In this document: positions 1-64,000 of the stretch, piece after piece
Position numbering within the stretch: the stretch's first letter is position 1
Layout of the letters: each line of letters begins with the position of its first letter
Assembly (NCBI GenBank): GCA_913063045.1
Contig: CAJXYM010000006.1
Span: forward strand, 1-64,000
DNA length: 64,000 nt
Source of the DNA: an uncultured Flavobacteriales bacterium
Lineage (GTDB): Bacteria; Bacteroidota; Bacteroidia; Flavobacteriales; BACL11
Direction: 5' to 3'
The notes under the pieces: generated by a model
The model's database searches: none
Seen by the model: the letters and a program-made list of their open reading frames with translations, nothing else
What the model was told of the DNA's origin: nothing
Translations under genes and position numbers: made by a program

Positions 1-497
1 ATAAAACCCATATCTAACATTCTATCTGCTTCATCTAAAACAAAATAAGAAATATCTGATAACGAAATAAAACCTTGCCCCATTAGGTCTAATAATCTTC
101 CAGGAGTTGCTATCAATATATCTACTCCATTCTTAAGTATTTTCGTCTGAGCTCCTTGACTTACTCCTCCATAAATCACAGTATTTTTAATATTAGTATA
201 TTTTGAATATGCTTTAAAGTTTTCATCAATTTGTATAGCAAGCTCTCTCGTTGGAGTGACGACTAGTGCTTTTACTTTTCTTTTTTTTTGATCTATATTT
301 TGATGTATAAGATGATGTATGATAGGTAGAGCAAAGGCAGCTGTTTTACCAGTTCCTGTTTGGGCACTTCCAAGCACATCTTTTTTTTCTAGAATTATAG
401 GGATAGCTTTTTTTTGTATATCAGTAGGGTGTTTGTAGTTCTGATCTTTTATAGCTTTATTTAGGCTAGAATGTAGCCCTAGGTCTTTAAACTCCAC
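1..497 (-). CDS. DEAD-box ATP-dependent RNA helicase, N-terminal part (runs off the left edge)
   Basis: Translating the minus strand gives the first helicase core domain of a DEAD-box protein, about 165 residues. Visible motifs in order: a Q motif (PTDIQKKAIP), Walker A (AQTGTGKT), motif Ia (PTRELAIQI), the GG motif, motif Ib (TPGRLLD) and motif II (DEAD). These proteins unwind or remodel RNA using ATP, typically in ribosome assembly, RNA decay or cold adaptation; RhlE-like is the closest type I can suggest. No in-frame ATG precedes the conserved start, so GTG at 497 (VEFKDLGL) is the best start. The second RecA-like domain lies outside the window, so the subfamily cannot be settled. Confidence 0.9.
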   Translation of the reverse strand, partial: MEFKDLGLHSSLNKAIKDQNYKHPTDIQKKAIPIILEKKDVLGSAQTGTGKTAAFALPIIHHLIHQNIDQKKRKVKALVVTPTRELAIQIDENFKAYSKYTNIKNTVIYGGVSQGAQTKILKNGVDILIATPGRLLDLMGQGFISLSDISYFVLDEADRMLDMGF

Positions 498-523
498 AGT
501 TATTTTTTTTAAATTGATTATAT

Positions 524-531
524 CAAAGGTA
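524..531 (-). promoter_or_regulatory. Candidate promoter -7 box for the helicase gene
   Basis: The minus strand reads TACCTTTG, a match to the Bacteroidota -7 consensus TAnnTTTG, about 27 bases before the proposed GTG start. No clear -33 TTTG lies at the expected distance, so this rests on one box only. Confidence 0.35.
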
Positions 532-740
532 TTAATCTTTATTTAACATAAATTATAAAAAAAATGAAATAGTTATAATTTATTTGACTTTGATTTATTT
601 TTTGTGTGAACATAAATACGTATTTATACTTATTATTTATTTGCTTTTAGTCTTTTTTACACATATTTTTTTTTTATATAAGATAAAATTTAATTATTTA
701 TATTATATTTAGGTTATAATAATAATTTTAAAACAAAATC

Positions 741-3200
741 ATGTCACTATTTCTCTCTATATCGTCTTCATTAACAGACCTTTCTGAATTATTTGGTCTT
801 TTTTTATTTTTAATTCCTATAGCTGTACTTGGCTTCATATTTGCGAAACATAAAGATGAAGAGCCTTCCTTTTTATTGCATATTGATAGAATGAAAGGTC
901 TTGAAGATGGATGGACTCCGGTTGTAGTTTTGACTGCACCTTTTATATTTATATTCAATATTTTTGTTTGGGTAGGGTATGCTTTTGTTGTTTTTACTTC
1001 ATTTCTTGCTTGGCTCTTTAAAACAATTTTTGATTTTGTTGTCAAATGGGTTGTGCTGCCAATTTTTAATGCAATTAGGTGGGTTTTCGTAACAATTTTT
1101 TGGGTACCAATCAAAATAATTGCAAAAATATTATATCATTACTGTTTAGTTTGGATGTGGGATCTTTATAAAACATCTTTTTTTGCTATAAATCATTCTT
1201 ATAACTCGAGTAGACTACGAATTGGTTTTATTGGTTCTTTCTATGCTTTAATGATTGTCGGATTAGGAATCTATCTATCAATTTTAACAGATATGGAATT
1301 TTTCTCATTATTCGCTCTTGGTGTTTCAATACTTCCTGTACTCAAATCTGTGGGCGCAATTACTTCAATGATTCATTTTAATGATAATAGAGATCATAAT
1401 GAACACGGATCTAAAGTTATGAAATCAGCTATAAGATATGTTTTAATGGCTTTAGTGTCTGTTGCTATAATTCAAATACTTTTATATTTGAGTTTAGTCC
1501 CTGACTTAGGCTTAGTTATTTTAGGTATTGCAATTAGTACAAACGTATTATTATCTTTTCTTTCAATAATTGCAATTTTTATTTCCTTTTTTGCGCAAGC
1601 TATATTTCCAAATTATTTATTAGATAATGATGATAAAATATCTGCTTTAGATTCAGTAAAGTCTTATATCCATCAAATTAAAGATAAAGGTGTGCAATTG
1701 TTATTTTCTACAATACCACTATCTTTATTTTCTGTCGTAGTTTTAGCAGTTCCCGTATTTTTAGTTTACTTATCTATTTCTGTTGCTGATAATTCTAAAT
1801 TAAAAATATACGAGAACAAAAAGGAAAGTCTTTCTGAAGATATTATTACAGCTAATAAAGACTTAGCTGTACTATTAAATAATTTTGATTCTAATAATAA
1901 AGATTCAGTAAAGTTAGCATTTGAAAAAGCTATTGAATTTGATATTAGATCTCAGCAAATTTCTTTTGGAAATGATTTCCCGAATAACCTTATTGATAAA
2001 CCTAATAGTATTTGTGATACTCATATTACATCATTTACAAGCGAGTTGCCGCAATTTTTTGAGAATTCTAAATTAGACTCTTTTAATATTTCTGAAAATA
2101 TTGCAGAAATCGAACTGCTTTTAGAAAATTTAAATGAACGCTTTACTGAGTTCAATGATCAATCATGGTCTTTTATTGTTCAAAGAAGAAATTCTAAGGA
2201 ATCTAAAGACGACTGGGTTAACCTTAAAGAAGGAACGGATATTTCTAGATATGTTGATAAATCTGTTTTAGAGGGAGAGACTTATCTTTACCGTGTCAAA
2301 GTTAAGAACTCTAATGGTCAGTCTAAGTGGAGTCCAGTAATCACAAAAAAAATAGATAATTCAGATTTAGTATCTCCCTCTTACTTAAGAGTTACCTCTG
2401 AATTAAATTTCAGAAATGTTCTTAGCTGGAATGATAATTCAAATAATGAAACAGGATTTGTAGTTGAAAGAAAAGTTGAGGATGACGATTGGAGTATTTA
2501 TGCTGAAGTAGATTCTGATATTTCTCAATATGTTGATAAAGGTATTATTGCGGGTAAAGTCTATTACTATAGAATTAAATCTAAGCAGAAGGAAACTATT
2601 TCTGTTGCAAGTAATATTGCGTCTGTAGATGTTTATTTAGCACCTTCATACAGTCTTAAGTCAACAGCAAATTTAAAAAGTTTGTTGCTTGATTGGTCTT
2701 ATAAATATAAGTTTAATGCTTTTGGTTGGACTTATAATAATAAAAGAAAAGCTGGATCAATCACTGCTAACGAGGAAAGTGGTTTTATAAAAAACTCAGA
2801 ACTTTCATTTGCTGATGAAATCACCAAAATGATAGATGAGCAAAATAAACTTTTGACAGAAAAGAATGCAGAATTAGAGTTTACTATTAATAAGATGCAA
2901 ATGTTTGATGATCTAATTAATTATGATAATTCTCAAAGAACATCCTTGCTTATATTCAAAAACATATCATTTTTATTTTTATTAATATTTATTGCGCTTT
3001 TTGGAGGTCTATTACTTAGTATTTACTTATCATATTCTTCAAATTTATTTTATCAAGTATTTAAAATACGACACAATCAAGAATGGTTTGTAATAAAATT
3101 ATTAAATGAAGAGAAAAGTGAAAATAATAATCAACCATTATTAGGCTTTACTCTACTAATATTATTTTGTTCATTTATTGTTTATGTAAATAACCTTTAA
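741..3200 (+). CDS. Large membrane protein with two internal fibronectin III-like modules, unknown function
   Basis: I do not recognise this 819-residue protein. It has a hydrophobic N-terminal half with several membrane segments (about residues 16-35, 58-140, 160-210, 230-295, 320-348). A soluble part follows with two fibronectin III-like modules (about 470-540 and 545-632), each holding a W..L/IYAE, YVDK and YRVK/YRIK pattern. A coiled-coil-like stretch (about 690-730) comes next, then two C-terminal membrane segments (about 735-768 and 800-818). The modules therefore sit in a loop between membrane domains, which is unusual because FN3 modules are normally on secreted tails. It is followed after 5 bases by another unknown membrane-anchored protein, so the two are probably one operon and may work together. 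No enzyme motif was seen. Confidence 0.75.
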   Translation: MSLFLSISSSLTDLSELFGLFLFLIPIAVLGFIFAKHKDEEPSFLLHIDRMKGLEDGWTPVVVLTAPFIFIFNIFVWVGYAFVVFTSFLAWLFKTIFDFVVKWVVLPIFNAIRWVFVTIFWVPIKIIAKILYHYCLVWMWDLYKTSFFAINHSYNSSRLRIGFIGSFYALMIVGLGIYLSILTDMEFFSLFALGVSILPVLKSVGAITSMIHFNDNRDHNEHGSKVMKSAIRYVLMALVSVAIIQILLYLSLVPDLGLVILGIAISTNVLLSFLSIIAIFISFFAQAIFPNYLLDNDDKISALDSVKSYIHQIKDKGVQLLFSTIPLSLFSVVVLAVPVFLVYLSISVADNSKLKIYENKKESLSEDIITANKDLAVLLNNFDSNNKDSVKLAFEKAIEFDIRSQQISFGNDFPNNLIDKPNSICDTHITSFTSELPQFFENSKLDSFNISENIAEIELLLENLNERFTEFNDQSWSFIVQRRNSKESKDDWVNLKEGTDISRYVDKSVLEGETYLYRVKVKNSNGQSKWSPVITKKIDNSDLVSPSYLRVTSELNFRNVLSWNDNSNNETGFVVERKVEDDDWSIYAEVDSDISQYVDKGIIAGKVYYYRIKSKQKETISVASNIASVDVYLAPSYSLKSTANLKSLLLDWSYKYKFNAFGWTYNNKRKAGSITANEESGFIKNSELSFADEITKMIDEQNKLLTEKNAELEFTINKMQMFDDLINYDNSQRTSLLIFKNISFLFLLIFIALFGGLLLSIYLSYSSNLFYQVFKIRHNQEWFVIKLLNEEKSENNNQPLLGFTLLILFCSFIVYVNNL

Positions 3201-3205
3201 TTTAT

Positions 3206-4159
3206 ATGAACAATAATATTATAATTTTAATTATTTGTATTGGAGCTTTTTTTGTTATAAATCTTCCTACATCTGATATTACGGATAAAGAACAAAAAGG
3301 TATTTTTGAATATGTAGTTATACCAGATTTTAATTTTTTTAAAAAAACAGAAATTAATGTATTTAAAATTCATACTAATTTTATTACCAATAAGTTAAAT
3401 CAATATATTAATGCTAATTCATTGGTAACAGCCTCATCTTCTGAGATTGGATTTGAATTATTTGTTAATGCTTTAAATGAAGATTTAGAATTTTATGAAA
3501 ATAAACCTCTTGATAATAAAAGTGTAAATCAAACTAAAGGATTAGAAAATAATTCAATTGAGTCATTAAAGATACTTGCTACAAAAAATAAAAATCTTAT
3601 TGTAAAATCTAAAAATATTGAGTTAAAATCGGAAGATTTAGTAACTGAAATAAGAATAAATCCTACTCTATTTTTAAAAGAACCTAATACAATTGATGAA
3701 GATGTGAGTTTAGAAATATTTGACAAAGTAGACAATGAGTATGATGGAAGAGCAATTGTTAATCAAGCCAAAGAAGCAAATGATAATAACGAAGAAATTA
3801 TCTTAAAACAAGATAATCTAGTATTAGAGAATATTATAAACTATAATTCTGATGCGGAAAAGCTTGTCGATAGTATGCTAAATTCACCATCATATGAAAC
3901 ATCTGATAATAATTATTCCGATAAGAAAGAAATAGTTAAAGAAGAAATTAATTATATTGAATTGATGGATAATTTGATTAAGATTTACTCTCTTAAAAAC
4001 AAACCTCCAGGTTTTAAGAAAGAAGCGAAAATTTTTATTACTCAAAATATGATTGTTGGACTCATTACTAAAAATGATGTCATAAGTATCTTTACAGAAA
4101 ATGCTAAACGTTCAATCTCAAAGAAAGATATTAAAAAATATATTAAAAATAACAAGTAA
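3206..4159 (+). CDS. Membrane-anchored protein of unknown function
   Basis: This is a 317-residue protein with one hydrophobic N-terminal segment (IIILIICIGAFFVINL), acting as an uncleaved anchor or signal sequence, then a highly charged, Asn/Glu/Lys-rich region with no recognisable domain. The last 80 residues (from about EINYIELMDNL) look more ordered and may form a small folded domain. It starts 5 bases after the FN3-containing membrane protein and is probably co-transcribed and functionally linked with it. No catalytic motif is visible and I cannot assign a family. Confidence 0.65.
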   Translation: MNNNIIILIICIGAFFVINLPTSDITDKEQKGIFEYVVIPDFNFFKKTEINVFKIHTNFITNKLNQYINANSLVTASSSEIGFELFVNALNEDLEFYENKPLDNKSVNQTKGLENNSIESLKILATKNKNLIVKSKNIELKSEDLVTEIRINPTLFLKEPNTIDEDVSLEIFDKVDNEYDGRAIVNQAKEANDNNEEIILKQDNLVLENIINYNSDAEKLVDSMLNSPSYETSDNNYSDKKEIVKEEINYIELMDNLIKIYSLKNKPPGFKKEAKIFITQNMIVGLITKNDVISIFTENAKRSISKKDIKKYIKNNK

Positions 4160-4214
4160 ATTAAACCTTGAATTCTAAATTTTTAGTTTTAATAACATGC
4201 TGATTTAATTAAAT

Positions 4215-5663
4215 TTATTTGCTACGAACATGAATAGATAAAAGTCTTTTTGATTCTTTTTTTACTAATTCATTTTTTCGAAGATCCCATAGTTTTTTTA
4301 TTACTTCTGTTCGAGCTAATTTAGCTGAAATTATGGGCTGTTTATAAATTTCAGGAATGATTTTATCAATCAAATCAATTTCTGTGAGTTTCCAAGGTTC
4401 ATGTATTAAGGCATTATCAATGCTAGATAGTTCAGGTATCCACTTTTTTAAAAACATTGCATCAGGGTCTTTATCAATGGATTGCTTCACTGGATTATAT
4501 ACTCGAATAGAATTTATGCCTGTAACTCCAGCTTGCATTTGAAATTGTGTAAAGTGAATTCCAGGCTCATAGTCTAGAAAAAGTTTTGCTAAATGATAAA
4601 CACCTCTCTTCCAGTCTTGTTCTAGATGATGGCAAAGAAAAGAAACTAACATTGCACGCATTCTAAAATTAAGCCATCCATTATTTATCAAGCAACGCAT
4701 GCTTGCATCTACCATTGGAAAGCCTGTTTGTCCTTTTAGCCACTTACTAAGAAATATGTCATTATTGGTATATTTCATTTGCTCATAGCCCAAATTAATA
4801 CAGGTGTGCTCATAACTACATTCGACCTCAAACTTTTGAATAAAATGTGAACGCCACTTAATCCTTGAAAGAAAAGAGTCAAAAGCTCTTTTATGTATTT
4901 TATAATTACTAGATTTTTTAACAGTTTGAAATACTTGCCTTACACTAATGTTTCCCCATGCCAGATATGTTGAAAGACGACCACATGAATACCTGCTTTT
5001 TTCTGGTTGTGAAATATTGCGATTATAGTCTTTCCCTCTATCTTTCACGAAAGAGTTTAAATATTTGTGTGCGAATTGTTCTCCAGCTGGCTGAAATTCT
5101 AGTGGGTATTTTTTTATAAATGGGAAATCATTAATGTAAAAGTCAAATGGAGATTTTAGTAATTTAAAATTATTAAAACTATAAACATTTCTAATTATTG
5201 TTGAATTGGCATAAGTAAACCAATATTTGTCCCAACCTTTACGATTTTTAGAGCCTCTAATCACTGCCTGATTTTCAAACTCTATCCATTTTGCTTTTTT
5301 ATCTTTAAGTATTTTAGCTACTTTTTTATCTCGAATCCAACTATTATTTGTGCCGCTTTCTTGATAAGATAGTACATTTTTTATGTTATAAGTTGTCGTT
5401 AAATACTCAAAAAAAGTATCCGCATTAGTATGAAAAATATGTACTTCCCTATTATGAATTTTAAGAGTTTTGTTAAGAGCTTTAACTGAGTGATAAATAA
5501 ACTGTTGGTGCCTCAAACTATAGTCGGGATGTTTCATTTGAAGTGGCTCAAAAAGATAGACAATAATATAATTTTCCCCCAGTTGTTCTGCCTCAAATAA
5601 AGGATCATGATCAAACGTCCGTAAATCTCTTTTTAACCATACTATATTTAAATTTTCATGCAT
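4215..5663 (-). CDS. Photolyase/cryptochrome-family flavoprotein, divergent
   Basis: This 482-residue protein has the photolyase-family N-terminal alpha/beta domain (start NIVWLKRDLRTFDHDPL) and the helical FAD-binding domain (GRLSTYLAWGNISVRQVF; GQTGFPMVDASMRCL; RVYNPVKQSIDKDP). Family members repair UV-made pyrimidine dimers with blue light or act as light sensors. Two positions look non-standard against E. coli PhrB. The segment matching FLNELIWREF reads FLSRIKWRSHF, so the dimer-contacting Glu (E274) appears to be Arg while the Trp is kept. The segment matching GGWQWAASTG reads HFTQFQMQAG, so the electron-relay Trp (W382) is missing. It may therefore be a photolyase-like subgroup with other chemistry. 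Before the island inserted, it would have been the next gene after tRNA-Val and its terminator. Confidence 0.85.
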   Translation of the reverse strand: MHENLNIVWLKRDLRTFDHDPLFEAEQLGENYIIVYLFEPLQMKHPDYSLRHQQFIYHSVKALNKTLKIHNREVHIFHTNADTFFEYLTTTYNIKNVLSYQESGTNNSWIRDKKVAKILKDKKAKWIEFENQAVIRGSKNRKGWDKYWFTYANSTIIRNVYSFNNFKLLKSPFDFYINDFPFIKKYPLEFQPAGEQFAHKYLNSFVKDRGKDYNRNISQPEKSRYSCGRLSTYLAWGNISVRQVFQTVKKSSNYKIHKRAFDSFLSRIKWRSHFIQKFEVECSYEHTCINLGYEQMKYTNNDIFLSKWLKGQTGFPMVDASMRCLINNGWLNFRMRAMLVSFLCHHLEQDWKRGVYHLAKLFLDYEPGIHFTQFQMQAGVTGINSIRVYNPVKQSIDKDPDAMFLKKWIPELSSIDNALIHEPWKLTEIDLIDKIIPEIYKQPIISAKLARTEVIKKLWDLRKNELVKKESKRLLSIHVRSK

Positions 5664-5717
5664 AATAAATAGATTTACTAAGATAAATATCTCACAAGAA
5701 ATATACGATTATTGAAT

Positions 5718-5748
5718 AAAAAAAACCACTCATTTGAGTGGTTTTTTT
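5718..5748 (-). terminator. Rho-independent terminator, original tRNA-Val terminator cut off by the island
   Basis: A perfect hairpin (CCACTCA / TGAGTGG, loop TT) is flanked by A and T runs, so it can work on both strands. On the minus strand it sits directly after the duplicated tRNA-Val end at 5750. It is best read as the terminator that followed tRNA-Val before the 7-kb element inserted between them. Confidence 0.8.
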
Positions 5749-5749
5749 G

Positions 5750-5771
5750 GTGGGCAATGAGGGACTTGAAC
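5750..5771. repeat. Left attachment site: duplicated tRNA-Val 3' end
   Basis: The sequence GTGGGCAATGAGGGACT is identical to the end of tRNA-Val at 12775-12791. After one mismatch (T for C), GAAC also matches. Similarity stops there, so this is a fragment left by site-specific integration and not a second tRNA. Confidence 0.85.
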
Positions 5772-5817
5772 TTTCTCATTAATATACTGATATTCAGCAG
5801 TTTAAAATCTTAATTCT

Positions 5818-5843
5818 TAATAGGACACCTAATAGGACACCTT
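5818..5843. repeat. Subterminal repeat, left copy (two TAATAGGACACC units)
   Basis: The 12-base unit TAATAGGACACC occurs twice in tandem. The 22 bases from 5822 to 5843 recur exactly, in the same orientation, at 12643-12664 near the other end. Paired short repeats inside both ends of an integrase element are typical of arm-type integrase or excisionase binding sites, which is the likely role here. Confidence 0.7.
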
Positions 5844-5966
5844 ATTGGAATCTTTTAGCAAGAGTGTAAAGTTATTTTCACCCTGCGTGGCAAATGTATT
5901 AAATTTTATATGATTTTGAACTTTTAAAACTTCTAAATTAATTAGTAAGTTGTTAATATAGCTTGG

Positions 5967-6036
5967 TTTACGTAATCACCTTTGTGTTAAAAGGTAGTCT
6001 GATATACACACTAGATTTTGGTATTTTGAGTTATTA
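5967..6036 (+). repeat. Dispersed repeat inside the element, copy 1
   Basis: TTTACGTAAT (containing the palindrome TTACGTAA) is followed 15 bases later by a 45-base block beginning AGGTAGTC. The same pair with the same spacing occurs at 8981-9050. The 45-base blocks match at 40 of 45 positions and the 15-base spacer is not conserved. Conserved ends with a variable spacer suggest a protein-binding or origin-like site more than a simple duplication. The function is unknown. Confidence 0.6.
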
Positions 6037-6134
6037 TACACTAAAATTGTATTCAAAATAAGTATTAATGATTTACAAGGGTTTTCTTTTTTATGTTGTC
6101 AGATTTGATGTCGTTTTAGTGCTAATACATAGCT

Positions 6135-6266
6135 TTATTCCTCTTCTTTAGTATCTGTAAAGGTAATGTTGATGGCAATTAACTCTCTTACAAGCTTAGT
6201 AGTCGCACTTACCGAACCTTTAGAGCTTCCTGTAAGGTTTTCGCTTATACCTTTCTTAAATGGCAC
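6135..6266 (-). pseudogene. Decayed ORF resembling the N-terminus of a FKKGxSGNPxGRPKG-type protein
   Basis: From a GTG at 6266 the minus strand reads a 43-residue peptide starting VPFKKGISENLTGSSKGSVS and ending TDTKEEE. This resembles the beginning of the FKKGISGNPNGRPKG proteins (DUF5681-like), often seen in Bacteroidota mobile DNA, but with the conserved G-N-P and R-P positions altered and the protein cut short. Just upstream on the same strand another open piece (ending IGLKFNKEDEK) has no start codon. I read this as the remains of one or two accessory genes. The match is by eye, so confidence is modest. Confidence 0.35.
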
Positions 6267-6477
6267 ATTATATAATAGAAATTATGCACTTTTGTTTTAC
6301 TCAACAACAATCTTTTTCTCTACTGTCTGTTGTTTTTCTACTTTTCATCTTCTTTATTAAACTTTAATCCTATTTTTTGAGGTGTCCATTTTGCTTCAAA
6401 CAGTCTTATTATAATTCACCTATTTACAGTATATTGATTATATAATAATTAATTGTATAAATATATATAAGTATTTT

Positions 6478-7581
6478 TTAATAAAAAATGGAATTGATAA
6501 ACTCACTAGGATTCTCTTCCTTTAGCTTGTCTATAATAAATTCTTTGTGTGTTATTTTAAGATTATTCAAAGCATCAATAAGCTCCTTATCCGTAAAGCC
6601 TTCCTTTATCCTATATAAATCAACTAATTTTGCTGATATTGAATAATAAAAATCCTGAAAATCACCTCCAACTCTTTTACCCTCAACAAGGAATTTAATA
6701 AAATCCTCTCTTTCTTCTGCAGTTATTTTATTACTTACATTTTCTAATTTCTTTTGATAAGTTTGACCACCACTACCTCCATAAATAGTTGCTATTCCTT
6801 CATTTATAAAAGTACGAAACTTATATTCTCCATTTAGGATATAATGAATCATTTCATGTTTGTTTGATAAATATTCAGGAGAAAGAAGAAGGTTTTCATC
6901 AGGTATAGTTATTCCAGTCTGCATTAAAGCATAATCAAAACCGATAAAGTGTAAACTGCTTAAATAATTAATATTAATTATTTTTAATGGCTGAGTTTTT
7001 TTCTTTACCTCAAATCGTTTATACATCTCAAAATAAAAGGACACATCCTTTACTAATTCCTTTTTCTCTAATTCAGTAAAAGGTTCTAGTTGGTAAAAGG
7101 TAATATTTTCAATTGAATATGTATTATAATCAGTATAATCAGGACTAATATCTAGGTATGTTTCACCTTCTTTCTTAATGAAATTCAAATTAAAAATGGC
7201 ATTATAGAAATCATCATATTTCAAATTAAATGCTTCTGAGTTTAATTTGTAGATAACCTTAAAGTTTGTTTTCTCTGCATCTTGCTTAGAAGATAAAATT
7301 ACATATTCATTATCTTTATTTTTATAATATTTAGAGGAATAAAAATTTAAACTATATTTTTTAAATTGTTCTGAACTATTACTTTGAATATTAATTGAAT
7401 CATATTTTTTATTTAAAAAATAGTCAACTAATTCTAATTCCTTATTTAGAGTACTATCTTGCTCTAGCTGTATTCTAAAAATTTCAGAATGTTTTATTAA
7501 AGCAGAAGTGGTATCTGAGTTTTGAGCATAAATAATTGCTGCATAAAATTGTAGGACTGAAAGTATTATAATTAATCTCAT
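6478..7581 (-). CDS. Exported HExxH zinc-peptidase-like protein (element cargo)
   Basis: This 367-residue protein has an N-terminal signal peptide (LIIILSVLQFYAAIIYAQ) and a zinc-peptidase signature HEMIH at about residues 242-246. An Asn-Glu-Gly-Ile-Ala segment follows (E261), which fits the third zinc ligand of gluzincins of the peptidase MA type. The first 200 residues are not recognised. Judged by the motif it is a periplasmic or secreted metallopeptidase-like protein, but substrate and activity are unknown. It lies inside the tRNA-Val element, on the same strand as the integrase. The next gene upstream also encodes an exported hydrolase, so the two form an exported cargo pair, separated by about 170 bases. 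It is more AT-rich than the polymerase-like gene of the same element. Confidence 0.75.
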   Translation of the reverse strand: MRLIIILSVLQFYAAIIYAQNSDTTSALIKHSEIFRIQLEQDSTLNKELELVDYFLNKKYDSINIQSNSSEQFKKYSLNFYSSKYYKNKDNEYVILSSKQDAEKTNFKVIYKLNSEAFNLKYDDFYNAIFNLNFIKKEGETYLDISPDYTDYNTYSIENITFYQLEPFTELEKKELVKDVSFYFEMYKRFEVKKKTQPLKIININYLSSLHFIGFDYALMQTGITIPDENLLLSPEYLSNKHEMIHYILNGEYKFRTFINEGIATIYGGSGGQTYQKKLENVSNKITAEEREDFIKFLVEGKRVGGDFQDFYYSISAKLVDLYRIKEGFTDKELIDALNNLKITHKEFIIDKLKEENPSEFINSIFY

Positions 7582-7750
7582 TTTTGTTTTTTCATGTTAA
7601 AATAAAGGTTTAACTGTACGTATTCTTTCCAAAGTGGTATAATTTGTAAATAGATTTCGCTTTTTATAAATAAGACTGTTTTCAAGCATTAGAGTTAATT
7701 TTACATCTCCTCTTTAAAATAGAAATTAAATCATTAAAAAAATGGAAACT

Positions 7751-8560
7751 TCATTTATTATTAAAAAAACTCGTGATATGATTGATATATAAATCTCCAA
7801 AATAATTTTTACTTAGTGAATGAAATCCTTGTAAATGCCCTCCATTAAATTCTATAATATTTATTTTTTTAATCTTTTTAAGTTCTGTGATTTCAGAAAA
7901 ATTATCTTCAGTTCCATGAAAAATAATTACATTTTTTGCATTTTGTAGATTTACAAAAAATAATTCATCATACTTCTTAGAAGATTTTGGGAGTAATATT
8001 TTACGATTTTTTAAATTTTCAACTTTTGTTGTGAAGTTACTTGTATTACTGACAACTCCCTCTAAAATAATATAATCAAGAGTATGTGTTTTCAAATAAG
8101 AGTTTGTTATTATTGTTCCCATTGATAAAGCTAAAACTCCAATTTTCTTATCATTCCATTTTTCTTTTACTTTACTAATAACAGTTTCTAGGTCATCTGT
8201 AAATTCGTTATAATACAGTTGCTTTTGATTTATTTCAAAACTTGAACTTTTGCCAAACCCTCTGTAATCAAATAATACAACATTGTATCCGTTATAGCTT
8301 ATGGAGTAAGCATGGTTTAATAAATAAGACATATTTCCAGCATCACCTCCTGCAATTATTATAACATTATTGTTATTATCATTTTTAACCAATGGACTAA
8401 GCCACCAACTATTTATTTTAGCTTTATCTTTAGTTAGTAGTTGATACTCTTTAAAATCTAATCCTAAAGAATCAGGTTCATATAGGTATTCAATAACTGG
8501 ATTTATTGATAATGCATTTACAAAGCTAAATAGTAATAATCCAAATAGTATTTTTTTCAT
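7751..8560 (-). CDS. Exported alpha/beta-hydrolase fold protein (element cargo)
   Basis: This is a 269-residue alpha/beta hydrolase with a signal peptide (ILFGLLLFSFVNALS). The fold's landmarks are clear: the strand and turn FDYRGFGKS (about 97-105), the nucleophile elbow ALSMG with Ser146, an acid at Asp219 (HGTEDN) and the catalytic His242 (NGGH). The family includes esterases, peptidases and lipases of the S33/BAAT type, and the substrate cannot be read from sequence. It acts outside the cytoplasm. It lies next to an exported metallopeptidase-like gene within the tRNA-Val element, so both are probably accessory functions carried by it. Confidence 0.8.
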   Translation of the reverse strand: MKKILFGLLLFSFVNALSINPVIEYLYEPDSLGLDFKEYQLLTKDKAKINSWWLSPLVKNDNNNNVIIIAGGDAGNMSYLLNHAYSISYNGYNVVLFDYRGFGKSSSFEINQKQLYYNEFTDDLETVISKVKEKWNDKKIGVLALSMGTIITNSYLKTHTLDYIILEGVVSNTSNFTTKVENLKNRKILLPKSSKKYDELFFVNLQNAKNVIIFHGTEDNFSEITELKKIKKINIIEFNGGHLQGFHSLSKNYFGDLYINHITSFFNNK

Positions 8561-9110
8561 AATCTTATTTTATTGTTAATCTATTGTTTTAAACTCCCCA
8601 AACTTAGTTATAATATATCTATTTTCAATAGTTTGAGTTTATTTATATAGGTTAAGAACTAAATACCGTAAGCAACACCTCAACTACCACTTGAAGAAAC
8701 ACACTTAAACAGCCACATTTAAAGTTCAATTTTATAACTATCTATATGCTCAATTTACAGGATGTAGAGTTGTTAATTATTCTCTTTTTAAGCCTTAAAA
8801 ACCTTAAAATACTTCAATATAATAAATAACTAACTTTTATTAATTAATCATTGATAGGTTTGTTTGAGTTCGGAACTGCTGGGTAGATGTAAGTCTTAAT
8901 AACAATACTTTGCCAGACATTATTTTACACTAATAAGGGTAATTCCAATAGTATAATTGTAAATAATTGATTAGTAGTTATTTACGTAATTATGATGCTA
9001 TTTATAGGTAGTCAGATATATACATTAGATTCTGGCATTTTGAGTTATTATTTTCCTAATTTAAGAGGGAGAATACATGATTTTATTATACACATGATTA
9101 GTAATGATAA
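8561..9110. other. Intergenic stretch inside the element
   Basis: About 550 bases separate the cargo genes from the replication-like operon. I see no intact gene. It holds the second copy of the dispersed repeat (8981-9050). On the minus strand near 8845-8925 there is a short open stretch with protein-like composition (KTYIYPAVPNSNKPIND) but no start codon, so it may be a relic. The region could also carry an origin, judging only from its position and the repeat. Confidence 0.45.
8981..9050 (+). repeat. Dispersed repeat inside the element, copy 2
   Basis: Copy of 5967-6036: TTTACGTAAT, a 15-base spacer of different sequence, then a 45-base block matching the first copy at 40 of 45 positions. 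It lies in the same orientation, about 3 kb away, just downstream of the polymerase-like operon. Confidence 0.6.
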
Positions 9111-9305
9111 CTAAAAATTATAAGCCATAATATGAAAGCCTGTTATATCCTGCAAAGAAGCTACTTGAAACAGCTTTAGAGCCCTTGTAGAGCTATCTAA
9201 TGATACTTCTGCAATGTTACGGCTGTCTATGGGGTAAGAGAGATAAATCCCTCTGCTATCAATATAAGTTTGAACACCATTTTTGTTTATGAAATATGTA
9301 TGCAT
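9111..9305 (-). CDS. Small protein translationally coupled to the polymerase-like gene
   Basis: This is a 64-residue protein of unknown family, with no membrane segment or metal motif. Its ATG overlaps the stop codon of the polymerase-like gene (TAATG), the same arrangement seen between that gene and the HTH gene before it. That makes it likely to be really translated, by coupling, and to act with the polymerase-like protein. It contains a DSRGIYLSYPIDSR segment with an internal DSR repeat. Confidence 0.6.
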   Translation of the reverse strand: MHTYFINKNGVQTYIDSRGIYLSYPIDSRNIAEVSLDSSTRALKLFQVASLQDITGFHIMAYNF

Positions 9306-10837
9306 TATGCTGTTTTTTTAATTGTTATAGGATTATCAGCTGACCAATAATCCACTTTAAAAGATGGTTCAAGACCTATTGCTATTATCATTTCTTCCCG
9401 CATTACTTGCTCTACATAATCCTCATTACCTAATGTAGTAGCAACAGAATCGTGAATAGTAGTAATAAATAAGTTGGGTCTTTCAATAGAAATACGCTTT
9501 GCCACTCTATTCAAAATAATAGTACTTTCAATAATTTGTAGGGTAATAGGAAGGACTGTGCTATCATTACGCTTAATATGAAAGAGTATATCATAAACAG
9601 ATGGGAATAATTCCTTAAATATTCTTTTAGGTTTAGCGTCAGCTTGTCCTAAGAACCTGTTATCAGTAAACAACACTTGAAATACTGCTGCCTTAACACC
9701 CCTACCATCAATATCAGCTATACCCTGTTGTTCTAACTGCATTTCTTTTGATAGAAACTTGTACAAATCCCCACTCTGGCAAAGGTCAATATACCTTTGA
9801 ATATCAACAGGAACAGCTATACTTACAGGTGGAATACCTGTTTTTGTAAACATAATATAAGAAGTATAGCTAAAGGGATTACAAGACATTGTTATAATAT
9901 CACTGAAAACACTGGGTAATATGTCTGAATTATTAAGAATATTAGGTTTTAAACCTTTTTTTAGAATTTTCTCCTCCATTTCTGCAGTTGCTGTGGCGTC
10001 AGTATTCCAAAACACTGGACTTAACAGTGTAGTACTAAGCATTGGCTGTGAATTTGCAAAATCAACTGATACTATTGGCTGACCATTATAAGTAACATAA
10101 TTCCTAAGCTCACTTTTAATATTAGTAAGGTTAGTATGCACCCTATATGCAGTTGAATCTTGTGTAAAACCAAAATCTTTGTTATCAATCCTATCTATAT
10201 TATCTAAACCAACAGTCAACCTAACTGTAGGATTTGCAGGTTTTTTTAATGATTTACTTTTATAAGTGGCACTAGCTACCTTTAACTCATATTTAGCTAA
10301 CTTACTAGAGTATTCTAATTTATCTTGCTTATACATACTCCAAGCACATTCAGAAGCCCCCTCTACATCAATTTCTAAGCCATCTAAATATTTATATAAG
10401 AAGCCATACTTTTTTTCAGTAGCATAAGATGAATTAGATTTTTTAGAAAGCTTCCTTACTAAAGAACCCTTACAAATGGTTACTTTCTTAGGAGTAGCAT
10501 CCGCATAACTATCTGTAAAACTAAACCCCTTACATTTTTTACCATTGATATATTGATTATCTGTTTTGAAAACATCAGCTTTAACCAACCAATCAACAGT
10601 TGCCTTATAATCATTACCAAATAAGTGTTTCAATTTAGTAGCACTTATATAGGTATAATCCCCATACAAAAGCCTTTGGTTCTCCTGCATTGGGTATAGC
10701 TCGTTAATCATTGCTAAGAGCTGATAAACCTTATATTCTTTAGGTTTATAATCCTCCTTATTAGGAGAATGAATTTTCAGTAAAATACTGTGGTTATAGT
10801 TTTTGGGTATGTATTTGTTCTTAACTTCTTTACTCAT
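9305..10837 (-). CDS. Divergent single-subunit polymerase-like protein (family A DNA polymerase / T7 RNA polymerase superfamily)
   Basis: This 510-residue protein shows three palm-domain motifs in the right order. Motif A is VSVDFANSQP with Asp259, comparable to E. coli Pol I VSADYSQIEL (Asp705). Motif B is GRGVKAAVFQVLF, where K382-F386-F390 repeats the spacing of Pol I K758-F762-Y766, with an Arg three residues before the Lys. Motif C is TIHDSV with His462-Asp463, which is HDS as in T7 RNA polymerase where Pol I has HDE. At the Pol I steric-gate position (E710) there is Gln264, so sugar choice cannot be predicted. No 3'-5' exonuclease motif is visible. The N-terminal 240 residues are unrecognised and may include a winged-helix DNA-binding part (about 60-110). 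It is TAATG-coupled to an HTH gene upstream and a 64-aa gene downstream, inside an integrase element. Likely role: replication or transcription of the element. The assignment is by motif reading only. Confidence 0.65.
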   Translation of the reverse strand: MSKEVKNKYIPKNYNHSILLKIHSPNKEDYKPKEYKVYQLLAMINELYPMQENQRLLYGDYTYISATKLKHLFGNDYKATVDWLVKADVFKTDNQYINGKKCKGFSFTDSYADATPKKVTICKGSLVRKLSKKSNSSYATEKKYGFLYKYLDGLEIDVEGASECAWSMYKQDKLEYSSKLAKYELKVASATYKSKSLKKPANPTVRLTVGLDNIDRIDNKDFGFTQDSTAYRVHTNLTNIKSELRNYVTYNGQPIVSVDFANSQPMLSTTLLSPVFWNTDATATAEMEEKILKKGLKPNILNNSDILPSVFSDIITMSCNPFSYTSYIMFTKTGIPPVSIAVPVDIQRYIDLCQSGDLYKFLSKEMQLEQQGIADIDGRGVKAAVFQVLFTDNRFLGQADAKPKRIFKELFPSVYDILFHIKRNDSTVLPITLQIIESTIILNRVAKRISIERPNLFITTIHDSVATTLGNEDYVEQVMREEMIIAIGLEPSFKVDYWSADNPITIKKTA

Positions 10838-11106
10838 TAGGCAGCTCTCTTATTATCGTTAAGCACTTTAAGTATTGCTTTACGCTCATAATAAAGAGTG
10901 CCCCCTATCCTAGTGTAAGGGATTTTTCCATTGATTCTATGATTCTGTAGTGTACCTGTGGAAAGGGTTAGCATCTTCATTACCTCTGCTGACCTTAGCC
11001 ACTCCTTTTGAGTAGTTGTTTTTTCTGTTATTAGTGCTATTTCACTAATAATTTCTTCTTTCATTTTTTGAAGGTCTTGTACTGTAACTAAGTTGTTTTT
11101 ATCCAT
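10837..11106 (-). CDS. Helix-turn-helix DNA-binding protein, excisionase-like
   Basis: This 89-residue protein has an N-terminal coiled-coil-like stretch and a C-terminal MerR/excisionase-type HTH (about residues 33-75; WLRSAEVMKMLTLSTGTL ... GKIPYTRIGGTLYY). Such proteins are common next to Bacteroidota tyrosine integrases and act as excisionases, replication-initiation helpers or regulators. The ORF-track start at 11145 is a TTG, and the first in-frame ATG is at 11106 (MDKNNLV), which I prefer. Its stop codon overlaps the start of the polymerase-like gene (TAATG), so the two are co-translated. It follows the integrase gene on the same strand. Confidence 0.8.
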   Translation of the reverse strand: MDKNNLVTVQDLQKMKEEIISEIALITEKTTTQKEWLRSAEVMKMLTLSTGTLQNHRINGKIPYTRIGGTLYYERKAILKVLNDNKRAA

Positions 11107-11275
11107 ATTTAATATGTATTGATTTGTATTAATATCATATAACAAATTTTAATTGAATAATTAGTCAAAATTAAGTATTATCTCTAATTTGCTTTTCAAC
11201 ATAATGTGAGTAACTAACCATTATGAGGGTCTATTTATACACCATGGTTTGTCGTATATAGGATTAAATATTTTT

Positions 11276-12505
11276 TTATGAGGCTTTCTGTGTTCCTTTT
11301 AAATTTATATTCATCAGTTTCTTCATGTCATCAGCTATTTTACTGTCAATTATCTTGGCATAAATCTGTGTGGTTTTTAAATCTTTATGCCCTAGAATTT
11401 TTGCAACAGTTTCAATAGGAACTCCTTTAGTGAGTGCATAAGTTGCAAAAGTATGTCTTGCAGTATGCATAGTTAGATTTTTGGTTATCCCACACAAATC
11501 AGCTATTTCTTTTAGATAGGCGTTCATATTTTGGTTTGAAAGGACTGGCAGAACACTGCCTTTATTAACTGCTAAGGGGTGGCCTTTGTATTTGTTAATT
11601 ATTTTAAGAGCTTGTGGTATCAAAGGAATGTGAGATGCTGTATTTGTTTTTTGCCTTCTGATATGTATCCACAGGTTGCCATCAATACCTGTATGTAAAT
11701 TATCAGGATTAAGTTTTTCTACATCAACAAATGCTAAGCCAGTAAGACAACAGAAAGCAAATATATCTCTGACTAGCTCCAAACGTTTTATTGTAAATTC
11801 TTTGCTAAGTAAAATCTGAATCTCATTTTCTGTTAAGAACTCTTTTACTACCTCTTTGTTTTTCATCTTAAACTTACGGAATGGGTTTTTATCTATCCAT
11901 TCATTGTCTAGAGCAATATTAATCATCTTTATTAAGTGTGATAGGTATTTATTGGTTGTGTTTCTGCTGATGTTTTTTACACTTAAAAGATAATGCTCAA
12001 AATCTGTGATGAAACCGAAAATTACTTCACCTAAATGTATATCATCTGCTTTATAGTTAAACTTAATAAACTCCTTTAAATGTTTGTAGGAAAGCTCATA
12101 TTTACCAACAGTAGCAATTGCATAACCTTTGCCTATGAGCTGATTGATTTTTTTGTTATGGTTCTCAAAAACCCCAAGAAGTGTTTTTTTATCAGGATTA
12201 ATGTCTAATACAGCATTTTTAAGAGTCCCTGCTGTAATTGATTTATTCTTTTGCATTAACTCTTGTTGATTTTCATAAACCTTAGCTTGTATAGTGTCTA
12301 GGTATTTGTTCAGTGATTTTGTTTGTTCGTTAGAGCCTTTTGCTCTGCCCTTAGTATTGTTCCATTTGTTAGGGTCAATTGTTCTTTTGGCAGAAAATTC
12401 AGCTCTTTTTCCATTGATAGTTATGCGTACATAGATTGGTACAGTACCATTTGATTTTGTTTTACTTGTTCTGATGTAGAAAAGTAGTGAGAAAGTATTT
12501 GTCAT
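11276..12505 (-). CDS. Tyrosine site-specific recombinase (integrase)
   Basis: This 409-residue integrase has the three usual parts: an arm-binding N-terminus (about 1-95), a SAM-like core-binding domain (about 105-205) and a catalytic domain (about 220-395). Catalytic residues seen: H347-x-x-R350 (MHTAR), His373 (GHKDLK) and the nucleophile Tyr382 (TTQIYAKI). The position of the first catalytic Arg reads TGLAF, as in the Bacteroides conjugative-transposon type of integrase, where this Arg is replaced. It would integrate and excise the element at tRNA-Val, and lies next to the intact tRNA with the subterminal repeats in between. The HTH, polymerase-like and 64-aa genes follow on the same strand. 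Confidence 0.93.
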   Translation of the reverse strand: MTNTFSLLFYIRTSKTKSNGTVPIYVRITINGKRAEFSAKRTIDPNKWNNTKGRAKGSNEQTKSLNKYLDTIQAKVYENQQELMQKNKSITAGTLKNAVLDINPDKKTLLGVFENHNKKINQLIGKGYAIATVGKYELSYKHLKEFIKFNYKADDIHLGEVIFGFITDFEHYLLSVKNISRNTTNKYLSHLIKMINIALDNEWIDKNPFRKFKMKNKEVVKEFLTENEIQILLSKEFTIKRLELVRDIFAFCCLTGLAFVDVEKLNPDNLHTGIDGNLWIHIRRQKTNTASHIPLIPQALKIINKYKGHPLAVNKGSVLPVLSNQNMNAYLKEIADLCGITKNLTMHTARHTFATYALTKGVPIETVAKILGHKDLKTTQIYAKIIDSKIADDMKKLMNINLKGTQKAS

Positions 12506-12602
12506 TTTAAAGTATTTTAGACTCCTATTTATTGCTTACAATATACATAATTTTAAGTTAATATGCAACAGAATAAACTATATAATTCACATATTATCAA
12601 CA

Positions 12603-12664
12603 CTTTACACTCTTTCTGGTGTCCCATTTCAAAACTTAAAAAAGGACACCTAATAGGACACCTT
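12603..12664. repeat. Right-end subterminal repeats of the element
   Basis: CTTTACACTCTT (12603-12614) is the exact reverse complement of 5860-5871. AGGACACCTAATAGGACACCTT (12643-12664) repeats 5822-5843 exactly and in the same direction. An inverted GGTGTCC word lies between them (12618-12624). Located between the integrase gene and the tRNA, these are likely recombinase arm or excisionase sites. Confidence 0.65.
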
Positions 12665-12704
12665 TAATATGGGATTTAATAGTGTTATTTGGTGATGTTG
12701 GAAA

Positions 12705-12739
12705 ACAAAAAACCCCATAAACACTTAGTTTACAGGGTT
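12705..12739 (-). terminator. Rho-independent terminator now serving tRNA-Val
   Basis: On the minus strand AACCCTGTAAAC ... GTTTATGGGGTT forms two 5-bp stem blocks with a small internal mismatch, followed by a T run (TTTTTTG). It lies inside the element just downstream of the tRNA, replacing the host terminator now found at 5718-5748. Confidence 0.7.
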
Positions 12740-12774
12740 GTTGCTAAAATTTGGATTCTTTTGGTAGAATATCT

Positions 12775-12796
12775 GTGGGCAATGAGGGACTCGAAC
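12775..12796. repeat. Right attachment site within tRNA-Val
   Basis: The last bases of tRNA-Val, including part of the T arm and the acceptor stem, are repeated at 5750-5771. The crossover must lie in the shared 17-base run 12775-12791. Confidence 0.85.
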
Positions 12797-12850
12797 CCCC
12801 GACTTCCTCCTTGTAAGGGAGGCACTCTGAACCAACTGAGTTAATCGCCC
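12776..12850 (-). tRNA. tRNA-Val (anticodon TAC)
   Basis: The minus strand folds as a full tRNA: acceptor GGGCGAT / ATTGCCC with discriminator A, D arm CTC ... GAG, anticodon stem CCTCC / GGAGG with loop CTTACAA (anticodon TAC, valine), and T arm with TTCGAGT. CCA is not encoded. Its 3' part is the integration site of the neighbouring element and the gene stays intact. The preceding folC gene lies 56 bases upstream on the same strand. Confidence 0.95.
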
Positions 12851-12861
12851 TGAATTGTTTG

Positions 12862-12869
12862 CAAATATA
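12862..12869 (-). promoter_or_regulatory. Candidate promoter -7 box of tRNA-Val
   Basis: The minus strand has TATATTTG, matching TAnnTTTG, 11 bases before the first tRNA base, which would start the transcript almost at the tRNA. The -33 box is not clear. Confidence 0.45.
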
Positions 12870-12906
12870 TATGAATTCTTTAATAATTAGGTTTTTTATG
12901 CAATTA

Positions 12907-14109
12907 TTATAATACTTCTGCTACTATAAAAGTACTTCCTCCAATGAAAATTAAATCATCCTTACTAGCATTTTCTTTTGCATTAATATAAGCCTGATTA
13001 ACTGAGCTAAATTCATCACCATAGAGATTAAATTCTTCAGCTCTTTGCTTAAGGATGTTAGTTTGAAGTGCACGGTCTATTTTTGCTGCACAAAAATAAT
13101 ATTTTGCTTTTTTGGGAAGTAATTTGAATACGTTTGTTAAAACTTTGTCATTTACACTACCAAAAATAAAATGCAACTTATTAAATTTTGTTTTTTCAAT
13201 TTGACGTAAAATATTTTTAATTCCATCTTCATTATGACCGACATCACAAATGGTTAGAGGATTCTCTGATAGTTTTTGCCATCTTCCTTCTAATCCTGTG
13301 TTTTTTAAAATATTATTTATTCCCTTATTAATCTGTTCATTGCTTATATTCCAATTTAATACTTCAATAGCTTTAATCGCTGTGCCAATATTCTCGTTTT
13401 GATAATCACCTTTCACATCAGTTGTAATATTTTTAGGATTATCATTATAATATAATTTAGCATTTTTTTCTTTTGCAATACTCTTGAAAATTTCCTTTGT
13501 TTTATCCTGTTTTTTTCCAATAATTATTGGAGTATTTTTTTTGATAATTCCTGCTTTTTCAAATGCAATTTTTTCAATGGTATTACCTAATAAGTTTGTA
13601 TGATCTAATCCAATATTCGTTATTATTGAAAGTTCAGGATTAATAATATTAGTGCTATCTAGTCTTCCGCCTAAACCAGTTTCAATAATTGCTATGTCTA
13701 CTTTTGATTCTGTAAAATAATTAAATGCCATTGCAACAGTAAATTCGAAAAATGACATATTTATTTTTTCAAATTCTAATTGATTTTCTTTTATAAAATT
13801 TATGATATATTTCTTATCTATTGTCTTGCCATTAATTTTAATTCTTTCTCTAAAATCTTTTAAATGAGGAGATGTATAAAGTCCAGTTTTATAGCCTGCT
13901 TCTTGAAGTATTGATGCTAGCATATGAGCAGTAGAGCCTTTGCCATTTGTGCCTGCAATATGAATAGTTTTTATTTTTTTTTGAGGATTATTAAGAATTT
14001 TACATGCTTTTATTATGTTCCCAATATCTTTTTTGTATGCTGCAATGCCACTTCTTTGATACATAGGTAGTCTTTGAAAGAGATACTCTACACTTCTCTT
14101 ATAATCCAT
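12907..14109 (-). CDS. folC: Bifunctional folylpolyglutamate synthase / dihydrofolate synthase
   Basis: This 400-residue Mur-ligase-fold enzyme joins glutamate to dihydropteroate and to reduced folates in the cytoplasm, using ATP. Evidence: P-loop AGTNGKGS (about residues 52-59), the folate-type segment LYTSPHLKDFRERIKING, ETGLGGRLDSTN, and the C-terminal domain with DVGHNEDGI. The ORF-track start at 14112 is a TTG. The ATG at 14109 (MDYKRSVEYLF) overlaps the TGA of the tonB-like gene, so translation is probably coupled. It is the last gene of a leftward series with exbB, exbD and tonB, a pairing more likely transcriptional than functional. Confidence 0.95.
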   Translation of the reverse strand: MDYKRSVEYLFQRLPMYQRSGIAAYKKDIGNIIKACKILNNPQKKIKTIHIAGTNGKGSTAHMLASILQEAGYKTGLYTSPHLKDFRERIKINGKTIDKKYIINFIKENQLEFEKINMSFFEFTVAMAFNYFTESKVDIAIIETGLGGRLDSTNIINPELSIITNIGLDHTNLLGNTIEKIAFEKAGIIKKNTPIIIGKKQDKTKEIFKSIAKEKNAKLYYNDNPKNITTDVKGDYQNENIGTAIKAIEVLNWNISNEQINKGINNILKNTGLEGRWQKLSENPLTICDVGHNEDGIKNILRQIEKTKFNKLHFIFGSVNDKVLTNVFKLLPKKAKYYFCAAKIDRALQTNILKQRAEEFNLYGDEFSSVNQAYINAKENASKDDLIFIGGSTFIVAEVL

Positions 14110-14897
14110 CAATTTAATTGGAAATTATAGATGATTTTTCCTTGTTGTCTGCTAGGAGCAGATTCTTTTGCAGTAAATTTAGTTTTTAGAGCTGCTTCTT
14201 TTGCTCTTTTTAATAATTGAGGATCTAATGTTGTTGATCCCTTAACTCCAGAAACAGCACTTATAACATTACCTAATTGGTCAACTGTAATTTCTACTAC
14301 TACCTTCCCTTGAGTTTGAATTTTATATATTGGTTTTGCTTTAAAAGAAACATTCCTTCCCGATAGCTGGTAGGCTAAACCATCAATACCTATTCCTCCT
14401 CCTTCATATTCGGTTGAGTTTTGATTTCCTTCTACTGAACCCTGGTTTCCTTTATATTCTTTATTACCATCTGAATCCTCTGGGCTTGTTTTTTTACCGG
14501 TGTAAAGTGCTTTTTTATTTACTATTGGTTCTGCTTTCTCGATAACTATTTCTTCTTGTTTTTCTTCTGGTTCTTTTTGGGTCTCCTTCTTTGTCTCTTT
14601 TGGAGCTTCTATTATTTCTGTTTTAACAAGATCTTGCGTAATAACTTCTTGTTCAATTTCAGCGACTTCTTTTATTATCTCCTCAATTTTAGGGTCAGAT
14701 TCAACGGCATTATCTTCTGGTTGAACGTCTTGATTCCCTTCATCAGTAAATCCAAAATTAATAGTAATTCCCTCTTCAGGTGGTGGAGGGATTCGATATG
14801 TTAGCCCCATAAAAATAAAACAAATAGCTAACAGAGAATGGAAAATTATTGTTCCTGCTATTCCTTTTATTTTATTGTTCTTTTCAGAAGAACTCAT
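14109..14897 (-). CDS. TonB-family energy transducer
   Basis: This 262-residue protein has one N-terminal membrane anchor (about 12-33), a Pro/Glu/Lys-rich periplasmic spacer, and a C-terminal TonB-like domain (about 175-262; KVVVEITVDQLGNV). TonB proteins carry energy from the ExbB-ExbD proton channel to outer-membrane receptors. The order exbB-exbD-tonB with 1-base gaps or overlaps supports one complex. The sequence PPPPEEG just after the anchor is typical of Bacteroidota TonB proteins of this operon type. The specific receptors cannot be named. An alternative name would be a TolA-like cell-envelope protein, which I find less likely. Confidence 0.85.
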   Translation of the reverse strand: MSSSEKNNKIKGIAGTIIFHSLLAICFIFMGLTYRIPPPPEEGITINFGFTDEGNQDVQPEDNAVESDPKIEEIIKEVAEIEQEVITQDLVKTEIIEAPKETKKETQKEPEEKQEEIVIEKAEPIVNKKALYTGKKTSPEDSDGNKEYKGNQGSVEGNQNSTEYEGGGIGIDGLAYQLSGRNVSFKAKPIYKIQTQGKVVVEITVDQLGNVISAVSGVKGSTTLDPQLLKRAKEAALKTKFTAKESAPSRQQGKIIYNFQLN

Positions 14898-14898
14898 T

Positions 14899-15291
14899 TT
14901 AATTAGGTTTTGTAGCTAGTACTATTTTGTATTTATTTCTGTAAGCAATATCCATTACTTTTACTACATGCTCGATTGCAACAGTTTTATCGGCATGTAA
15001 AATAATAGCAGGCTCTATTTCTGCGCCAATTAATTTTCTTAATTCATTTTCTAGATTTGATTCTAAAACAATATCTTCATTTATATAGAAATCAATTTCT
15101 TTATTAATTGATATGGAAATGGTTTGTTTCTCTAAAGTTTTAGATTTACTATTTGGAAGAAGTAATTTAAGAGCATTAGGACTAACCAGGGTAGAGGTTA
15201 GCATGAAAAATATAAGCAATAAGAAAACAATATCTGTCATTGAAGACATATTAAAGTTTGGACTAACTTTATTTCTGCTTTTTAATGCCAT
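14899..15291 (-). CDS. ExbD/TolR-family proton-channel subunit
   Basis: This 130-residue protein has one membrane segment carrying the conserved Asp (MTDIVFLLLIFFML, about residues 18-31) that takes part in proton flow, then a small periplasmic domain. It works with ExbB to drive TonB. Its ATG overlaps the stop of exbB (TAATG), and the tonB gene follows 1 base after its stop codon, which indicates tight co-expression. Confidence 0.92.
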   Translation of the reverse strand: MALKSRNKVSPNFNMSSMTDIVFLLLIFFMLTSTLVSPNALKLLLPNSKSKTLEKQTISISINKEIDFYINEDIVLESNLENELRKLIGAEIEPAIILHADKTVAIEHVVKVMDIAYRNKYKIVLATKPN

Positions 15292-15989
15292 TATTCATTA
15301 AGGTGTAAAACATCTAAAAACTCCGTTGTTCTTGCTTCTAAAAGAAAGATCACTTTATCTACTTTAGTTACTAGATAATTGTAAGCAATATAAGCTATGA
15401 TCCCAACTACTAAACCACCAACAGTTGTTACCATGGCGGTATATATTCCTTTTGATAACATTTCAACATCAATATTACCTCCTGCACTAGCCATTTCATG
15501 AAAAGCTACAATCATTCCAATAACAGTACCAAGAAAACCAATCATTGGTGCAGCACCAGCAATAGTAGCTAGATTTGCTAAATTATTTTCCATTTTATAT
15601 ACTTCAAGTTTTCCTTGGTTTTCGATTGCCGCAGAGATATCTGTCATTGGTTTATCAATTCTATCAATACCTTTCTCAATCATTCTAGAAACAGCATTAT
15701 CTGTATTTTGACATAATGTTTTAGCTGCTTGCATATCTTTTTGCTCAACAAAGTTTTTTATGCTTTTAAGAAAACTTTCATCCTCTTCACTTGCTTTGTT
15801 TATAGTAGAATATCTTTCAAAAAGAATATAAATTGCATAAATGGATAATAACCCCAGTGCACTCATGATAATATTCCCCCCTAAACCTCCAGAACTAATT
15901 AGCTCTACAACAGAAAGTGTTTTTTCTTCAACTATAATATTTGTTAGCGAATCTCCAGTAATTGGTATTTGAATTAAAAGTATCTTCAT
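15291..15989 (-). CDS. MotA/TolQ/ExbB-family proton-channel subunit
   Basis: This 232-residue inner-membrane protein has three membrane segments (about 42-62, 140-165 and 180-205). It includes the typical Gly-rich segment GAAPMIGFLGTVIGMI and the third helix MVTTVGGLVVGIIAYIAYN. It forms the pentameric proton channel with ExbD. It is first of the exbB-exbD-tonB-folC set and lies 35 bases downstream of nhaD. Confidence 0.93.
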   Translation of the reverse strand: MKILLIQIPITGDSLTNIIVEEKTLSVVELISSGGLGGNIIMSALGLLSIYAIYILFERYSTINKASEEDESFLKSIKNFVEQKDMQAAKTLCQNTDNAVSRMIEKGIDRIDKPMTDISAAIENQGKLEVYKMENNLANLATIAGAAPMIGFLGTVIGMIVAFHEMASAGGNIDVEMLSKGIYTAMVTTVGGLVVGIIAYIAYNYLVTKVDKVIFLLEARTTEFLDVLHLNE

Positions 15990-16024
15990 TATTTAAGTTT
16001 TTAATAGAACGTTTAATTTGAAAA

Positions 16025-17314
16025 TTATTGTAATAAAATATAAGTTACTGCTCCTGCAGCATATCCAATTAGAGCTAAAAAAGATATGTTTTTAACATAC
16101 CAGATAAAGTCAATTTTTAAAATACCCATTACAGCTACTCCAGCTGCAGATCCAATTATTAATACCGATCCTCCTGTTCCAGCACAATATGCAAGGAATT
16201 CCCAGAATTTACCATCTACAGCAAAGTTTCCTGTTTCTGTTACTTCATACATCCCCATCGCTCCTGCTACTAATGGGACATTATCTACTATTGAAGAAAG
16301 TAGTCCAATTATAATGTTTATCAAGTAAATATCTCCATTAAAAGAGTTGTCAAGAAAAGTAGCAACTATACCTAAGTGCCCAGCACTTTGAAGACTTGCT
16401 ACTGCTAATAGTATTCCTAAGAAAAAGAAAATTGTTGGAACATCTATTTTTTTTAGCACACCTATAACGGATAATTGTGATTTTTGTTCATGGTTTTTAC
16501 TCCTATGAATAATTTCTGTAACTAACCACAAAACTCCTAAAGAAAGTAGCATCCCTACATATGGAGGAAGATGTGTGATGGTTTTAAATATTGGAACAAA
16601 TAGCAAGCCAATAACGCCTAAAGTAAAAATCAAATTTCTTTCAAATGAAGTTGTCGGATTTAATTCATGTTCTGCATTTTGAGTTTTTACTGGTCTCGTA
16701 ATACTTCCCTTCATTCTAAAAGATAAGTATATCAGTGGAACTAATGCACATACAACGCTAGGTAAGAAGATTGATGTTATAATATTTGCTGCTGTTACCT
16801 GGCCTCCAATCCATAGCATTATTGTTGTTATATCACCAATTGGTGACCATGCTCCACCTGCATTTGCTGAAAGTATAACCATTCCAGCAAACATCCATAA
16901 ATCTTCTTTGTCTTTAATAAGTTTAGTTAACAAGGCAGACATAACTATTGCTGTTGTTAAATTATCTAGAGCTGCAGAGAAGAAAAATGTAATTACGCAT
17001 AAAATCCACATTAACTTTACTTTATTACTGGTTGTAATTTTATTTGTAATAATTGAAAATCCCTCATGAGCATCAATCAGTTCAACTATAGTCATTGCTC
17101 CAAGTAGAAAGAATAATATCTCAGCAATATCTACAATATGATGCTGTATTTCATGAGTTAAATCGTGCTGATTAACTCCAGAAAAAGCAAATAGTGCCCA
17201 GCCAAGTCCACCAATGAGTAGTGCAGATGCAGCCTTGTCAATTTTAATAGAGTGTTCTAAGGCAATTGCTGCATATCCAATAACAAAGACAACAATCATT
17301 AATGTGAAAATCAT
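16025..17314 (-). CDS. nhaD: NhaD-type Na+/H+ antiporter
   Basis: This 429-residue protein has about 12 membrane segments and belongs to the ion-transporter superfamily. NhaD-like landmarks are FFFSAALDNLTTAIVMSALL, SANAGGAWSPIGDITTIMLW and LLSSIVDNVPLVAGAMGMY, the two Asp-Asn helices and the GD-T segment being typical. It exports Na+ (or Li+) in exchange for protons and supports life in salty or alkaline water. It lies 13 bases after an MscS-type channel gene on the same strand, so the two osmotic and ion functions are probably co-transcribed. Confidence 0.92.
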   Translation of the reverse strand: MIFTLMIVVFVIGYAAIALEHSIKIDKAASALLIGGLGWALFAFSGVNQHDLTHEIQHHIVDIAEILFFLLGAMTIVELIDAHEGFSIITNKITTSNKVKLMWILCVITFFFSAALDNLTTAIVMSALLTKLIKDKEDLWMFAGMVILSANAGGAWSPIGDITTIMLWIGGQVTAANIITSIFLPSVVCALVPLIYLSFRMKGSITRPVKTQNAEHELNPTTSFERNLIFTLGVIGLLFVPIFKTITHLPPYVGMLLSLGVLWLVTEIIHRSKNHEQKSQLSVIGVLKKIDVPTIFFFLGILLAVASLQSAGHLGIVATFLDNSFNGDIYLINIIIGLLSSIVDNVPLVAGAMGMYEVTETGNFAVDGKFWEFLAYCAGTGGSVLIIGSAAGVAVMGILKIDFIWYVKNISFLALIGYAAGAVTYILLQ

Positions 17315-17327
17315 AGTTTTTTAAATT

Positions 17328-18428
17328 TTAATTATTTTGCTGCAAATATACTGATGTAGATGGGAAGGCGAAATCACTATTATGTTTTTTTACTATGTCC
17401 ATTATTTTGAAATTGATATCTTGTTTTGCATTTATTAAATCCTCCCATTTTGGGCTATCAACATAATAAATAACTAGAATGTCTAGAGAGCTTGCTCCAA
17501 ATTCTTGAAACCTAACTCTTCCGTCAGCATTTGTTTTAGGATGAATGTTTACCATCTCCTGCAGATCTTCAACAATGTTTTTAATTTGTTCTGGGCTAGT
17601 TGAGTACGTTAGTCCAATATGAAATTTCACTCTTCGTACTGGTCTAAGACCAAGATTGTCTAACTCAGCATCAACCATCTTTTTGTTTGGAACTGTTACA
17701 ATACTGCGATCAAATGTAATTATTCTAGTACTTCTAAAACCTACTTTTTCAACTTTGCCGGTAACTGTCCCTACCTGAACGATATCACCAACAGTAAAGG
17801 GTCTGTCAAAGAAAATTGTAAACGAGCCTAAAAGGTTTTCAAGACTTTCTTTAGATGCCATTGCTATTGCGAGTCCTCCAATCCCAAGACCTGTGGCAAG
17901 CGCAGTAATATTAATACCAAAAACATTTCCGAGAATTATGAAAACAGCAAATATGACTATAATAATCTTACCCAATTCTGTTGCAAAAGGAATTAATTGG
18001 TCATCCATTTTATTTTCAGTTAACTCCGCTTTTTGTTTAAGTATTAAACCCACATAGTCCACAACCTTAAGAAGAATATTAAACATTGCGTATATATAAA
18101 CTAAAGAAAAACATTTTGAGATAATATTTTGAACGCTTAAATCTTTACCTGAACCGATATCTAAAAAAGAAGGCAATTGAAGATGAGTAGAACCTATAAA
18201 TATTATACTTAACATTATAAAGAGTCCAATTGGTTTAGTCAATAGTTGATCAAATTTATCAACACCTACATTAGAACCTTTTTGACCAATTACTTTGTAG
18301 AGCATATGACTGAGATATTTTGACAGTAATTTCTTAAACAATAGACCAACTACTACTGTAGAGAAAAAGAAAATATAGTCCTCTAAAGTATTTCCAAAAA
18401 ATATTGATTGTAAAATTTGTTCTTTCAT
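17328..18428 (-). CDS. MscS-family mechanosensitive ion channel
   Basis: This 366-residue protein has four or five N-terminal membrane helices, a pore-lining helix rich in Gly and Ala (LATGLGIGGLAIAMASKESLENLLG, quoted in part), and the cytoplasmic beta domain (FDRPFTVGDIVQVG; GFRSTRIITFD). Channels of this family release solutes on hypo-osmotic shock. It starts 1 base before the dehydrogenase gene ends and is followed by nhaD, which fits an ion and osmotic-stress context. Confidence 0.93.
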   Translation of the reverse strand: MKEQILQSIFFGNTLEDYIFFFSTVVVGLLFKKLLSKYLSHMLYKVIGQKGSNVGVDKFDQLLTKPIGLFIMLSIIFIGSTHLQLPSFLDIGSGKDLSVQNIISKCFSLVYIYAMFNILLKVVDYVGLILKQKAELTENKMDDQLIPFATELGKIIIVIFAVFIILGNVFGINITALATGLGIGGLAIAMASKESLENLLGSFTIFFDRPFTVGDIVQVGTVTGKVEKVGFRSTRIITFDRSIVTVPNKKMVDAELDNLGLRPVRRVKFHIGLTYSTSPEQIKNIVEDLQEMVNIHPKTNADGRVRFQEFGASSLDILVIYYVDSPKWEDLINAKQDINFKIMDIVKKHNSDFAFPSTSVYLQQNN

Positions 18429-18429
18429 T

Positions 18430-19656
18430 TTATAAAAGTTTTTTTAATGCAATTTCAAAAGATGTTTTTGCAATATTGTTTTTATTTGGGTTTTTATCAT
18501 ATGATTCTTTTAGTGCACAATAAATTGTTTTTGATACTGCACTAAATATTTTAACATCATCCATTTTTGCGTTTTCCTCCATAAAATATGAAAATGCTCG
18601 AGCCATTCCACAATTTGAAATAAAATCAGGAATAACGCTTACGTTATTATCTGCTTTTTCAGCAATTGGTCCGAAGAATATTTCTTTATCTGCAAATGGA
18701 ACATTTGCTCCAGAAGAGATTACTTCTAAATTATTCTTTATCATAGTATCTATCTGCTTTTCTGTAACTAACCTTGACGCTGCAGCAGGTATGAAAATTT
18801 CAGCTCCAATACTCCATATTTTATTATTCACCTCATTAAAAGAAAGAATATTTTCATCTTCAAGAAAGTTAGATTTTCTTTGTTCCAGCAGTTTACATAT
18901 TTCTTTAAATGAATAGCCTCTTTCATTTAATAAACCTCCGTTTTTATCAATAATTCCAACTATTAAAGCTCCAGCTTGAGATAAGTAATATGCTGCTGTA
19001 GCAGCAACATTTCCCCATCCTTGTATAATTACTCTTTTGTTTTTAAGATTTCCTCCAAAAATATCATAAAAATGAAGTACAGATTCACTAACACCATATC
19101 CAGTTATTAAATCTCCTACAGAATAATCTTTTGCTGATTCAGGTGCTAAGTTTTTATTAGTTACTATTAAAGGTACCCCACTACTTAGTTGATTAATAAT
19201 TATATTTTTATTAACACCCTCAAGCTGAAGATGCCCATTAATAATTCCTTCAAGTGGAAATAAAATACCTTCATCTTTACAGAAAGGAATAACTTCGTGA
19301 ACTTCATCAACATTCATATCTCCTCCTGTTCCGTAGTATTCTTTAAGTAAAGGCTTAGCAGCTTTGTACCATCTTCTTAAAACATCTTTTTTTCTAGGAT
19401 CTCTAGGGTCAAAATTAATTCCTGACTTACCTCCGCCAATTGGAGGGCCTGCAACAGTGAACTTGACTTCCATAGTTTTTGCTAAAGCAAGCACTTCATC
19501 TTTAGTTACCCCTTTTCTCATTCTTGTTCCTCCAGCTGCAGCGCCACCTCTAAGAGAGTTTATTACAATCCATCCTTCCGCATCAGTTTCTTTATCTTTC
19601 CATTCAAAGATTATTTCAGCTGGTTTTTCTTCAAATTCTCTCATCAATTTATTCAT
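18430..19656 (-). CDS. Glu/Leu/Phe/Val dehydrogenase
   Basis: This NAD(P)-dependent oxidative deaminase of amino acids has about 408 residues. Motifs: SLRGGAAAGGTRMRKG (substrate side), GPPIGGGKSGI with the catalytic Lys, TGGDMNVDEV with the catalytic Asp, a Rossmann segment VIIQGWGNVAATAA, and the C-terminal SNCGMARAFSYF. Whether it prefers glutamate or branched-chain substrates cannot be decided by eye. The ORF-track start at 19713 adds 19 residues that overlap the end of anmK. The ATG at 19656 (MNKLMREFEEKP) fits the family start, and a TATATTTG promoter box lies just upstream, so I chose it. MscS and nhaD genes follow. Confidence 0.9.
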   Translation of the reverse strand: MNKLMREFEEKPAEIIFEWKDKETDAEGWIVINSLRGGAAAGGTRMRKGVTKDEVLALAKTMEVKFTVAGPPIGGGKSGINFDPRDPRKKDVLRRWYKAAKPLLKEYYGTGGDMNVDEVHEVIPFCKDEGILFPLEGIINGHLQLEGVNKNIIINQLSSGVPLIVTNKNLAPESAKDYSVGDLITGYGVSESVLHFYDIFGGNLKNKRVIIQGWGNVAATAAYYLSQAGALIVGIIDKNGGLLNERGYSFKEICKLLEQRKSNFLEDENILSFNEVNNKIWSIGAEIFIPAAASRLVTEKQIDTMIKNNLEVISSGANVPFADKEIFFGPIAEKADNNVSVIPDFISNCGMARAFSYFMEENAKMDDVKIFSAVSKTIYCALKESYDKNPNKNNIAKTSFEIALKKLL

Positions 19657-19676
19657 GGCTTGTCTATAGTTTTTTG

Positions 19677-19684
19677 CAAATATA
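19677..19684 (-). promoter_or_regulatory. Candidate promoter -7 box that decides the dehydrogenase start
   Basis: TATATTTG on the minus strand matches TAnnTTTG. It lies between the end of anmK and the ATG at 19656, predicting a leader of about 14 bases and excluding the upstream start at 19713. Confidence 0.5.
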
Positions 19685-19687
19685 ATG

Positions 19688-20755
19688 TTAATTAATTGCT
19701 GGTAAATATTCATGAATTTCTCCAGCAGAACAATCCCTTATTGCGCCAGTGACTTGGCTCAAGCAATTTACTTCTGATCTGATTTTTAATACACCTAAGA
19801 AGCCAAATATTAGAGCTTCTTTAAAGTTAATTATTTGTGTGTCTCCAAGACTAATTTTTACTTTTGAATACTTACTAATTTTTTCTATTAAAAATGAATT
19901 TAAACTACCTCCCCCTGTAACTAACACAGATTCTTCTGTTAATAATTTTCCTATTTGAAAACCAATATGTTCATAGAAAGTTGCTAGTAAATCTTCAGTT
20001 TTAAGAATCGAGACTTCTTTTATAGATAAAATGTTTTCTTTTAACCATTCCCTAGATAAGGATTTAGGGTATTTTTTTTGATAATATTTTAATGAATTTA
20101 GTTTTTGTAATAACTCAAAATTTATTTTCCCTTTTTTGCCTAATTCTCCATCAAAGTCATATTCTAGATCTTTTTTTGAGGCTAAATAGTTAAGAATTAT
20201 ATTTACGGGGCATACATCAAAAGCAATTATTCCATTTTTTTCCTTAGAAGAAATATTAGCAAAACCTCCTAAATTAAGACAAAATTTATATTCTTCAAAA
20301 AGTTGAAGATCTCCTATTGGAACAAGTGGCGCGCCCTGACCATTAAGACTAACATCTAGATTTCTAAAATTAGTAATTGTACATGTTTTAGTCTCTTGTG
20401 CTATTGTTTTACCATCTCCAATTTGTAGAGTAATTTTTTTTTCTGGCTGATGAAAAATTGTATGTCCATGTGATGCAATAAAGTCAACAGTAGTATTTTT
20501 ATCTTTAAATTTATTTATTTCTTTACCGATAAATTTTCCAAAGTCTTTATTTGTTTCGCTAATTATTTGTTGATTTTTAAATGGTAGATTTTCCAGCGTA
20601 CTTTTCCATTTTTTGGAATACTGAATTGTTGCACATTTTTGTATTTCAAATTGCCAATGTTTAGATTTATTAAAAGTACATTGTACAAGATCTAATCCAT
20701 CTAAAGAAGTTCCTGACATAACTCCAATTACCGAATAGTTACTTATCTGATTCAT
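19688..20755 (-). CDS. anmK: Anhydro-N-acetylmuramic acid kinase
   Basis: This is a sugar kinase of the ASKHA fold that phosphorylates and opens 1,6-anhydro-MurNAc during peptidoglycan recycling. Evidence: N-terminal GVMSGTSLDGLDL, the catalytic-base region SHGHTIFHQP, and the C-terminal ATP-site segment LVTGGGSLNSFL. The ORF-track start (20806) adds 17 residues. The ATG at 20755 (MNQISNYSVIGVMSG) fits the family and lies 6 bases after a TATCTTTG box, so the transcript may have almost no leader. It is divergent from the acyl-CoA dehydrogenase gene. Confidence 0.93.
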   Translation of the reverse strand: MNQISNYSVIGVMSGTSLDGLDLVQCTFNKSKHWQFEIQKCATIQYSKKWKSTLENLPFKNQQIISETNKDFGKFIGKEINKFKDKNTTVDFIASHGHTIFHQPEKKITLQIGDGKTIAQETKTCTITNFRNLDVSLNGQGAPLVPIGDLQLFEEYKFCLNLGGFANISSKEKNGIIAFDVCPVNIILNYLASKKDLEYDFDGELGKKGKINFELLQKLNSLKYYQKKYPKSLSREWLKENILSIKEVSILKTEDLLATFYEHIGFQIGKLLTEESVLVTGGGSLNSFLIEKISKYSKVKISLGDTQIINFKEALIFGFLGVLKIRSEVNCLSQVTGAIRDCSAGEIHEYLPAIN

Positions 20756-20761
20756 TAAATT

Positions 20762-20789
20762 CAAAGATAGTTGAAAATGTGTATTTTTG
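20762..20789. promoter_or_regulatory. Divergent promoter boxes between anmK and the acyl-CoA dehydrogenase
   Basis: Minus strand TATCTTTG (20762-20769) lies 6 bases before the anmK ATG. Plus strand TATTTTTG (20782-20789) lies 32 bases before the dehydrogenase ATG. Both match TAnnTTTG. No clear -33 boxes were found. Confidence 0.45.
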
Positions 20790-20821
20790 TTACTACGAAA
20801 TAACAAAATATATCATAAGAA

Positions 20822-21961
20822 ATGGATTTTAAATTGACGGAAGAGCATAAGATGATTAGAGATGCGGCAAGGGATTTTGCTAATTCAGAACTTTTAGCTG
20901 GAGTTATAGATAGAGATGAAGGACAAATTTTTCCTAAAGAGCAGATTAAGAAAATGGGTGATCTTGGTTTCTTAGGTATGATGGTTAGTCCAAAGTATGG
21001 TGGAGGTGGAATGGATACAGTTTCTTATGTTTTAGCTATGGAGGAAATTTCAAAAATTGATGCATCTGCAGCTGTTGTAATGTCAGTAAATAACTCATTA
21101 GTATGTTGGGGATTAGAAACTTATGGTAGTGAGCAGCAAAAAGAAAAATATCTAAAAAGATTAGCTACTGGTGAAATACTTGGAGCCTTTTGTTTATCTG
21201 AGCCAGAAGCAGGAAGTGATGCTACTTCACAAAGAACTACAGCTATTGATAAAGGAGATCATTACTTACTAAATGGAACAAAAAACTGGATAACTAATGG
21301 TAATTCTGCATCTGTTCATTTAGTTATTGCTCAAACTGATGTTGAAAAAGGTCATAAAGGTATTAATGCTTTTATTGTTGAAAAAGATACTCCTGGTTTT
21401 ATTGTTGGTCAAAAAGAAAATAAGTTAGGTATAAGAGGTTCTGACACTCATTCTATAATGTTTACAGATGTTAAAGTTCCTAAAGAAAATAGAATTGGTG
21501 AAGATGGTTTTGGTTTTAAATTCGCTATGAAAACACTATCGGGAGGAAGGATTGGTATTGCTGCTCAAGCCTTAGGAATAGCTTCTGGAGCTTATGAATT
21601 AGCACTTGCTTATTCCAAAGAACGAAAAGCTTTTGGTAAAGAGATCTCCAAACATCAAGCTATTGCATTTAAATTAGCGGATATGGCTACTGAGATTGAA
21701 GCTGCTAGATTACTGTGCATTAAAGCAGCATGGTTAAAAGATAATGATAAAAATTATGACAAGTTAGGAGCAATGGCTAAAGTTTTTGCTTCCGAGACAG
21801 CAATGAAAACAACAACAGAGGCCGTACAGGTTCATGGAGGCTATGGTTTTGTGAAGGAATATCATGTTGAGAGATTAATGAGAGATGCAAAAATTACACA
21901 GATATATGAAGGAACTTCAGAGATTCAAAGGATTGTGATTTCTCGATTCATATTAAAATAA
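20822..21961 (+). CDS. Acyl-CoA dehydrogenase, short-chain (butyryl-CoA) type
   Basis: This 379-residue FAD enzyme catalyses alpha,beta-dehydrogenation of acyl-CoA in fatty-acid or amino-acid breakdown. Signatures: GAFCLSEPEAGSDATS, KNWITNG, and the C-terminal RDAKITQIYEGTSEIQR with the catalytic Glu in YEGT (about residue 363). Length and motif spacing are normal for the family. It stands alone as a metabolic gene upstream of a polysaccharide-export pair, with only 5 bases between them, so it may be transcribed with them despite no obvious link in function. Confidence 0.95.
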   Translation: MDFKLTEEHKMIRDAARDFANSELLAGVIDRDEGQIFPKEQIKKMGDLGFLGMMVSPKYGGGGMDTVSYVLAMEEISKIDASAAVVMSVNNSLVCWGLETYGSEQQKEKYLKRLATGEILGAFCLSEPEAGSDATSQRTTAIDKGDHYLLNGTKNWITNGNSASVHLVIAQTDVEKGHKGINAFIVEKDTPGFIVGQKENKLGIRGSDTHSIMFTDVKVPKENRIGEDGFGFKFAMKTLSGGRIGIAAQALGIASGAYELALAYSKERKAFGKEISKHQAIAFKLADMATEIEAARLLCIKAAWLKDNDKNYDKLGAMAKVFASETAMKTTTEAVQVHGGYGFVKEYHVERLMRDAKITQIYEGTSEIQRIVISRFILK

Positions 21962-21966
21962 ATTTT

Positions 21967-24492
21967 ATGAAAAAATATATTCTTTTACTATTTATATTTA
22001 GTTTTAGTTCAATTGTTAGTGCTCAAAATAAATTTGATAGCAGTAAAATTAATAGTTCGTTTCTCAAGTTTTTACCTTCCAATCAAAACCCTGAAGATTT
22101 ACGTCCTAGCGATATTCCAAGTAAACAAGTTCTTAAACAAATAGGGTTGTCAGATAGTGAAATAAAACAGGCCTTAGATTTTAAGTATAGTAGGGGAGAG
22201 TTTCAAACATCTAAATCAGATACAATAGAAAATTTTTCAAAACTTAAAAAATTATATTCTTCATTTGATGACACTTTAGTACTAGACACCACGTCTTATC
22301 CAAAAGGAAGAATATTTGGTCAAGATATTTTTAGAAATCAAAACATATCTTTTTTTCAGAAAGCTTTAGATGCGAAAGCTCCTGAAAATTATAAAGTAGG
22401 CTCTGGTGATGAGATAAGTATTTCTGTTTGGGGTTATAATGATTTCTCTGAAACACTTGAAGTAGATGAGAGAGGATATATTTCACCTAGCTCCTATGGT
22501 AGAATATATGTTAAAGGAATTACTTTTAAGAATATGCGTTCCATACTAAAGAAAAAATTTAGTTCATTTTTTGATATGCAAAACTCTGAAATTGATGTTG
22601 CATTATCATACTCAAGAGTTATTACTGTAAATATTATAGGAGAAGTATATAATCCTGGTTCTTATACTATACCAGCAATAAATACTGCTTTTAATGCTTT
22701 AATAGCAGCAGGAGGTCCAAATCAGCTAGGATCAGTGAGAAATATTTACATTAAAAGAGACGGCGTCACTATTGATTCTCTAGATATTTATAAATTTCTT
22801 TTTGATCCTCTGAAAACAAATGACATATATCTGCAGGATGGTGATTATTTATTTATTCCGCCAGCAAATAATGTTGTGGAAATGAGCGGGGCGATTAACA
22901 GGCCATATACTTATGAGGCAAAAAAGGGTGAGAGTGTTGGAGATTTAATTAAATATGCTGGAGGCTTTATATCAACTGCTTTCAAAGACATAATTACTTT
23001 AAAACGATTAGATTATAATAATATAAAAGTTTATGATATAAAACAATCAGATTTATTTATTGAAAACATTCAAGATGGAGATCAAATAATTGTGAACCAA
23101 ATTTCTAATAAATTATCTAACGTAGTAACTGTTAATGGTGATGTAGGTGTTTCGGGAGAGTACGAGTTTACGGAAAATGAAACTTTACTCGAGCTTTTAA
23201 AAAGGTCTAAATGTATTACCAATAAGACATTTTTAGAAAAAGTATATATAATTAGAGTAAATGATGATAGGACTAAGACACACCTATCTATTAATTTAAA
23301 AGCTATAATTGATAATCCTTCCCATAAAGATAATATTCAATTAAAAGAGTTTGATGTTATTAGAGTTTTATCTATTGATGACTTTGATGATGATTTTAAT
23401 ATTGTTGTTAAAGGCGCAGTAAGGAATGCAGGTAAGTTTGATTTTGGTAGTGGAATGAATCTGCAAGCTGCATTAATACTATCAGGAGGTCTTACTCAGC
23501 AAGCTCAAGGAAGTAGAGTAGAAGTGTCAAGAATTATGGAGTATGATATTGAGACAAATAAGCTTAAACCTCGCAGGACAGTAGTTAAAAACATTAAAAT
23601 AGGTGATGATCTAGTTTTAAGTAGTGATGCTGAAGAATTTATTTTACAGCCTTTTGATCAGGTTTTTGTAAGATCTAATCCTGATTTCGAGCCTGCTGTA
23701 AATGTTACTATCTTAGGTGAAGTTAAATATCCAGGTACATATTCTATACTGAGAAAAAATGAAAAGGTTTCATCATTAATTAATAGAGCTGGAGGTTTAA
23801 CTAATTATGCGTATTTAGATGGAGTAAAAATGTTTAGATCCTTCGATATTGAAATGAGTATAGATAATGAATTCCAAGAAATGAATCTTTCTAATGAATT
23901 AAAAGAATCAATATTAAATTCTCCTGATGTTGCTAATATTTACGCGGAGGAACTTCAGAGAAAAAATGAAGAATTTTTTAATCAAGAAAATAATGAGAAG
24001 ACTTTATTTAAAAGTATAGATATGGTTTATTTAAATCTTGATAAAGCTTTAAAAAATAGTCAATCGAGATTTAATTTAGTTTTAAATGAAGGTGATAGTA
24101 TTATTATTCCAAAGACTATGGATGTTGTGCATATCACTGGAGAATTAATGAATTTAGAAGGGAACTCAATAAGTGCTCCATTTTTTCAAAGGAAAAGAGC
24201 ACATTATTATGTTAAGAACTTTGCTGGAGGTTTTAATAGAGGAAATGACAGATCTAATACAGTAGTTATTTATCCTAATGGAATTGCAAAAAAATCTAGA
24301 GACTTTGTACTTTTTAAAGTTTCTCCTAAAGTTTCAAAAGGTTCTACAATAAGGGTCGCAAGTAAAAAAGCTAAGCAGAAAAAAAGAAAAGAAAGTAAAG
24401 TCGATTGGAATAAACAGATTGAAAATGCGATGCTTAAAATTTCTGCAGTTTTAACTTTATGGGTTTTAGTTGATAGGGTAACTCCACAATAA
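21967..24492 (+). CDS. Outer-membrane polysaccharide export protein with SLBB repeats (OPX/Wza-like)
   Basis: This 841-residue exported protein begins with a signal peptide (ILLLFIFSFSSIVSAQ). A polysaccharide-export domain follows at about 140-215 (YKVGSGDEISISVWG), then several SLBB beta-grasp repeats (for example around 218, 305, 390, 480 and 590) and a hydrophobic end (LTLWVLVDRV). Such proteins form the outer-membrane exit for capsule or exopolysaccharide. It is followed 2 bases later by a Wzz-like inner-membrane protein, its usual partner. No glycosyltransferases are nearby in this window, so the sugar is unknown. Confidence 0.9.
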   Translation: MKKYILLLFIFSFSSIVSAQNKFDSSKINSSFLKFLPSNQNPEDLRPSDIPSKQVLKQIGLSDSEIKQALDFKYSRGEFQTSKSDTIENFSKLKKLYSSFDDTLVLDTTSYPKGRIFGQDIFRNQNISFFQKALDAKAPENYKVGSGDEISISVWGYNDFSETLEVDERGYISPSSYGRIYVKGITFKNMRSILKKKFSSFFDMQNSEIDVALSYSRVITVNIIGEVYNPGSYTIPAINTAFNALIAAGGPNQLGSVRNIYIKRDGVTIDSLDIYKFLFDPLKTNDIYLQDGDYLFIPPANNVVEMSGAINRPYTYEAKKGESVGDLIKYAGGFISTAFKDIITLKRLDYNNIKVYDIKQSDLFIENIQDGDQIIVNQISNKLSNVVTVNGDVGVSGEYEFTENETLLELLKRSKCITNKTFLEKVYIIRVNDDRTKTHLSINLKAIIDNPSHKDNIQLKEFDVIRVLSIDDFDDDFNIVVKGAVRNAGKFDFGSGMNLQAALILSGGLTQQAQGSRVEVSRIMEYDIETNKLKPRRTVVKNIKIGDDLVLSSDAEEFILQPFDQVFVRSNPDFEPAVNVTILGEVKYPGTYSILRKNEKVSSLINRAGGLTNYAYLDGVKMFRSFDIEMSIDNEFQEMNLSNELKESILNSPDVANIYAEELQRKNEEFFNQENNEKTLFKSIDMVYLNLDKALKNSQSRFNLVLNEGDSIIIPKTMDVVHITGELMNLEGNSISAPFFQRKRAHYYVKNFAGGFNRGNDRSNTVVIYPNGIAKKSRDFVLFKVSPKVSKGSTIRVASKKAKQKKRKESKVDWNKQIENAMLKISAVLTLWVLVDRVTPQ

Positions 24493-24494
24493 TT

Positions 24495-25535
24495 ATGACT
24501 GATAAAGACGAAATAGAATTAAAAGATATTCTCTTTATAACTAAAGATTATATTAATGAACTTTATAAAAAAAAGTTTCGAATTATTATATTTTCTTTTG
24601 TTGTTGTTGGGATATCTCTTTCACTCACATTATTTCAAAATCCTAATTATAAAGCAGAACTAACTTTTGTTGTTGAAGATGAAAAAGTTGCAAATCCATT
24701 ATCTTCTATGTCTGGAATTGCAAGTCAATTTGGATTTGATGTATTTGGTGGAGGTACCTCTACTTTTAGTCAGCAAAACATTATGCATCTATTAAAATCA
24801 AGAGGTGTGCTTTCTAAAACACTATTAGAAGAGATTATACTAGATGACAATAAAAATCAAATTATTGAACATTATATTTCTATTTATAATCTAAGAGAGA
24901 AATGGAATGATAATGTTATTTTATATAATCTAGATTTTGACAATCCTATGACCTTAACTCATGATAGTATTGTAAGTGTTATTTGGAGGGAAATCATTGA
25001 AGATAAATTAAATGTTGAAATTAAAAATGATGAAACCAATATTATATCATTATCTTTTACTTCATCCAACGAGGTGTTTTCTAAATTATTTTCGGAAAGA
25101 TTGATTCGTCAAATGAGTAGAATGTATATCTCTCACCAAACAAAGCAAGCAACAAATACTATTGAATTTTTACAAAATAGAGCTGATTCTGTATTTTTTG
25201 AATTAAAAAATTCTGAACGAGAATATGCAAGAACTAAAGATATAAACCAAAGAATTATTAAAGCTTCTGGAAGATTAAAAGAATTGCAGCTTATGCGGAA
25301 TGTTGAAGTGTTAAATACTATGTATTTAGAAATCATTAAAAACCTAGAGATAGCCAAAATGACTCTGTTAAATCAAACTCCTATAATTCAAGTTATTGAT
25401 CAGCCAATTTTACCTTTGAAGGACATTAATATATCTAGTTTATTGGTTTTTTTAATTGCTTCTTTTGGATCAATATTTTTGTCATTAATATATTTTATTT
25501 TAGCTAAGCTTTTTAGAGATAGTCTAAAGAATTAG
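24495..25535 (+). CDS. Wzz/chain-length-determinant-type polysaccharide co-polymerase
   Basis: This 346-residue protein has two membrane helices (about 29-49 and 316-340) enclosing a periplasmic coiled-coil region. Wzz landmarks are the N-terminal YKAELTFVVEDE segment and a Pro-rich start of the second helix (IDQPILPLKDINISS). It would set polymer length or link synthesis to the outer-membrane exporter encoded just upstream. There is no tyrosine-kinase domain fused to it. Its stop codon lies directly against the stop of the convergent murF gene. Confidence 0.9.
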   Translation: MTDKDEIELKDILFITKDYINELYKKKFRIIIFSFVVVGISLSLTLFQNPNYKAELTFVVEDEKVANPLSSMSGIASQFGFDVFGGGTSTFSQQNIMHLLKSRGVLSKTLLEEIILDDNKNQIIEHYISIYNLREKWNDNVILYNLDFDNPMTLTHDSIVSVIWREIIEDKLNVEIKNDETNIISLSFTSSNEVFSKLFSERLIRQMSRMYISHQTKQATNTIEFLQNRADSVFFELKNSEREYARTKDINQRIIKASGRLKELQLMRNVEVLNTMYLEIIKNLEIAKMTLLNQTPIIQVIDQPILPLKDINISSLLVFLIASFGSIFLSLIYFILAKLFRDSLKN

Positions 25536-26795
25536 TTATAAATATTTTACTAATTTTTCTAGCGTAATCCCTCTTGATCCTTTAATAAATATAAAACAAT
25601 CTATTATTGGATTCTCTTCTAAGTTTTTAATGAAATTTTCAATTGTATCATAGCTGTTTTCTGTATTGTGATATTTGAAATTCTTACCAATAAAAAAGCT
25701 CTTTATTTTTGTTCGTTTAGCTAACTCTACAATTTTTTTATGTTCCTCAGAACTATAATCTCCTAATTCAAACATGTCTCCTAGAATAAGTATTTTATTA
25801 GAATTCTTATCACTTGCAAATGAATCTATGGAGGCTTTCATGCTTGAAGGATTCGCATTATAAGCATCTAGCAATATTTTATTATTGCTTGTTTTTATAA
25901 TTTGAGATCTGTTATTTGATGGGGTGTATTCTGAGATTGCTTTAACTATATCAACATATTTAATTTGAAAATATTCAGCGATACAAATACTAAGCATAAT
26001 ATTGTCAAATTGATAATTACCTGATAAATTAGAGTTTATTATCGTGCCTTTATAATTAATATTAATAAAAGGAATGGAAGATGCTATATTTCCTGCAACA
26101 TCACCTGACTTCCCATAACTTATCCTTTTAATATCTGTAGATATTGTATTTAAAAATTTATCTTCATTATTAATAAAAATGCTACCATTACTTAATTTAA
26201 TATAGTCATATAATTCTTTCTTAGCTCGTTGGATTCCTTCTAATGATTTGAACCCTTCTAGATGAGCTAGGCCAATATTAGTTATAACCCCATAATTAGG
26301 TTGTGTGATTTCGCAAAGTAATTTAATTTCACCTATGTGATTTGCACCCATTTCAATTATTGCAATTTGATGTGCTTTGGTGATAGTTAATATTGTTAGC
26401 GGAACACCTATATGATTATTTAAATTACCTTTAGTATAGCCGGTAGATAAGCCTTTTTGCAAGCAATTATAAATTAATTCTTTAGATGTAGTTTTGCCAT
26501 TTGTTCCAGTAATAGCTATGAAAGGAATCTTTAATTTTTTTCTATGAAATTTAGCTAAATCTTGTAATGTTGTTAGAGTGTTTTCTACAACTATATATTT
26601 ATTATTTAAAGCATATTTTTTATTACTAACTATTGCATATAATGCTCCTTTATCCAGTGCTTGTTTAGCGAATTTATTACCATCAAAATTAGGTCCTGAT
26701 AAACTAAAAAATATGCAGTCTTTATCTATGTTTCTAGAGTCTGTTGAAACTTTAGGGTATTTTAAAAATATTTTATATAAATCTGATATTTTCAT
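25536..26795 (-). CDS. murF: UDP-N-acetylmuramoyl-tripeptide--D-alanyl-D-alanine ligase
   Basis: This 419-residue Mur ligase adds D-Ala-D-Ala to the UDP-MurNAc-tripeptide in cytoplasmic peptidoglycan synthesis. Motifs: VSTDSRNIDKDCIFFSL in the N-domain, the ATP loop AITGTNGKTT (about 94-103), GNLNNHIGVPLT, IIEMGANHIGEI, and the C-domain LLDAYNANPSSM and LGDMFELGDYS. It lies downstream of gldJ on the other side of a strong hairpin, and meets the wzz gene tail to tail with no gap. Confidence 0.95.
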   Translation of the reverse strand: MKISDLYKIFLKYPKVSTDSRNIDKDCIFFSLSGPNFDGNKFAKQALDKGALYAIVSNKKYALNNKYIVVENTLTTLQDLAKFHRKKLKIPFIAITGTNGKTTSKELIYNCLQKGLSTGYTKGNLNNHIGVPLTILTITKAHQIAIIEMGANHIGEIKLLCEITQPNYGVITNIGLAHLEGFKSLEGIQRAKKELYDYIKLSNGSIFINNEDKFLNTISTDIKRISYGKSGDVAGNIASSIPFININYKGTIINSNLSGNYQFDNIMLSICIAEYFQIKYVDIVKAISEYTPSNNRSQIIKTSNNKILLDAYNANPSSMKASIDSFASDKNSNKILILGDMFELGDYSSEEHKKIVELAKRTKIKSFFIGKNFKYHNTENSYDTIENFIKNLEENPIIDCFIFIKGSRGITLEKLVKYL

Positions 26796-26800
26796 ATGTA

Positions 26801-26830
26801 AAAAAAAACCCCATTTTAATGGGGTTTTTT
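26801..26830. terminator. Rho-independent terminator between gldJ and murF
   Basis: A perfect hairpin CCCCATT / AATGGGG (loop TT) is flanked by A8 and T6 runs. It would end the gldJ transcript on the minus strand; murF, 6 bases beyond, then needs its own promoter or read-through. Confidence 0.85.
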
Positions 26831-26849
26831 ATCTAATTTTTTAAAAGAA

Positions 26850-28442
26850 TTATCTTTTTTTATTATAGTCTGTACCTTTACGTTGATTTTCACCAAGTTT
26901 ACTTTTAGGGTCGCCAACTCTATCCATTGCACATCTAAAACCAATTGCATCAGTAGCCTGAGATTGATCTAAATATCTTCTTGTTCCAGGATTAAGCCAA
27001 TATGCTCTATCTTCCCAAGAACCACCTTTATAAACTCTTGTTCTATCAGTAATTAAGGATGAACTTCCATAATCATACATTTCACTACTATTTCCTGTTT
27101 TTGCTTCATCTTGATATTTGCTCGCTTGTTGATTCCATTTATCTATTTTCACTCTTGAAGTATCTTTATCTGAAGTTTCACTTAAAAAGTTATTCCAGTC
27201 AATACCCATTTGAGATTCAATATCTCCATCAAGATAGTTAATATTATCAGATTTTTTGTAATTTCTTCTATACGCGTTATCTTTAACATCTACGTCAACC
27301 ATAATAAGTCTACCTAAACTATCTTTTTCAGCAATAAAACCATCTTCATCTGTAAGTGGAGTTTGGAAAACATTTCCTCTAAAAGGTCTATGGTCTGTAG
27401 TAGTAGTTTGCTCTGTTACTGGTCTATAAACATCCATTACCCATTCAGAAACATTACCCGCCATATCAAATAAACCATAATCATTTGGCCAGTAAGTGCT
27501 AACTGGAGCTGTAACATCGGCTTGGTCGTTTAAATTTCCAGCAACTCCCATGTTATCTCCTCTTCCTCTTTTAAAGTTTGCCATTATTTGCCCTTGATTC
27601 TTGCTGCTTCCATTTCTTAAAGATGAACCATTCCAAGGAAATATTTTTCTTTCATTAATATTTTCACTATTTGTATTTCCAACATAGCCTAAAGCTGCAA
27701 ACTCCCATTCAGCTTCTGTAGGTAGTCTATATTTAGGAAGTAATAAACCATCTGTTCTTTTAACCTTTCTAAATTTTTCACCAGTAGACGGGTCTAGATT
27801 TCTAAGTAACCTTCCTTCAATACCATCATACTGTCCAGCTAAATAAGCTTCAGTATTAAAAGTATTATCATCAACTTGCTCAGCATCTTCTTTTAAAATA
27901 CCAGCGTTTATTAAAATTCTTTCATTTACTCTGTCTGTTCTCCAAGTACAAAAATCATTTGCTTGATCCCAACTAACTCCCACTACTGGATAGTTTTTGT
28001 ATGCAGGATGTCTTAGATAGTTATCTACGAATGGTTCATTATATCCTAATTTATCTCTCCATACAAGTGTATCTGGAAGACTTTTTAAGTATACTTCTGG
28101 ATATGAACTATTATAAACTCTTTTAATCCAAAATAAATATTCCATGTAGTCAACATTCCTTACTTCTGTTTCGTCAAGGTAGAATGATGAAACCGTTACT
28201 TTCTTTGGAACATTATTCCAGTCGTAATGAACGTCTTGCTCTACTCTTCCTTGAACAAATGAACCTCCTTCAACGAAAGTTAGACCTGGTCCGGTAACTT
28301 GTTCTTTAAAGTTTGTGTTTACTTCATACCCGCCGTTTTTAGAGTTGTTATATGACCAACCTGTAATAGATGAGTTTTGTTTTGAGCAAGAAGCAAATAT
28401 CATTATTGTACTTAGTGCTAAAATTATTTTATTTGTTTTCAT
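26850..28442 (-). CDS. gldJ: Gliding motility / type IX secretion lipoprotein GldJ
   Basis: This outer-membrane lipoprotein of about 530 residues has a formylglycine-generating-enzyme (SUMF1)-like domain. Evidence: lipobox STIMIFASC with Cys19, GLTFVEGGSFVQGRVEQD, SFYLDETEVRNVDYMEYL, HPAYKNYPVVGVSWDQAN, YRLPTEAEWEFAA, and the C-terminal GGSWEDRAYW and GFRCAMD. GldJ is required for type IX secretion and gliding in Flavobacterium. GldK is a close relative, but the context with murF and porU/porV favours GldJ. The track start at 28454 is a TTG, and the ATG at 28442 (MKTNKI) gives a normal lipoprotein signal. The SprF-like gene precedes it by 24 bases. Confidence 0.9.
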   Translation of the reverse strand: MKTNKIILALSTIMIFASCSKQNSSITGWSYNNSKNGGYEVNTNFKEQVTGPGLTFVEGGSFVQGRVEQDVHYDWNNVPKKVTVSSFYLDETEVRNVDYMEYLFWIKRVYNSSYPEVYLKSLPDTLVWRDKLGYNEPFVDNYLRHPAYKNYPVVGVSWDQANDFCTWRTDRVNERILINAGILKEDAEQVDDNTFNTEAYLAGQYDGIEGRLLRNLDPSTGEKFRKVKRTDGLLLPKYRLPTEAEWEFAALGYVGNTNSENINERKIFPWNGSSLRNGSSKNQGQIMANFKRGRGDNMGVAGNLNDQADVTAPVSTYWPNDYGLFDMAGNVSEWVMDVYRPVTEQTTTTDHRPFRGNVFQTPLTDEDGFIAEKDSLGRLIMVDVDVKDNAYRRNYKKSDNINYLDGDIESQMGIDWNNFLSETSDKDTSRVKIDKWNQQASKYQDEAKTGNSSEMYDYGSSSLITDRTRVYKGGSWEDRAYWLNPGTRRYLDQSQATDAIGFRCAMDRVGDPKSKLGENQRKGTDYNKKR

Positions 28443-28466
28443 TATTAAATGCAATTAGGTTAATAA

Positions 28467-29456
28467 TTAGAATTGTGGACAACTGATTGTGTTAAATGAT
28501 TTAGATCTAGATTGACGAGGCATGAAATAAGTAAATGATATTTCATGAGCACCCATTGTATTACTGTTTTTTAAGTTACTTACAGTAATATCGTAGCTAT
28601 ATCCAAATTTAAAGGTTTCTTGAATTACTCCAAACATTAAAATAAATGAGTCAAAGTTTTCTAAACTGTTTCTTGCCCATAATCCACCAACAAGAGGTCC
28701 TCTATAGATATAAACTCCATAATTAAATTGTTGGAAATCTTGTTGCTTCTGGTAAAGAAAGTTGGGAGAAATAGTTGTAACATTATTTTTATATTTACTT
28801 AATGGGAAATTTCCTCCCATATGAGCTGTAAATTTACTTGGCAGCTGACTCTCACTAATAAAACCTTGTTCAGGCTGTGTCATATGGTGAAACGCCATTC
28901 CAAAAAATAAATTTTGTGTGTATCCAATAACACCAGATGAGAAATCTATGTGGGCTACACTTGAAGGGTTATTAGCTATATCCTCTTGTGTTGGGTATAT
29001 GAATCCATATTTTTGATCAATCATATCACCAAATGTTAGCTGACTCCAATCAAGATCCAGCATTCTAAATGAAGCTTCGAATCCTGCTTTTAGAGCAAAT
29101 CCTCTATTTACCTGTAAATGGTATGAGTACAATGCAGAAAGTGAGTTTAGTTGAATATTCCCATCTCCACTTCGGTCATTTAAAACAATAAATCCTAGAC
29201 CTCCATTTACGGCGTCTACAGGAGCATCAAATGAAGCAGATGTTGTTATAAAAGTCCTTCCAATTCCAGGCCACTGGTCTCTGTAGTTTAATGCCATTCT
29301 TGGCCCTCCATGAGCGCTAGCTCCTGTAAATGCAGGATTTAGGTATATAGGGTTAGCATAGAACTGACTAAATGCAGGGTCTTGCGCACTAGATTGTAAG
29401 CTAATCAGTAGACTTGCTCCAAAAACTAGTATAAATTTTGATATATTATTAATCAT
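28467..29456 (-). CDS. PorP/SprF-family type IX secretion outer-membrane protein
   Basis: This 329-residue beta-barrel protein has a signal peptide ending SLQSSAQ and the family's hallmark DPAFSQFYANPIYLNPAFTG at the mature start. The barrel ends in an aromatic-rich strand. PorP/SprF proteins partner the type IX machinery or individual large secreted adhesins. It is divergent from porU and upstream of gldJ, and probably shares a transcript with gldJ. A TATTTTTG box (29487-29494, minus) lies 30 bases before its ATG. Confidence 0.93.
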   Translation of the reverse strand: MINNISKFILVFGASLLISLQSSAQDPAFSQFYANPIYLNPAFTGASAHGGPRMALNYRDQWPGIGRTFITTSASFDAPVDAVNGGLGFIVLNDRSGDGNIQLNSLSALYSYHLQVNRGFALKAGFEASFRMLDLDWSQLTFGDMIDQKYGFIYPTQEDIANNPSSVAHIDFSSGVIGYTQNLFFGMAFHHMTQPEQGFISESQLPSKFTAHMGGNFPLSKYKNNVTTISPNFLYQKQQDFQQFNYGVYIYRGPLVGGLWARNSLENFDSFILMFGVIQETFKFGYSYDITVSNLKNSNTMGAHEISFTYFMPRQSRSKSFNTISCPQF

Positions 29457-29586
29457 ATAATTAGTGATTTCATGATTTAAACCTCACAAAAATAAACATT
29501 TTATTTGTTTTTACCCTGAAACTAATCTAAAAAAGTGAAATAATGATTTATTAATAACGTTATGTAAATGATTTTAAAATCTTAAC

Positions 29587-29594
29587 TAACTTTG
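29587..29594 (+). promoter_or_regulatory. Candidate promoter -7 box of porU
   Basis: TAACTTTG lies 5 bases before the porU ATG (29600). The first transcribed base would fall at or near the A of the ATG, so the messenger would be leaderless or nearly so. No -33 box was found. Confidence 0.45.
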
Positions 29595-29599
29595 CAATA

Positions 29600-32500
29600 A
29601 TGATTAGAAGACTCTTATTTATTTTAGTTTGTTGTTTACTTGTGTTTGTTTCAAGTGCTCAGCAAAACTCCGTTTTAAATAACGGTAAATGGTTTAAGGT
29701 TAGTGTCGAAAATGATGGTATTTATAAAATTAATTATACTGATTTAAATGCTATGAATTTGAGTGAAAATGTAATTTCTATAAACTCAATAAAACTTTAT
29801 GGTAATGGTGGCAGTATGTTGCCAAATATAAATTCAGAACCTAGATATTCTGACTTACAAGAAAACGCTATTTTTATTGAAGATATTAATAATAATAATA
29901 TTTTTGATTCAGAAGATTTTATTTTGTTTTATGGTCAATCAACAGACACTTGGAAATATAATAGCTCATCTAATTTATTTGAACATCAAAATCATTTTTT
30001 TAGTGATGAAAATTATTATTTTATAACCATAGAGGAATCATTATCTAATGCAAATGGTAAAAGAGTAACTAATAAAAACTTAGTAGGCTCATTTGATTTA
30101 ACTATAAACACCTTTAATGATTATCAATTTCATGAACAAGATATAGAAAACCTAATTCAATCTGGTAGTAGGTGGTTCGGCGAGAGGTTTGAAATTCAAA
30201 ATACATATTCATTTGATTATAATTTTCCTAATTTAAAAAATAATGTGCCTGTTTATATTAAAGCGTCTGTTGCTGCAAGATCAATAAATAGCTCTTCATT
30301 TTCCATTAAAGCAAATTCAAATTATTTAAATTCCATTGGAGTTGCTAATATTATTTATCAATATGCTTCTGAGTATGCTAAATCTTCAGATGCTACTAGA
30401 TCTTTCCTCTCAGATAATGATATTATTGATATTACTTTAAACTATAGTTCTTCAGAGAATAACGCAATTGGTTGGTTAGATTATTTAGAGTTAAATGTTA
30501 CTAGAGACTTAACAATGACTAATGATTTTATGTTATTTAGGTATTCTAATTTGTCTAATGACCTTACTGCTCAATATGAAATATCTAATGCAAATTCAAA
30601 TACTATTATTTGGGATATAACTGACCCCATTAATATTCAAAATTTGCAAAAATCATACTTGAATTCAAAGTTGATTTTTAATGATTCAATAAATATATTA
30701 AAGCAGTACTGTATGTTTAACGGAAATAATTTTAATAGTCCAAATTTTGTGGGATTAATTGAGAATCAAAATTTGCAAGCTCTTCCATCCACTATAGAAT
30801 ATGTGATAATATCTCATCCTAATTTTTTGAATGCAGCTAATCGACTAGCAAATTTTCACAAGGAGAATGATGGTTTATCATCTTTTGTTGTAACTCCTCA
30901 GCAAATATATAATGAGTTTTCTTCTGGAGTAGAAGATGTTACTGCTATTAGAGATTTTATTAAGATGTTATATGATAGAGATAACGCATCAATTGAATAT
31001 GTACTATTGATGGGTGATGGTTCATATGATCATAAAAACAGGATATCACCAAATCATAATTTTATTCCTACTTTTCAATCACCAAATTCTTTACACCCTA
31101 CATTAAGTTATGTTACCGATGATTATTTTACATTATTAGATATTGACGATGGTGACTTTAATAATGATATTGTTGATATTTGTTTGGGTAGGATACCTGT
31201 TGTTTCTCTAACTCAAGCTAATCAAGTTGTTGATAAGATTGAGGCTTATTATGATGAGAGATCTTTAGGAGATTGGAGAAACAACATCACTTTTGTTGCT
31301 GATGACGGAGATAATGGTACACCACCAGATGGAAATCTTCATATGCGTGATGCTGATAAATTAGCAGAAAATTTAGATACTGTATATGCTAATTTAAATT
31401 TAAAAAAAATATATTTAGATAACTTTTTACAAGAATCAACTCCCGGAGGGCCTAGAAGTCCTCAAACTCAAAGTGCTATAAATAAATGTATTGAAAAAGG
31501 AACATTTTTAATTAATTACACTGGCCATGGAGGACCTTTAGGATGGACTCAAGAGAGAATATTGGAGATTGATCAAATCCAAAATTGGGATAATTTATAT
31601 AAGCTTCCTTTATTTATGACTGCAACATGTAAATTCTCAAATTTTGATGATCCAGAAAAAACTTCAGCAGGAGAATTAGCTTTATTGAACCCCAAAGGAG
31701 GTGCTATTGCACTTTTAACAACAACTCGCCTTGTTTATGCTGCACCAAATTATACGCTTAATAAAAATTTTGTTAGTGTATTCTATGAAAAAAATAATGG
31801 TCAATTTCCAACTTTGGGTCAGCTTTTTAAGAAAACTAAAGTATTAAGTGGCTCCAACACGAATACAAGAAATTTTACGCTCCTCGGTGATCCAGCATTA
31901 AGACTTTCTTATCCAGAATATAATATTAGCTCAACAACAAATATCGATACAATGAAAGCATTAGAAGAAGTAATAGTTTCAGGAGAAATTCTTGATAATA
32001 ACGGATTACTAATGAATAATTTTAACGGTATTGTTTATCCTACAGTTTTCGATAAAGAAGTCGTTTCTCTAACATTAGGTCAAGAATCTTGCACCCCAAT
32101 GCCATATAGGAATCAAGATAATATTATTTATAAAGGTTTAGCAACAGTCAACGCAGGACAGTTTACATTTTCTTTTGTTGTTCCCAAGGATATTGAGAAT
32201 AATTTTGCTAATGGAAAAATAAGTTATTATGCTAAAAGTGATGATGGAGATGATGCTAGCGGGCATGATGATTCTTTTTTGATAGGTGGTTTGTCTGATA
32301 ATATAAATTACGATTTTGAAGGTCCATCTTTATCGTTATTTATGAATAATAGAAATTTTTTAGATGGAGGTATTACAAATAGTAGCCCTAGCTTATTAGT
32401 TGATATTGAAGATTTAAATGGAGTGAATACAGTTGGTAATGGTATCGGGCATGATATTATTGCATATTTAGATAATAACACTTCGGAACCAATCAATTTG

Positions 32501-32980
32501 AATGATTATTATACTTCTGAAATTGATAATTATAAAAAGGGTGAGGTGCTATTTCCTTTTCAAGATTTAGATTTAGGTGAGCATATAATAACGATAAAAG
32601 TTTGGGATGTCTTTAATAATTCATCTCAACAATCTCTTGCTTTTAATGTAGTTGAAGATGATAATATAATAATTTCAAACTTTAAATGTTATCCAAACCC
32701 TGTTAGCTCATCAGCAGAATTCTTTTTTGAATATAACAAGAGTGAAAATATTTCTGATTTTTCTTTTGAAATATTCTCTACCACAGGACAATTAATTAGA
32801 ACAATTAATAAGAATATGTTTATTGACGGTTACAGAATTGGTCCTATAATCTGGGATGGGAAAAATAGTTATGGCAATTCCTTAAGTCCTGGAATATATA
32901 TAGTCAAGTTAAATATTTCATCAGAAGATGGTATGCTTAGTTCAGAATCTATACCTATTGCAATAACTCCAAATTATTAA
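29600..32980 (+). CDS. porU: Type IX secretion system sortase PorU
   Basis: This 1126-residue exported protein with a gingipain-like (C25) cysteine peptidase domain cleaves C-terminal sorting domains of type IX cargo at the cell surface and attaches them to lipopolysaccharide. Evidence: signal peptide (LLFILVCCLLVFVSSAQ), VLLMGDGSYDHKN, the catalytic His643 in YTGHGG and Cys677 in TATCKFSNFDDP, and a C-terminal sorting-type domain (CYPNPVSSS ... SPGIYIVKL) which PorU keeps. The catalytic pair is intact. PorV, its shuttle partner, is encoded downstream after a small glutaredoxin-like gene, and gldJ and sprF are on the opposite strand. Confidence 0.95.
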   Translation: MIRRLLFILVCCLLVFVSSAQQNSVLNNGKWFKVSVENDGIYKINYTDLNAMNLSENVISINSIKLYGNGGSMLPNINSEPRYSDLQENAIFIEDINNNNIFDSEDFILFYGQSTDTWKYNSSSNLFEHQNHFFSDENYYFITIEESLSNANGKRVTNKNLVGSFDLTINTFNDYQFHEQDIENLIQSGSRWFGERFEIQNTYSFDYNFPNLKNNVPVYIKASVAARSINSSSFSIKANSNYLNSIGVANIIYQYASEYAKSSDATRSFLSDNDIIDITLNYSSSENNAIGWLDYLELNVTRDLTMTNDFMLFRYSNLSNDLTAQYEISNANSNTIIWDITDPINIQNLQKSYLNSKLIFNDSINILKQYCMFNGNNFNSPNFVGLIENQNLQALPSTIEYVIISHPNFLNAANRLANFHKENDGLSSFVVTPQQIYNEFSSGVEDVTAIRDFIKMLYDRDNASIEYVLLMGDGSYDHKNRISPNHNFIPTFQSPNSLHPTLSYVTDDYFTLLDIDDGDFNNDIVDICLGRIPVVSLTQANQVVDKIEAYYDERSLGDWRNNITFVADDGDNGTPPDGNLHMRDADKLAENLDTVYANLNLKKIYLDNFLQESTPGGPRSPQTQSAINKCIEKGTFLINYTGHGGPLGWTQERILEIDQIQNWDNLYKLPLFMTATCKFSNFDDPEKTSAGELALLNPKGGAIALLTTTRLVYAAPNYTLNKNFVSVFYEKNNGQFPTLGQLFKKTKVLSGSNTNTRNFTLLGDPALRLSYPEYNISSTTNIDTMKALEEVIVSGEILDNNGLLMNNFNGIVYPTVFDKEVVSLTLGQESCTPMPYRNQDNIIYKGLATVNAGQFTFSFVVPKDIENNFANGKISYYAKSDDGDDASGHDDSFLIGGLSDNINYDFEGPSLSLFMNNRNFLDGGITNSSPSLLVDIEDLNGVNTVGNGIGHDIIAYLDNNTSEPINLNDYYTSEIDNYKKGEVLFPFQDLDLGEHIITIKVWDVFNNSSQQSLAFNVVEDDNIIISNFKCYPNPVSSSAEFFFEYNKSENISDFSFEIFSTTGQLIRTINKNMFIDGYRIGPIIWDGKNSYGNSLSPGIYIVKLNISSEDGMLSSESIPIAITPNY

Positions 32981-33002
32981 CGTTATTTAAAAAGTAATTA
33001 TT

Positions 33003-33236
33003 ATGATTATTAAAATGTATAGTGCTTTATGGTGTCCAGCTTGCGTAAGTGCAAGAAAATTTTTAGATGAAAAAGAAATAAATTATGAGTATATAGATAT
33101 TACTAATAATACCGAAGCAATAGACTTTATTAAGAAAGTAAATAATGGAAAACGAATTATTCCAACTTTTGTAATTAATAATCAGATTTATGCCAATCCT
33201 GGAATAAGTAAATTAAATAATTTATTACAACAATAA
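33003..33236 (+). CDS. Glutaredoxin-like small thiol protein
   Basis: This 77-residue thioredoxin-fold protein has a CPAC redox motif (Cys11, Cys14), the cis-Pro segment RIIPTFVINN and a C-terminal helix. It has no signal peptide, so it acts in the cytoplasm, probably reducing disulfides or mixed disulfides. It sits 22 bases after porU and 29 before porV, which suggests co-expression with the secretion genes, although porV also has its own promoter box. A role in cysteine management for secretion is only a guess. Confidence 0.88.
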   Translation: MIIKMYSALWCPACVSARKFLDEKEINYEYIDITNNTEAIDFIKKVNNGKRIIPTFVINNQIYANPGISKLNNLLQQ

Positions 33237-33240
33237 TCAC

Positions 33241-33248
33241 TAATTTTG
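33241..33248 (+). promoter_or_regulatory. Candidate promoter -7 box of porV
   Basis: TAATTTTG, matching TAnnTTTG, lies 17 bases before the porV ATG at 33266, giving a predicted leader of roughly 10 bases. Confidence 0.45.
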
Positions 33249-33265
33249 TAAATCAATAATATAGT

Positions 33266-34450
33266 ATGAATAAAAGTATTTTAGTATTAATCTTTTTTGT
33301 TTTTGCAATTAAATTATTTGCTCAAGACCCTTCTCTTGAAGAATTGTCTGGCGGTAATTTAAATACAATTACTACAGCTGTCCCATTTCTCCTTATTTCT
33401 CCAGATTCAAAAGCTGGTGCTATGGGTGATGTGGGTGTAGCAACTTCTCCAGATGCCAATTCTTTACATTGGAATCCTGCAAAGTATTCTTTTGTTGAAG
33501 ATGAGGTAGGGTTTTCTGTTTCTTATGTTCCATGGCTACGAGCTCTAGTTCCAGATATAAACTTATCCTATCTTTCAGGATATAAGAAAATTAATGATAA
33601 CGAAACTGTAGCAATGGAGCTAAGGTATTTTACATTAGGTGATATTACTTTTACAGATGTAATTGGAAATACAATCGGACAATATAAGCCAAGTGAATTT
33701 GCTTTAGGTACTGCATATTCTAGAAAACTGTCTGATAATTTTTCTTTAGCAATTGCAGCAAGATACATTTATTCTAATCTTACTGGTGGACAATCTGCAG
33801 GAGGAATTAATACAAATGCAGGTCAGTCTGTAGCTGCTGATGTTGCTGGGTTTTATCAGAAATCTATTAGAATAGCTCAAAAAGATTTAAACCTTGCTTT
33901 TGGTGGAAATATTTCAAATATTGGAAATAAAATTTCATATACAGAAACATCTACAAGAGATTTTATTCCTATTAATCTAAGATTAGGTACAGCAGTTTCT
34001 ATGGATTTTGATGAATATAATAGAATGTCTTTTGCTTTTGATATTAATAAGCTACTTGTTCCTACTCCTCCAATATATAACGATACCATTCAGGGTCAAA
34101 TTGATTATGGTAAAGATCCAAATGTTTCAGTTGTAAGTGGGATTTTTCAATCATTTGGAGATGCTCCAAATGGTTTTAAAGAGGAGATGAGAGAAATAAA
34201 TTTCTCATTAGGAACAGAATATTGGTATGCAGATCAATTTGCTTTAAGAGCAGGTTATTTTTATGAACATGACACCAAGGGTGGGAGGAAGTTTTTTACA
34301 TTTGGTTCTGGTGTTAAGTATAATGTTTTTGCTCTTGATTTTTCCTATTTAATAAATGCAAGTAGATCAATCAACGGAAATAACCCATTAGCTAATACCA
34401 TGAGATTTACTCTAGTATTTGATTTTGGGGAAATGGAAATTTTGAATTAA
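33266..34450 (+). CDS. porV: Type IX secretion outer-membrane protein PorV (LptO)
   Basis: This 394-residue FadL-like beta-barrel has a signal peptide ending IKLFAQ. PorV family features: ITTAVPFLLISPDSKAGAMG, GVATSPDANSLHWNPAK and a final aromatic strand (MRFTLVFDFG). PorV carries cargo from the translocon to PorU for processing. ispF starts 2 bases after its stop, so the two may be co-transcribed. Confidence 0.95.
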   Translation: MNKSILVLIFFVFAIKLFAQDPSLEELSGGNLNTITTAVPFLLISPDSKAGAMGDVGVATSPDANSLHWNPAKYSFVEDEVGFSVSYVPWLRALVPDINLSYLSGYKKINDNETVAMELRYFTLGDITFTDVIGNTIGQYKPSEFALGTAYSRKLSDNFSLAIAARYIYSNLTGGQSAGGINTNAGQSVAADVAGFYQKSIRIAQKDLNLAFGGNISNIGNKISYTETSTRDFIPINLRLGTAVSMDFDEYNRMSFAFDINKLLVPTPPIYNDTIQGQIDYGKDPNVSVVSGIFQSFGDAPNGFKEEMREINFSLGTEYWYADQFALRAGYFYEHDTKGGRKFFTFGSGVKYNVFALDFSYLINASRSINGNNPLANTMRFTLVFDFGEMEILN

Positions 34451-34452
34451 TT

Positions 34453-34941
34453 ATGAATTTTAGAATTGGTTTTGGTTTTGATGTGCATCAGTTGACTGAA
34501 ACTAGAGATTTTTGGCTAGGCGGTATTATGATACCTCATTATAAAGGTGGTCTGGGTCATTCTGATGCTGATGTTTTAATTCATGTCATATGTGATGCTT
34601 TACTTGGAGCTGCGAATATGGGGGATATTGGAATGCACTTCCCTGACACCTCAGATAAGTATAAAAATATAGATAGTAAAATTTTGCTAAAAAAAGTAAT
34701 GTTGTTAGTTAGAGAAAAAGGTTTTGAAATTGGTAATATTGATTCTACAATTTGTTTGCAAACTCCAAAGCTTTCTCCATACATTAAACAAATGCAAGAT
34801 ACTTTGGCCGAATGTATTCAGATTGATACTGAGCTTATTTCTATTAAAGCAACGACAACTGAGAAGTTAAGCTTTGTGGGTAGAGAAGAGGGAGTTTCGG
34901 CTTACGCTACTGTATTAATTAATAAAGTTAGGATCTCTTAA
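34453..34941 (+). CDS. ispF: 2-C-methyl-D-erythritol 2,4-cyclodiphosphate synthase
   Basis: This 162-residue enzyme of the non-mevalonate isoprenoid pathway cyclises CDP-methylerythritol phosphate, releasing CMP. Signature RIGFGFDVHQL holds the metal-binding Asp and His. GGLGHSDADVLIHVICDAL, DIGMHFPD and the C-terminal KATTTEKLSFVGREEG are all present. Its presence shows the organism uses the MEP pathway. The last 27 bases overlap the end of the convergent DUF4442 gene. Confidence 0.97.
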   Translation: MNFRIGFGFDVHQLTETRDFWLGGIMIPHYKGGLGHSDADVLIHVICDALLGAANMGDIGMHFPDTSDKYKNIDSKILLKKVMLLVREKGFEIGNIDSTICLQTPKLSPYIKQMQDTLAECIQIDTELISIKATTTEKLSFVGREEGVSAYATVLINKVRIS

Positions 34942-35397
34942 ATATGTCGTAATTTGAGCATTAGCACAAATTACTTGTTTTTTGTTTAAAGCATTAACCT
35001 CGTTTTTTACTTCATATTTCCCATGTAATTTTAATCCCTTTTCTATGTCCTTTATTTGGGATTCATTAATTTTAAATTCAAGTAATAGGGAAGTATCTGC
35101 AGGCTGTAAATAATTAATCTCTGCATTTTTCACCCATATAATTAAATTACAATTTTTATTTTTAAAAATGTAATAATACATGGTAGGAAAGAAAGGGTCA
35201 CAAGCTGAGAATATTGTTCCTCCAAAGATAGTTTTATGAAAATTAATATTGAAAATTGTTTTTTTTATAACAACAGTCATCTTTCTGTAATCTGCAGATA
35301 TTTTTTTTAAAATAATTCTATTAAAAAATAAAGGAGGGTATAAGTTAAATAAGATCTTAAGACTCAGTCTTGAAGATAAATATTCTTTGATTTTCAT
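34915..35397 (-). CDS. DUF4442-type hotdog-fold protein
   Basis: This 160-residue protein resembles DUF4442/PaaI-like thioesterase-fold proteins. It starts with a helix pair, then NFHKTIFGGTIFSACDPFFPTMYYYIF (quoted in part), where the Asp or Asn near the helix start matches the hotdog active-site region, then the beta sheet ending in AQITTYLRD. A thioesterase activity on acyl-CoA is possible but not shown by a complete motif. It lies 19 bases downstream of the peroxiredoxin gene on the same strand and overlaps ispF tail to tail. Confidence 0.75.
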   Translation of the reverse strand: MKIKEYLSSRLSLKILFNLYPPLFFNRIILKKISADYRKMTVVIKKTIFNINFHKTIFGGTIFSACDPFFPTMYYYIFKNKNCNLIIWVKNAEINYLQPADTSLLLEFKINESQIKDIEKGLKLHGKYEVKNEVNALNKKQVICANAQITTYLRDPNFIN

Positions 35398-35416
35398 TTC
35401 TGCTTTTTTAGAGCAA

Positions 35417-35986
35417 CTACTTTTTTACTGGACAGAATTCTCCATTTTTTTCAAAATAAATAAGCGCATCAACAGTTCTCAATTCTTCACTTACATTCCT
35501 AACTAGAGTAAAAAAATTGATTAATTGATGTTGCACAATACCACTTTTATCAATTAGAAATAAACCTCTGTAGGGAATCATTGGTCCAGTAGCAATAAGT
35601 TGATCATCTTCATCCATTTCATATTCTCCAGCTAATGTGCCATAATTTGCACTAATAGTTTTAGACATATCTGATATAAGAGGATATTTTATTCCTTTTA
35701 TGCCTCCTTTATCTTTAGCTAAATCTAGCCAGTTTAAATGGGACTCTTCTGAATCAGTAGAGCACCCAATTACTTCTACATTTCTTGATTGAAAATCAGA
35801 TAATTTTTCTTGAAAATCATGTAGCTCAGATGGGCAAATTCCTGAAAAATCTTTTGTGTAAAAAAATAATAAAACATATTTTTTATCAATAAATTGATCT
35901 AGTGAAAAATTATTTATTACTTCATTGCCATTAACTACCGCAGTAGCATTAAATGATGGTGCTTTTTTTCCTACTAGTGATCCCAT
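35417..35986 (-). CDS. 2-Cys peroxiredoxin (AhpC/TSA family)
   Basis: This 189-residue thiol peroxidase has the peroxidatic Cys51 in DFSGICPSEL and a C-terminal resolving Cys185 in GEFCPVKK, so it fits the typical 2-Cys class. The usual F-V-C-P-T-E reads G-I-C-P-S-E, a mild change. It detoxifies hydrogen peroxide or organic peroxides in the cytoplasm. It lies just downstream of katG, so the two make a peroxide-defence pair. A TAATTTTG box (36010-36017, minus) suggests its own promoter. Confidence 0.92.
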   Translation of the reverse strand: MGSLVGKKAPSFNATAVVNGNEVINNFSLDQFIDKKYVLLFFYTKDFSGICPSELHDFQEKLSDFQSRNVEVIGCSTDSEESHLNWLDLAKDKGGIKGIKYPLISDMSKTISANYGTLAGEYEMDEDDQLIATGPMIPYRGLFLIDKSGIVQHQLINFFTLVRNVSEELRTVDALIYFEKNGEFCPVKK

Positions 35987-36046
35987 ATTAATTATATTTA
36001 AGTTAAACCCAAAATTAAACTAATAACTTTAATTAAAAAAAATAAT

Positions 36047-38254
36047 TTAAAATTTATCTAAATTCATAATCTTAGTCCATACGTTTACAAAGTCGTTAAT
36101 GAATTTTTCATTTGCATTGTCACATGCATAAACTTCTGCAATTGCTCTTAGTTGAGAATTTGAACCAAAAATTAGATCTGCTCGTGAAGCCATCCATTTG
36201 ATATCTCCACTTTTTCTATCTATTCCCTCGTAAAGTTTTGGGTTATCATGTGATACTTGCCATTCTGTATTCATGTCCAATAAATTTAGAAAAAAGTCAT
36301 TAGATAAAACACCTGGATTTTTTGTTAAGACTCCCGTAGATAATCCTCTTATATTTATATTTAAAACTCTCATTCCAGCTAAAAGAACTGTCATTTCAGG
36401 AGCAGTTAATGAAAGAAGGTGTGCTTGGTCAAGAAGCAACTCTTCAGCTTTGACTGATACTCCTTTTTTAACATAATTTCTAAAAGCATCTGATTTTGGT
36501 TCTAAAAATCCAAATGATTCTTCATCAGTTTCCATTTGAATAGCATCATTTCTCCAAGGAATAAAATTATTTATAATTTTATTATTTGATAAATTTGCTG
36601 CTTTTTCAACTCCCACATATCCTGCAAGTACTATTAAATCTGACAATGAAATCTCTCTAGAGGATTGAGAGTTGTTAAATTTCAATCGTATTTCTTTAAG
36701 GGTATCTAAAACATTTCTGATTTTTTTTGGTTGATTAACCTCCCAATTAATTTGCGGTAATAAGGCAAGTCTGGCTCCGTTAGCTCCACCTCTTTTATCT
36801 GTAGCTCTAAAAGTTGATGCAGATGCCCACGCTGTAGAAATTAGTTGAGAATTTGACAAATCAGATTCCTGTATTTTTTGTTTAAGTATTTGAATATCAT
36901 CGCTATTAACAAGGTTGTAGTTAATAGTTGGAATTGGGTCTTGCCAAATTAACGTTTGAGCTGGTACTTCTTTTCCTAAGTATCTGCTTTTTGGTCCCAT
37001 ATCTCTATGAGTTAATTTATACCATGCTTTTGCGAATACATCTTCTAATTCATCTATATTTTCATAAAATCTTTTTGAAATTTTTGCATATTCAGGGTCA
37101 TATATAAGTGCAAGGTCAGTTGTTGCCATCATTGGAGCATGTCTAATTGATTTGTCGTGTGCATCTGGAACAGTATTTATTCCCTTAGAGTTTTTAGGAG
37201 TCCATTGTTGAGCTCCAGCAGGACTTTTTGTTAACTCCCATTCATAACCAAATAATGTTTCAAAATAACTATTATCCCACTTAATAGGTGTTGGGGTCCA
37301 AGCGCCTTCTAAGCCACTTGTAATTGTATCAATGCCTTTTCCCGTTTTAAAGCTATTTTTCCATCCAAAACCCATTTCTTCAATGTTCGCTCCTTCTGGT
37401 TCTGCCCCTACATTTGAAGGGTCTCCAGCTCCATGAGTTTTACCAAAGGTATGCCCGCCTGCAATTAAAGCTACTGTTTCTTCATCATTCATTGCCATTC
37501 TAGCAAATGTTTCTCTAATATCTTTAGCGGATGCTAATGGGTCTGGCTTACTATTAGGGCCTTCTGGATTTACATAAATTAATCCCATTTGAACAGCTCC
37601 TAATGGGTTTTCTAAATCTCTATCTCCTGAATATCTTTCATCCTCTAGCCAATCAGATTCTGGCCCCCAGTAGATGTCTCCTTCAGGCTCCCAGATATCT
37701 ACTCTTCCTCCACCAAAACCAAAAGTTTTAAACCCCATTGATTCTAAAGCGCAATTTCCTGTAAGAATCATAAGATCTGCCCAAGAAATTTTATTACCAT
37801 ATTTCTGCTTGATAGGCCACAATAATCTGCGGGCTTTATCTAGGTTTCCATTATCAGGCCAGCTATTTAAAGGTGCAAAACGAAGTGTCCCTGAACAAGC
37901 TCCACCACGACCATCACCAACTCTGTATGTCCCAGCACTATGCCACGCCATTCTAATAAAAAAAGGTCCGTAATGTCCATAATCTGCAGGCCACCAGTCT
38001 TGTGAATCAGTCATTAAACTGTATAGATCAGATTTAAGAGCATCTAAATCAAGACTTTTAAACTCATTTGCATAACTAAAACCCTTATTCATTGGGTTTG
38101 TCATGTCAGAATTCTGATGTAGAATTTTAAGATTTAATTGATTAGGCCACCATGTGGAATTGGAAAATGCTTTTTTTGATGTTTCTTTTTTATCTCCAAA
38201 TCCAAAAGGACATTTTTCTTCATTATCTTTTTGAGTATTGTTTTCGTCTTTCAT
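36047..38254 (-). CDS. katG: Catalase-peroxidase KatG
   Basis: This 735-residue bifunctional haem enzyme removes hydrogen peroxide. All key residues are visible. Distal Arg101, Trp104 and His105 are in [11 protein letters not shown]. The self-made Met-Tyr-Trp cofactor is Trp104, Tyr227 ([10 protein letters not shown]) and Met253 (RMAMND), with the same spacing as in the M. tuberculosis enzyme. The proximal haem ligand is His268 ([11 protein letters not shown]). The degenerate C-terminal peroxidase domain is full length. The upstream region holds a promoter box and a 17-bp dyad that may bind a peroxide regulator. Confidence 0.97.
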
Positions 38255-38298
38255 TTTTTGATTTTTATATGGTAATTTAGATATGACAGCTATATAAA

Positions 38299-38306
38299 CA
38301 AATTTA
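38299..38306 (-). promoter_or_regulatory. Candidate promoter -7 box of katG
   Basis: TAAATTTG on the minus strand matches TAnnTTTG, 44 bases before the katG ATG. The sequence TAGATATGACAG lies just downstream (38278-38289), inside the predicted leader. Confidence 0.45.
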
Positions 38307-38363
38307 GTAAAAGTGTTTTTTTAAAAAAACTTAAAATCATGTAAATATTTTAATATTCTTTAA

Positions 38364-38388
38364 TTTAGAAGTGTTCTAAATATGACAG
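38364..38388. promoter_or_regulatory. Candidate operator upstream of katG (17-bp perfect dyad plus direct repeat)
   Basis: TTTAGAAGTGTTCTAAA is a perfect 7-3-7 inverted repeat (38364-38380), about 57 bases upstream of the -7 box. It runs into TAAATATGACAG (38377-38388), of which an 11/12 copy, TAGATATGACAG, lies at 38278-38289 around the predicted leader. The dyad shape suits a dimeric regulator of the Fur/PerR type, which is reasonable for katG but unproven. The only other nearby gene, the ZIP transporter, ends here and does not start here. Confidence 0.4.
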
Positions 38389-38482
38389 GATTGAAAATTT
38401 TATTACAATTGTGATTACTAAAAAAAACAATTTATGTGATATTTTTTAGTATTAATATCAGTAAAGATCTGTTTCTCTTTAT

Positions 38483-39175
38483 TTAGATAGATAAAATAGA
38501 GACTATCAGACCTAAAATGATTGTTATTATTTTAGGTCTTGTAAACTTATGACTATTGCTTGATTCAAATATAATTGTTGTTGATATATGAAGAAGTATT
38601 CCTATTACAATTGCCATAATCTGATTTTGAAATTCTAATATCCCATTAAAAAAATGACTTGTAATTAATCCTAAAGGTGCCATTAAAGCAAATATGAAGA
38701 GATAGAAGTAAGCTTTTGTTTTTGAAAATCCATTATCTAAGAAAATAGTTAGTAAAACAATTGAAACTGGTAGTTTGTGCATTACTATCGCAGTTAATAA
38801 ATTATTATGTGAATGATGTTCAAGATGGCCTGAAAGTGGGATTCCTTCAATAAATGCATGAATACATAAGCTAATAAGAATAGTTAATGGAATAGATTTT
38901 TTTTTATGATAATGACCATGCTCAATACCTTCAGAAAAGTATTCAAGAAGAATCTGAAAAATAAAGCCTAGTAATATAAAAACACCAATACTGTGACTTT
39001 TACTGTGTAAAAAAAGTTCAGGTAACAGATGTTGGGTAATTGTTCCGAGCAGGTAGGCTCCACTAAATGTTATAAGTAATGATAGATTGTTTTTTTTTGT
39101 TTTTTTAAAAATCTCGACAATAATTATTGCTAAAAACACTGAGGCAAATAAAATAGTTTGAGTAGTTATATTCAT
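38483..39175 (-). CDS. ZIP-family metal transporter
   Basis: This 230-residue membrane protein has about seven or eight helices. The ZIP signatures are in helices four and five: SLCIHAFIEGIPLSG and AIVMHKLPVSIVLL, with His residues that bind Zn2+ or Fe2+. A His-rich loop (HGHYHKKK; GHLEHHSHN) lies on either side. It imports divalent metal into the cytoplasm. Its start overlaps the stop of the methyltransferase gene by 4 bases, and it is last of a six-gene operon starting at ung. Confidence 0.9.
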   Translation of the reverse strand: MNITTQTILFASVFLAIIIVEIFKKTKKNNLSLLITFSGAYLLGTITQHLLPELFLHSKSHSIGVFILLGFIFQILLEYFSEGIEHGHYHKKKSIPLTILISLCIHAFIEGIPLSGHLEHHSHNNLLTAIVMHKLPVSIVLLTIFLDNGFSKTKAYFYLFIFALMAPLGLITSHFFNGILEFQNQIMAIVIGILLHISTTIIFESSNSHKFTRPKIITIILGLIVSILSI

Positions 39176-39891
39176 TTTTGAACAATTAGTATTAAACGAT
39201 CTGAAGTTAAAGCGTCAAATTTTTCAAGATTATAGTTTCCAAAGACTTGAAGGATTTTCATCTCATTTTCTTCAAATAATTCAGTAAAGTTATATAAGTC
39301 TAAAGCATGAACTTTTTCTTGAAAATTATAAGTTTTTCCATTATCAATAATCTCAATATCTTTAATTATAAAATTATCAATAACAGATCTATTGATTCTG
39401 AAATTAATATTATTTATTTCTAAATGTTCTTTTTTTACAAGATTAGCTATTGTTTTTTTACTGTTGAGGAAATCGAAAATTAACAATCCATCCTTTTTTA
39501 GATTATTTCTAATTGCAAGAATAGTTTTTTGTTCATCTTTGATGTTTTTGAAGTAACCAAAAGATGTGAATAGGTTGGTAGCAATATCAAATGTGTTGTT
39601 TGAAAAAACCTTTCTCATGTCGTGAACGAAGAATTTTAAATTTTTATTTTCAAACTTTTTAGCATGAGAAATACTATTTTCTGATAAATCAATTCCCACA
39701 ACATTAAACCCTAAAGTATTTAGAAAATTAGCATGCCTGCCTTTACCGCAAGCAATATCGATGATTTTGTGATCTTTTAGCTTTAGTTTAGAGACTAGAT
39801 TTTCAATAAAATTCTTAGCTTCATTATGATTTCTGTTCTTATAAAGAATATGATAATACTCAGAATCAAACCAATTTTTATACCAGGTCAT
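39172..39891 (-). CDS. Class I SAM-dependent methyltransferase
   Basis: This 239-residue protein has the SAM-binding motif IIDIACGKGRHANFL (about 43-57), a second motif VVGIDLSENSI, and a motif-II-like DIATNLFTSFGYF. The substrate is unknown. The N-terminus (WYKNWFDSEYYHILYKNR) is typical of a Bacteroidota methyltransferase family found near rlmB, but I cannot give a name. It starts 2 bases after the rlmB stop and overlaps the ZIP gene. Confidence 0.85.
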   Translation of the reverse strand: MTWYKNWFDSEYYHILYKNRNHNEAKNFIENLVSKLKLKDHKIIDIACGKGRHANFLNTLGFNVVGIDLSENSISHAKKFENKNLKFFVHDMRKVFSNNTFDIATNLFTSFGYFKNIKDEQKTILAIRNNLKKDGLLIFDFLNSKKTIANLVKKEHLEINNINFRINRSVIDNFIIKDIEIIDNGKTYNFQEKVHALDLYNFTELFEENEMKILQVFGNYNLEKFDALTSDRLILIVQK

Positions 39892-39893
39892 TA

Positions 39894-40634
39894 CTAGTTT
39901 CTTTGTCTTAGAGCTTCATAGCAAATTACTCCTGTAGCAACCGAAACATTTAAAGAAGATATTTTTCCATTTAATGGGATTTTTGTTTTTAAATCACACA
40001 TCTTTAAATATTCAGGAGAAACTCCATCTTCTTCAGAGCCAAGTATTATTGCAGTTGGTTTTGTGAAATCTGCTTGATAAATATTACTTTGTGTCTTTTC
40101 AGTACAAGCAATAATTTGAATTCCAGAATCTTTTAAAAACTGAATACTTAATCTTAAATTCCATGTCCTGCATATATTCATTTTATGAAGCGCCCCTGCT
40201 GATGTCTTAACAGCATCTGCATTTACAGCTGCGCTATTTTGCTCAGGAATTAATATGGTATCTGCCCCTACACATTCACAGGTTCTTGCAATTGCACCAA
40301 AGTTTCTAACATCTGTAATACGATCTAATATTATAATCAAAGGGTTTTTTCCTTCTTCAAAAATTTTTGGGACAACATCCTCAATATTATGGAAATCAAT
40401 AGGAGAGATAAATGCAAATACACCTTGATGATTTTTTCTAGTTAACCTATTAATCTTTTCAAGAGGGACATGCTTGTAATTGATTCTTCTTACTCTCACC
40501 AGCTTCCAGAGTTCCGCAAATAAATCATTGTGAAGTCCTTTCTGAATAAATAATTTGTCTATAGTTTTTCCTGATTTTATAGCTTCTATAATTGGTCTTA
40601 TTCCAAATATGAAATTCTTTTCTTCTATTTCCAT
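39894..40634 (-). CDS. rlmB: 23S rRNA (guanosine-2'-O)-methyltransferase RlmB-type
   Basis: This 246-residue SpoU/TrmH-class (trefoil-knot) methyltransferase has an N-terminal L30e-like substrate domain (FIFGIRPIIEAIKSG) and knot motifs ILDRITDVRNFGAIARTCE, IILGSEEDGVSPEYLKMCD and KIPLNGKISSLNVSVATGV. RlmB methylates G2251 of 23S rRNA, and family members can differ in target. It lies between rmuC and a SAM methyltransferase with 2-3 base gaps. Confidence 0.92.
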   Translation of the reverse strand: MEIEEKNFIFGIRPIIEAIKSGKTIDKLFIQKGLHNDLFAELWKLVRVRRINYKHVPLEKINRLTRKNHQGVFAFISPIDFHNIEDVVPKIFEEGKNPLIIILDRITDVRNFGAIARTCECVGADTILIPEQNSAAVNADAVKTSAGALHKMNICRTWNLRLSIQFLKDSGIQIIACTEKTQSNIYQADFTKPTAIILGSEEDGVSPEYLKMCDLKTKIPLNGKISSLNVSVATGVICYEALRQRN

Positions 40635-40637
40635 GTA

Positions 40638-41801
40638 TTAATCTTTAAACTCAATCTTAGTAGTTATTTCAGGTATTTCTCTCATTTCTATTTCTTTTTT
40701 TAGTTGCTCTGATTTTTCTTTCAAGTCTTTTGTAAGAATTTCTTTATTTCTTTTTTCCATAGGAGGATTAAGTTTATCTGCATTTTCAAATTGTATAACG
40801 CTTTCTAAGATTTCTCTTGGTAATTGTTTGGCTTTACTTAACGTGTCAAGAAACTCTTCTGCAAAAAACTGATCAATTTGAATTCTTCTTTTTGTAGTGT
40901 GAGCAAATTTACCAATGATTCTACAGATATTATCTCTCTCTTCAGGGCTAAGTTTATCAGCGAACTCATATTCCTCAATTTTTTTTAAGCTTAATATTAT
41001 TGGCTCTAAAGCATCCTTGGTAATTATATATACATTATAGTCACCAATGTTGTATGTAAACTGTTTTATTACACTTAAAGTATTAGAGGGTATGACTAAG
41101 AAAAGGTCATTCTTGACATTATCATGCTTGGCATATTTTTTAAGATTCTCTGTCTGTAATTTAATGTATTTAGGGAAATTAGTTAGATCATTATTAGCAG
41201 GACTTTTTGCGTCAAAAATTATTAACTGATCCATTATCTCTATTGAATTATCTGGCTTATTTCTGGGGTGAGGAAAGTCTTCTTGACTAATATAATTGAT
41301 AATATTATTTCTGCAAATTAATTTTAAATGACTTTCTACATCTTTTTCATGATTCCCCCAGGTTAATTTCATCTTTTCAAAATACTCTTCACTTTCTTTA
41401 ACTCTTTCGTCATTTAATCTTTCTTTTTCTTTTTCTAATGATTCTTGAAGAGTAACTGTAGCGTTAAGAGATTTTCTGATATTCTCATTTCTAACTTCTT
41501 CAGCTTTATTTAAAGAAATATTTGAGTTTTTAAGAGAGTTTCTCTCATTTTCAACATTTTTTAATCTTTCTTCAATTTGTGTTTTTTCTGATTTTACCTG
41601 CTCAAATGAAGTAGTTTTGGCATTTGCAATGTCAATTTTTTGTTGTTGTTGTTTTACTTCAGATTCTGTTGTAGCTAGTTTTATTTCTAATTCTGAAATT
41701 CTTGTTTTATCTTCTTCTGAATTATCCTCAACAACTGCTTGTTTCTTAAAATAAAGAGCTGCCAATCCGCTAATAATTATTAGATAAAATACATATTCCA
41801 T
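40638..41801 (-). CDS. rmuC: DNA recombination protein RmuC
   Basis: This 387-residue protein has one N-terminal membrane helix, a long coiled coil (about 25-145) and a nuclease-like RmuC domain (QLIIFDAKSPANNDL; KNDLFLVIPSNTL). RmuC limits rearrangement at inverted repeats and belongs to the PD-(D/E)xK nuclease clan; the IIFDAKSP segment fits a D-x-K active site. It lies within the ung-to-ZIP operon. Confidence 0.92.
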   Translation of the reverse strand: MEYVFYLIIISGLAALYFKKQAVVEDNSEEDKTRISELEIKLATTESEVKQQQQKIDIANAKTTSFEQVKSEKTQIEERLKNVENERNSLKNSNISLNKAEEVRNENIRKSLNATVTLQESLEKEKERLNDERVKESEEYFEKMKLTWGNHEKDVESHLKLICRNNIINYISQEDFPHPRNKPDNSIEIMDQLIIFDAKSPANNDLTNFPKYIKLQTENLKKYAKHDNVKNDLFLVIPSNTLSVIKQFTYNIGDYNVYIITKDALEPIILSLKKIEEYEFADKLSPEERDNICRIIGKFAHTTKRRIQIDQFFAEEFLDTLSKAKQLPREILESVIQFENADKLNPPMEKRNKEILTKDLKEKSEQLKKEIEMREIPEITTKIEFKD

Positions 41802-41816
41802 TTGAAAAATTTTGAA

Positions 41817-42407
41817 TTATAAAATGAGGACCAAAGTACCAATTGCAACATCTTTATACAAATCAATTACATCTTTATTTTTTAATCTTATACATCCATG
41901 AGAAGCTGGTTGACCAATTAACCCTTCCTCAGAGGTGCCATGTATGTAAATATATCTTTTAAAAGAATCTATATTTTCTCCTTTATTAATTTCATCTTCT
42001 TCTCCTTGAAGCCAAAGAATTCTCGATGTTATATCATCAGTTTTACTTCTTGAACCATCTAAGTAAATAATTGATGTTTCGCCAGTGAAAACTCTAGCTA
42101 TCATTCTTCCATTTATTGGTGTTTTTTCGCCAATTTTTCGCGCTATTGTATGTAGGCCTAGAGGGGTCTTGTTACTTCCATTTTTATTGCCAATTCCATA
42201 TTCAGATGATGAAATGCTATAAGATTTTATTATAATATTCTTTTTAATCAAATATAGTTTTTGAGCATCTATTGAAACAAAAATAATTGTTTTGTTTTCT
42301 ATGTTAATGTTCAAATAATCGGTGATGGAAGATAAGATCAGTTCATCATTTGAGGTATACATAAAGCTTGAAATTAAAAGTAGTGTTGTGATTAGTGTTT
42401 TTACCAT
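41817..42407 (-). CDS. L,D-transpeptidase (YkuD family)
   Basis: This 196-residue exported protein has a short hydrophobic N-terminus and the catalytic motif IHGTSEEGLIGQPASHGCIR with its active Cys in SHGCIR. The enzyme cross-links peptidoglycan or attaches proteins to it through meso-diaminopimelate residues, outside the inner membrane. There is no LysM or peptidoglycan-binding domain. Its start overlaps the end of ung by 7 bases. Confidence 0.9.
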   Translation of the reverse strand: MVKTLITTLLLISSFMYTSNDELILSSITDYLNINIENKTIIFVSIDAQKLYLIKKNIIIKSYSISSSEYGIGNKNGSNKTPLGLHTIARKIGEKTPINGRMIARVFTGETSIIYLDGSRSKTDDITSRILWLQGEEDEINKGENIDSFKRYIYIHGTSEEGLIGQPASHGCIRLKNKDVIDLYKDVAIGTLVLIL

Positions 42408-43072
42408 TTTATCTGGTTATGATTTAAGTTTTTAAGTATGTAATTAACCTTTAAGAAATGCTTACATCCAAAAAAACCTCTGTATGCGGATAGAGGCGAT
42501 GGATGCGGAGCTTTTAATATATGATGTTTTTTTTCATTAATTAAAGATTGTTTATCAAGTGCATGTTTCCCCCAAAGCAAAAAGATAATATTACTTTTAT
42601 TATCTGATAAGGATTTAATAATAAAACTGGTAAGTTCTTCCCACCCCATATTTTGGTGAGATCCAGCCTTCTTTTCTCTTACTGTTAATACACTATTCAA
42701 AAGTAGAACGCCTTGCTGCGCCCAACTTTCTAACGAACTATCAAACTCATTTTTGTGTGGATAATTATCTGATAATTCTTTAAAAATATTTCTGAGAGAT
42801 GGTGGGATTTTCTCTCTGTCATTCACTGCAAAGCTCAGACCATTTGCTTGACCATTATTGTGATAAGGGTCTTGTCCAATAATTACAACTTTTGTTTCTG
42901 AAAATGATGTTAGGTTTAAAGCTCTAAAAATATTTTTTTTATTTGGATAAACTGTTGTAATCAAATCTTCTTTAGAAAGAAATTTATTTAATTTAAAGAT
43001 ATATTTTTTACTAAATTCTTTTTTTAAAAATTTAGACCAGTCATTATTTATTTTATTGATGTTAATTATCAT
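42401..43072 (-). CDS. ung: Uracil-DNA glycosylase
   Basis: This family 1 UDG removes uracil from DNA in base-excision repair. Motifs: GQDPYHNNGQANGLSF with the catalytic Asp, LLLNSVLTV, LLWGKHA and HPSPLSAYRGFFG. The ORF-track start at 43090 is a TTG, followed directly by an ATG at 43087, but a TATATTTG box (43088-43095) abuts that ATG. Transcription would begin after it, so the next ATG at 43072 (MIININKINNDW) is the better start. It is first gene of the leftward six-gene operon. Confidence 0.95.
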   Translation of the reverse strand: MIININKINNDWSKFLKKEFSKKYIFKLNKFLSKEDLITTVYPNKKNIFRALNLTSFSETKVVIIGQDPYHNNGQANGLSFAVNDREKIPPSLRNIFKELSDNYPHKNEFDSSLESWAQQGVLLLNSVLTVREKKAGSHQNMGWEELTSFIIKSLSDNKSNIIFLLWGKHALDKQSLINEKKHHILKAPHPSPLSAYRGFFGCKHFLKVNYILKNLNHNQIKW

Positions 43073-43087
43073 AATAGATTTGAACAT

Positions 43088-43095
43088 CAAATATA
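43088..43095 (-). promoter_or_regulatory. Candidate promoter -7 box of the ung operon
   Basis: TATATTTG (minus) lies 15 bases before the chosen ung ATG at 43072. It lies against the ATG at 43087, so that upstream start would not be on the messenger. Confidence 0.5.
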
Positions 43096-43138
43096 TAGAA
43101 CTATCATAAGTTAGGTCTAATTATAAAAAACAAAAATG

Positions 43139-43146
43139 TATTTTTG
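43139..43146 (+). promoter_or_regulatory. Candidate promoter -7 box of the small lipoprotein-lipA operon
   Basis: TATTTTTG matches TAnnTTTG, 12 bases before the ATG of the small lipoprotein gene, giving a predicted leader of about 5 bases. Confidence 0.5.
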
Positions 43147-43158
43147 CATAAAAAAAAC

Positions 43159-43281
43159 ATGAAAAATCTATTAATATTTGCAGCTTTTCTTTTTATTTTT
43201 TCTCTTTTAAGTTCATGTAATATGTACAAAGCTCCATGTGAGGGCGTCTCTAGTATTGAATCTCCAAAAATTAAAATATAA
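43159..43281 (+). CDS. Small lipoprotein upstream of lipA (below the ORF-track size cutoff)
   Basis: This 40-residue ORF has a lipoprotein signal (LLIFAAFLFIFSLLSSC, Cys20) and a mature peptide of only 21 residues (NMYKAPCEGVSSIESPKIKI after the Cys). A promoter box lies just in front, and lipA begins within about 6-12 bases of its stop. The signal, the second Cys in the mature part (APCEG) and the placement make it a credible gene. Its function is unknown. The ORF-track entry at 43104-43388 on the other strand overlaps it and is a shadow. Confidence 0.7.
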   Translation: MKNLLIFAAFLFIFSLLSSCNMYKAPCEGVSSIESPKIKI

Positions 43282-43287
43282 GTTCTC

Positions 43288-44223
43288 TTGTCAGTGATCG
43301 AAAAAGGAAATACACAAAAATGGTCTAGTGTTAGCATTAGACCAGTGAAAAATAGTGGTACTGATTTAGTTAAAGAGAAATCTCTCAAAATTAGAAAGCC
43401 TAAATGGTTGAAAGTAAAACTTCCAACTGGTCAGGCCTATAAAAGTGTAAGAGAGATTACTAAATCCAAAAATTTACATACAATCTGTGAAAGTGGTAAT
43501 TGCCCCAACATGGGGGAATGTTGGGGGGCAGGTACAGCTACATTTATGATTCTGGGAAATATTTGTACAAGATCTTGTGGTTTTTGTAATGTTATGACGG
43601 GTCGCCCATTGGAAGTTGATATTTTAGAGCCTCTTAAAGTAGCACGTTCTGTTAAATTAATGAAAGTAAAACATGCGGTTATAACATCAGTTGATAGAGA
43701 TGATTTGCGAGATGGAGGAGCAAGTATATGGGTTGAAACAATACATGCTATTAGAAAACTTAACCCTACAACTACAATGGAAACTTTAATTCCTGATTTT
43801 AAAGGTAAAGAAAAACATATTCAAAAAATAATTGAAGCCAAGCCAGAGGTTGTTTCTCATAATTTAGAAACTGTTCGAAGCTTGACAAAGCGAGTAAGGA
43901 TTCAGGCTAAATATGATACAAGTCTAAATACACTTCAAACTCTTTTCAAGGGAGGGATACGAACTAAGTCAGGAATTATGCTTGGTCTTGGTGAGAAAGA
44001 ATCTGAGGTAATAGAAGCCATGAAAGACTTAAGAAATGTTGGTGTAAAAATTCTAACGCTTGGGCAATATTTACAGCCTTCTAAAAAACATCTTCCAGTG
44101 GTTGAATTTATAACTCCAGAGCAATTTTCTTATCTAAAAGAAGTTGGTTTGTCATTAGGCTTTGAACATGTTGAAAGTAGTCCTCTTGTTAGATCCTCAT
44201 ATCACGCAGAAAAACATATTTAA
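43288..44223 (+). CDS. lipA: Lipoyl synthase
   Basis: This radical-SAM enzyme inserts two sulfurs into protein-bound octanoyl groups to make lipoate. It holds the auxiliary cluster motif [13 protein letters not shown], the radical-SAM motif CTRSCGFC and the C-terminal RSSYHA with the Ser ligand. No ATG is in frame before the conserved region. TTG at 43288 or GTG at 43294 are the candidate starts, so the first 25 or so residues are uncertain. It follows the small lipoprotein gene and probably shares its promoter. Confidence 0.95.
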
Positions 44224-44310
44224 ATATTATATAAACTTATTTTTTTTTAAGTTTAAAATAATAACAGAATTCTTATATTTGTTAACTTATAATGTATAAA
44301 AATATTTAAT

Positions 44311-46758
44311 ATGAATTCAAGATTTTTACCTACTATTTTCTTTTTCACTATACTGTCATTATTTATTACTGGTCCAGTAACACTTGTTGCTCAAGAGGTT
44401 TGTGGCACACATATTGGTTCACTTGAAGAGCAAATGAATAAATACCCTAGCTTTTATCAAGGATTAAATGAGAACAATATTAAATTAGAAGAACGAAATT
44501 CAAGATTAATTAAATCTCTTAATTCTAATAAGTCTAATACTGCTAAAAAAATAATTCCTGTTGTTGTACACGTTATTCATAATTTTGGAAATGAAAATGT
44601 AACAGATGCTCAGATTCATGAAGCTTTATCTCTTTTAAATAGAAATATAAATGGTCAAGATGATGATTTCTTATCCAGAACTCCAGATGTTTTTGCTGCT
44701 GTAGCTGGAAGTGCAAATATTGAATTTCGTTTAGCAACTATTGATCCTAATGGTAATCCATCATCTGGAATAAATAGAATAAGATCTGAACTAACTTCAG
44801 AGGCAGAACCAAGAGATTTAGTTAAGTCTGTTAGTTATTGGAACTCTTATCAATACCTTAATATCTGGGTAGTAAAAAAGTTTGTAGCTGAAGCTAACGG
44901 AGGTACATTGCTTGGATATGCTCAATTTCCTAATTCTGGTCAAATGTCTACTGATGGTGTTGCATTACTGGCAGGGCAATTTACTAGCTCTACATCTACT
45001 ACATTAACGCATGAAGTAGGGCATTGGCTTGGTTTACGTCATGTGTGGGGAGATGCGGTATGTGGAGATGATGGTGTTGCTGACACACCACCACAAAGAT
45101 ATTCTAATGGTTTTGGAGACAATCCAGGTCCATTACCTACAACAAATTCTTTTCCATATCATGTAGGTCTTCAAAATTTAGGATGTATTGCAGATTCTTT
45201 AAATTGGGCAGGTGAAATGTTTATGAATTATATGGATTATACCTCTGATGCTTATTGCACCATGTTTTCTAAAGGTCAAGTGGGAATCTTTAATGAAACA
45301 CTCGATGGCTTGGATGGAGAAATTGGTTACAGAGAATATATGTGGCAAGAAGAGAATCTAATTGCTACAGGAACATCTTATGGTGCTTTAGCTCCAACTT
45401 GCACAAGACAAGCAGATTTTTCTGAAGGCTTTAATAATTCTGCGATTTGCCTTGGTGAAGAGATGTGGTTGAAATCTAATAAATCAATGTTTGGTTCATC
45501 TATTACTTCTGTAACATGGGATCTTGGCGATGGAAATACTAGTAATGTAGAAAATAATTTATTAACAACATATTCAAGTGCTGGAACATATGATGTGTCA
45601 CTTACTATTGAATATGAAGAAGTAACAATGTCGCAGTCTGAAAATTTATCTGATCTAGACTTATCTTCAGCCTCATCATATGATTCTACAGTTACTGCTC
45701 ATATTATTCAAGGAACACAGTCAGAACTTCAAGCAATCAATGCTTCAAATATCTCATCAATATCTATTGATAGTTTAGGTGTTTTTTGGGGGTTACAGGA
45801 CTCTACATTCTACAGAGGCGAGATAGATAAAAAAGTTTATACTGCTTATTACACTAATAGCTGTATTTCTTCTAAGGTTAAATCAAATTTTATTACTGTT
45901 AATACCTTAACTGCTTCTAATACTTCTTCTTCTTATTCTTATATGTTTGATTCTGAGAGTGATTTAAATGATAAGTGGCGTGTGAAGACTTCTGAAGACG
46001 CAACAAATATATGGGCATTTAATACAGATGATGTTACTAGTTGGAAATGGTTCGCTGGTAATGATATTAATGACAATTCTTGTGTTATGATGTCTTCAAA
46101 AAATGGCAAATCAACTGTAAATGATGAATTAATTTCAGAAGCATATGATTTAAGTAATTTTACTAGCCCAGCAATAAGTTTTAAGTACACTGGGGCCTCG
46201 TACAATACTTTCCCTTCTAATGAAGTTAAAGTTTACTATTCAACAGATTGTGGAGAGAACTGGGCTAATCTAGGAGCTCTTTCTAATGTAGAAGTTTCAA
46301 GAGCCGGATTATATACAAATTCTTATACACCATCCTCTTTAGATTGGGCAGATACTGTAATGACAAAGTCAGGACTGAAAAACAATAACGTTAGATTTAA
46401 ATTTGAATATATTACAAATGGTCAGAGTAATAATTTTTATTTGGATAATATTATGATTGGAGAAGAATCTAGCCTATTACTAGAGCCTTCGAATTCTCTT
46501 CAAAGAATATCAGTTTTCCCAAACCCTACTGTGGATAATACTAACATAATTATAGAAAATGTTTTAGATAATAACTTAGATGTTAATATTGTTAATGTCT
46601 TAGGTAAAAAAGTTAAATCTTTATTTAGTGGAATAGTTTTAGATAATAGTCTTCAATTAAGTACTAATCTAACATATTTAGATAGAGGTATTTATTTCAT
46701 AAATGTTTATAGTGAGGGTGTTAACATTCTAACAGAAAAAGTAATTCTTAATAAATAG
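44311..46758 (+). CDS. Secreted M43 (pappalysin-like) metalloprotease with PKD domain and type IX sorting signal
   Basis: This 815-residue exported protein begins with a signal peptide and propeptide. The zinc motif HEVGHWLGLRH (His234, Glu235, His238, His244) is followed by the Met-turn region (MNYMDY), a PKD-like module (VTWDLGDGNTSN ... YSSAGTYDVSLTIEYE), a C-terminal beta-sandwich region, and a type A sorting domain (ISVFPNPTVDN ... DRGIYFINVY). It would be exported by Sec, moved across the outer membrane by the type IX system encoded in this window, and cut by PorU. It likely degrades external protein. A strong hairpin follows. Confidence 0.9.
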   Translation: MNSRFLPTIFFFTILSLFITGPVTLVAQEVCGTHIGSLEEQMNKYPSFYQGLNENNIKLEERNSRLIKSLNSNKSNTAKKIIPVVVHVIHNFGNENVTDAQIHEALSLLNRNINGQDDDFLSRTPDVFAAVAGSANIEFRLATIDPNGNPSSGINRIRSELTSEAEPRDLVKSVSYWNSYQYLNIWVVKKFVAEANGGTLLGYAQFPNSGQMSTDGVALLAGQFTSSTSTTLTHEVGHWLGLRHVWGDAVCGDDGVADTPPQRYSNGFGDNPGPLPTTNSFPYHVGLQNLGCIADSLNWAGEMFMNYMDYTSDAYCTMFSKGQVGIFNETLDGLDGEIGYREYMWQEENLIATGTSYGALAPTCTRQADFSEGFNNSAICLGEEMWLKSNKSMFGSSITSVTWDLGDGNTSNVENNLLTTYSSAGTYDVSLTIEYEEVTMSQSENLSDLDLSSASSYDSTVTAHIIQGTQSELQAINASNISSISIDSLGVFWGLQDSTFYRGEIDKKVYTAYYTNSCISSKVKSNFITVNTLTASNTSSSYSYMFDSESDLNDKWRVKTSEDATNIWAFNTDDVTSWKWFAGNDINDNSCVMMSSKNGKSTVNDELISEAYDLSNFTSPAISFKYTGASYNTFPSNEVKVYYSTDCGENWANLGALSNVEVSRAGLYTNSYTPSSLDWADTVMTKSGLKNNNVRFKFEYITNGQSNNFYLDNIMIGEESSLLLEPSNSLQRISVFPNPTVDNTNIIIENVLDNNLDVNIVNVLGKKVKSLFSGIVLDNSLQLSTNLTYLDRGIYFINVYSEGVNILTEKVILNK

Positions 46759-46778
46759 GGATCTACTTAATATTAAAT

Positions 46779-46812
46779 AAAAAAAGGAGCGAAAATTTTC
46801 GCTCCTTTTTTT
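46779..46812. terminator. Bidirectional terminator between the M43 protease and lpxH
   Basis: GGAGCGAAAATTTTCGCTCC is a perfect palindrome flanked by A7 and T7. It lies between two converging genes and can end both transcripts. Confidence 0.9.
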
Positions 46813-47551
46813 ATTTAAAAGTTTTAAGTTTTAATGATTTTTGATAAAGAACAGCGTATGTATTATAGTTGATCCAATCTCCTAAGTTGACATATTTGTA
46901 CTCACTATCAATATCTATTTCTAAGGGGCTATGGGTATGTCCAAAAATATAATAATCTACTTTATTAAGTTTTTGTTGTTGTTTGCTATAATTAATAAGT
47001 TGATTATTTTTGAGTTTATTTATGTTTTGATTATTTTGACTTTTACTACTGCTTAACGACCATTTTTGTCCAATTAATAATCCTAAATTTGGATGTATCC
47101 TAGAAAATAACCAATTACAAACTTTTGATTTAAAAATATTTTTTAATATTTTGTATTTATTGTCTCCATTTCCTAAGCCATCTCCATGACCAATAAATAA
47201 CTTAACCCCACTAATACTTACTATACATTCTTTTTTTATGACAGATATTCCAAGTTCTTTCTGAAAGTAATCGCTAACCCACATATCATGATTGCCAGTG
47301 AAAAATATAATATCAATACCTTTATCAGTTAATTCAGCAATTTTTCCAAATAACCGAACAAACCCTTTTGGAACTACCTTCTTGTATTCAAACCAAAAAT
47401 CAAATATATCCCCCATAAGATAAATAGATTTAGCATCTTTTTCTATAGTATTTAACCATCGAATTATCTTTTTCTCTCTATTTAGACTAGCTTGAAAATT
47501 TGGTGATCCTAGATGAAAGTCTGAAGCAAAGTAAATTTTATCTTTTATCAT
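46811..47551 (-). CDS. lpxH: UDP-2,3-diacylglucosamine diphosphatase
   Basis: This 246-residue metallophosphoesterase of lipid A synthesis cleaves UDP-2,3-diacylglucosamine to lipid X. Motifs: FASDFHLGSP, LMGDIFDFWFEY, FTGNHDMWV, GHGDGLG and FGHTHSP give the metal-binding set and LpxH-type insertions. It overlaps gatB by 4 bases and is last of the operon that also holds lpxK. Confidence 0.93.
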   Translation of the reverse strand: MIKDKIYFASDFHLGSPNFQASLNREKKIIRWLNTIEKDAKSIYLMGDIFDFWFEYKKVVPKGFVRLFGKIAELTDKGIDIIFFTGNHDMWVSDYFQKELGISVIKKECIVSISGVKLFIGHGDGLGNGDNKYKILKNIFKSKVCNWLFSRIHPNLGLLIGQKWSLSSSKSQNNQNINKLKNNQLINYSKQQQKLNKVDYYIFGHTHSPLEIDIDSEYKYVNLGDWINYNTYAVLYQKSLKLKTFK

Positions 47552-48996
47552 ATTTCTAGCTGATCTCTTAGTAAAATATTTGTAATCTTTGGATCTGCCT
47601 TTCCTTTAGATAGTTTCATCACTTCACCCATAAACATGCCTATAAGACCTTTCTTACCATTTCTATACTCCTCAACTTTTTGAGGAAATTTTGCCAATAC
47701 GTCTTTAATTAATTCTTTTAAAACTTTATCGTCACTTTCTTGAATCCAATTATTCTCAATAGCAATCATTTCTGCAGTTTGATTTGAATTCAATAAAATT
47801 GGAAATATTTTTGATGTCGCCACTGAATTGCTGATTTTCTTGTCATCTATTAATCTGATTAAATCAGATATTTCTACTGGCTTTATATTTAACTCAGTAA
47901 TATTTAGTGCTTTTTCATTAAGGTGTGACTTTATTACTCCGTTAATGAAATTTGCTGCAGCCTTGTAGTTATTAGTTAATTTACATAGCTGATTAAAATA
48001 TGATGCAATATTTTTGTCTTCTATAATTAATGAAGCGTCATAATCAGATAATTTATATTGTTCTGTATATGTTACAAAAAGCTCTTTTGGAAGTAAAGGC
48101 ATATTTTCTTTTACCTTACTAATATACTCCGTTGTTATTTCTATTGGTTGTAAATCTGGCTCAGGAAAATATCTGTAATCATTCGCTTCTTCTTTATGTC
48201 TTTGAGATAAAGTTACTCCTTTACTCGCGTCAAAACCTCTTGTTTCATGAACAATACTACCACCTTTTTCAATTATATCTATTTGACGTTTTATTTCAAA
48301 ATCTATCGCATTTCTAACATTTCTAGAGGAATTCATATTTTTTACTTCCACTTTAGTTCCAAATGTTTTAGCTCCTTTAATCATGACAGATATATTAGCA
48401 TCACACCTTAAACTTCCTTCTTCCATATTACCATCACAAATACCCAAGTGTCTCACTAGTTTCCTTACCTCCATAATATAATCAAATGCTTCTTCTCCAC
48501 TTTTTATTTCTGGTTCTGAAACAATCTCTAATAGAGGAACCCCAGCTCTATTAAGGTCAATGAGAGTATTAAAAGGATCAAGATCATGAATGCTTTTTCC
48601 AGCATCTTCCTCCATATGAATTCTTGTGATATTTATTTTTCTAGTTTTATTTTTCTTACACGGAATTTCTATAAACCCACCATTACAAATTGGGGTGTCA
48701 TCTTGAGTGATTTGATATCCTTTAGGAAGGTCAGCATAGAAATAGTTTTTTCTAGCATATCTATTTACTTTTCTAATTTCTGCGCCCACTGCAATGCCTA
48801 GCTTTACTGCATACTCAATAACTTTTTTATTACTAACAGGAAGTGTTCCTGGGTGGCCTAAGGTTATTGCAGATGTTTTTGTGTTAGGAATTGCTCCATA
48901 AATATTTTCATCACTAGAGTAGGCTTTGGTGTTTGTAAGTAATTGAGCATGAACTTCAAGGCCTATTACTGCTTCATATTTATTATTATTCTCCAT
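47548..48996 (-). CDS. gatB: Aspartyl/glutamyl-tRNA amidotransferase subunit B
   Basis: This 482-residue subunit of the GatCAB complex converts Glu-tRNA(Gln) and/or Asp-tRNA(Asn) to the amide forms. Motifs: EAVIGLEVHAQLLTNTK, CGHPGTLPV-like ITLGHPGTLPVSNK, YFYADLPKGYQITQ, MEEGSLRCDANISV, and a C-terminal YqeY-like helical domain ending with KADPKITNILLRDQLE. gatA and gatC are not in this window. Confidence 0.96.
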   Translation of the reverse strand: MENNNKYEAVIGLEVHAQLLTNTKAYSSDENIYGAIPNTKTSAITLGHPGTLPVSNKKVIEYAVKLGIAVGAEIRKVNRYARKNYFYADLPKGYQITQDDTPICNGGFIEIPCKKNKTRKINITRIHMEEDAGKSIHDLDPFNTLIDLNRAGVPLLEIVSEPEIKSGEEAFDYIMEVRKLVRHLGICDGNMEEGSLRCDANISVMIKGAKTFGTKVEVKNMNSSRNVRNAIDFEIKRQIDIIEKGGSIVHETRGFDASKGVTLSQRHKEEANDYRYFPEPDLQPIEITTEYISKVKENMPLLPKELFVTYTEQYKLSDYDASLIIEDKNIASYFNQLCKLTNNYKAAANFINGVIKSHLNEKALNITELNIKPVEISDLIRLIDDKKISNSVATSKIFPILLNSNQTAEMIAIENNWIQESDDKVLKELIKDVLAKFPQKVEEYRNGKKGLIGMFMGEVMKLSKGKADPKITNILLRDQLEI

Positions 48997-48998
48997 AT

Positions 48999-50345
48999 TT
49001 ATTCAAAAATAATTTTTCCATTTGAAATGGTTTGATTATTGTTAGATAATTCATAAAAATAAAGACCACTCCTTAGATTTTTTATATTTAAGGTGACTAA
49101 CTCTTGATTCAAATTCCTTTCAGTTACTTTCCTTCCAAAACTGTCAAATAACTTAATTTTATCTGCTTGCTTTGAGATTATATTTAACACGTTTGAGGCA
49201 GGGTTTGGGTAAATCTTGTGATTCTTTGACAATATATTTATAGTTTGTGTTGAGTTACTCGTCATCTCTAAAACATACAGCCCAGATTGCATATCAGAGA
49301 CTAAAATATTTCCTGAATTTAAATTAGGGTATACTCCCCATGCTCCTTTATATGATGTATGATTGTTAGGAGCATATGTGTCATAATTATTTACTTGAAC
49401 AGGGCTACTTGGGTCACTTATGTCAAAAATTCTTAAACCATCATGATAATAGGCGACATATAAAAGGTCGTCTTTAATAATTCCATTATGAGCCATAGAT
49501 TGTCCGTCAACTCCAGAATTTAATGTGGCAATGACGCTTATATTGTTGAAATCACTTACATCTAGTATTTTCATGTCATAGCCGTGATTTTCATCTTGCA
49601 TTGCATAAACTGTTCCATCATCACTTAGCCATCCTGAATGATTATATCCTGCATCAGGATATGACGTTAATGAAGCTAATTGAGTAGGTTGATCTCCCAT
49701 ATTATTAACCATAGAAAAATCCATTATTCTTAAGCCTTGATTACCACAATTCAGAAAAGCTGTATCGTTCCTTACATAGGCATCATGGACATGTCCTACT
49801 GCACTGTAACTATAAATTAATTCTGGCGCAGTGGGTATGTGTAAGCTGTAAACATCCATTGCATTATTAGAAGCACAAGCATATAGTTTAGCTGTAGCAG
49901 TATCAATAAAAATATTATGAGATTTTGTAAATAAATTATTTGAATCATACACTGTGTTTATCGATGTTGGTAAGTTACTTATGTCTACAATTTGCAAAGT
50001 AGATGTACTTCCTTCATCGCAAACAATATAAAGATATCCATTAAAATCATGATAATCTCTGTGAATAACGCCAGTACCAGTATAGGCTCCTGCTAAAAAA
50101 GCTACTTCAAGACTATTAATTGGATTGGTTACATCAAAGAAATGTGTACCCGCAGTAGATCCAATAATTGCAATTTCTGAGCTATTAATGTTTAAACCCC
50201 AGATTTCATTGTAAGTATTATTATACGCAGATGATCCTACTAATGATGTGTCATTCCAATTAAATAAAAGGCTAGTATTAAGTTGTCCATAAGAGGTGAA
50301 TTGGAATATAAATAAGATTATTGTAATTAAAATATATTTTTTCAT
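48999..50345 (-). CDS. Choice-of-anchor B family exported protein with type IX sorting domain
   Basis: This 448-residue exported protein has a signal peptide ending FTSYGQ, then propeller-like LVIVD-type repeats (FDVTNPINSLEV; LQIVDISNLPTS; LRIFDISDPSSPVQV), and a type A sorting domain (KIYPNPASNVLNI ... LRSGLYFYELS). This matches the choice-of-anchor B family, surface proteins of unknown task. It should leave the cell by the type IX system. Its position between pnp and gatB within 2-3 bases is odd for a surface protein, and may be only transcriptional convenience. Confidence 0.88.
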   Translation of the reverse strand: MKKYILITIILFIFQFTSYGQLNTSLLFNWNDTSLVGSSAYNNTYNEIWGLNINSSEIAIIGSTAGTHFFDVTNPINSLEVAFLAGAYTGTGVIHRDYHDFNGYLYIVCDEGSTSTLQIVDISNLPTSINTVYDSNNLFTKSHNIFIDTATAKLYACASNNAMDVYSLHIPTAPELIYSYSAVGHVHDAYVRNDTAFLNCGNQGLRIMDFSMVNNMGDQPTQLASLTSYPDAGYNHSGWLSDDGTVYAMQDENHGYDMKILDVSDFNNISVIATLNSGVDGQSMAHNGIIKDDLLYVAYYHDGLRIFDISDPSSPVQVNNYDTYAPNNHTSYKGAWGVYPNLNSGNILVSDMQSGLYVLEMTSNSTQTINILSKNHKIYPNPASNVLNIISKQADKIKLFDSFGRKVTERNLNQELVTLNIKNLRSGLYFYELSNNNQTISNGKIIFE

Positions 50346-50347
50346 TT

Positions 50348-51157
50348 TTAAATATTAGATATTAGTTCTTTAATAATTAAAGTTAGTTTAGGCTCAGCTA
50401 TTTCAGCAACTGACTGAACATCTTCATGAGTTATTTTCTGTATTTTTCCAGGGACACCTAAATCTGTTATGACAGAAATTGCAAAGCAGTCAATATTCAT
50501 ATGTCGAGCTATTATGACTTCTGGTACTGTTGACATTCCAACAGTATCCCCTCCAATAAAACGAAAATAGGAGTATTCTGCCGGAGTTTCTAAAGTTGGA
50601 CCAGTAACCCCTACATAAGTACCTACATGGTTTTTAATATTATTGTCATTGGCAATCTTAGTTGCAAGTTGAATCATTGTAGGATTATATGGCTCACTCA
50701 TGTCAGGAAAACGTGGCCCCAGCTCATTTATGTTTCTACCTATTAACGGATTTGGTATTAAATTTATATGATCATCTAAAATCATTAAATCTCCAATTTC
50801 ATAATCAGGATTAATTCCTCCGCTAGCATTTGAAACTAAAAGTTTTTTTATTCCTAAAGCATTCATAACTCTAACCGGAAAAACAACGTCATGAATATGA
50901 TATCCTTCGTAAAAATGAAACCTTCCTTGCATAACAACAACTTGTTTTCCCTCAATCAATCCAAATATTAATTTTCCACTATGCCCTTCAACTGTAGATA
51001 AGCAGAAATTAGGAATATCTTTGTATGATATCGAGTGCTTAATATCAATTTCATTAACAAGCTTGCCAAGTCCAGTTCCTAGAACAATTCCAATATTTGG
51101 ATTGAAATTTGTTTTAGATTTTAAAAAATTAGCTGTTTCTTTTATTTTTTCTAACAT
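50348..51157 (-). CDS. Purine-nucleoside phosphorylase
   Basis: This 269-residue enzyme of the trimeric PNP class splits purine nucleosides with phosphate. Motifs: IGIVLGTGLGKL, TVEGHSGKLIFG, MQGRFHFYEGY, LVSNASGGINPDYEIGDLM and GPTLETPAEYSYFRFIGGDTVGMST (quoted in two parts). It takes part in purine salvage. Its first 29 bases overlap the end of lpxK, a long overlap that suggests coupling. Confidence 0.93.
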   Translation of the reverse strand: MLEKIKETANFLKSKTNFNPNIGIVLGTGLGKLVNEIDIKHSISYKDIPNFCLSTVEGHSGKLIFGLIEGKQVVVMQGRFHFYEGYHIHDVVFPVRVMNALGIKKLLVSNASGGINPDYEIGDLMILDDHINLIPNPLIGRNINELGPRFPDMSEPYNPTMIQLATKIANDNNIKNHVGTYVGVTGPTLETPAEYSYFRFIGGDTVGMSTVPEVIIARHMNIDCFAISVITDLGVPGKIQKITHEDVQSVAEIAEPKLTLIIKELISNI

Positions 51158-52163
51158 ATTCTGATATGAGTTTTTTAAATTTTACTTCTTCTTGAAATTT
51201 AATATTAATTGGTAAATAATAAATAGGTAAGTCTTTTAAAAGGCTTTCAAACTCTAAAAGTTTGACAGCATCTTTTTCGGTGGTCAATATAAGTCTTTTT
51301 GTTGTTTGGTTTATCTCAAAATGTTGGATAATTTTTCGGATATCTTTTTCATTATAATCATGATGATCTTTAAAAGTGATGTGCGTAAATCTGGTATTAC
51401 TACTCACTAAATATTCAATTAATGAATGAGTGTCAGCAATTCCTGTTACGAGTAAAACCTCTTCAGGTATTTTTTGTTTTGAGCTATTAAAAAGATGTAT
51501 GCATTTTTCATATTTAATCTCTGAAAAAAAACATTCATCCTCTTTATGGAACATGGCTTTTTTAGTTATTTCTTTTTTCTTTAATAAAGAAATTAGATTT
51601 GGACTTTTAGTGATGATTATATTATCTGCTCGTTTACTCTCATTTTTTCTATCTCTTAACGATCCAAATGGAAATAAATAATCATTAAAATACAGATTGT
51701 GATATGGTGTTAATAATATATTTAAACCAGCTTGAATTTTTCTATGCTGTAAGCCATCATCAAGAATAATGACATCTATATCCTTATGTTCCTGTATGAT
51801 TTTTGTGATTGCAAATTTTCTATTTTCACATACAATTACAAGTGAGTTTGTGTGTTTTCTTTTTAGTAAAAGGGGCTCATCTCCAACTCTTCTAAAACTA
51901 TCATTTATATTTACCTCAATAAAACCACTACTTTTCCTTTTATATCCCCTGCTTAGAATGGCCACTTTATATTTTTTCTTTAAAAAATTAACAATAAAGT
52001 CTGTATGGGGAGTTTTTCCTGAGCCTCCAAAAGATAAATTACCAATACATATCACAGGGATATTAAATTGAGTAGATTTTAGAATTCCAGAAATAAATAA
52101 AAAATTCTTAATATTTAAATAAATAAGGTAAATAATCGATAATGGTATTAAAAGAATCCTCAT
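51129..52163 (-). CDS. lpxK: Tetraacyldisaccharide 4'-kinase
   Basis: This 344-residue membrane-associated kinase phosphorylates the lipid A precursor. An N-terminal hydrophobic helix is followed by the P-loop segment GNLSFGGSGKTPHTDF, SRGYKRKS, VGDEPLLL, and DVIILDDGLQHRKI. Its ATG lies only 4 bases after a TATCTTTG box, implying a leaderless or near-leaderless messenger. It is first in the leftward lpxK-pnp-anchor B-gatB-lpxH operon, which thus begins and ends with lipid A genes. Confidence 0.95.
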   Translation of the reverse strand: MRILLIPLSIIYLIYLNIKNFLFISGILKSTQFNIPVICIGNLSFGGSGKTPHTDFIVNFLKKKYKVAILSRGYKRKSSGFIEVNINDSFRRVGDEPLLLKRKHTNSLVIVCENRKFAITKIIQEHKDIDVIILDDGLQHRKIQAGLNILLTPYHNLYFNDYLFPFGSLRDRKNESKRADNIIITKSPNLISLLKKKEITKKAMFHKEDECFFSEIKYEKCIHLFNSSKQKIPEEVLLVTGIADTHSLIEYLVSSNTRFTHITFKDHHDYNEKDIRKIIQHFEINQTTKRLILTTEKDAVKLLEFESLLKDLPIYYLPINIKFQEEVKFKKLISEYVRKNKRNS

Positions 52164-52167
52164 ATTA

Positions 52168-52220
52168 CAAAGATAGAAATTTTAGAATTTACTTTGTTTT
52201 ATTCAAGTTTATTAAATTTG
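52168..52220. promoter_or_regulatory. Divergent promoter boxes between lpxK and the Nif3-like gene
   Basis: Minus strand TATCTTTG (52168-52175) lies 4 bases before the lpxK ATG. Plus strand TAAATTTG (52213-52220) lies 4 bases before the ATG at 52225, with a TTTG 16 bases upstream of it. Both predict transcripts with almost no leader. Confidence 0.5.
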
Positions 52221-52224
52221 AAAA

Positions 52225-53319
52225 ATGAAAATACATAATATAACCAATATTCTTGAGGAATGGGCTCCACTTTCCTATCAAGAAAATTACGATAATTCAG
52301 GATTAATTGTTGGTAGTCTTAATGATAATTTAGAAGGAGTTTTAGTAACATTAGATTGCACAGAAAAGATTATTGACGAGGCTATTAAAAAGAAATGTAA
52401 TTTAATTATAGCTCATCATCCTATTTTATTTAATCCATTGAAAAAACTAAGTGGAGATACTTATGTTGAAAGAATAATTATAAAAGCCATTAAAAATAAT
52501 ATTTCGATTTATGCTATTCATACTAATCTAGATAATATTATTGACGGTGTTAATTCTTCTATAGCAAATAAGTTAGGTCTTTTAAATTGTAAGATTTTAC
52601 AACCTAAATATGATGTATTAAAACAACTTGTTGTTTATTGTCCTAAAGATCATGTAGAATTTTTAAGAGAAAATCTTTTTCAAATAGGAGCAGGGTCTAT
52701 TGGAGATTATGATAATTGTAGCTTTTCTTCAAAAGGAATAGGTACTTTTTTGCCAAAATCTGAGAGTAATCCTTTTGTAGGAGAAAAGGGAGTTCTACAT
52801 AAAGAAAAAGAAATAAAATTAGATTTAGTATTCCCGAAAAATATTGAGTCAAAAATTATTAAATGTTTAGAAGATATTCATCCTTATGAGGAAGTTGCAT
52901 ATCAAATTTTCTCTTTAAATATTAAATTTAAATCTGTTGGTGCTGGCTTAATAGGTGAATTAAATGAATCTATTGATCCTGCAAAGTTTATATCAAGTTT
53001 AAAAATTAAAATGAATACAAGTTGTGTTCGCTACACAGAGTTAATTGATAAAAAGATTAAAACTGTAGCAGTATGTGGAGGTTCGGGAAGTTTTCTCCTA
53101 TCAACTGCTATTAATAGTCATGCAGATATTTTTATCTCTAGTGATTTCAAATATCATGAGTTTTTTGATGCAGATAATAAGATAATTATAGCTGATATTG
53201 GACACTTTGAAAGCGAACAATATACAAAGGACTTGATTTATGATTTCCTTAGAAAAAAAATCACTAAATTCGCCGTCCATTTATCACAAGTTAAAACGAA
53301 TCCTATAAATTATATATAA
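52225..53319 (+). CDS. Nif3-like dinuclear metal centre protein
   Basis: This 364-residue protein of the Nif3/YqfO/YbgI family has the metal site His-His motif (LIIAHHPILF), a second site (AIHTNLDN) and the C-terminal pair DIGHFESEQ. A middle insertion of the YqfO type (about 130-230; IHPYEEVAYQIF) is present. The biochemical role is unsettled; it has been described as a GTP cyclohydrolase 1 type 2 homologue. A zinc-ribbon protein follows 1 base later, a pairing common in Bacteroidota. Confidence 0.93.
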   Translation: MKIHNITNILEEWAPLSYQENYDNSGLIVGSLNDNLEGVLVTLDCTEKIIDEAIKKKCNLIIAHHPILFNPLKKLSGDTYVERIIIKAIKNNISIYAIHTNLDNIIDGVNSSIANKLGLLNCKILQPKYDVLKQLVVYCPKDHVEFLRENLFQIGAGSIGDYDNCSFSSKGIGTFLPKSESNPFVGEKGVLHKEKEIKLDLVFPKNIESKIIKCLEDIHPYEEVAYQIFSLNIKFKSVGAGLIGELNESIDPAKFISSLKIKMNTSCVRYTELIDKKIKTVAVCGGSGSFLLSTAINSHADIFISSDFKYHEFFDADNKIIIADIGHFESEQYTKDLIYDFLRKKITKFAVHLSQVKTNPINYI

Positions 53320-53320
53320 G

Positions 53321-54070
53321 ATGGCTAAAAAAGAAAAATTATCAGTAACAGTTGAAGATAGATTAAGAGCATTACATCAGCTTCAAATCATTGATTCAGA
53401 AGTTGACAAAATTAGAATTGTTAGAGGAGAGCTTCCTCTTGAAATAGAAGATTTAGAAGATTTAATTGAAGGATTAAAAACTCGCTTAGAAAAACTTTCT
53501 AATGAACTTGAAGAAGTTAATTCAAATTTAACAGCTAAGAACAATAATATTTTAGAAGCTACAGAACTTATAAAAAAGTATGAAAAGCAACTAAAAAATA
53601 TAAAAAATAATAGAGAGTTTTCTTCTTTAACTAAAGAGCTAGAATATAAAAATCTTGAGATTCAATTAAGCGAAAAAAATATTATTGAACTTAAGGCTAA
53701 GGTGCTTCATAAAACAGAAATAATTGATGCTTCTAAACTGCAAATAGCTGATAGGGAAGAAGAATTAAAATTAAAGAAGGAAGAGTTAGATGCTATTGTA
53801 AAAGAGACAGAGAAAGAGGAGAAAGTATTAATGAAGAAATCTGAAAAAGCTCAGAAAGTAATTGAAGATAGACTCTTAGGATCTTACACTAGAATTCGTA
53901 ACAAGGTTAAGAATGGTTTAGCTGTTGTTTCTGTTGACAGAGATGCTTGTGGGGGATGTTTTAATCAAGTACCACCACAACGTCAATTAGATATTCAAAT
54001 GCATAAAAAAGTAATTGTTTGTGAGCATTGTGGTAGAATTTTAGTTGATTCAAATTTTCTTGAACAATAA
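53321..54070 (+). CDS. Coiled-coil protein with C4 zinc ribbon
   Basis: This 249-residue protein is mostly a long coiled coil (about 20-180), ending in a C4 zinc-ribbon with the Cys pairs CGGC and CEHC (about 208-238; RDACGGCFNQVPPQ, VIVCEHCGRILV). Homologues are widespread and often sit beside Nif3 genes, with a proposed but unclear nucleic-acid-related role. It is soluble and cytoplasmic by sequence. A strong terminator follows. Confidence 0.88.
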   Translation: MAKKEKLSVTVEDRLRALHQLQIIDSEVDKIRIVRGELPLEIEDLEDLIEGLKTRLEKLSNELEEVNSNLTAKNNNILEATELIKKYEKQLKNIKNNREFSSLTKELEYKNLEIQLSEKNIIELKAKVLHKTEIIDASKLQIADREEELKLKKEELDAIVKETEKEEKVLMKKSEKAQKVIEDRLLGSYTRIRNKVKNGLAVVSVDRDACGGCFNQVPPQRQLDIQMHKKVIVCEHCGRILVDSNFLEQ

Positions 54071-54099
54071 TTAGAGCGTCTTCTTTGTAAATTATTTAG

Positions 54100-54134
54100 A
54101 TGGGATTTCATATTTTTGAAATCCCATTTTTATT
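54100..54134 (+). terminator. Rho-independent terminator after the zinc-ribbon gene
   Basis: ATGGGATTTCA / TGAAATCCCAT forms an 11-bp stem with loop TATTTT, then TTTTATTTT. It also covers the non-ATG start listed for the next ORF, which argues against that start. Confidence 0.85.
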
Positions 54135-54136
54135 TT

Positions 54137-55621
54137 ATGAGAATCTTAACATTTCTTTTCCTTTTTATTTCTAACACTTGTTTTGCATCATTTGAGATGA
54201 ATAGTAATATGCATAAAGCTTATAAGCATATTATGAATCTTGAATTTAGTCAAGCACAAAATTATATTAATTTAGAAAAGAAAAATAATTCCTCTAACGG
54301 TCTTATTATTATAAATGAAAATTATATAGATTTCTTAAAAATTATAGTAGGCGAAGAGCAGTTATATTTTTTAGAAGCAAAAAAAAATAAATCTAATAGG
54401 CTGTATGCGTTATATAACTGTGATAGAGAATCTCCTTATTATCTTTTTTCTCAGGCAGAATTGCACTTGCAATGGGCTTTTGCTAGAATAAAATTTAAAG
54501 AATATGTTCAAGCAGCTTATGAACTTCAAAAAGCATATAGACTGTTGCAGAAAAATTCAAAAAAATTTCCTGAATTTATTCTTAATCAAAAAAGTCTAGG
54601 TGTATTACAAATATTAATAGGATCTGTACCAAAATCTTATAGTTGGATTATAGATGTTATAGGATTGAAGGGGAGTATTAACTCCGGTTTCATACAATTA
54701 TATTCCTTTTTAGAATCTACAGAGATTTCTGAAGATTATAAGATATACAAATTAGAAACATTATTTCTAATTTCATTTTTAGAAATGAATATGAATAATG
54801 ATAATAGTTCTTATGAAAAGTTAATTGAAACAATTGGAGATGCATATTTAAGCAGTGATTTGATGAAGTTTTGTGTTGCTCGCTTACATAGCAAATTAGG
54901 CCAGAATGATTTATGTATCCAAATTTTAGAATCAGATTCAAAAGCTTATGAAGCATATCCATTTCCTTATCTAAAATATTTGTCTGCAATGTCAAAAATG
55001 TATAAACTTGATTTTAAAGATTCAAAAAAATATTTTAATGCTTTTATAAATGAGTTTAAAGGTAGAAATTATATAAAATCAGCATATAATAAATTATCGC
55101 TTATTTCATTTTTAGAAGAAGATTCAATAAAAGAATATCTATATGATAGTCTAACCCTCTCTAAAGGATATATTGTAATTGACGAAGATAAACAAGCTTT
55201 AAATTACGCTGTAAATGATGCTATATTAGATAAAGAAATTTTAAAATCTAGATTGCTTTACGATGGGGGGTATTTTACAGAGTCAAAGAAAATATTAGGC
55301 CTTATAAATATATCTGATTTTCGTGATTCTATCCATTTTATTGAATACTATTATAGGTATGCAAGAGTATCCCAGAAACTAGATAAGAGTTCGGAAATTA
55401 CTATAAATTTATACAATAAAGTATTGAGCTTGAGTGATGAAGATAATCTTTACTATTTACCTATGTCAGCTCTTCAAATCGGCTTGATTTATGAAAAAAA
55501 TAATTCTCTAAAATTAGCAAAGAAATATTTTCATAAATGTTTAGAGTTTCAAAATTTTAATTATTCTAATGGCATTCATCAAAGCGCAACTTCTGGATTA
55601 AATAGAATAGCTAGTATCTAA
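54137..55621 (+). CDS. Exported TPR-like protein of unknown function
   Basis: This 494-residue protein begins with a signal peptide (ILTFLFLFISNTCFAS) and continues as helical hairpins resembling degenerate tetratricopeptide repeats (for example LEFSQAQNYINLEKK, KEYVQAAYELQKAYRLL, LKLAKKYFHKCLEFQ). Such proteins often act as periplasmic scaffolds. I do not recognise the family. The track start at 54116 is a TTG inside the terminator stem, so the ATG at 54137 is chosen. Its last 11 bases overlap the convergent FadL-like gene. Confidence 0.75.
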   Translation: MRILTFLFLFISNTCFASFEMNSNMHKAYKHIMNLEFSQAQNYINLEKKNNSSNGLIIINENYIDFLKIIVGEEQLYFLEAKKNKSNRLYALYNCDRESPYYLFSQAELHLQWAFARIKFKEYVQAAYELQKAYRLLQKNSKKFPEFILNQKSLGVLQILIGSVPKSYSWIIDVIGLKGSINSGFIQLYSFLESTEISEDYKIYKLETLFLISFLEMNMNNDNSSYEKLIETIGDAYLSSDLMKFCVARLHSKLGQNDLCIQILESDSKAYEAYPFPYLKYLSAMSKMYKLDFKDSKKYFNAFINEFKGRNYIKSAYNKLSLISFLEEDSIKEYLYDSLTLSKGYIVIDEDKQALNYAVNDAILDKEILKSRLLYDGGYFTESKKILGLINISDFRDSIHFIEYYYRYARVSQKLDKSSEITINLYNKVLSLSDEDNLYYLPMSALQIGLIYEKNNSLKLAKKYFHKCLEFQNFNYSNGIHQSATSGLNRIASI

Positions 55622-57098
55622 ATCCTAAAGTGACAAGCAAGTTGTGATTTGTGTGTATAAGATCTTTAGAGGCTATAAATTCTTCATTATACATCTGATA
55701 ATTTTCTTTATATTGTGATAAAACATATGCAAAGTCGATATAATAACCACCATTATTAACTCCTAACCCAAATGAAAAGTTTTCTCTGTTTAGAGATTCA
55801 TCATTATCGTTTTTATATGGGCTTCCATAAAGCGCATATCCTGCTCTTAGATTTAATTTTTTAAATTTAGTCTCGGCTCCAAATCTAATATTCTCAGTTT
55901 TAATAAATGTATTATTTATAGCATTGTTTTCATCATAGAAAACTTGACTACCATCATCCATATAATAATTTTCTATATCAAATGAAGCAGTGGAATAATC
56001 AATTATTTCATATTCAATACTAATTATCGAGCTACTGAAATTAGCCGAAACGCTAGCAATTGCTTTCCAAGGAGTAATTAAATTGTATTCGAAAAAATTA
56101 TTTGGTGAATATTCATTGTAACTTGTATCGTTAAATCTTGTTGTTGTAAGTGTTTGAAATTCTTCTTGAATTGTGAAATATGTTGGGGAATGAAGAGCTC
56201 CTCCAATTTTTATTTGATCATTTAATCTATATATCCCTCCTAATTTTAGATTTATTCCTGTACCGCTAGCTATAAGATCTTGAGTATATGAAAACGCCTC
56301 TAAATTATTAATGGTGTCTTCAAACCCGCTCTCAGTATGTTTAGTGGATTCGCTGTAGTTAAGGCTAGGGAAACCTAATGTTGCTCCTATATAAAACTTC
56401 TCTTGATAAGAAGAGCCTATAGATAAAACAAATTCATTCATACCTCCATTTGCATTAACCATATGAATCTGATTTTTGTTACTGTTACTAGCAACATGTG
56501 AAATATAATTTCCATTATCATATATATAGCCATTAGAATCAGTAGAATTATCTGACAAGTCAATAATGTCAGTCCAAAATGCAGGTGCAGCAAAAAATGA
56601 ATTTAGATTATTAATTGTATTGCCTTGCGCTATTGATAGAAAATTATCAGCTAAGCTGGATGTTTGATTTTGATTATATATGTAAATATTTTTATTGTAG
56701 TCTGCAAGTTGATTCCAACCTATTCCAAAGTTAACTCTTTTCCAGTCTGGGTCATCTTTTGCATAGGAAAGTACTAAGCCAATATTTCCTATTCTCCCAT
56801 CTGAACTTTCTTCTTCAAATGATAAGTTGTTATAGTATGATGTTGTATTATTAGAAATCAAATGAGGGGTAAATGTTACTTCTGTAAATTGATACATACC
56901 TAAACCAGCTGGGTTACTACTTAGTCCTGAAAAATCGCCTCCTAATGAACCGAATGCTCCAGACATTGATGAATATTTTGCTGTCCCGGAGATATTCATT
57001 TGTGAATATCTTAAGGCATCAAATTCATTTTGAGCCTTACATTCTATAATGCTAAGAAAAGATAATATTACGATAGATATTTTGTAGTATATTTTCAT
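55611..57098 (-). CDS. OmpP1/FadL-family outer-membrane transport protein
   Basis: This 495-residue beta-barrel protein has a signal peptide (ISIVILSFLSIIECKAQ). The FadL-like start YSQMNISGTAKYSSMSGAFGSLGGDFSGLSSNPAG (quoted here for position, about 30-65) includes the N-terminal hatch and the Ser-Asn-Pro-Ala-Gly motif, and the final strand ends with LGFRY. Family members take up fatty acids or other hydrophobic compounds, but the substrate here is unknown. An Asn-rich lipoprotein lies just upstream on the same strand, 23 bases away. Confidence 0.85.
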   Translation of the reverse strand: MKIYYKISIVILSFLSIIECKAQNEFDALRYSQMNISGTAKYSSMSGAFGSLGGDFSGLSSNPAGLGMYQFTEVTFTPHLISNNTTSYYNNLSFEEESSDGRIGNIGLVLSYAKDDPDWKRVNFGIGWNQLADYNKNIYIYNQNQTSSLADNFLSIAQGNTINNLNSFFAAPAFWTDIIDLSDNSTDSNGYIYDNGNYISHVASNSNKNQIHMVNANGGMNEFVLSIGSSYQEKFYIGATLGFPSLNYSESTKHTESGFEDTINNLEAFSYTQDLIASGTGINLKLGGIYRLNDQIKIGGALHSPTYFTIQEEFQTLTTTRFNDTSYNEYSPNNFFEYNLITPWKAIASVSANFSSSIISIEYEIIDYSTASFDIENYYMDDGSQVFYDENNAINNTFIKTENIRFGAETKFKKLNLRAGYALYGSPYKNDNDESLNRENFSFGLGVNNGGYYIDFAYVLSQYKENYQMYNEEFIASKDLIHTNHNLLVTLGFRY

Positions 57099-57121
57099 TA
57101 TTAAAATATTATAAGCCTAAT

Positions 57122-57997
57122 TTATTTTTTAGGCTTTGTTCTTCCTGATCCTCCACCTGAAGGCCTAGAATTAGATCGGTTATTTGATTTAAATGAATTA
57201 GATCGGTTGTTTGATTTGAATGAATTTGATTTATCATTTGATCGATTATTAGATTTGTAAGAATTATTTTTTTTGAAAGTTTTATTAGATTTTGTTTTAG
57301 TCTCTGAAGGACTATTGATAGAATTATTATTATTATTATTTACGTTGTTGTTATTCCAAGGTCTTTTAACAGTAGATCTGGAATTATTATTAAAGCTATT
57401 CTGTTGTATATTTTGAAATGATTTATTGTTAAGGGTGTTGTATTTGACTCCTGTTTTACTCGAGCCTGAGACTAAAGATCCTCTTGGTCCAAAAGAAGAA
57501 TTGCTATTTTCACCGTATTGATTATTGGTGTAATTATTATACCCATAGTAGTTGTTATACATGCCGTGATGCCCATTATAACCGTAGTGATTATAGTATG
57601 AGTTATATCCAAAAGGAGAATATGAGTAATATGGGCTAAATCCATTATGTCCAAAATAAATACTTGATCCATAATAAAAAGGGTCTTGATTATACCAGTA
57701 ATAATCTGTATAAATTCCAGAGTAAAACCCTGTAGAATACATCATTGGCGAATGAAATCTCCTTATTCTTGAAGAATAACTGAAATCATAATAATTATTT
57801 GCTTCAAATCTATTATCTTCATAATAAGTAATTGTGTCTTCATTATTTTCAGTATTTAGATTATATGCTTCCTCTAAAGTCGCAATTGAACTAAACTCAT
57901 TGCTTGATAAATAATTAGGGTCAGAAAAAAAACTCTGGTTAGTTGAGATGCATGAGGTGAAGGAAATCACAACTATTAATATTAAATAATTTTTCAT
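57122..57997 (-). CDS. Low-complexity Tyr- and Asn/Ser-rich lipoprotein with C-terminal repeats
   Basis: This 291-residue protein has a lipoprotein signal (LILIVVISFTSC, Cys16), an acidic segment, a Tyr/Gly/Asn-rich middle (about 90-170) and a Lys/Asn/Ser-rich basic tail with repeated SFKSNNRSN units, ending in GGGSGRTKPKK. The DNA of the tail has a 27-base tandem repeat (57171-57224). It is probably an outer-membrane lipoprotein. The composition suggests a flexible, possibly adhesive surface or matrix component, but no known domain is visible. It lies upstream of the FadL-like porin on the same strand. Confidence 0.7.
   Translation of the reverse strand: MKNYLILIVVISFTSCISTNQSFFSDPNYLSSNEFSSIATLEEAYNLNTENNEDTITYYEDNRFEANNYYDFSYSSRIRRFHSPMMYSTGFYSGIYTDYYWYNQDPFYYGSSIYFGHNGFSPYYSYSPFGYNSYYNHYGYNGHHGMYNNYYGYNNYTNNQYGENSNSSFGPRGSLVSGSSKTGVKYNTLNNKSFQNIQQNSFNNNSRSTVKRPWNNNNVNNNNNNSINSPSETKTKSNKTFKKNNSYKSNNRSNDKSNSFKSNNRSNSFKSNNRSNSRPSGGGSGRTKPKK
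57171..57224. repeat. 27-bp tandem repeat in the Asn-rich lipoprotein gene
   Basis: Two adjacent 27-base units beginning TTAGATCGGTT differ at two positions and encode the SFKSNNRSN repeats on the minus strand. A more diverged third unit follows. The in-frame unit length allows length change without frameshift. Confidence 0.75.
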
Positions 57998-58107
57998 GAT
58001 GATATTGTTTATTAGACAGCTTTACTATATTAAAAGTTTAATTAGATTTGTAGGTGCTTAATTATTAAACGTATTTAATATTACAAAATTACATTATTTA
58101 AGATAAA

Positions 58108-59580
58108 ATGTCAAAAAAAATAACACCTAGAGAAAAAGATTATTCAATATGGTATAATGATATTGTTCAACATGCTGATTTAGCAGAAAATTCCGGAGTG
58201 AGGGGATGCATGGTAATTAAGCCTTATGGCTATGCAATATGGGAGAAAATGCAAGCAGAACTTGATAAGAAATTTAAAGAGACTGGACACCTTAATGCTT
58301 ATTTCCCTCTATTTATACCTAAATCATATTTTAGTAAAGAAGCAAGTCATGTTGATGGGTTTGCTAAAGAATGTGCTGTTGTTACTCATTATAGATTAAA
58401 AACATCTGAAGATGGTAAAGAAATAGTTGTTGATGAGACTGCTAAATTAGAAGAGGAGTTAATTGTTCGCCCTACTTCGGAAACAATAATTTGGGATACT
58501 TACAGGAAATGGGTGCAATCATATAGAGATTTGCCATTACTTATAAATCAATGGGCAAATGTTGTAAGGTGGGAAATGAGAACAAGACTGTTTTTAAGAA
58601 CAACAGAGTTTTTATGGCAAGAAGGACACACTGCTCATGCTACAAAAGAAGAGGCAATTATTGAAACAGAAAAGATGATTAATGTTTACGCTGATTTTTC
58701 ACAGGATTTTATGGCAATGCCGGTTGTTATTGGATTAAAGTCAGAAAATGAAAGATTTGCAGGTGCACTTGAGACTTATTGCATAGAGGCACTTATGCAA
58801 GATGGTAAAGCACTTCAAGCTGGAACATCGCATTTTTTAGGTCAGAATTTTGCAAAAGCCTTTGACGTTAAGTATGCTAATAAAGAAGGGAAAAAAGAAT
58901 ATGTTTGGGCAACTTCTTGGGGGGTTTCTACGAGATTGATGGGGGCTTTAGTTATGACGCATTCTGATGATAAAGGTTTAGTTCTTCCTCCAAAACTTGC
59001 TCCATATCAAGTTGTTATTGTTCCTATTTATAAAGGAGCTGAGCAATTAGAGGAAATTACAATATCTGTTTTAAAAGTTAAGTCTGACCTTGAAAAAAGA
59101 GGAATTTCAGTTAAATTTGATAATAGAGATACTCATAAGCCAGGATGGAAGTTTGCTGAATATGAATTAAAAGGAGTTCCTGTAAGATTAGCTATAGGAA
59201 TGAGAGATTTAGAAAATGGAACTATAGAGGTGGCAAGAAGAGACACTCTTGAAAAGGAAACTTTGCAAATCATAGATATTGATTTGAAGATAGATAGCTT
59301 ATTAATAAATATTCAAGAAAATTTATTTAATAAAGCAAGTAATTTTCGTGATGCTAACACATTTAAGGCTAGTTCTTATGATGAATTTAAAAAATTAATT
59401 AAAAAGGGAGGATTTGTTTATGCGCATTGGGATGGGACAAGTGAGTCAGAATTAAAAATTAAAAACGATACTAAAGCAACTATAAGATGTATTCCTCAAA
59501 TTAATACTGATGAAGAAGGAACTTGTATTATTAGTGGAAAACTATCTAAGCAAAGAGTGTTATTTGCTAAATCATATTAA
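58108..59580 (+). CDS. proS: Prolyl-tRNA synthetase (type without editing insertion)
   Basis: This 490-residue class II synthetase charges tRNA-Pro. Motifs: [15 protein letters not shown], the motif 2 region [24 protein letters not shown] (quoted in part), and [21 protein letters not shown], plus the anticodon-binding domain ([13 protein letters not shown]). Its length and motifs match the archaeal/eukaryotic-like ProS form common in Bacteroidota, which lacks the bacterial INS editing domain. A hypothetical gene follows after 6 bases. Confidence 0.96.
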
Positions 59581-59586
59581 ATAATT

Positions 59587-60258
59587 ATGAGTAAAAGTAA
59601 TAAAATAGTAGAATTATTAAAAGAAAAGTCTGCAACTAAGCAATTGATTTATAGAAATACAAAAGAAGTTTTTGAAAATTTAGTTATTTCGTTAAAGGCA
59701 AAAGAAAAATCTTTATCTAAGTTATTAAAAAAAGAAGAAAATGCTGTTAAATTAGAGTTTAAATCAAATGGAATATTTGATGTGCAGCTTAAATTTGCTG
59801 GAGACACACTTCTTTTTCATATGCACTCTAATGTTTTTGATTTCCCTCCAGATCATAATATTTTTAAGTCTAAATATGTAAAGAAAGATAATTCAAGAAG
59901 TTTCTGTGGCGTTATTAATATTTATAATTTTCTTTCAGATTCATTAAAATATAATCGCTTAAATGATGAGGGAGTATTAATTGGTAGAGTTTTTATTAAT
60001 AAAGAAAAAAAATTCTTTGTTGAGGGCGACGAAGATTTAGGGTCTTTATTTAAAGATTTCTCTAAAAAAGAAATTAATGCTGAATCTATAGATGAGATTA
60101 TAAATACATGTATGATTTTTACTTTAAATTTTGATTTATGTTCTCCTAATTTTAATGATGTGAGATTAGTTTCTGTTCATAATTTGTTAGCAATGAGTAT
60201 GAATCAAAAAATCAAAACTTCTAAAAGACTAGGATATAAGTTGTCGCATGAAAATTAA
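59587..60258 (+). CDS. Conserved hypothetical protein downstream of proS
   Basis: This 223-residue soluble protein has no signal peptide or membrane segment. I cannot name its family. It begins with a helical Lys-rich stretch (about 1-50), then an ordered alpha/beta part (DTLLFHMHSNVFDFPPDH; VINIYNFLSDSLKYNR; LIGRVFINKEKKFFVEG). It follows proS by 6 bases and is probably co-transcribed with it. A nucleic-acid-related role could be imagined from the context but is not supported by a motif. Confidence 0.75.
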   Translation: MSKSNKIVELLKEKSATKQLIYRNTKEVFENLVISLKAKEKSLSKLLKKEENAVKLEFKSNGIFDVQLKFAGDTLLFHMHSNVFDFPPDHNIFKSKYVKKDNSRSFCGVINIYNFLSDSLKYNRLNDEGVLIGRVFINKEKKFFVEGDEDLGSLFKDFSKKEINAESIDEIINTCMIFTLNFDLCSPNFNDVRLVSVHNLLAMSMNQKIKTSKRLGYKLSHEN

Positions 60259-60415
60259 TTTTTTCAGATGGAAATTTGAACTACATAATAATTTATAAGA
60301 TAATTCTTAGTTGTTAAAACCAAAATGGTTTTAGAAAAAATATGAATATTTATAGACTAATCTTAGCGACAATTTTGTATTAATTTATTTTATCATAATT
60401 ATTAATTATTAAATA

Positions 60416-60446
60416 TTTGCTAGGTTTTAAAAAAAGTATAAATTTG
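60416..60446 (+). promoter_or_regulatory. Promoter for tRNA-Glu (both boxes present)
   Basis: TTTG (60416-60419), a 19-base spacer and TAAATTTG (60439-60446) match the Bacteroidota -33/-7 consensus well. The tRNA starts 24 bases after the -7 box. It is the clearest promoter in the window. Confidence 0.7.
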
Positions 60447-60470
60447 CAGCCTCGATTTGAGAATCATTAT

Positions 60471-60542
60471 GGCCCGGTCGTCTAGTGGTTAGGACGCCAG
60501 GTTTTCATCCTGGTAACCGGGGTTCGATTCCCCGTCGGGCTA
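60471..60542 (+). tRNA. tRNA-Glu (anticodon TTC)
   Basis: A full cloverleaf is present: acceptor GGCCCGG / TCGGGCT with discriminator A, anticodon stem CCAGG / CCTGG with loop TTTTCAT (anticodon TTC), and T arm CGGGG TTCGATT CCCCG. CCA is not encoded. rpsT starts 15 bases downstream and may share the promoter. Confidence 0.96.
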
Positions 60543-60557
60543 CAAAAAAACAAAAAT

Positions 60558-60812
60558 ATGGCAAATCATAAATCAGCATTAAAAAGAATAAGACAGTCTG
60601 AAACACGTAGACTTCTTAATAAATATAAACATAAAACAGCTCGTAATTCTGTAAGAGAGCTGCGCGCATTAACAGATAAGAAGGCAGCAGGTACTATGTT
60701 GCCTAAAGTTGTCTCAATGCTTGATAAATTAACTAAAGTTAATATTATTCATAGAAATAAGGCATCTAATCTCAAGACAAGTCTTACCAAGCATGTTAAC
60801 GCATTAGCTTAA
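60558..60812 (+). CDS. rpsT: 30S ribosomal protein S20
   Basis: This 84-residue, basic, all-helical protein binds 16S rRNA. It begins [18 protein letters not shown] and ends [17 protein letters not shown], as expected for the family. It lies 15 bases after tRNA-Glu, so it is probably read from the tRNA promoter, and is followed by a strong terminator. Confidence 0.97.
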
Positions 60813-60840
60813 ATCTTTATCCCTTTACAAAATAATTTGA

Positions 60841-60871
60841 AAAGGCTTATCATTTTGATAAGCCTTTTTTT
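60841..60871 (+). terminator. Rho-independent terminator after rpsT
   Basis: AAAGGCTTATCA / TGATAAGCCTTT forms a 12-bp stem with loop TTT, followed by a T run. Confidence 0.92.
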
Positions 60872-60913
60872 GGTTAAAAATTTAACTTTACAAAAAATAA
60901 TTTATAATTTTCA

Positions 60914-61606
60914 ATGAAAATAACGCATGTTTTTTTTGATTTGGACAGAACACTTTGGGACTTTGATCTTAACTCATACAACACCTTATTAGATATTTTT
61001 CATGATTTTTCTCTAAAAGATAAAGGAATTAAAGATCCTGTTTTTTTTATTGAACAGTATATCAAGATAAACGAATCTCTTTGGGGTCTTTACAGGGATG
61101 ATTTAATAACTAAAGAAGACTTAAGATCTAGGAGGTTTTATCAAACATTACAGGAATATTCAATTCAAGATCTTCAATTAGCAAAAGATATTGGTGATGC
61201 ATATGTTAAAAATTCTCCATTACAAACAGTATTGTTTCCTCATACAATAGAAATTTTAACTTATCTTAAAAAAAAATACTCTCTGAGTATTATTACTAAT
61301 GGGTTTGAAGAAGTTCAGCATATTAAATTAAAGGCATCTGCTATTGATCATTTTTTCGACCATGTTGTAACATCTGAAGCGGTTGATGTTAAAAAACCAA
61401 ATCCTATTATATTTCAATATGCTCTGGATAAAGCAAAAGTCAGTGCCAAAAGTAGTATAATGATTGGTGATGACTTGCCTGTCGATATTCTTGGAGCAAA
61501 ATCAATGGGTATGTCTCATGTGTTTTTTAACCCCAAAAAGAATAGTCATTCTCAAAAAATAGATTTTGAGATTTCATGTCTTAGTGATTTGAAAAATATT
61601 TTATAG
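60914..61606 (+). CDS. HAD-superfamily phosphatase, YjjG-type pyrimidine nucleotidase
   Basis: This 230-residue HAD hydrolase has motif I FFDLDRTLWDFD, motif II SIITNGFEE, the Lys of motif III in DVKKPNPIIF, and motif IV MIGDDLPVDILGAKSMGM. The pattern LDRTLWDF with an SNN-like cap matches YjjG-type noncanonical pyrimidine nucleotidases, which dephosphorylate damaged or unusual nucleotides. The exact substrate is not provable here. It converges on the PafA-like gene with a 3-base gap. Confidence 0.88.
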   Translation: MKITHVFFDLDRTLWDFDLNSYNTLLDIFHDFSLKDKGIKDPVFFIEQYIKINESLWGLYRDDLITKEDLRSRRFYQTLQEYSIQDLQLAKDIGDAYVKNSPLQTVLFPHTIEILTYLKKKYSLSIITNGFEEVQHIKLKASAIDHFFDHVVTSEAVDVKKPNPIIFQYALDKAKVSAKSSIMIGDDLPVDILGAKSMGMSHVFFNPKKNSHSQKIDFEISCLSDLKNIL

Positions 61607-61609
61607 AAA

Positions 61610-63196
61610 TTATTTAATAATTTCCGTTAGTGGATTTCCAGAACATCCGTTGGGAAATGAAATGCCTAGTATAGAGCTTACGGTTGGCGCAATATCTTTT
61701 ATATTAACTCTGTTGTATGTTTTTCCTTGTTCAACCTCCCCACCCCAAAATATTAAAGGGACATGCGTATCATAATTATGTGAAGACCCATGAGTTGTAC
61801 CGCCCTTCTCGTAACTTTTACTAATCCACCCGGGCTGAAGAGCTACTATTACATCTCCGGATCTTTTTTGATTAAAACCTCTTTGTATTTTAGCATGTTG
61901 AGAGTTATTATATTCATAATTGTGCATTTGATATGCTGTATATGAATTTTTCACCCAACTATATTTAAGTAGAAATTTAGCGCAAATTTCTTGAATTTCT
62001 CTTATTTCAATATCTAAATTTTCTGCTATTAAATCATGATTTAAAAATACTTGATTGTTCGAATAACTTAAAATATAATTATTTTCATCAGTAATCTGTG
62101 CTGGCCAATTGAAGTAATCTTTCAAATAAAGATTTAATTCATTTTTCATTTGTAAACTTGAGAAATAACCTGATGGTATTTTATTTTCTTGTAGTTTATG
62201 AGGCTCAGATACTACACCATGATCTGCTGTTAAAAAAACTAAAGTATTTTCAAAGCCTATGTGCTCCTCAACATATTTAAGAATTCTTGAAATTTCTTGA
62301 TCAAGCTTTACATAAGTATCTAAGATTTCGAATGAATGAGGTCCATATTGATGTCCAATATAATCTGTAGATGAAAAACTAATTGATAGAAAATCAGTTG
62401 ATTTTTGTTGTCCTAATTTTTCATTTTTAAGAATTTCCAAGGAAAGGTCTGCAAGAATTGTATTTCCTTGAGGGGTGCTTTTAATAATGCCGGCTCCATT
62501 AGCGTCAAATAATGAGTCTAAGTTATGTTTAAAGTGGTTTTTAAGACTCCATTCTCCTTTTAGGTAACTTGAGGCTGAGGTGTTGTTTTGATGCGTTATA
62601 AGCCATTGTGGTAGTTGATTCATATAAAAGCTACTTGTGATCCATTGACCATTTTTATCCATCCAATATGCAGCGTCAGCAGAATGGCCTGCTGAGAGAA
62701 TTGCTCCTCTATCTTTTAATGATATTCCAATTACCTTAGATTCTGGGTTGAATAACTGAATTTCGTCTCCAATAGTTGTTGTTAGCATATGATGAGGAGA
62801 CATTTTTCCATCTGATGATTCTATATCTTCAATATTCTCATTACAATTACATACGGTATGCATATCACCATTACCTGCACAGTAAACTGATTTTTTTTTG
62901 TTTTTATCATACCAGTTATTAGCAATAATTCCATGAGAAGATGGAGTTGTTCCTGTAAATATACTTGCATGACCAGGGCCTGTATATGTTGGTACATAAC
63001 TAAAGTGAGTATTTCTGAAAAAATAACCATCATTTACAAGTTTTTTAAATCCATTTTTTTCAAATTTTTCCCAAAAACGGTCTATATAATCATATCTCAT
63101 TTGATCTACCACAATACCAATTACTAATTTTGGTTTTTTTGCATTTAAATTAATAGATGTCATAAATATTAATGTAATCAAAAGAATTTTTTTCAT
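61610..63196 (-). CDS. Exported alkaline phosphatase superfamily protein, PafA-like
   Basis: This 528-residue periplasmic or surface phosphomonoesterase has a signal peptide (ILLITLIFMTSINLNA), a metal site IVVDQMRYDYIDRF, the nucleophile Thr in PTYTGPGHASIFTG, SSTDYIGHQYGPHS, LTADHGVVSEP and the C-terminal GTTHGSSHNYDTHVPL. These features match the PafA alkaline phosphatase of Bacteroidota, which releases phosphate from organic esters. It is downstream of a PAP2-like gene and a 47-aa membrane protein gene on the same strand; the small gene's stop lies 1 base before its ATG. Confidence 0.9.
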   Translation of the reverse strand: MKKILLITLIFMTSINLNAKKPKLVIGIVVDQMRYDYIDRFWEKFEKNGFKKLVNDGYFFRNTHFSYVPTYTGPGHASIFTGTTPSSHGIIANNWYDKNKKKSVYCAGNGDMHTVCNCNENIEDIESSDGKMSPHHMLTTTIGDEIQLFNPESKVIGISLKDRGAILSAGHSADAAYWMDKNGQWITSSFYMNQLPQWLITHQNNTSASSYLKGEWSLKNHFKHNLDSLFDANGAGIIKSTPQGNTILADLSLEILKNEKLGQQKSTDFLSISFSSTDYIGHQYGPHSFEILDTYVKLDQEISRILKYVEEHIGFENTLVFLTADHGVVSEPHKLQENKIPSGYFSSLQMKNELNLYLKDYFNWPAQITDENNYILSYSNNQVFLNHDLIAENLDIEIREIQEICAKFLLKYSWVKNSYTAYQMHNYEYNNSQHAKIQRGFNQKRSGDVIVALQPGWISKSYEKGGTTHGSSHNYDTHVPLIFWGGEVEQGKTYNRVNIKDIAPTVSSILGISFPNGCSGNPLTEIIK

Positions 63197-63197
63197 T

Positions 63198-63341
63198 TTA
63201 TTTTTTTTTAAATTTATAGACTATAATTGATAGTACTACCGCAACAATAACATCATAGATAGGCTTGACTTCAGGCCAGCCAAAATTCCAAAGAATAACC
63301 ATTAATAACCAAAAAAACCAAATTTTATTAAACTGTTGCAT
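63198..63341 (-). CDS. Small 47-residue membrane protein (below the ORF-track size cutoff)
   Basis: The minus strand encodes a 47-residue peptide starting MQQFNKIWFFWLLMVILWNF, with two hydrophobic stretches (about 7-19 and 31-42) around a GWPEVKPIYD turn and ending in KFKKK. Its ATG overlaps the last 14 bases of the PAP2 gene and its stop is 1 base before the PafA-like gene's ATG, so it fits exactly between two genes of one operon. The hairpin of two helices and basic tail look like a genuine small inner-membrane protein. The function is unknown. Confidence 0.7.
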   Translation of the reverse strand: MQQFNKIWFFWLLMVILWNFGWPEVKPIYDVIVAVVLSIIVYKFKKK

Positions 63342-63879
63342 TAAGTTTAATTTTAAGTGTTTTATATGAGATTATACTTACTAATATTCCCCAAAACATT
63401 CCTCCTAAAATATCAAGAGGGAAGTGAACTCCTAAATATATTCTACTAAAGCCAACAAGGCTAGCCAGAGTAAATAAGCTTATAAAAAGTTTTAGATCTT
63501 TTAATATTAAACTAATAAAGAAAGAAATTGAGAACATATTAGCTGCATGAGATGAAATAAATCCATATTGTCCACCACAATCGCCAATAAGACGAATTTC
63601 ATTCAAGTTTAAAAGATGACATGGTCTAAGTCTTTGTATCATATTTTTGAATAGATGAACGCTGCCAAAGTCTGCCAAAAAAATTAACACTGCTATTGAC
63701 AATAATATCCAGAAAAATTTCTTTGGATTAAAATTATAAAGTTTATATAATAGAAATAAATAAAGAGGAATAAAAATAATTTTATTACTCAACAAAATCA
63801 TTATATTATCTATGCTCTCAAAGCCACTATCATTAATGAGCTTAAATAAAAATATATCTATATTAACTAATGTTTCCAT
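63328..63879 (-). CDS. PAP2-family membrane phosphatase
   Basis: This 183-residue protein has about five membrane helices and the acid-phosphatase motifs KNMIQRLRPCH (motif 1), FISSHAANMF (motif 2, catalytic His) and SRIYLGVHFPLDILGG (motif 3, second His). Such enzymes dephosphorylate undecaprenyl pyrophosphate, phosphatidic acid or lipid A. It is first of a leftward set PAP2, 47-aa protein, PafA-like phosphatase, and lies just after the end of the GTPase gene at the window edge. Confidence 0.93.
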   Translation of the reverse strand: METLVNIDIFLFKLINDSGFESIDNIMILLSNKIIFIPLYLFLLYKLYNFNPKKFFWILLSIAVLIFLADFGSVHLFKNMIQRLRPCHLLNLNEIRLIGDCGGQYGFISSHAANMFSISFFISLILKDLKLFISLFTLASLVGFSRIYLGVHFPLDILGGMFWGILVSIISYKTLKIKLNATV

Positions 63880-63882
63880 TCT

Positions 63883-64000
63883 TTAATTTAATTTATCCCA
63901 GATAAGATCTTTTAGTTCTGTTATTCCTTTTAATGTAATTGATGATATGAAAATATGGGGAATATTTGCAGGAAGTTGCTCTGTAATTTCATCTATTAGC
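63883..64000 (-). CDS. C-terminal end of an Obg-family GTPase (runs off the right edge)
   Basis: The minus strand encodes the last 38 residues of a protein ending ISSITLKGITELKDLIWDKLN. This resembles the end of Obg/CgtA GTPases of Bacteroidota, where the G5 region (SS-x-G-GI-ELK) closes the GTP-binding domain and no Obg C-terminal extension follows. Obg proteins act in ribosome assembly. So little is visible that another Obg/Era-class GTPase such as EngB cannot be excluded. Confidence 0.6.
   Translation of the reverse strand, partial: LIDEITEQLPANIPHIFISSITLKGITELKDLIWDKLN

Follow-up and report, generated by a model that had tools for sequence, protein, structure and literature searches.

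The type IX secretion system of Bacteroidota contains GldL and GldM, an inner-membrane transmembrane component and an anchored partner that crosses the periplasm. TonB and TolA of the ExbBD and TolQR systems have an N-terminal transmembrane anchor, a periplasmic linker and a small C-terminal domain. They engage their motor through an SHxLxS motif with a transmembrane histidine (PMC12204202). Here we compare with these systems two adjacent genes, ORF1 and ORF2, which lie on the same strand 5 bases apart in a 64,000-nucleotide stretch (the window) of the small genome of an uncultured marine Flavobacteriales bacterium (1.37 Mb, 85% complete). The pair is a real, conserved, rare and unnamed unit, and it is not a known system. 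Conservation of both genes in four other genomes excludes chance reading frames.

Architecture of the two proteins

The features of the locus are as follows.

741–3200, + strand: ORF1, polytopic inner-membrane protein with a predicted periplasmic FN3 pair, 819 aa
789–1784, + strand: N-terminal multi-pass membrane domain (residues ~17–348; hydropathy, alignments, genome searches)
1785–2159, + strand: first predicted periplasmic helical part (residues 349–473; model), the least conserved region, with 31% mean pairwise identity
2169–2351, + strand: FN3 domain A (residues 477–537; Pfam, model, Foldseek)
2385–2633, + strand: FN3 domain B (residues 549–631; Pfam, model, Foldseek)
2808–2972, + strand: second stalk helix (residues 690–744), running unbroken into the next transmembrane helix in the model
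2973–3197, + strand: two C-terminal transmembrane helices and a connecting loop with a conserved NQPLLGF-type motif (residues 745–819; hydropathy, alignment, model)
3206–4159, + strand: ORF2, charged protein with an N-terminal anchor, 317 aa
3206–3265, + strand: ORF2 membrane anchor (residues 1–20, without histidine; sequence)
3995–4156, + strand: ORF2 C-terminal helical module, 54 aa, weakly SHOCT-like; a TonB_C domain takes its place in one relative (G106)

The original prediction had described an unrecognised two-gene membrane system, and its coordinates, lengths, strand and spacing of the two reading frames all proved correct. Neither Pfam nor NCBIfam has a family that covers the membrane domain of ORF1 or window ORF2. 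In scans for promoters and terminators, matches stayed at the level of chance. Searches of Pfam, NCBIfam and PADLOC for clues to function turned up only FN3, PKD and TonB_C, a search of the PDB by sequence gave nothing convincing for either protein, and no paper on the ORF1 family was found in the literature.

The hydropathy profile of ORF1 shows several transmembrane helices within residues 17–348, a loop of 395 residues, and transmembrane helices at 745–763 and 798–816. Most positive charges fall in loops predicted to be cytoplasmic, and these cytoplasmic loops are short. This charge distribution suggests that the loop 349–744, including its FN3 part, is probably periplasmic. The best conserved region is residues 114–300, with a mean pairwise identity of 57%, compared to 31% in the stalk. 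Four residues of the N-terminal domain, N73, W114, H133 and Y134, are invariant throughout the family alignment, and N73 and H133 sit in or near membrane helices.

A structure model of ORF1 built from a 12-sequence alignment reached a pLDDT of 69.7 and a pTM of 0.50, at which the relative placement of parts is unreliable; residues 1–110, a transmembrane region, are poorly modelled. A long helix (302–380) leaves the membrane, a further helix spans 435–473, beta domains occupy 477–537 and 549–631 (block pLDDT ~46–79), residues 633–688 are disordered and helix 690–775 returns into the membrane. The model suggests that a helical stalk holds the two FN3 domains, and together with hydropathy it bears out the proposed enclosure of FN3 between a multi-helix N-terminal region and two C-terminal helices.

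The FN3 modules themselves, which had been placed within residues 470–632 and made to depend on an FN3 fold in structure models, are present there. The best 50 Foldseek matches listed against the PDB are all FN3-type, mostly tandem FN3 (best E 1e-7), and matches among viral structures are essentially FN3-type and tail proteins. The Pfam fn3 profile remains below its cut-off on whole window ORF1 (E 0.006) and just below it on residues 454–653 alone (E 9e-5, two stretches), and it exceeds the cut-off in the orthologue of genome G015 (E 4e-6; 6e-8 for the domain region). The two beta domains match the structures of tandem FN3 proteins, including contactin, neogenin, titin and bacterial or phage FN3 proteins. 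However, the matches that are known come from animal proteins, extracellular or sarcomeric, or from phage tails, whereas the ORF1 pair is inserted between bacterial inner-membrane domains.

ORF2 begins with a hydrophobic segment, continues through a charged middle of low complexity and ends in a conserved module. Linkers vary in repeats and length between genomes while both ends are retained, a pattern like that of spacer-type arms. The ORF2 model is poor (pLDDT 42), too low for a fold search, with helices in the module at pLDDT ~60–69. Of the earlier description of ORF2 as an anchored, charged protein with an ordered end, the anchor and the charge hold; the ordered end is likely, the module being conserved in sequence but modelled at that modest confidence. 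The SHOCT profile stayed below its cut-off on this end, scoring in one orthologue only (E 0.19; 11.8 bits against a cut-off of 27). Among 298 genomes of the order, the 54-aa module was found only in the ORF2s of this family, in a lipoprotein-like protein of genome G004 and in one weak partial match in G258. The G004 protein (L062 5503–6705) ends in the module, and no ORF1 was found in that genome.

Relatives and genomic setting

Orthologues of ORF1 are 41–58% identical to the window protein (G001 57%, G015 44%, G003 42%, G106 42%). The close relatives are catalogued as MAGs of uncultured Flavobacteriales. G106 belongs to another family and matches window ORF1 as closely as other genera of the window's family do. 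ORF2 lies immediately downstream of the FN3-type ORF1, in the same order and on the same strand, in each of the five close genomes, that of the window among them. With starts chosen by alignment, the gaps are 5, –8, 7, 10 and 54 bases. In G017 a fragment of ORF2 stands at a contig end and the place expected for ORF1 is missing.

Growing profiles revealed a wider family, in G169, G337, G405 and G407 of the same order and in G495, G436, G754, G646 and G459 of the same class. Profile matches and alignment show that its members share a homologous N-terminal membrane domain, the portion of ORF1 kept across the Bacteroidia, and a C-terminal NQPLLG-type motif. This wider ORF1 family occurs in 7 of 398 Flavobacteriales genomes and in 7 of 395 Bacteroidia genomes, one doubtful match counted. 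A match in G457, with two internal stops (E 4e-4), was judged doubtful. In the distant members the FN3 pair is replaced by PKD-like domains or a coiled coil: PKD-like domains occupy the FN3 position in G337, G405, G495 and G459, and neither domain type was found there in G169, G436, G646 and G754, the last being nearly identical to G436. PKD-like domains in place of FN3 on the same membrane domain are what would be expected of an exchangeable tip. A SPOR-like reading by eye of the C-terminal tail in G459 had no support from Pfam.

The pair is always adjacent in the FN3-type genomes. The wider family shows what the original prediction had named as a refutation, homologues of the first gene without the second: G169, G405, G495, G436, G754, G646 and G459 carry an ORF1 relative without ORF2. 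No ORF2-like neighbour was seen in any distant member with a readable downstream region; the contig ends there in G337, and the gene itself is cut in G407. The ORF1 relatives without ORF2 also lack the FN3 pair, which makes the ORF1–ORF2 pair a trait of the subfamily.

In the window, a DEAD-box helicase reading frame lies upstream of the pair on the opposite strand and a photolyase/cryptochrome gene lies downstream. The surroundings differ between window/G001, G015/G003 and G106, with no conserved functional neighbours of the pair, and within the genus pairs the neighbourhoods look stable and chromosomal. Further along, positions 9305–12850 hold a likely small integrated mobile element adjoining a tRNA-Val gene (12775–12850), with the following parts.

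9305–10837: 510-aa protein of unknown function
10837–11145: HTH_17 protein
11276–12505: tyrosine integrase

Because the photolyase gene adjoins the pair in G001 as well, the integrase region at tRNA-Val apparently excludes the pair. In G495 (L042 6184–13164) the ORF1 relative is flanked by pieces of a recombinase and an IS3-type transposase and by an extra copy of the glmS 3' end, whose protein sequence is 75% identical to that of the complete glmS; the arrangement looks like an island at the glmS end.

Comparison with TonB and type IX secretion components

ORF2 shares with TonB and TolA the succession of anchor, periplasmic linker and small C-terminal domain, and in G106 it carries a true TonB_C domain (Pfam E 3e-20; TIGR01352 E 2e-13). 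Residues 1–66 of G106 ORF2 are related to G003 ORF2 (blastp E 1e-4), and an ORF2 N-terminal profile gave it 18.1 bits compared to 8.8 for the best unrelated reading frame; in an earlier version of this test it scored above all 1000 shuffles. This homology comes mainly from the anchor and the post-anchor segment alone is not significant, so the evidence for its kinship is moderate. G106 is alone among the ORF2s in having TonB_C, and Pfam found none in window ORF2, whose module is not TonB_C. None of the five ORF2s has a histidine in its first 30 residues, the SHxLxS motif is absent, and neither the window nor related loci showed ExbB/ExbD next to the pair. Apart from ORF2, the window encodes its own TonB-like protein with adjoining ExbD and ExbB (14109–15989; ExbB/ExbD at 14899–15989), which serves as an internal control: it has a transmembrane His20, and no Pfam TonB_C match at 1e-3. 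Lacking a transmembrane histidine, ORF2 has at most an anatomical likeness to a TonB arm, and we do not file it as TonB.

Like GldL and GldM, ORF1 and ORF2 are predicted to combine an inner-membrane transmembrane component with an anchored, periplasm-crossing partner. The family libraries gave no sequence match between the two pairs, however, and ORF1 is much larger and multi-pass. The window also contains GldK-, SprF- and PorU-like genes (26850–32980), which, judging by eye, we take to resemble type IX secretion or gliding components.

Candidate roles and significance

The reading that we tentatively favour is an inner-membrane platform, ORF1, with a periplasm-crossing arm, ORF2, which would link it as tether or transducer to a partner in the periplasm or outer membrane. 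What has been observed is the pairing in the subfamily, the FN3 fold, the swapping of tips across the wider family and the TonB_C end in G106; topology, contact between the two proteins, reach to the outer membrane and function are inferred. ORF1 would supply the multi-pass domain, a periplasmic helical stalk with two FN3 domains and the two C-terminal helices. ORF2 would be its dedicated partner, fixed by a single N-terminal transmembrane anchor, spanning the periplasm with a charged linker of variable length and docking through its C-terminal module. Interacting physically, the two would hold the inner membrane and the partner together or pass force or a signal between them, and the choice of partner would be set by the end module of the arm and the tip, whether FN3 or PKD. 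Against this platform and arm stand the distant ORF1 relatives without ORF2, the lack of a conserved functional neighbour, and an anchor without the transmembrane histidine or SHxLxS. A bolder version, in which ORF1 drives or gates a TonB-like arm with exchangeable end modules through conserved membrane residues such as H133, independently of ExbB/ExbD, would be a new trans-envelope coupling system of Bacteroidota; we consider it very unlikely.

The original prediction proposed an envelope sensor or assembly factor. A sensor, in which FN3 detects a ligand or envelope damage, the membrane domain signals inward and ORF2 is an accessory tether, would suit recognition-type periplasmic domains on a stalk joined to transmembrane helices, and tips that vary on a constant membrane domain. 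It is unlikely, as ORF1 has no cytoplasmic signalling domain, its cytoplasmic loops being short, and the pair has no conserved neighbour that encodes a regulator, a kinase or a sigma/anti-sigma factor. The TonB_C domain of G106 ORF2 speaks instead for a link between the inner and outer parts of the envelope. The strong conservation of the multi-pass core relative to the stalk, and its invariant N73 and H133, could instead reflect an export or import pair without an ATPase, in which ORF1 is a transporter or channel and its periplasmic FN3/PKD stalk hands substrate on to a partner in the outer membrane that ORF2 engages. This, too, seems improbable: none of the transporter families of Pfam or NCBIfam resembles ORF1, and the Foldseek matches listed concern the FN3 part only.

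An accessory role is favoured over a core one by the very patchy distribution and by the apparent island at the glmS end in which the G495 relative lies. Together with the 42% identity of the G106 protein across families, they also fit a surface or assembly factor carried on mobile islands, for instance in defence or competition, with no housekeeping role. We regard that as distinctly improbable. The window pair fits none of the PADLOC models, weak matches being confined to distant relatives and mainly to their coiled coil; one distant ORF1 relative had no match among plasmids, the window family had none among viral contigs, and the pair keeps its stable-looking chromosomal setting within genus pairs.

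The membrane domain is unnamed in the libraries used and occurs sparsely across the Bacteroidia, where FN3 and PKD tips replace each other on it; the ORF1 profile provides a means to find and name the family. In Bacteroidota, links from the inner to the outer membrane are central, as in type IX secretion, SusCD uptake and gliding. If the platform and arm span the envelope, they would add to these a link that is not of the ExbBD type.
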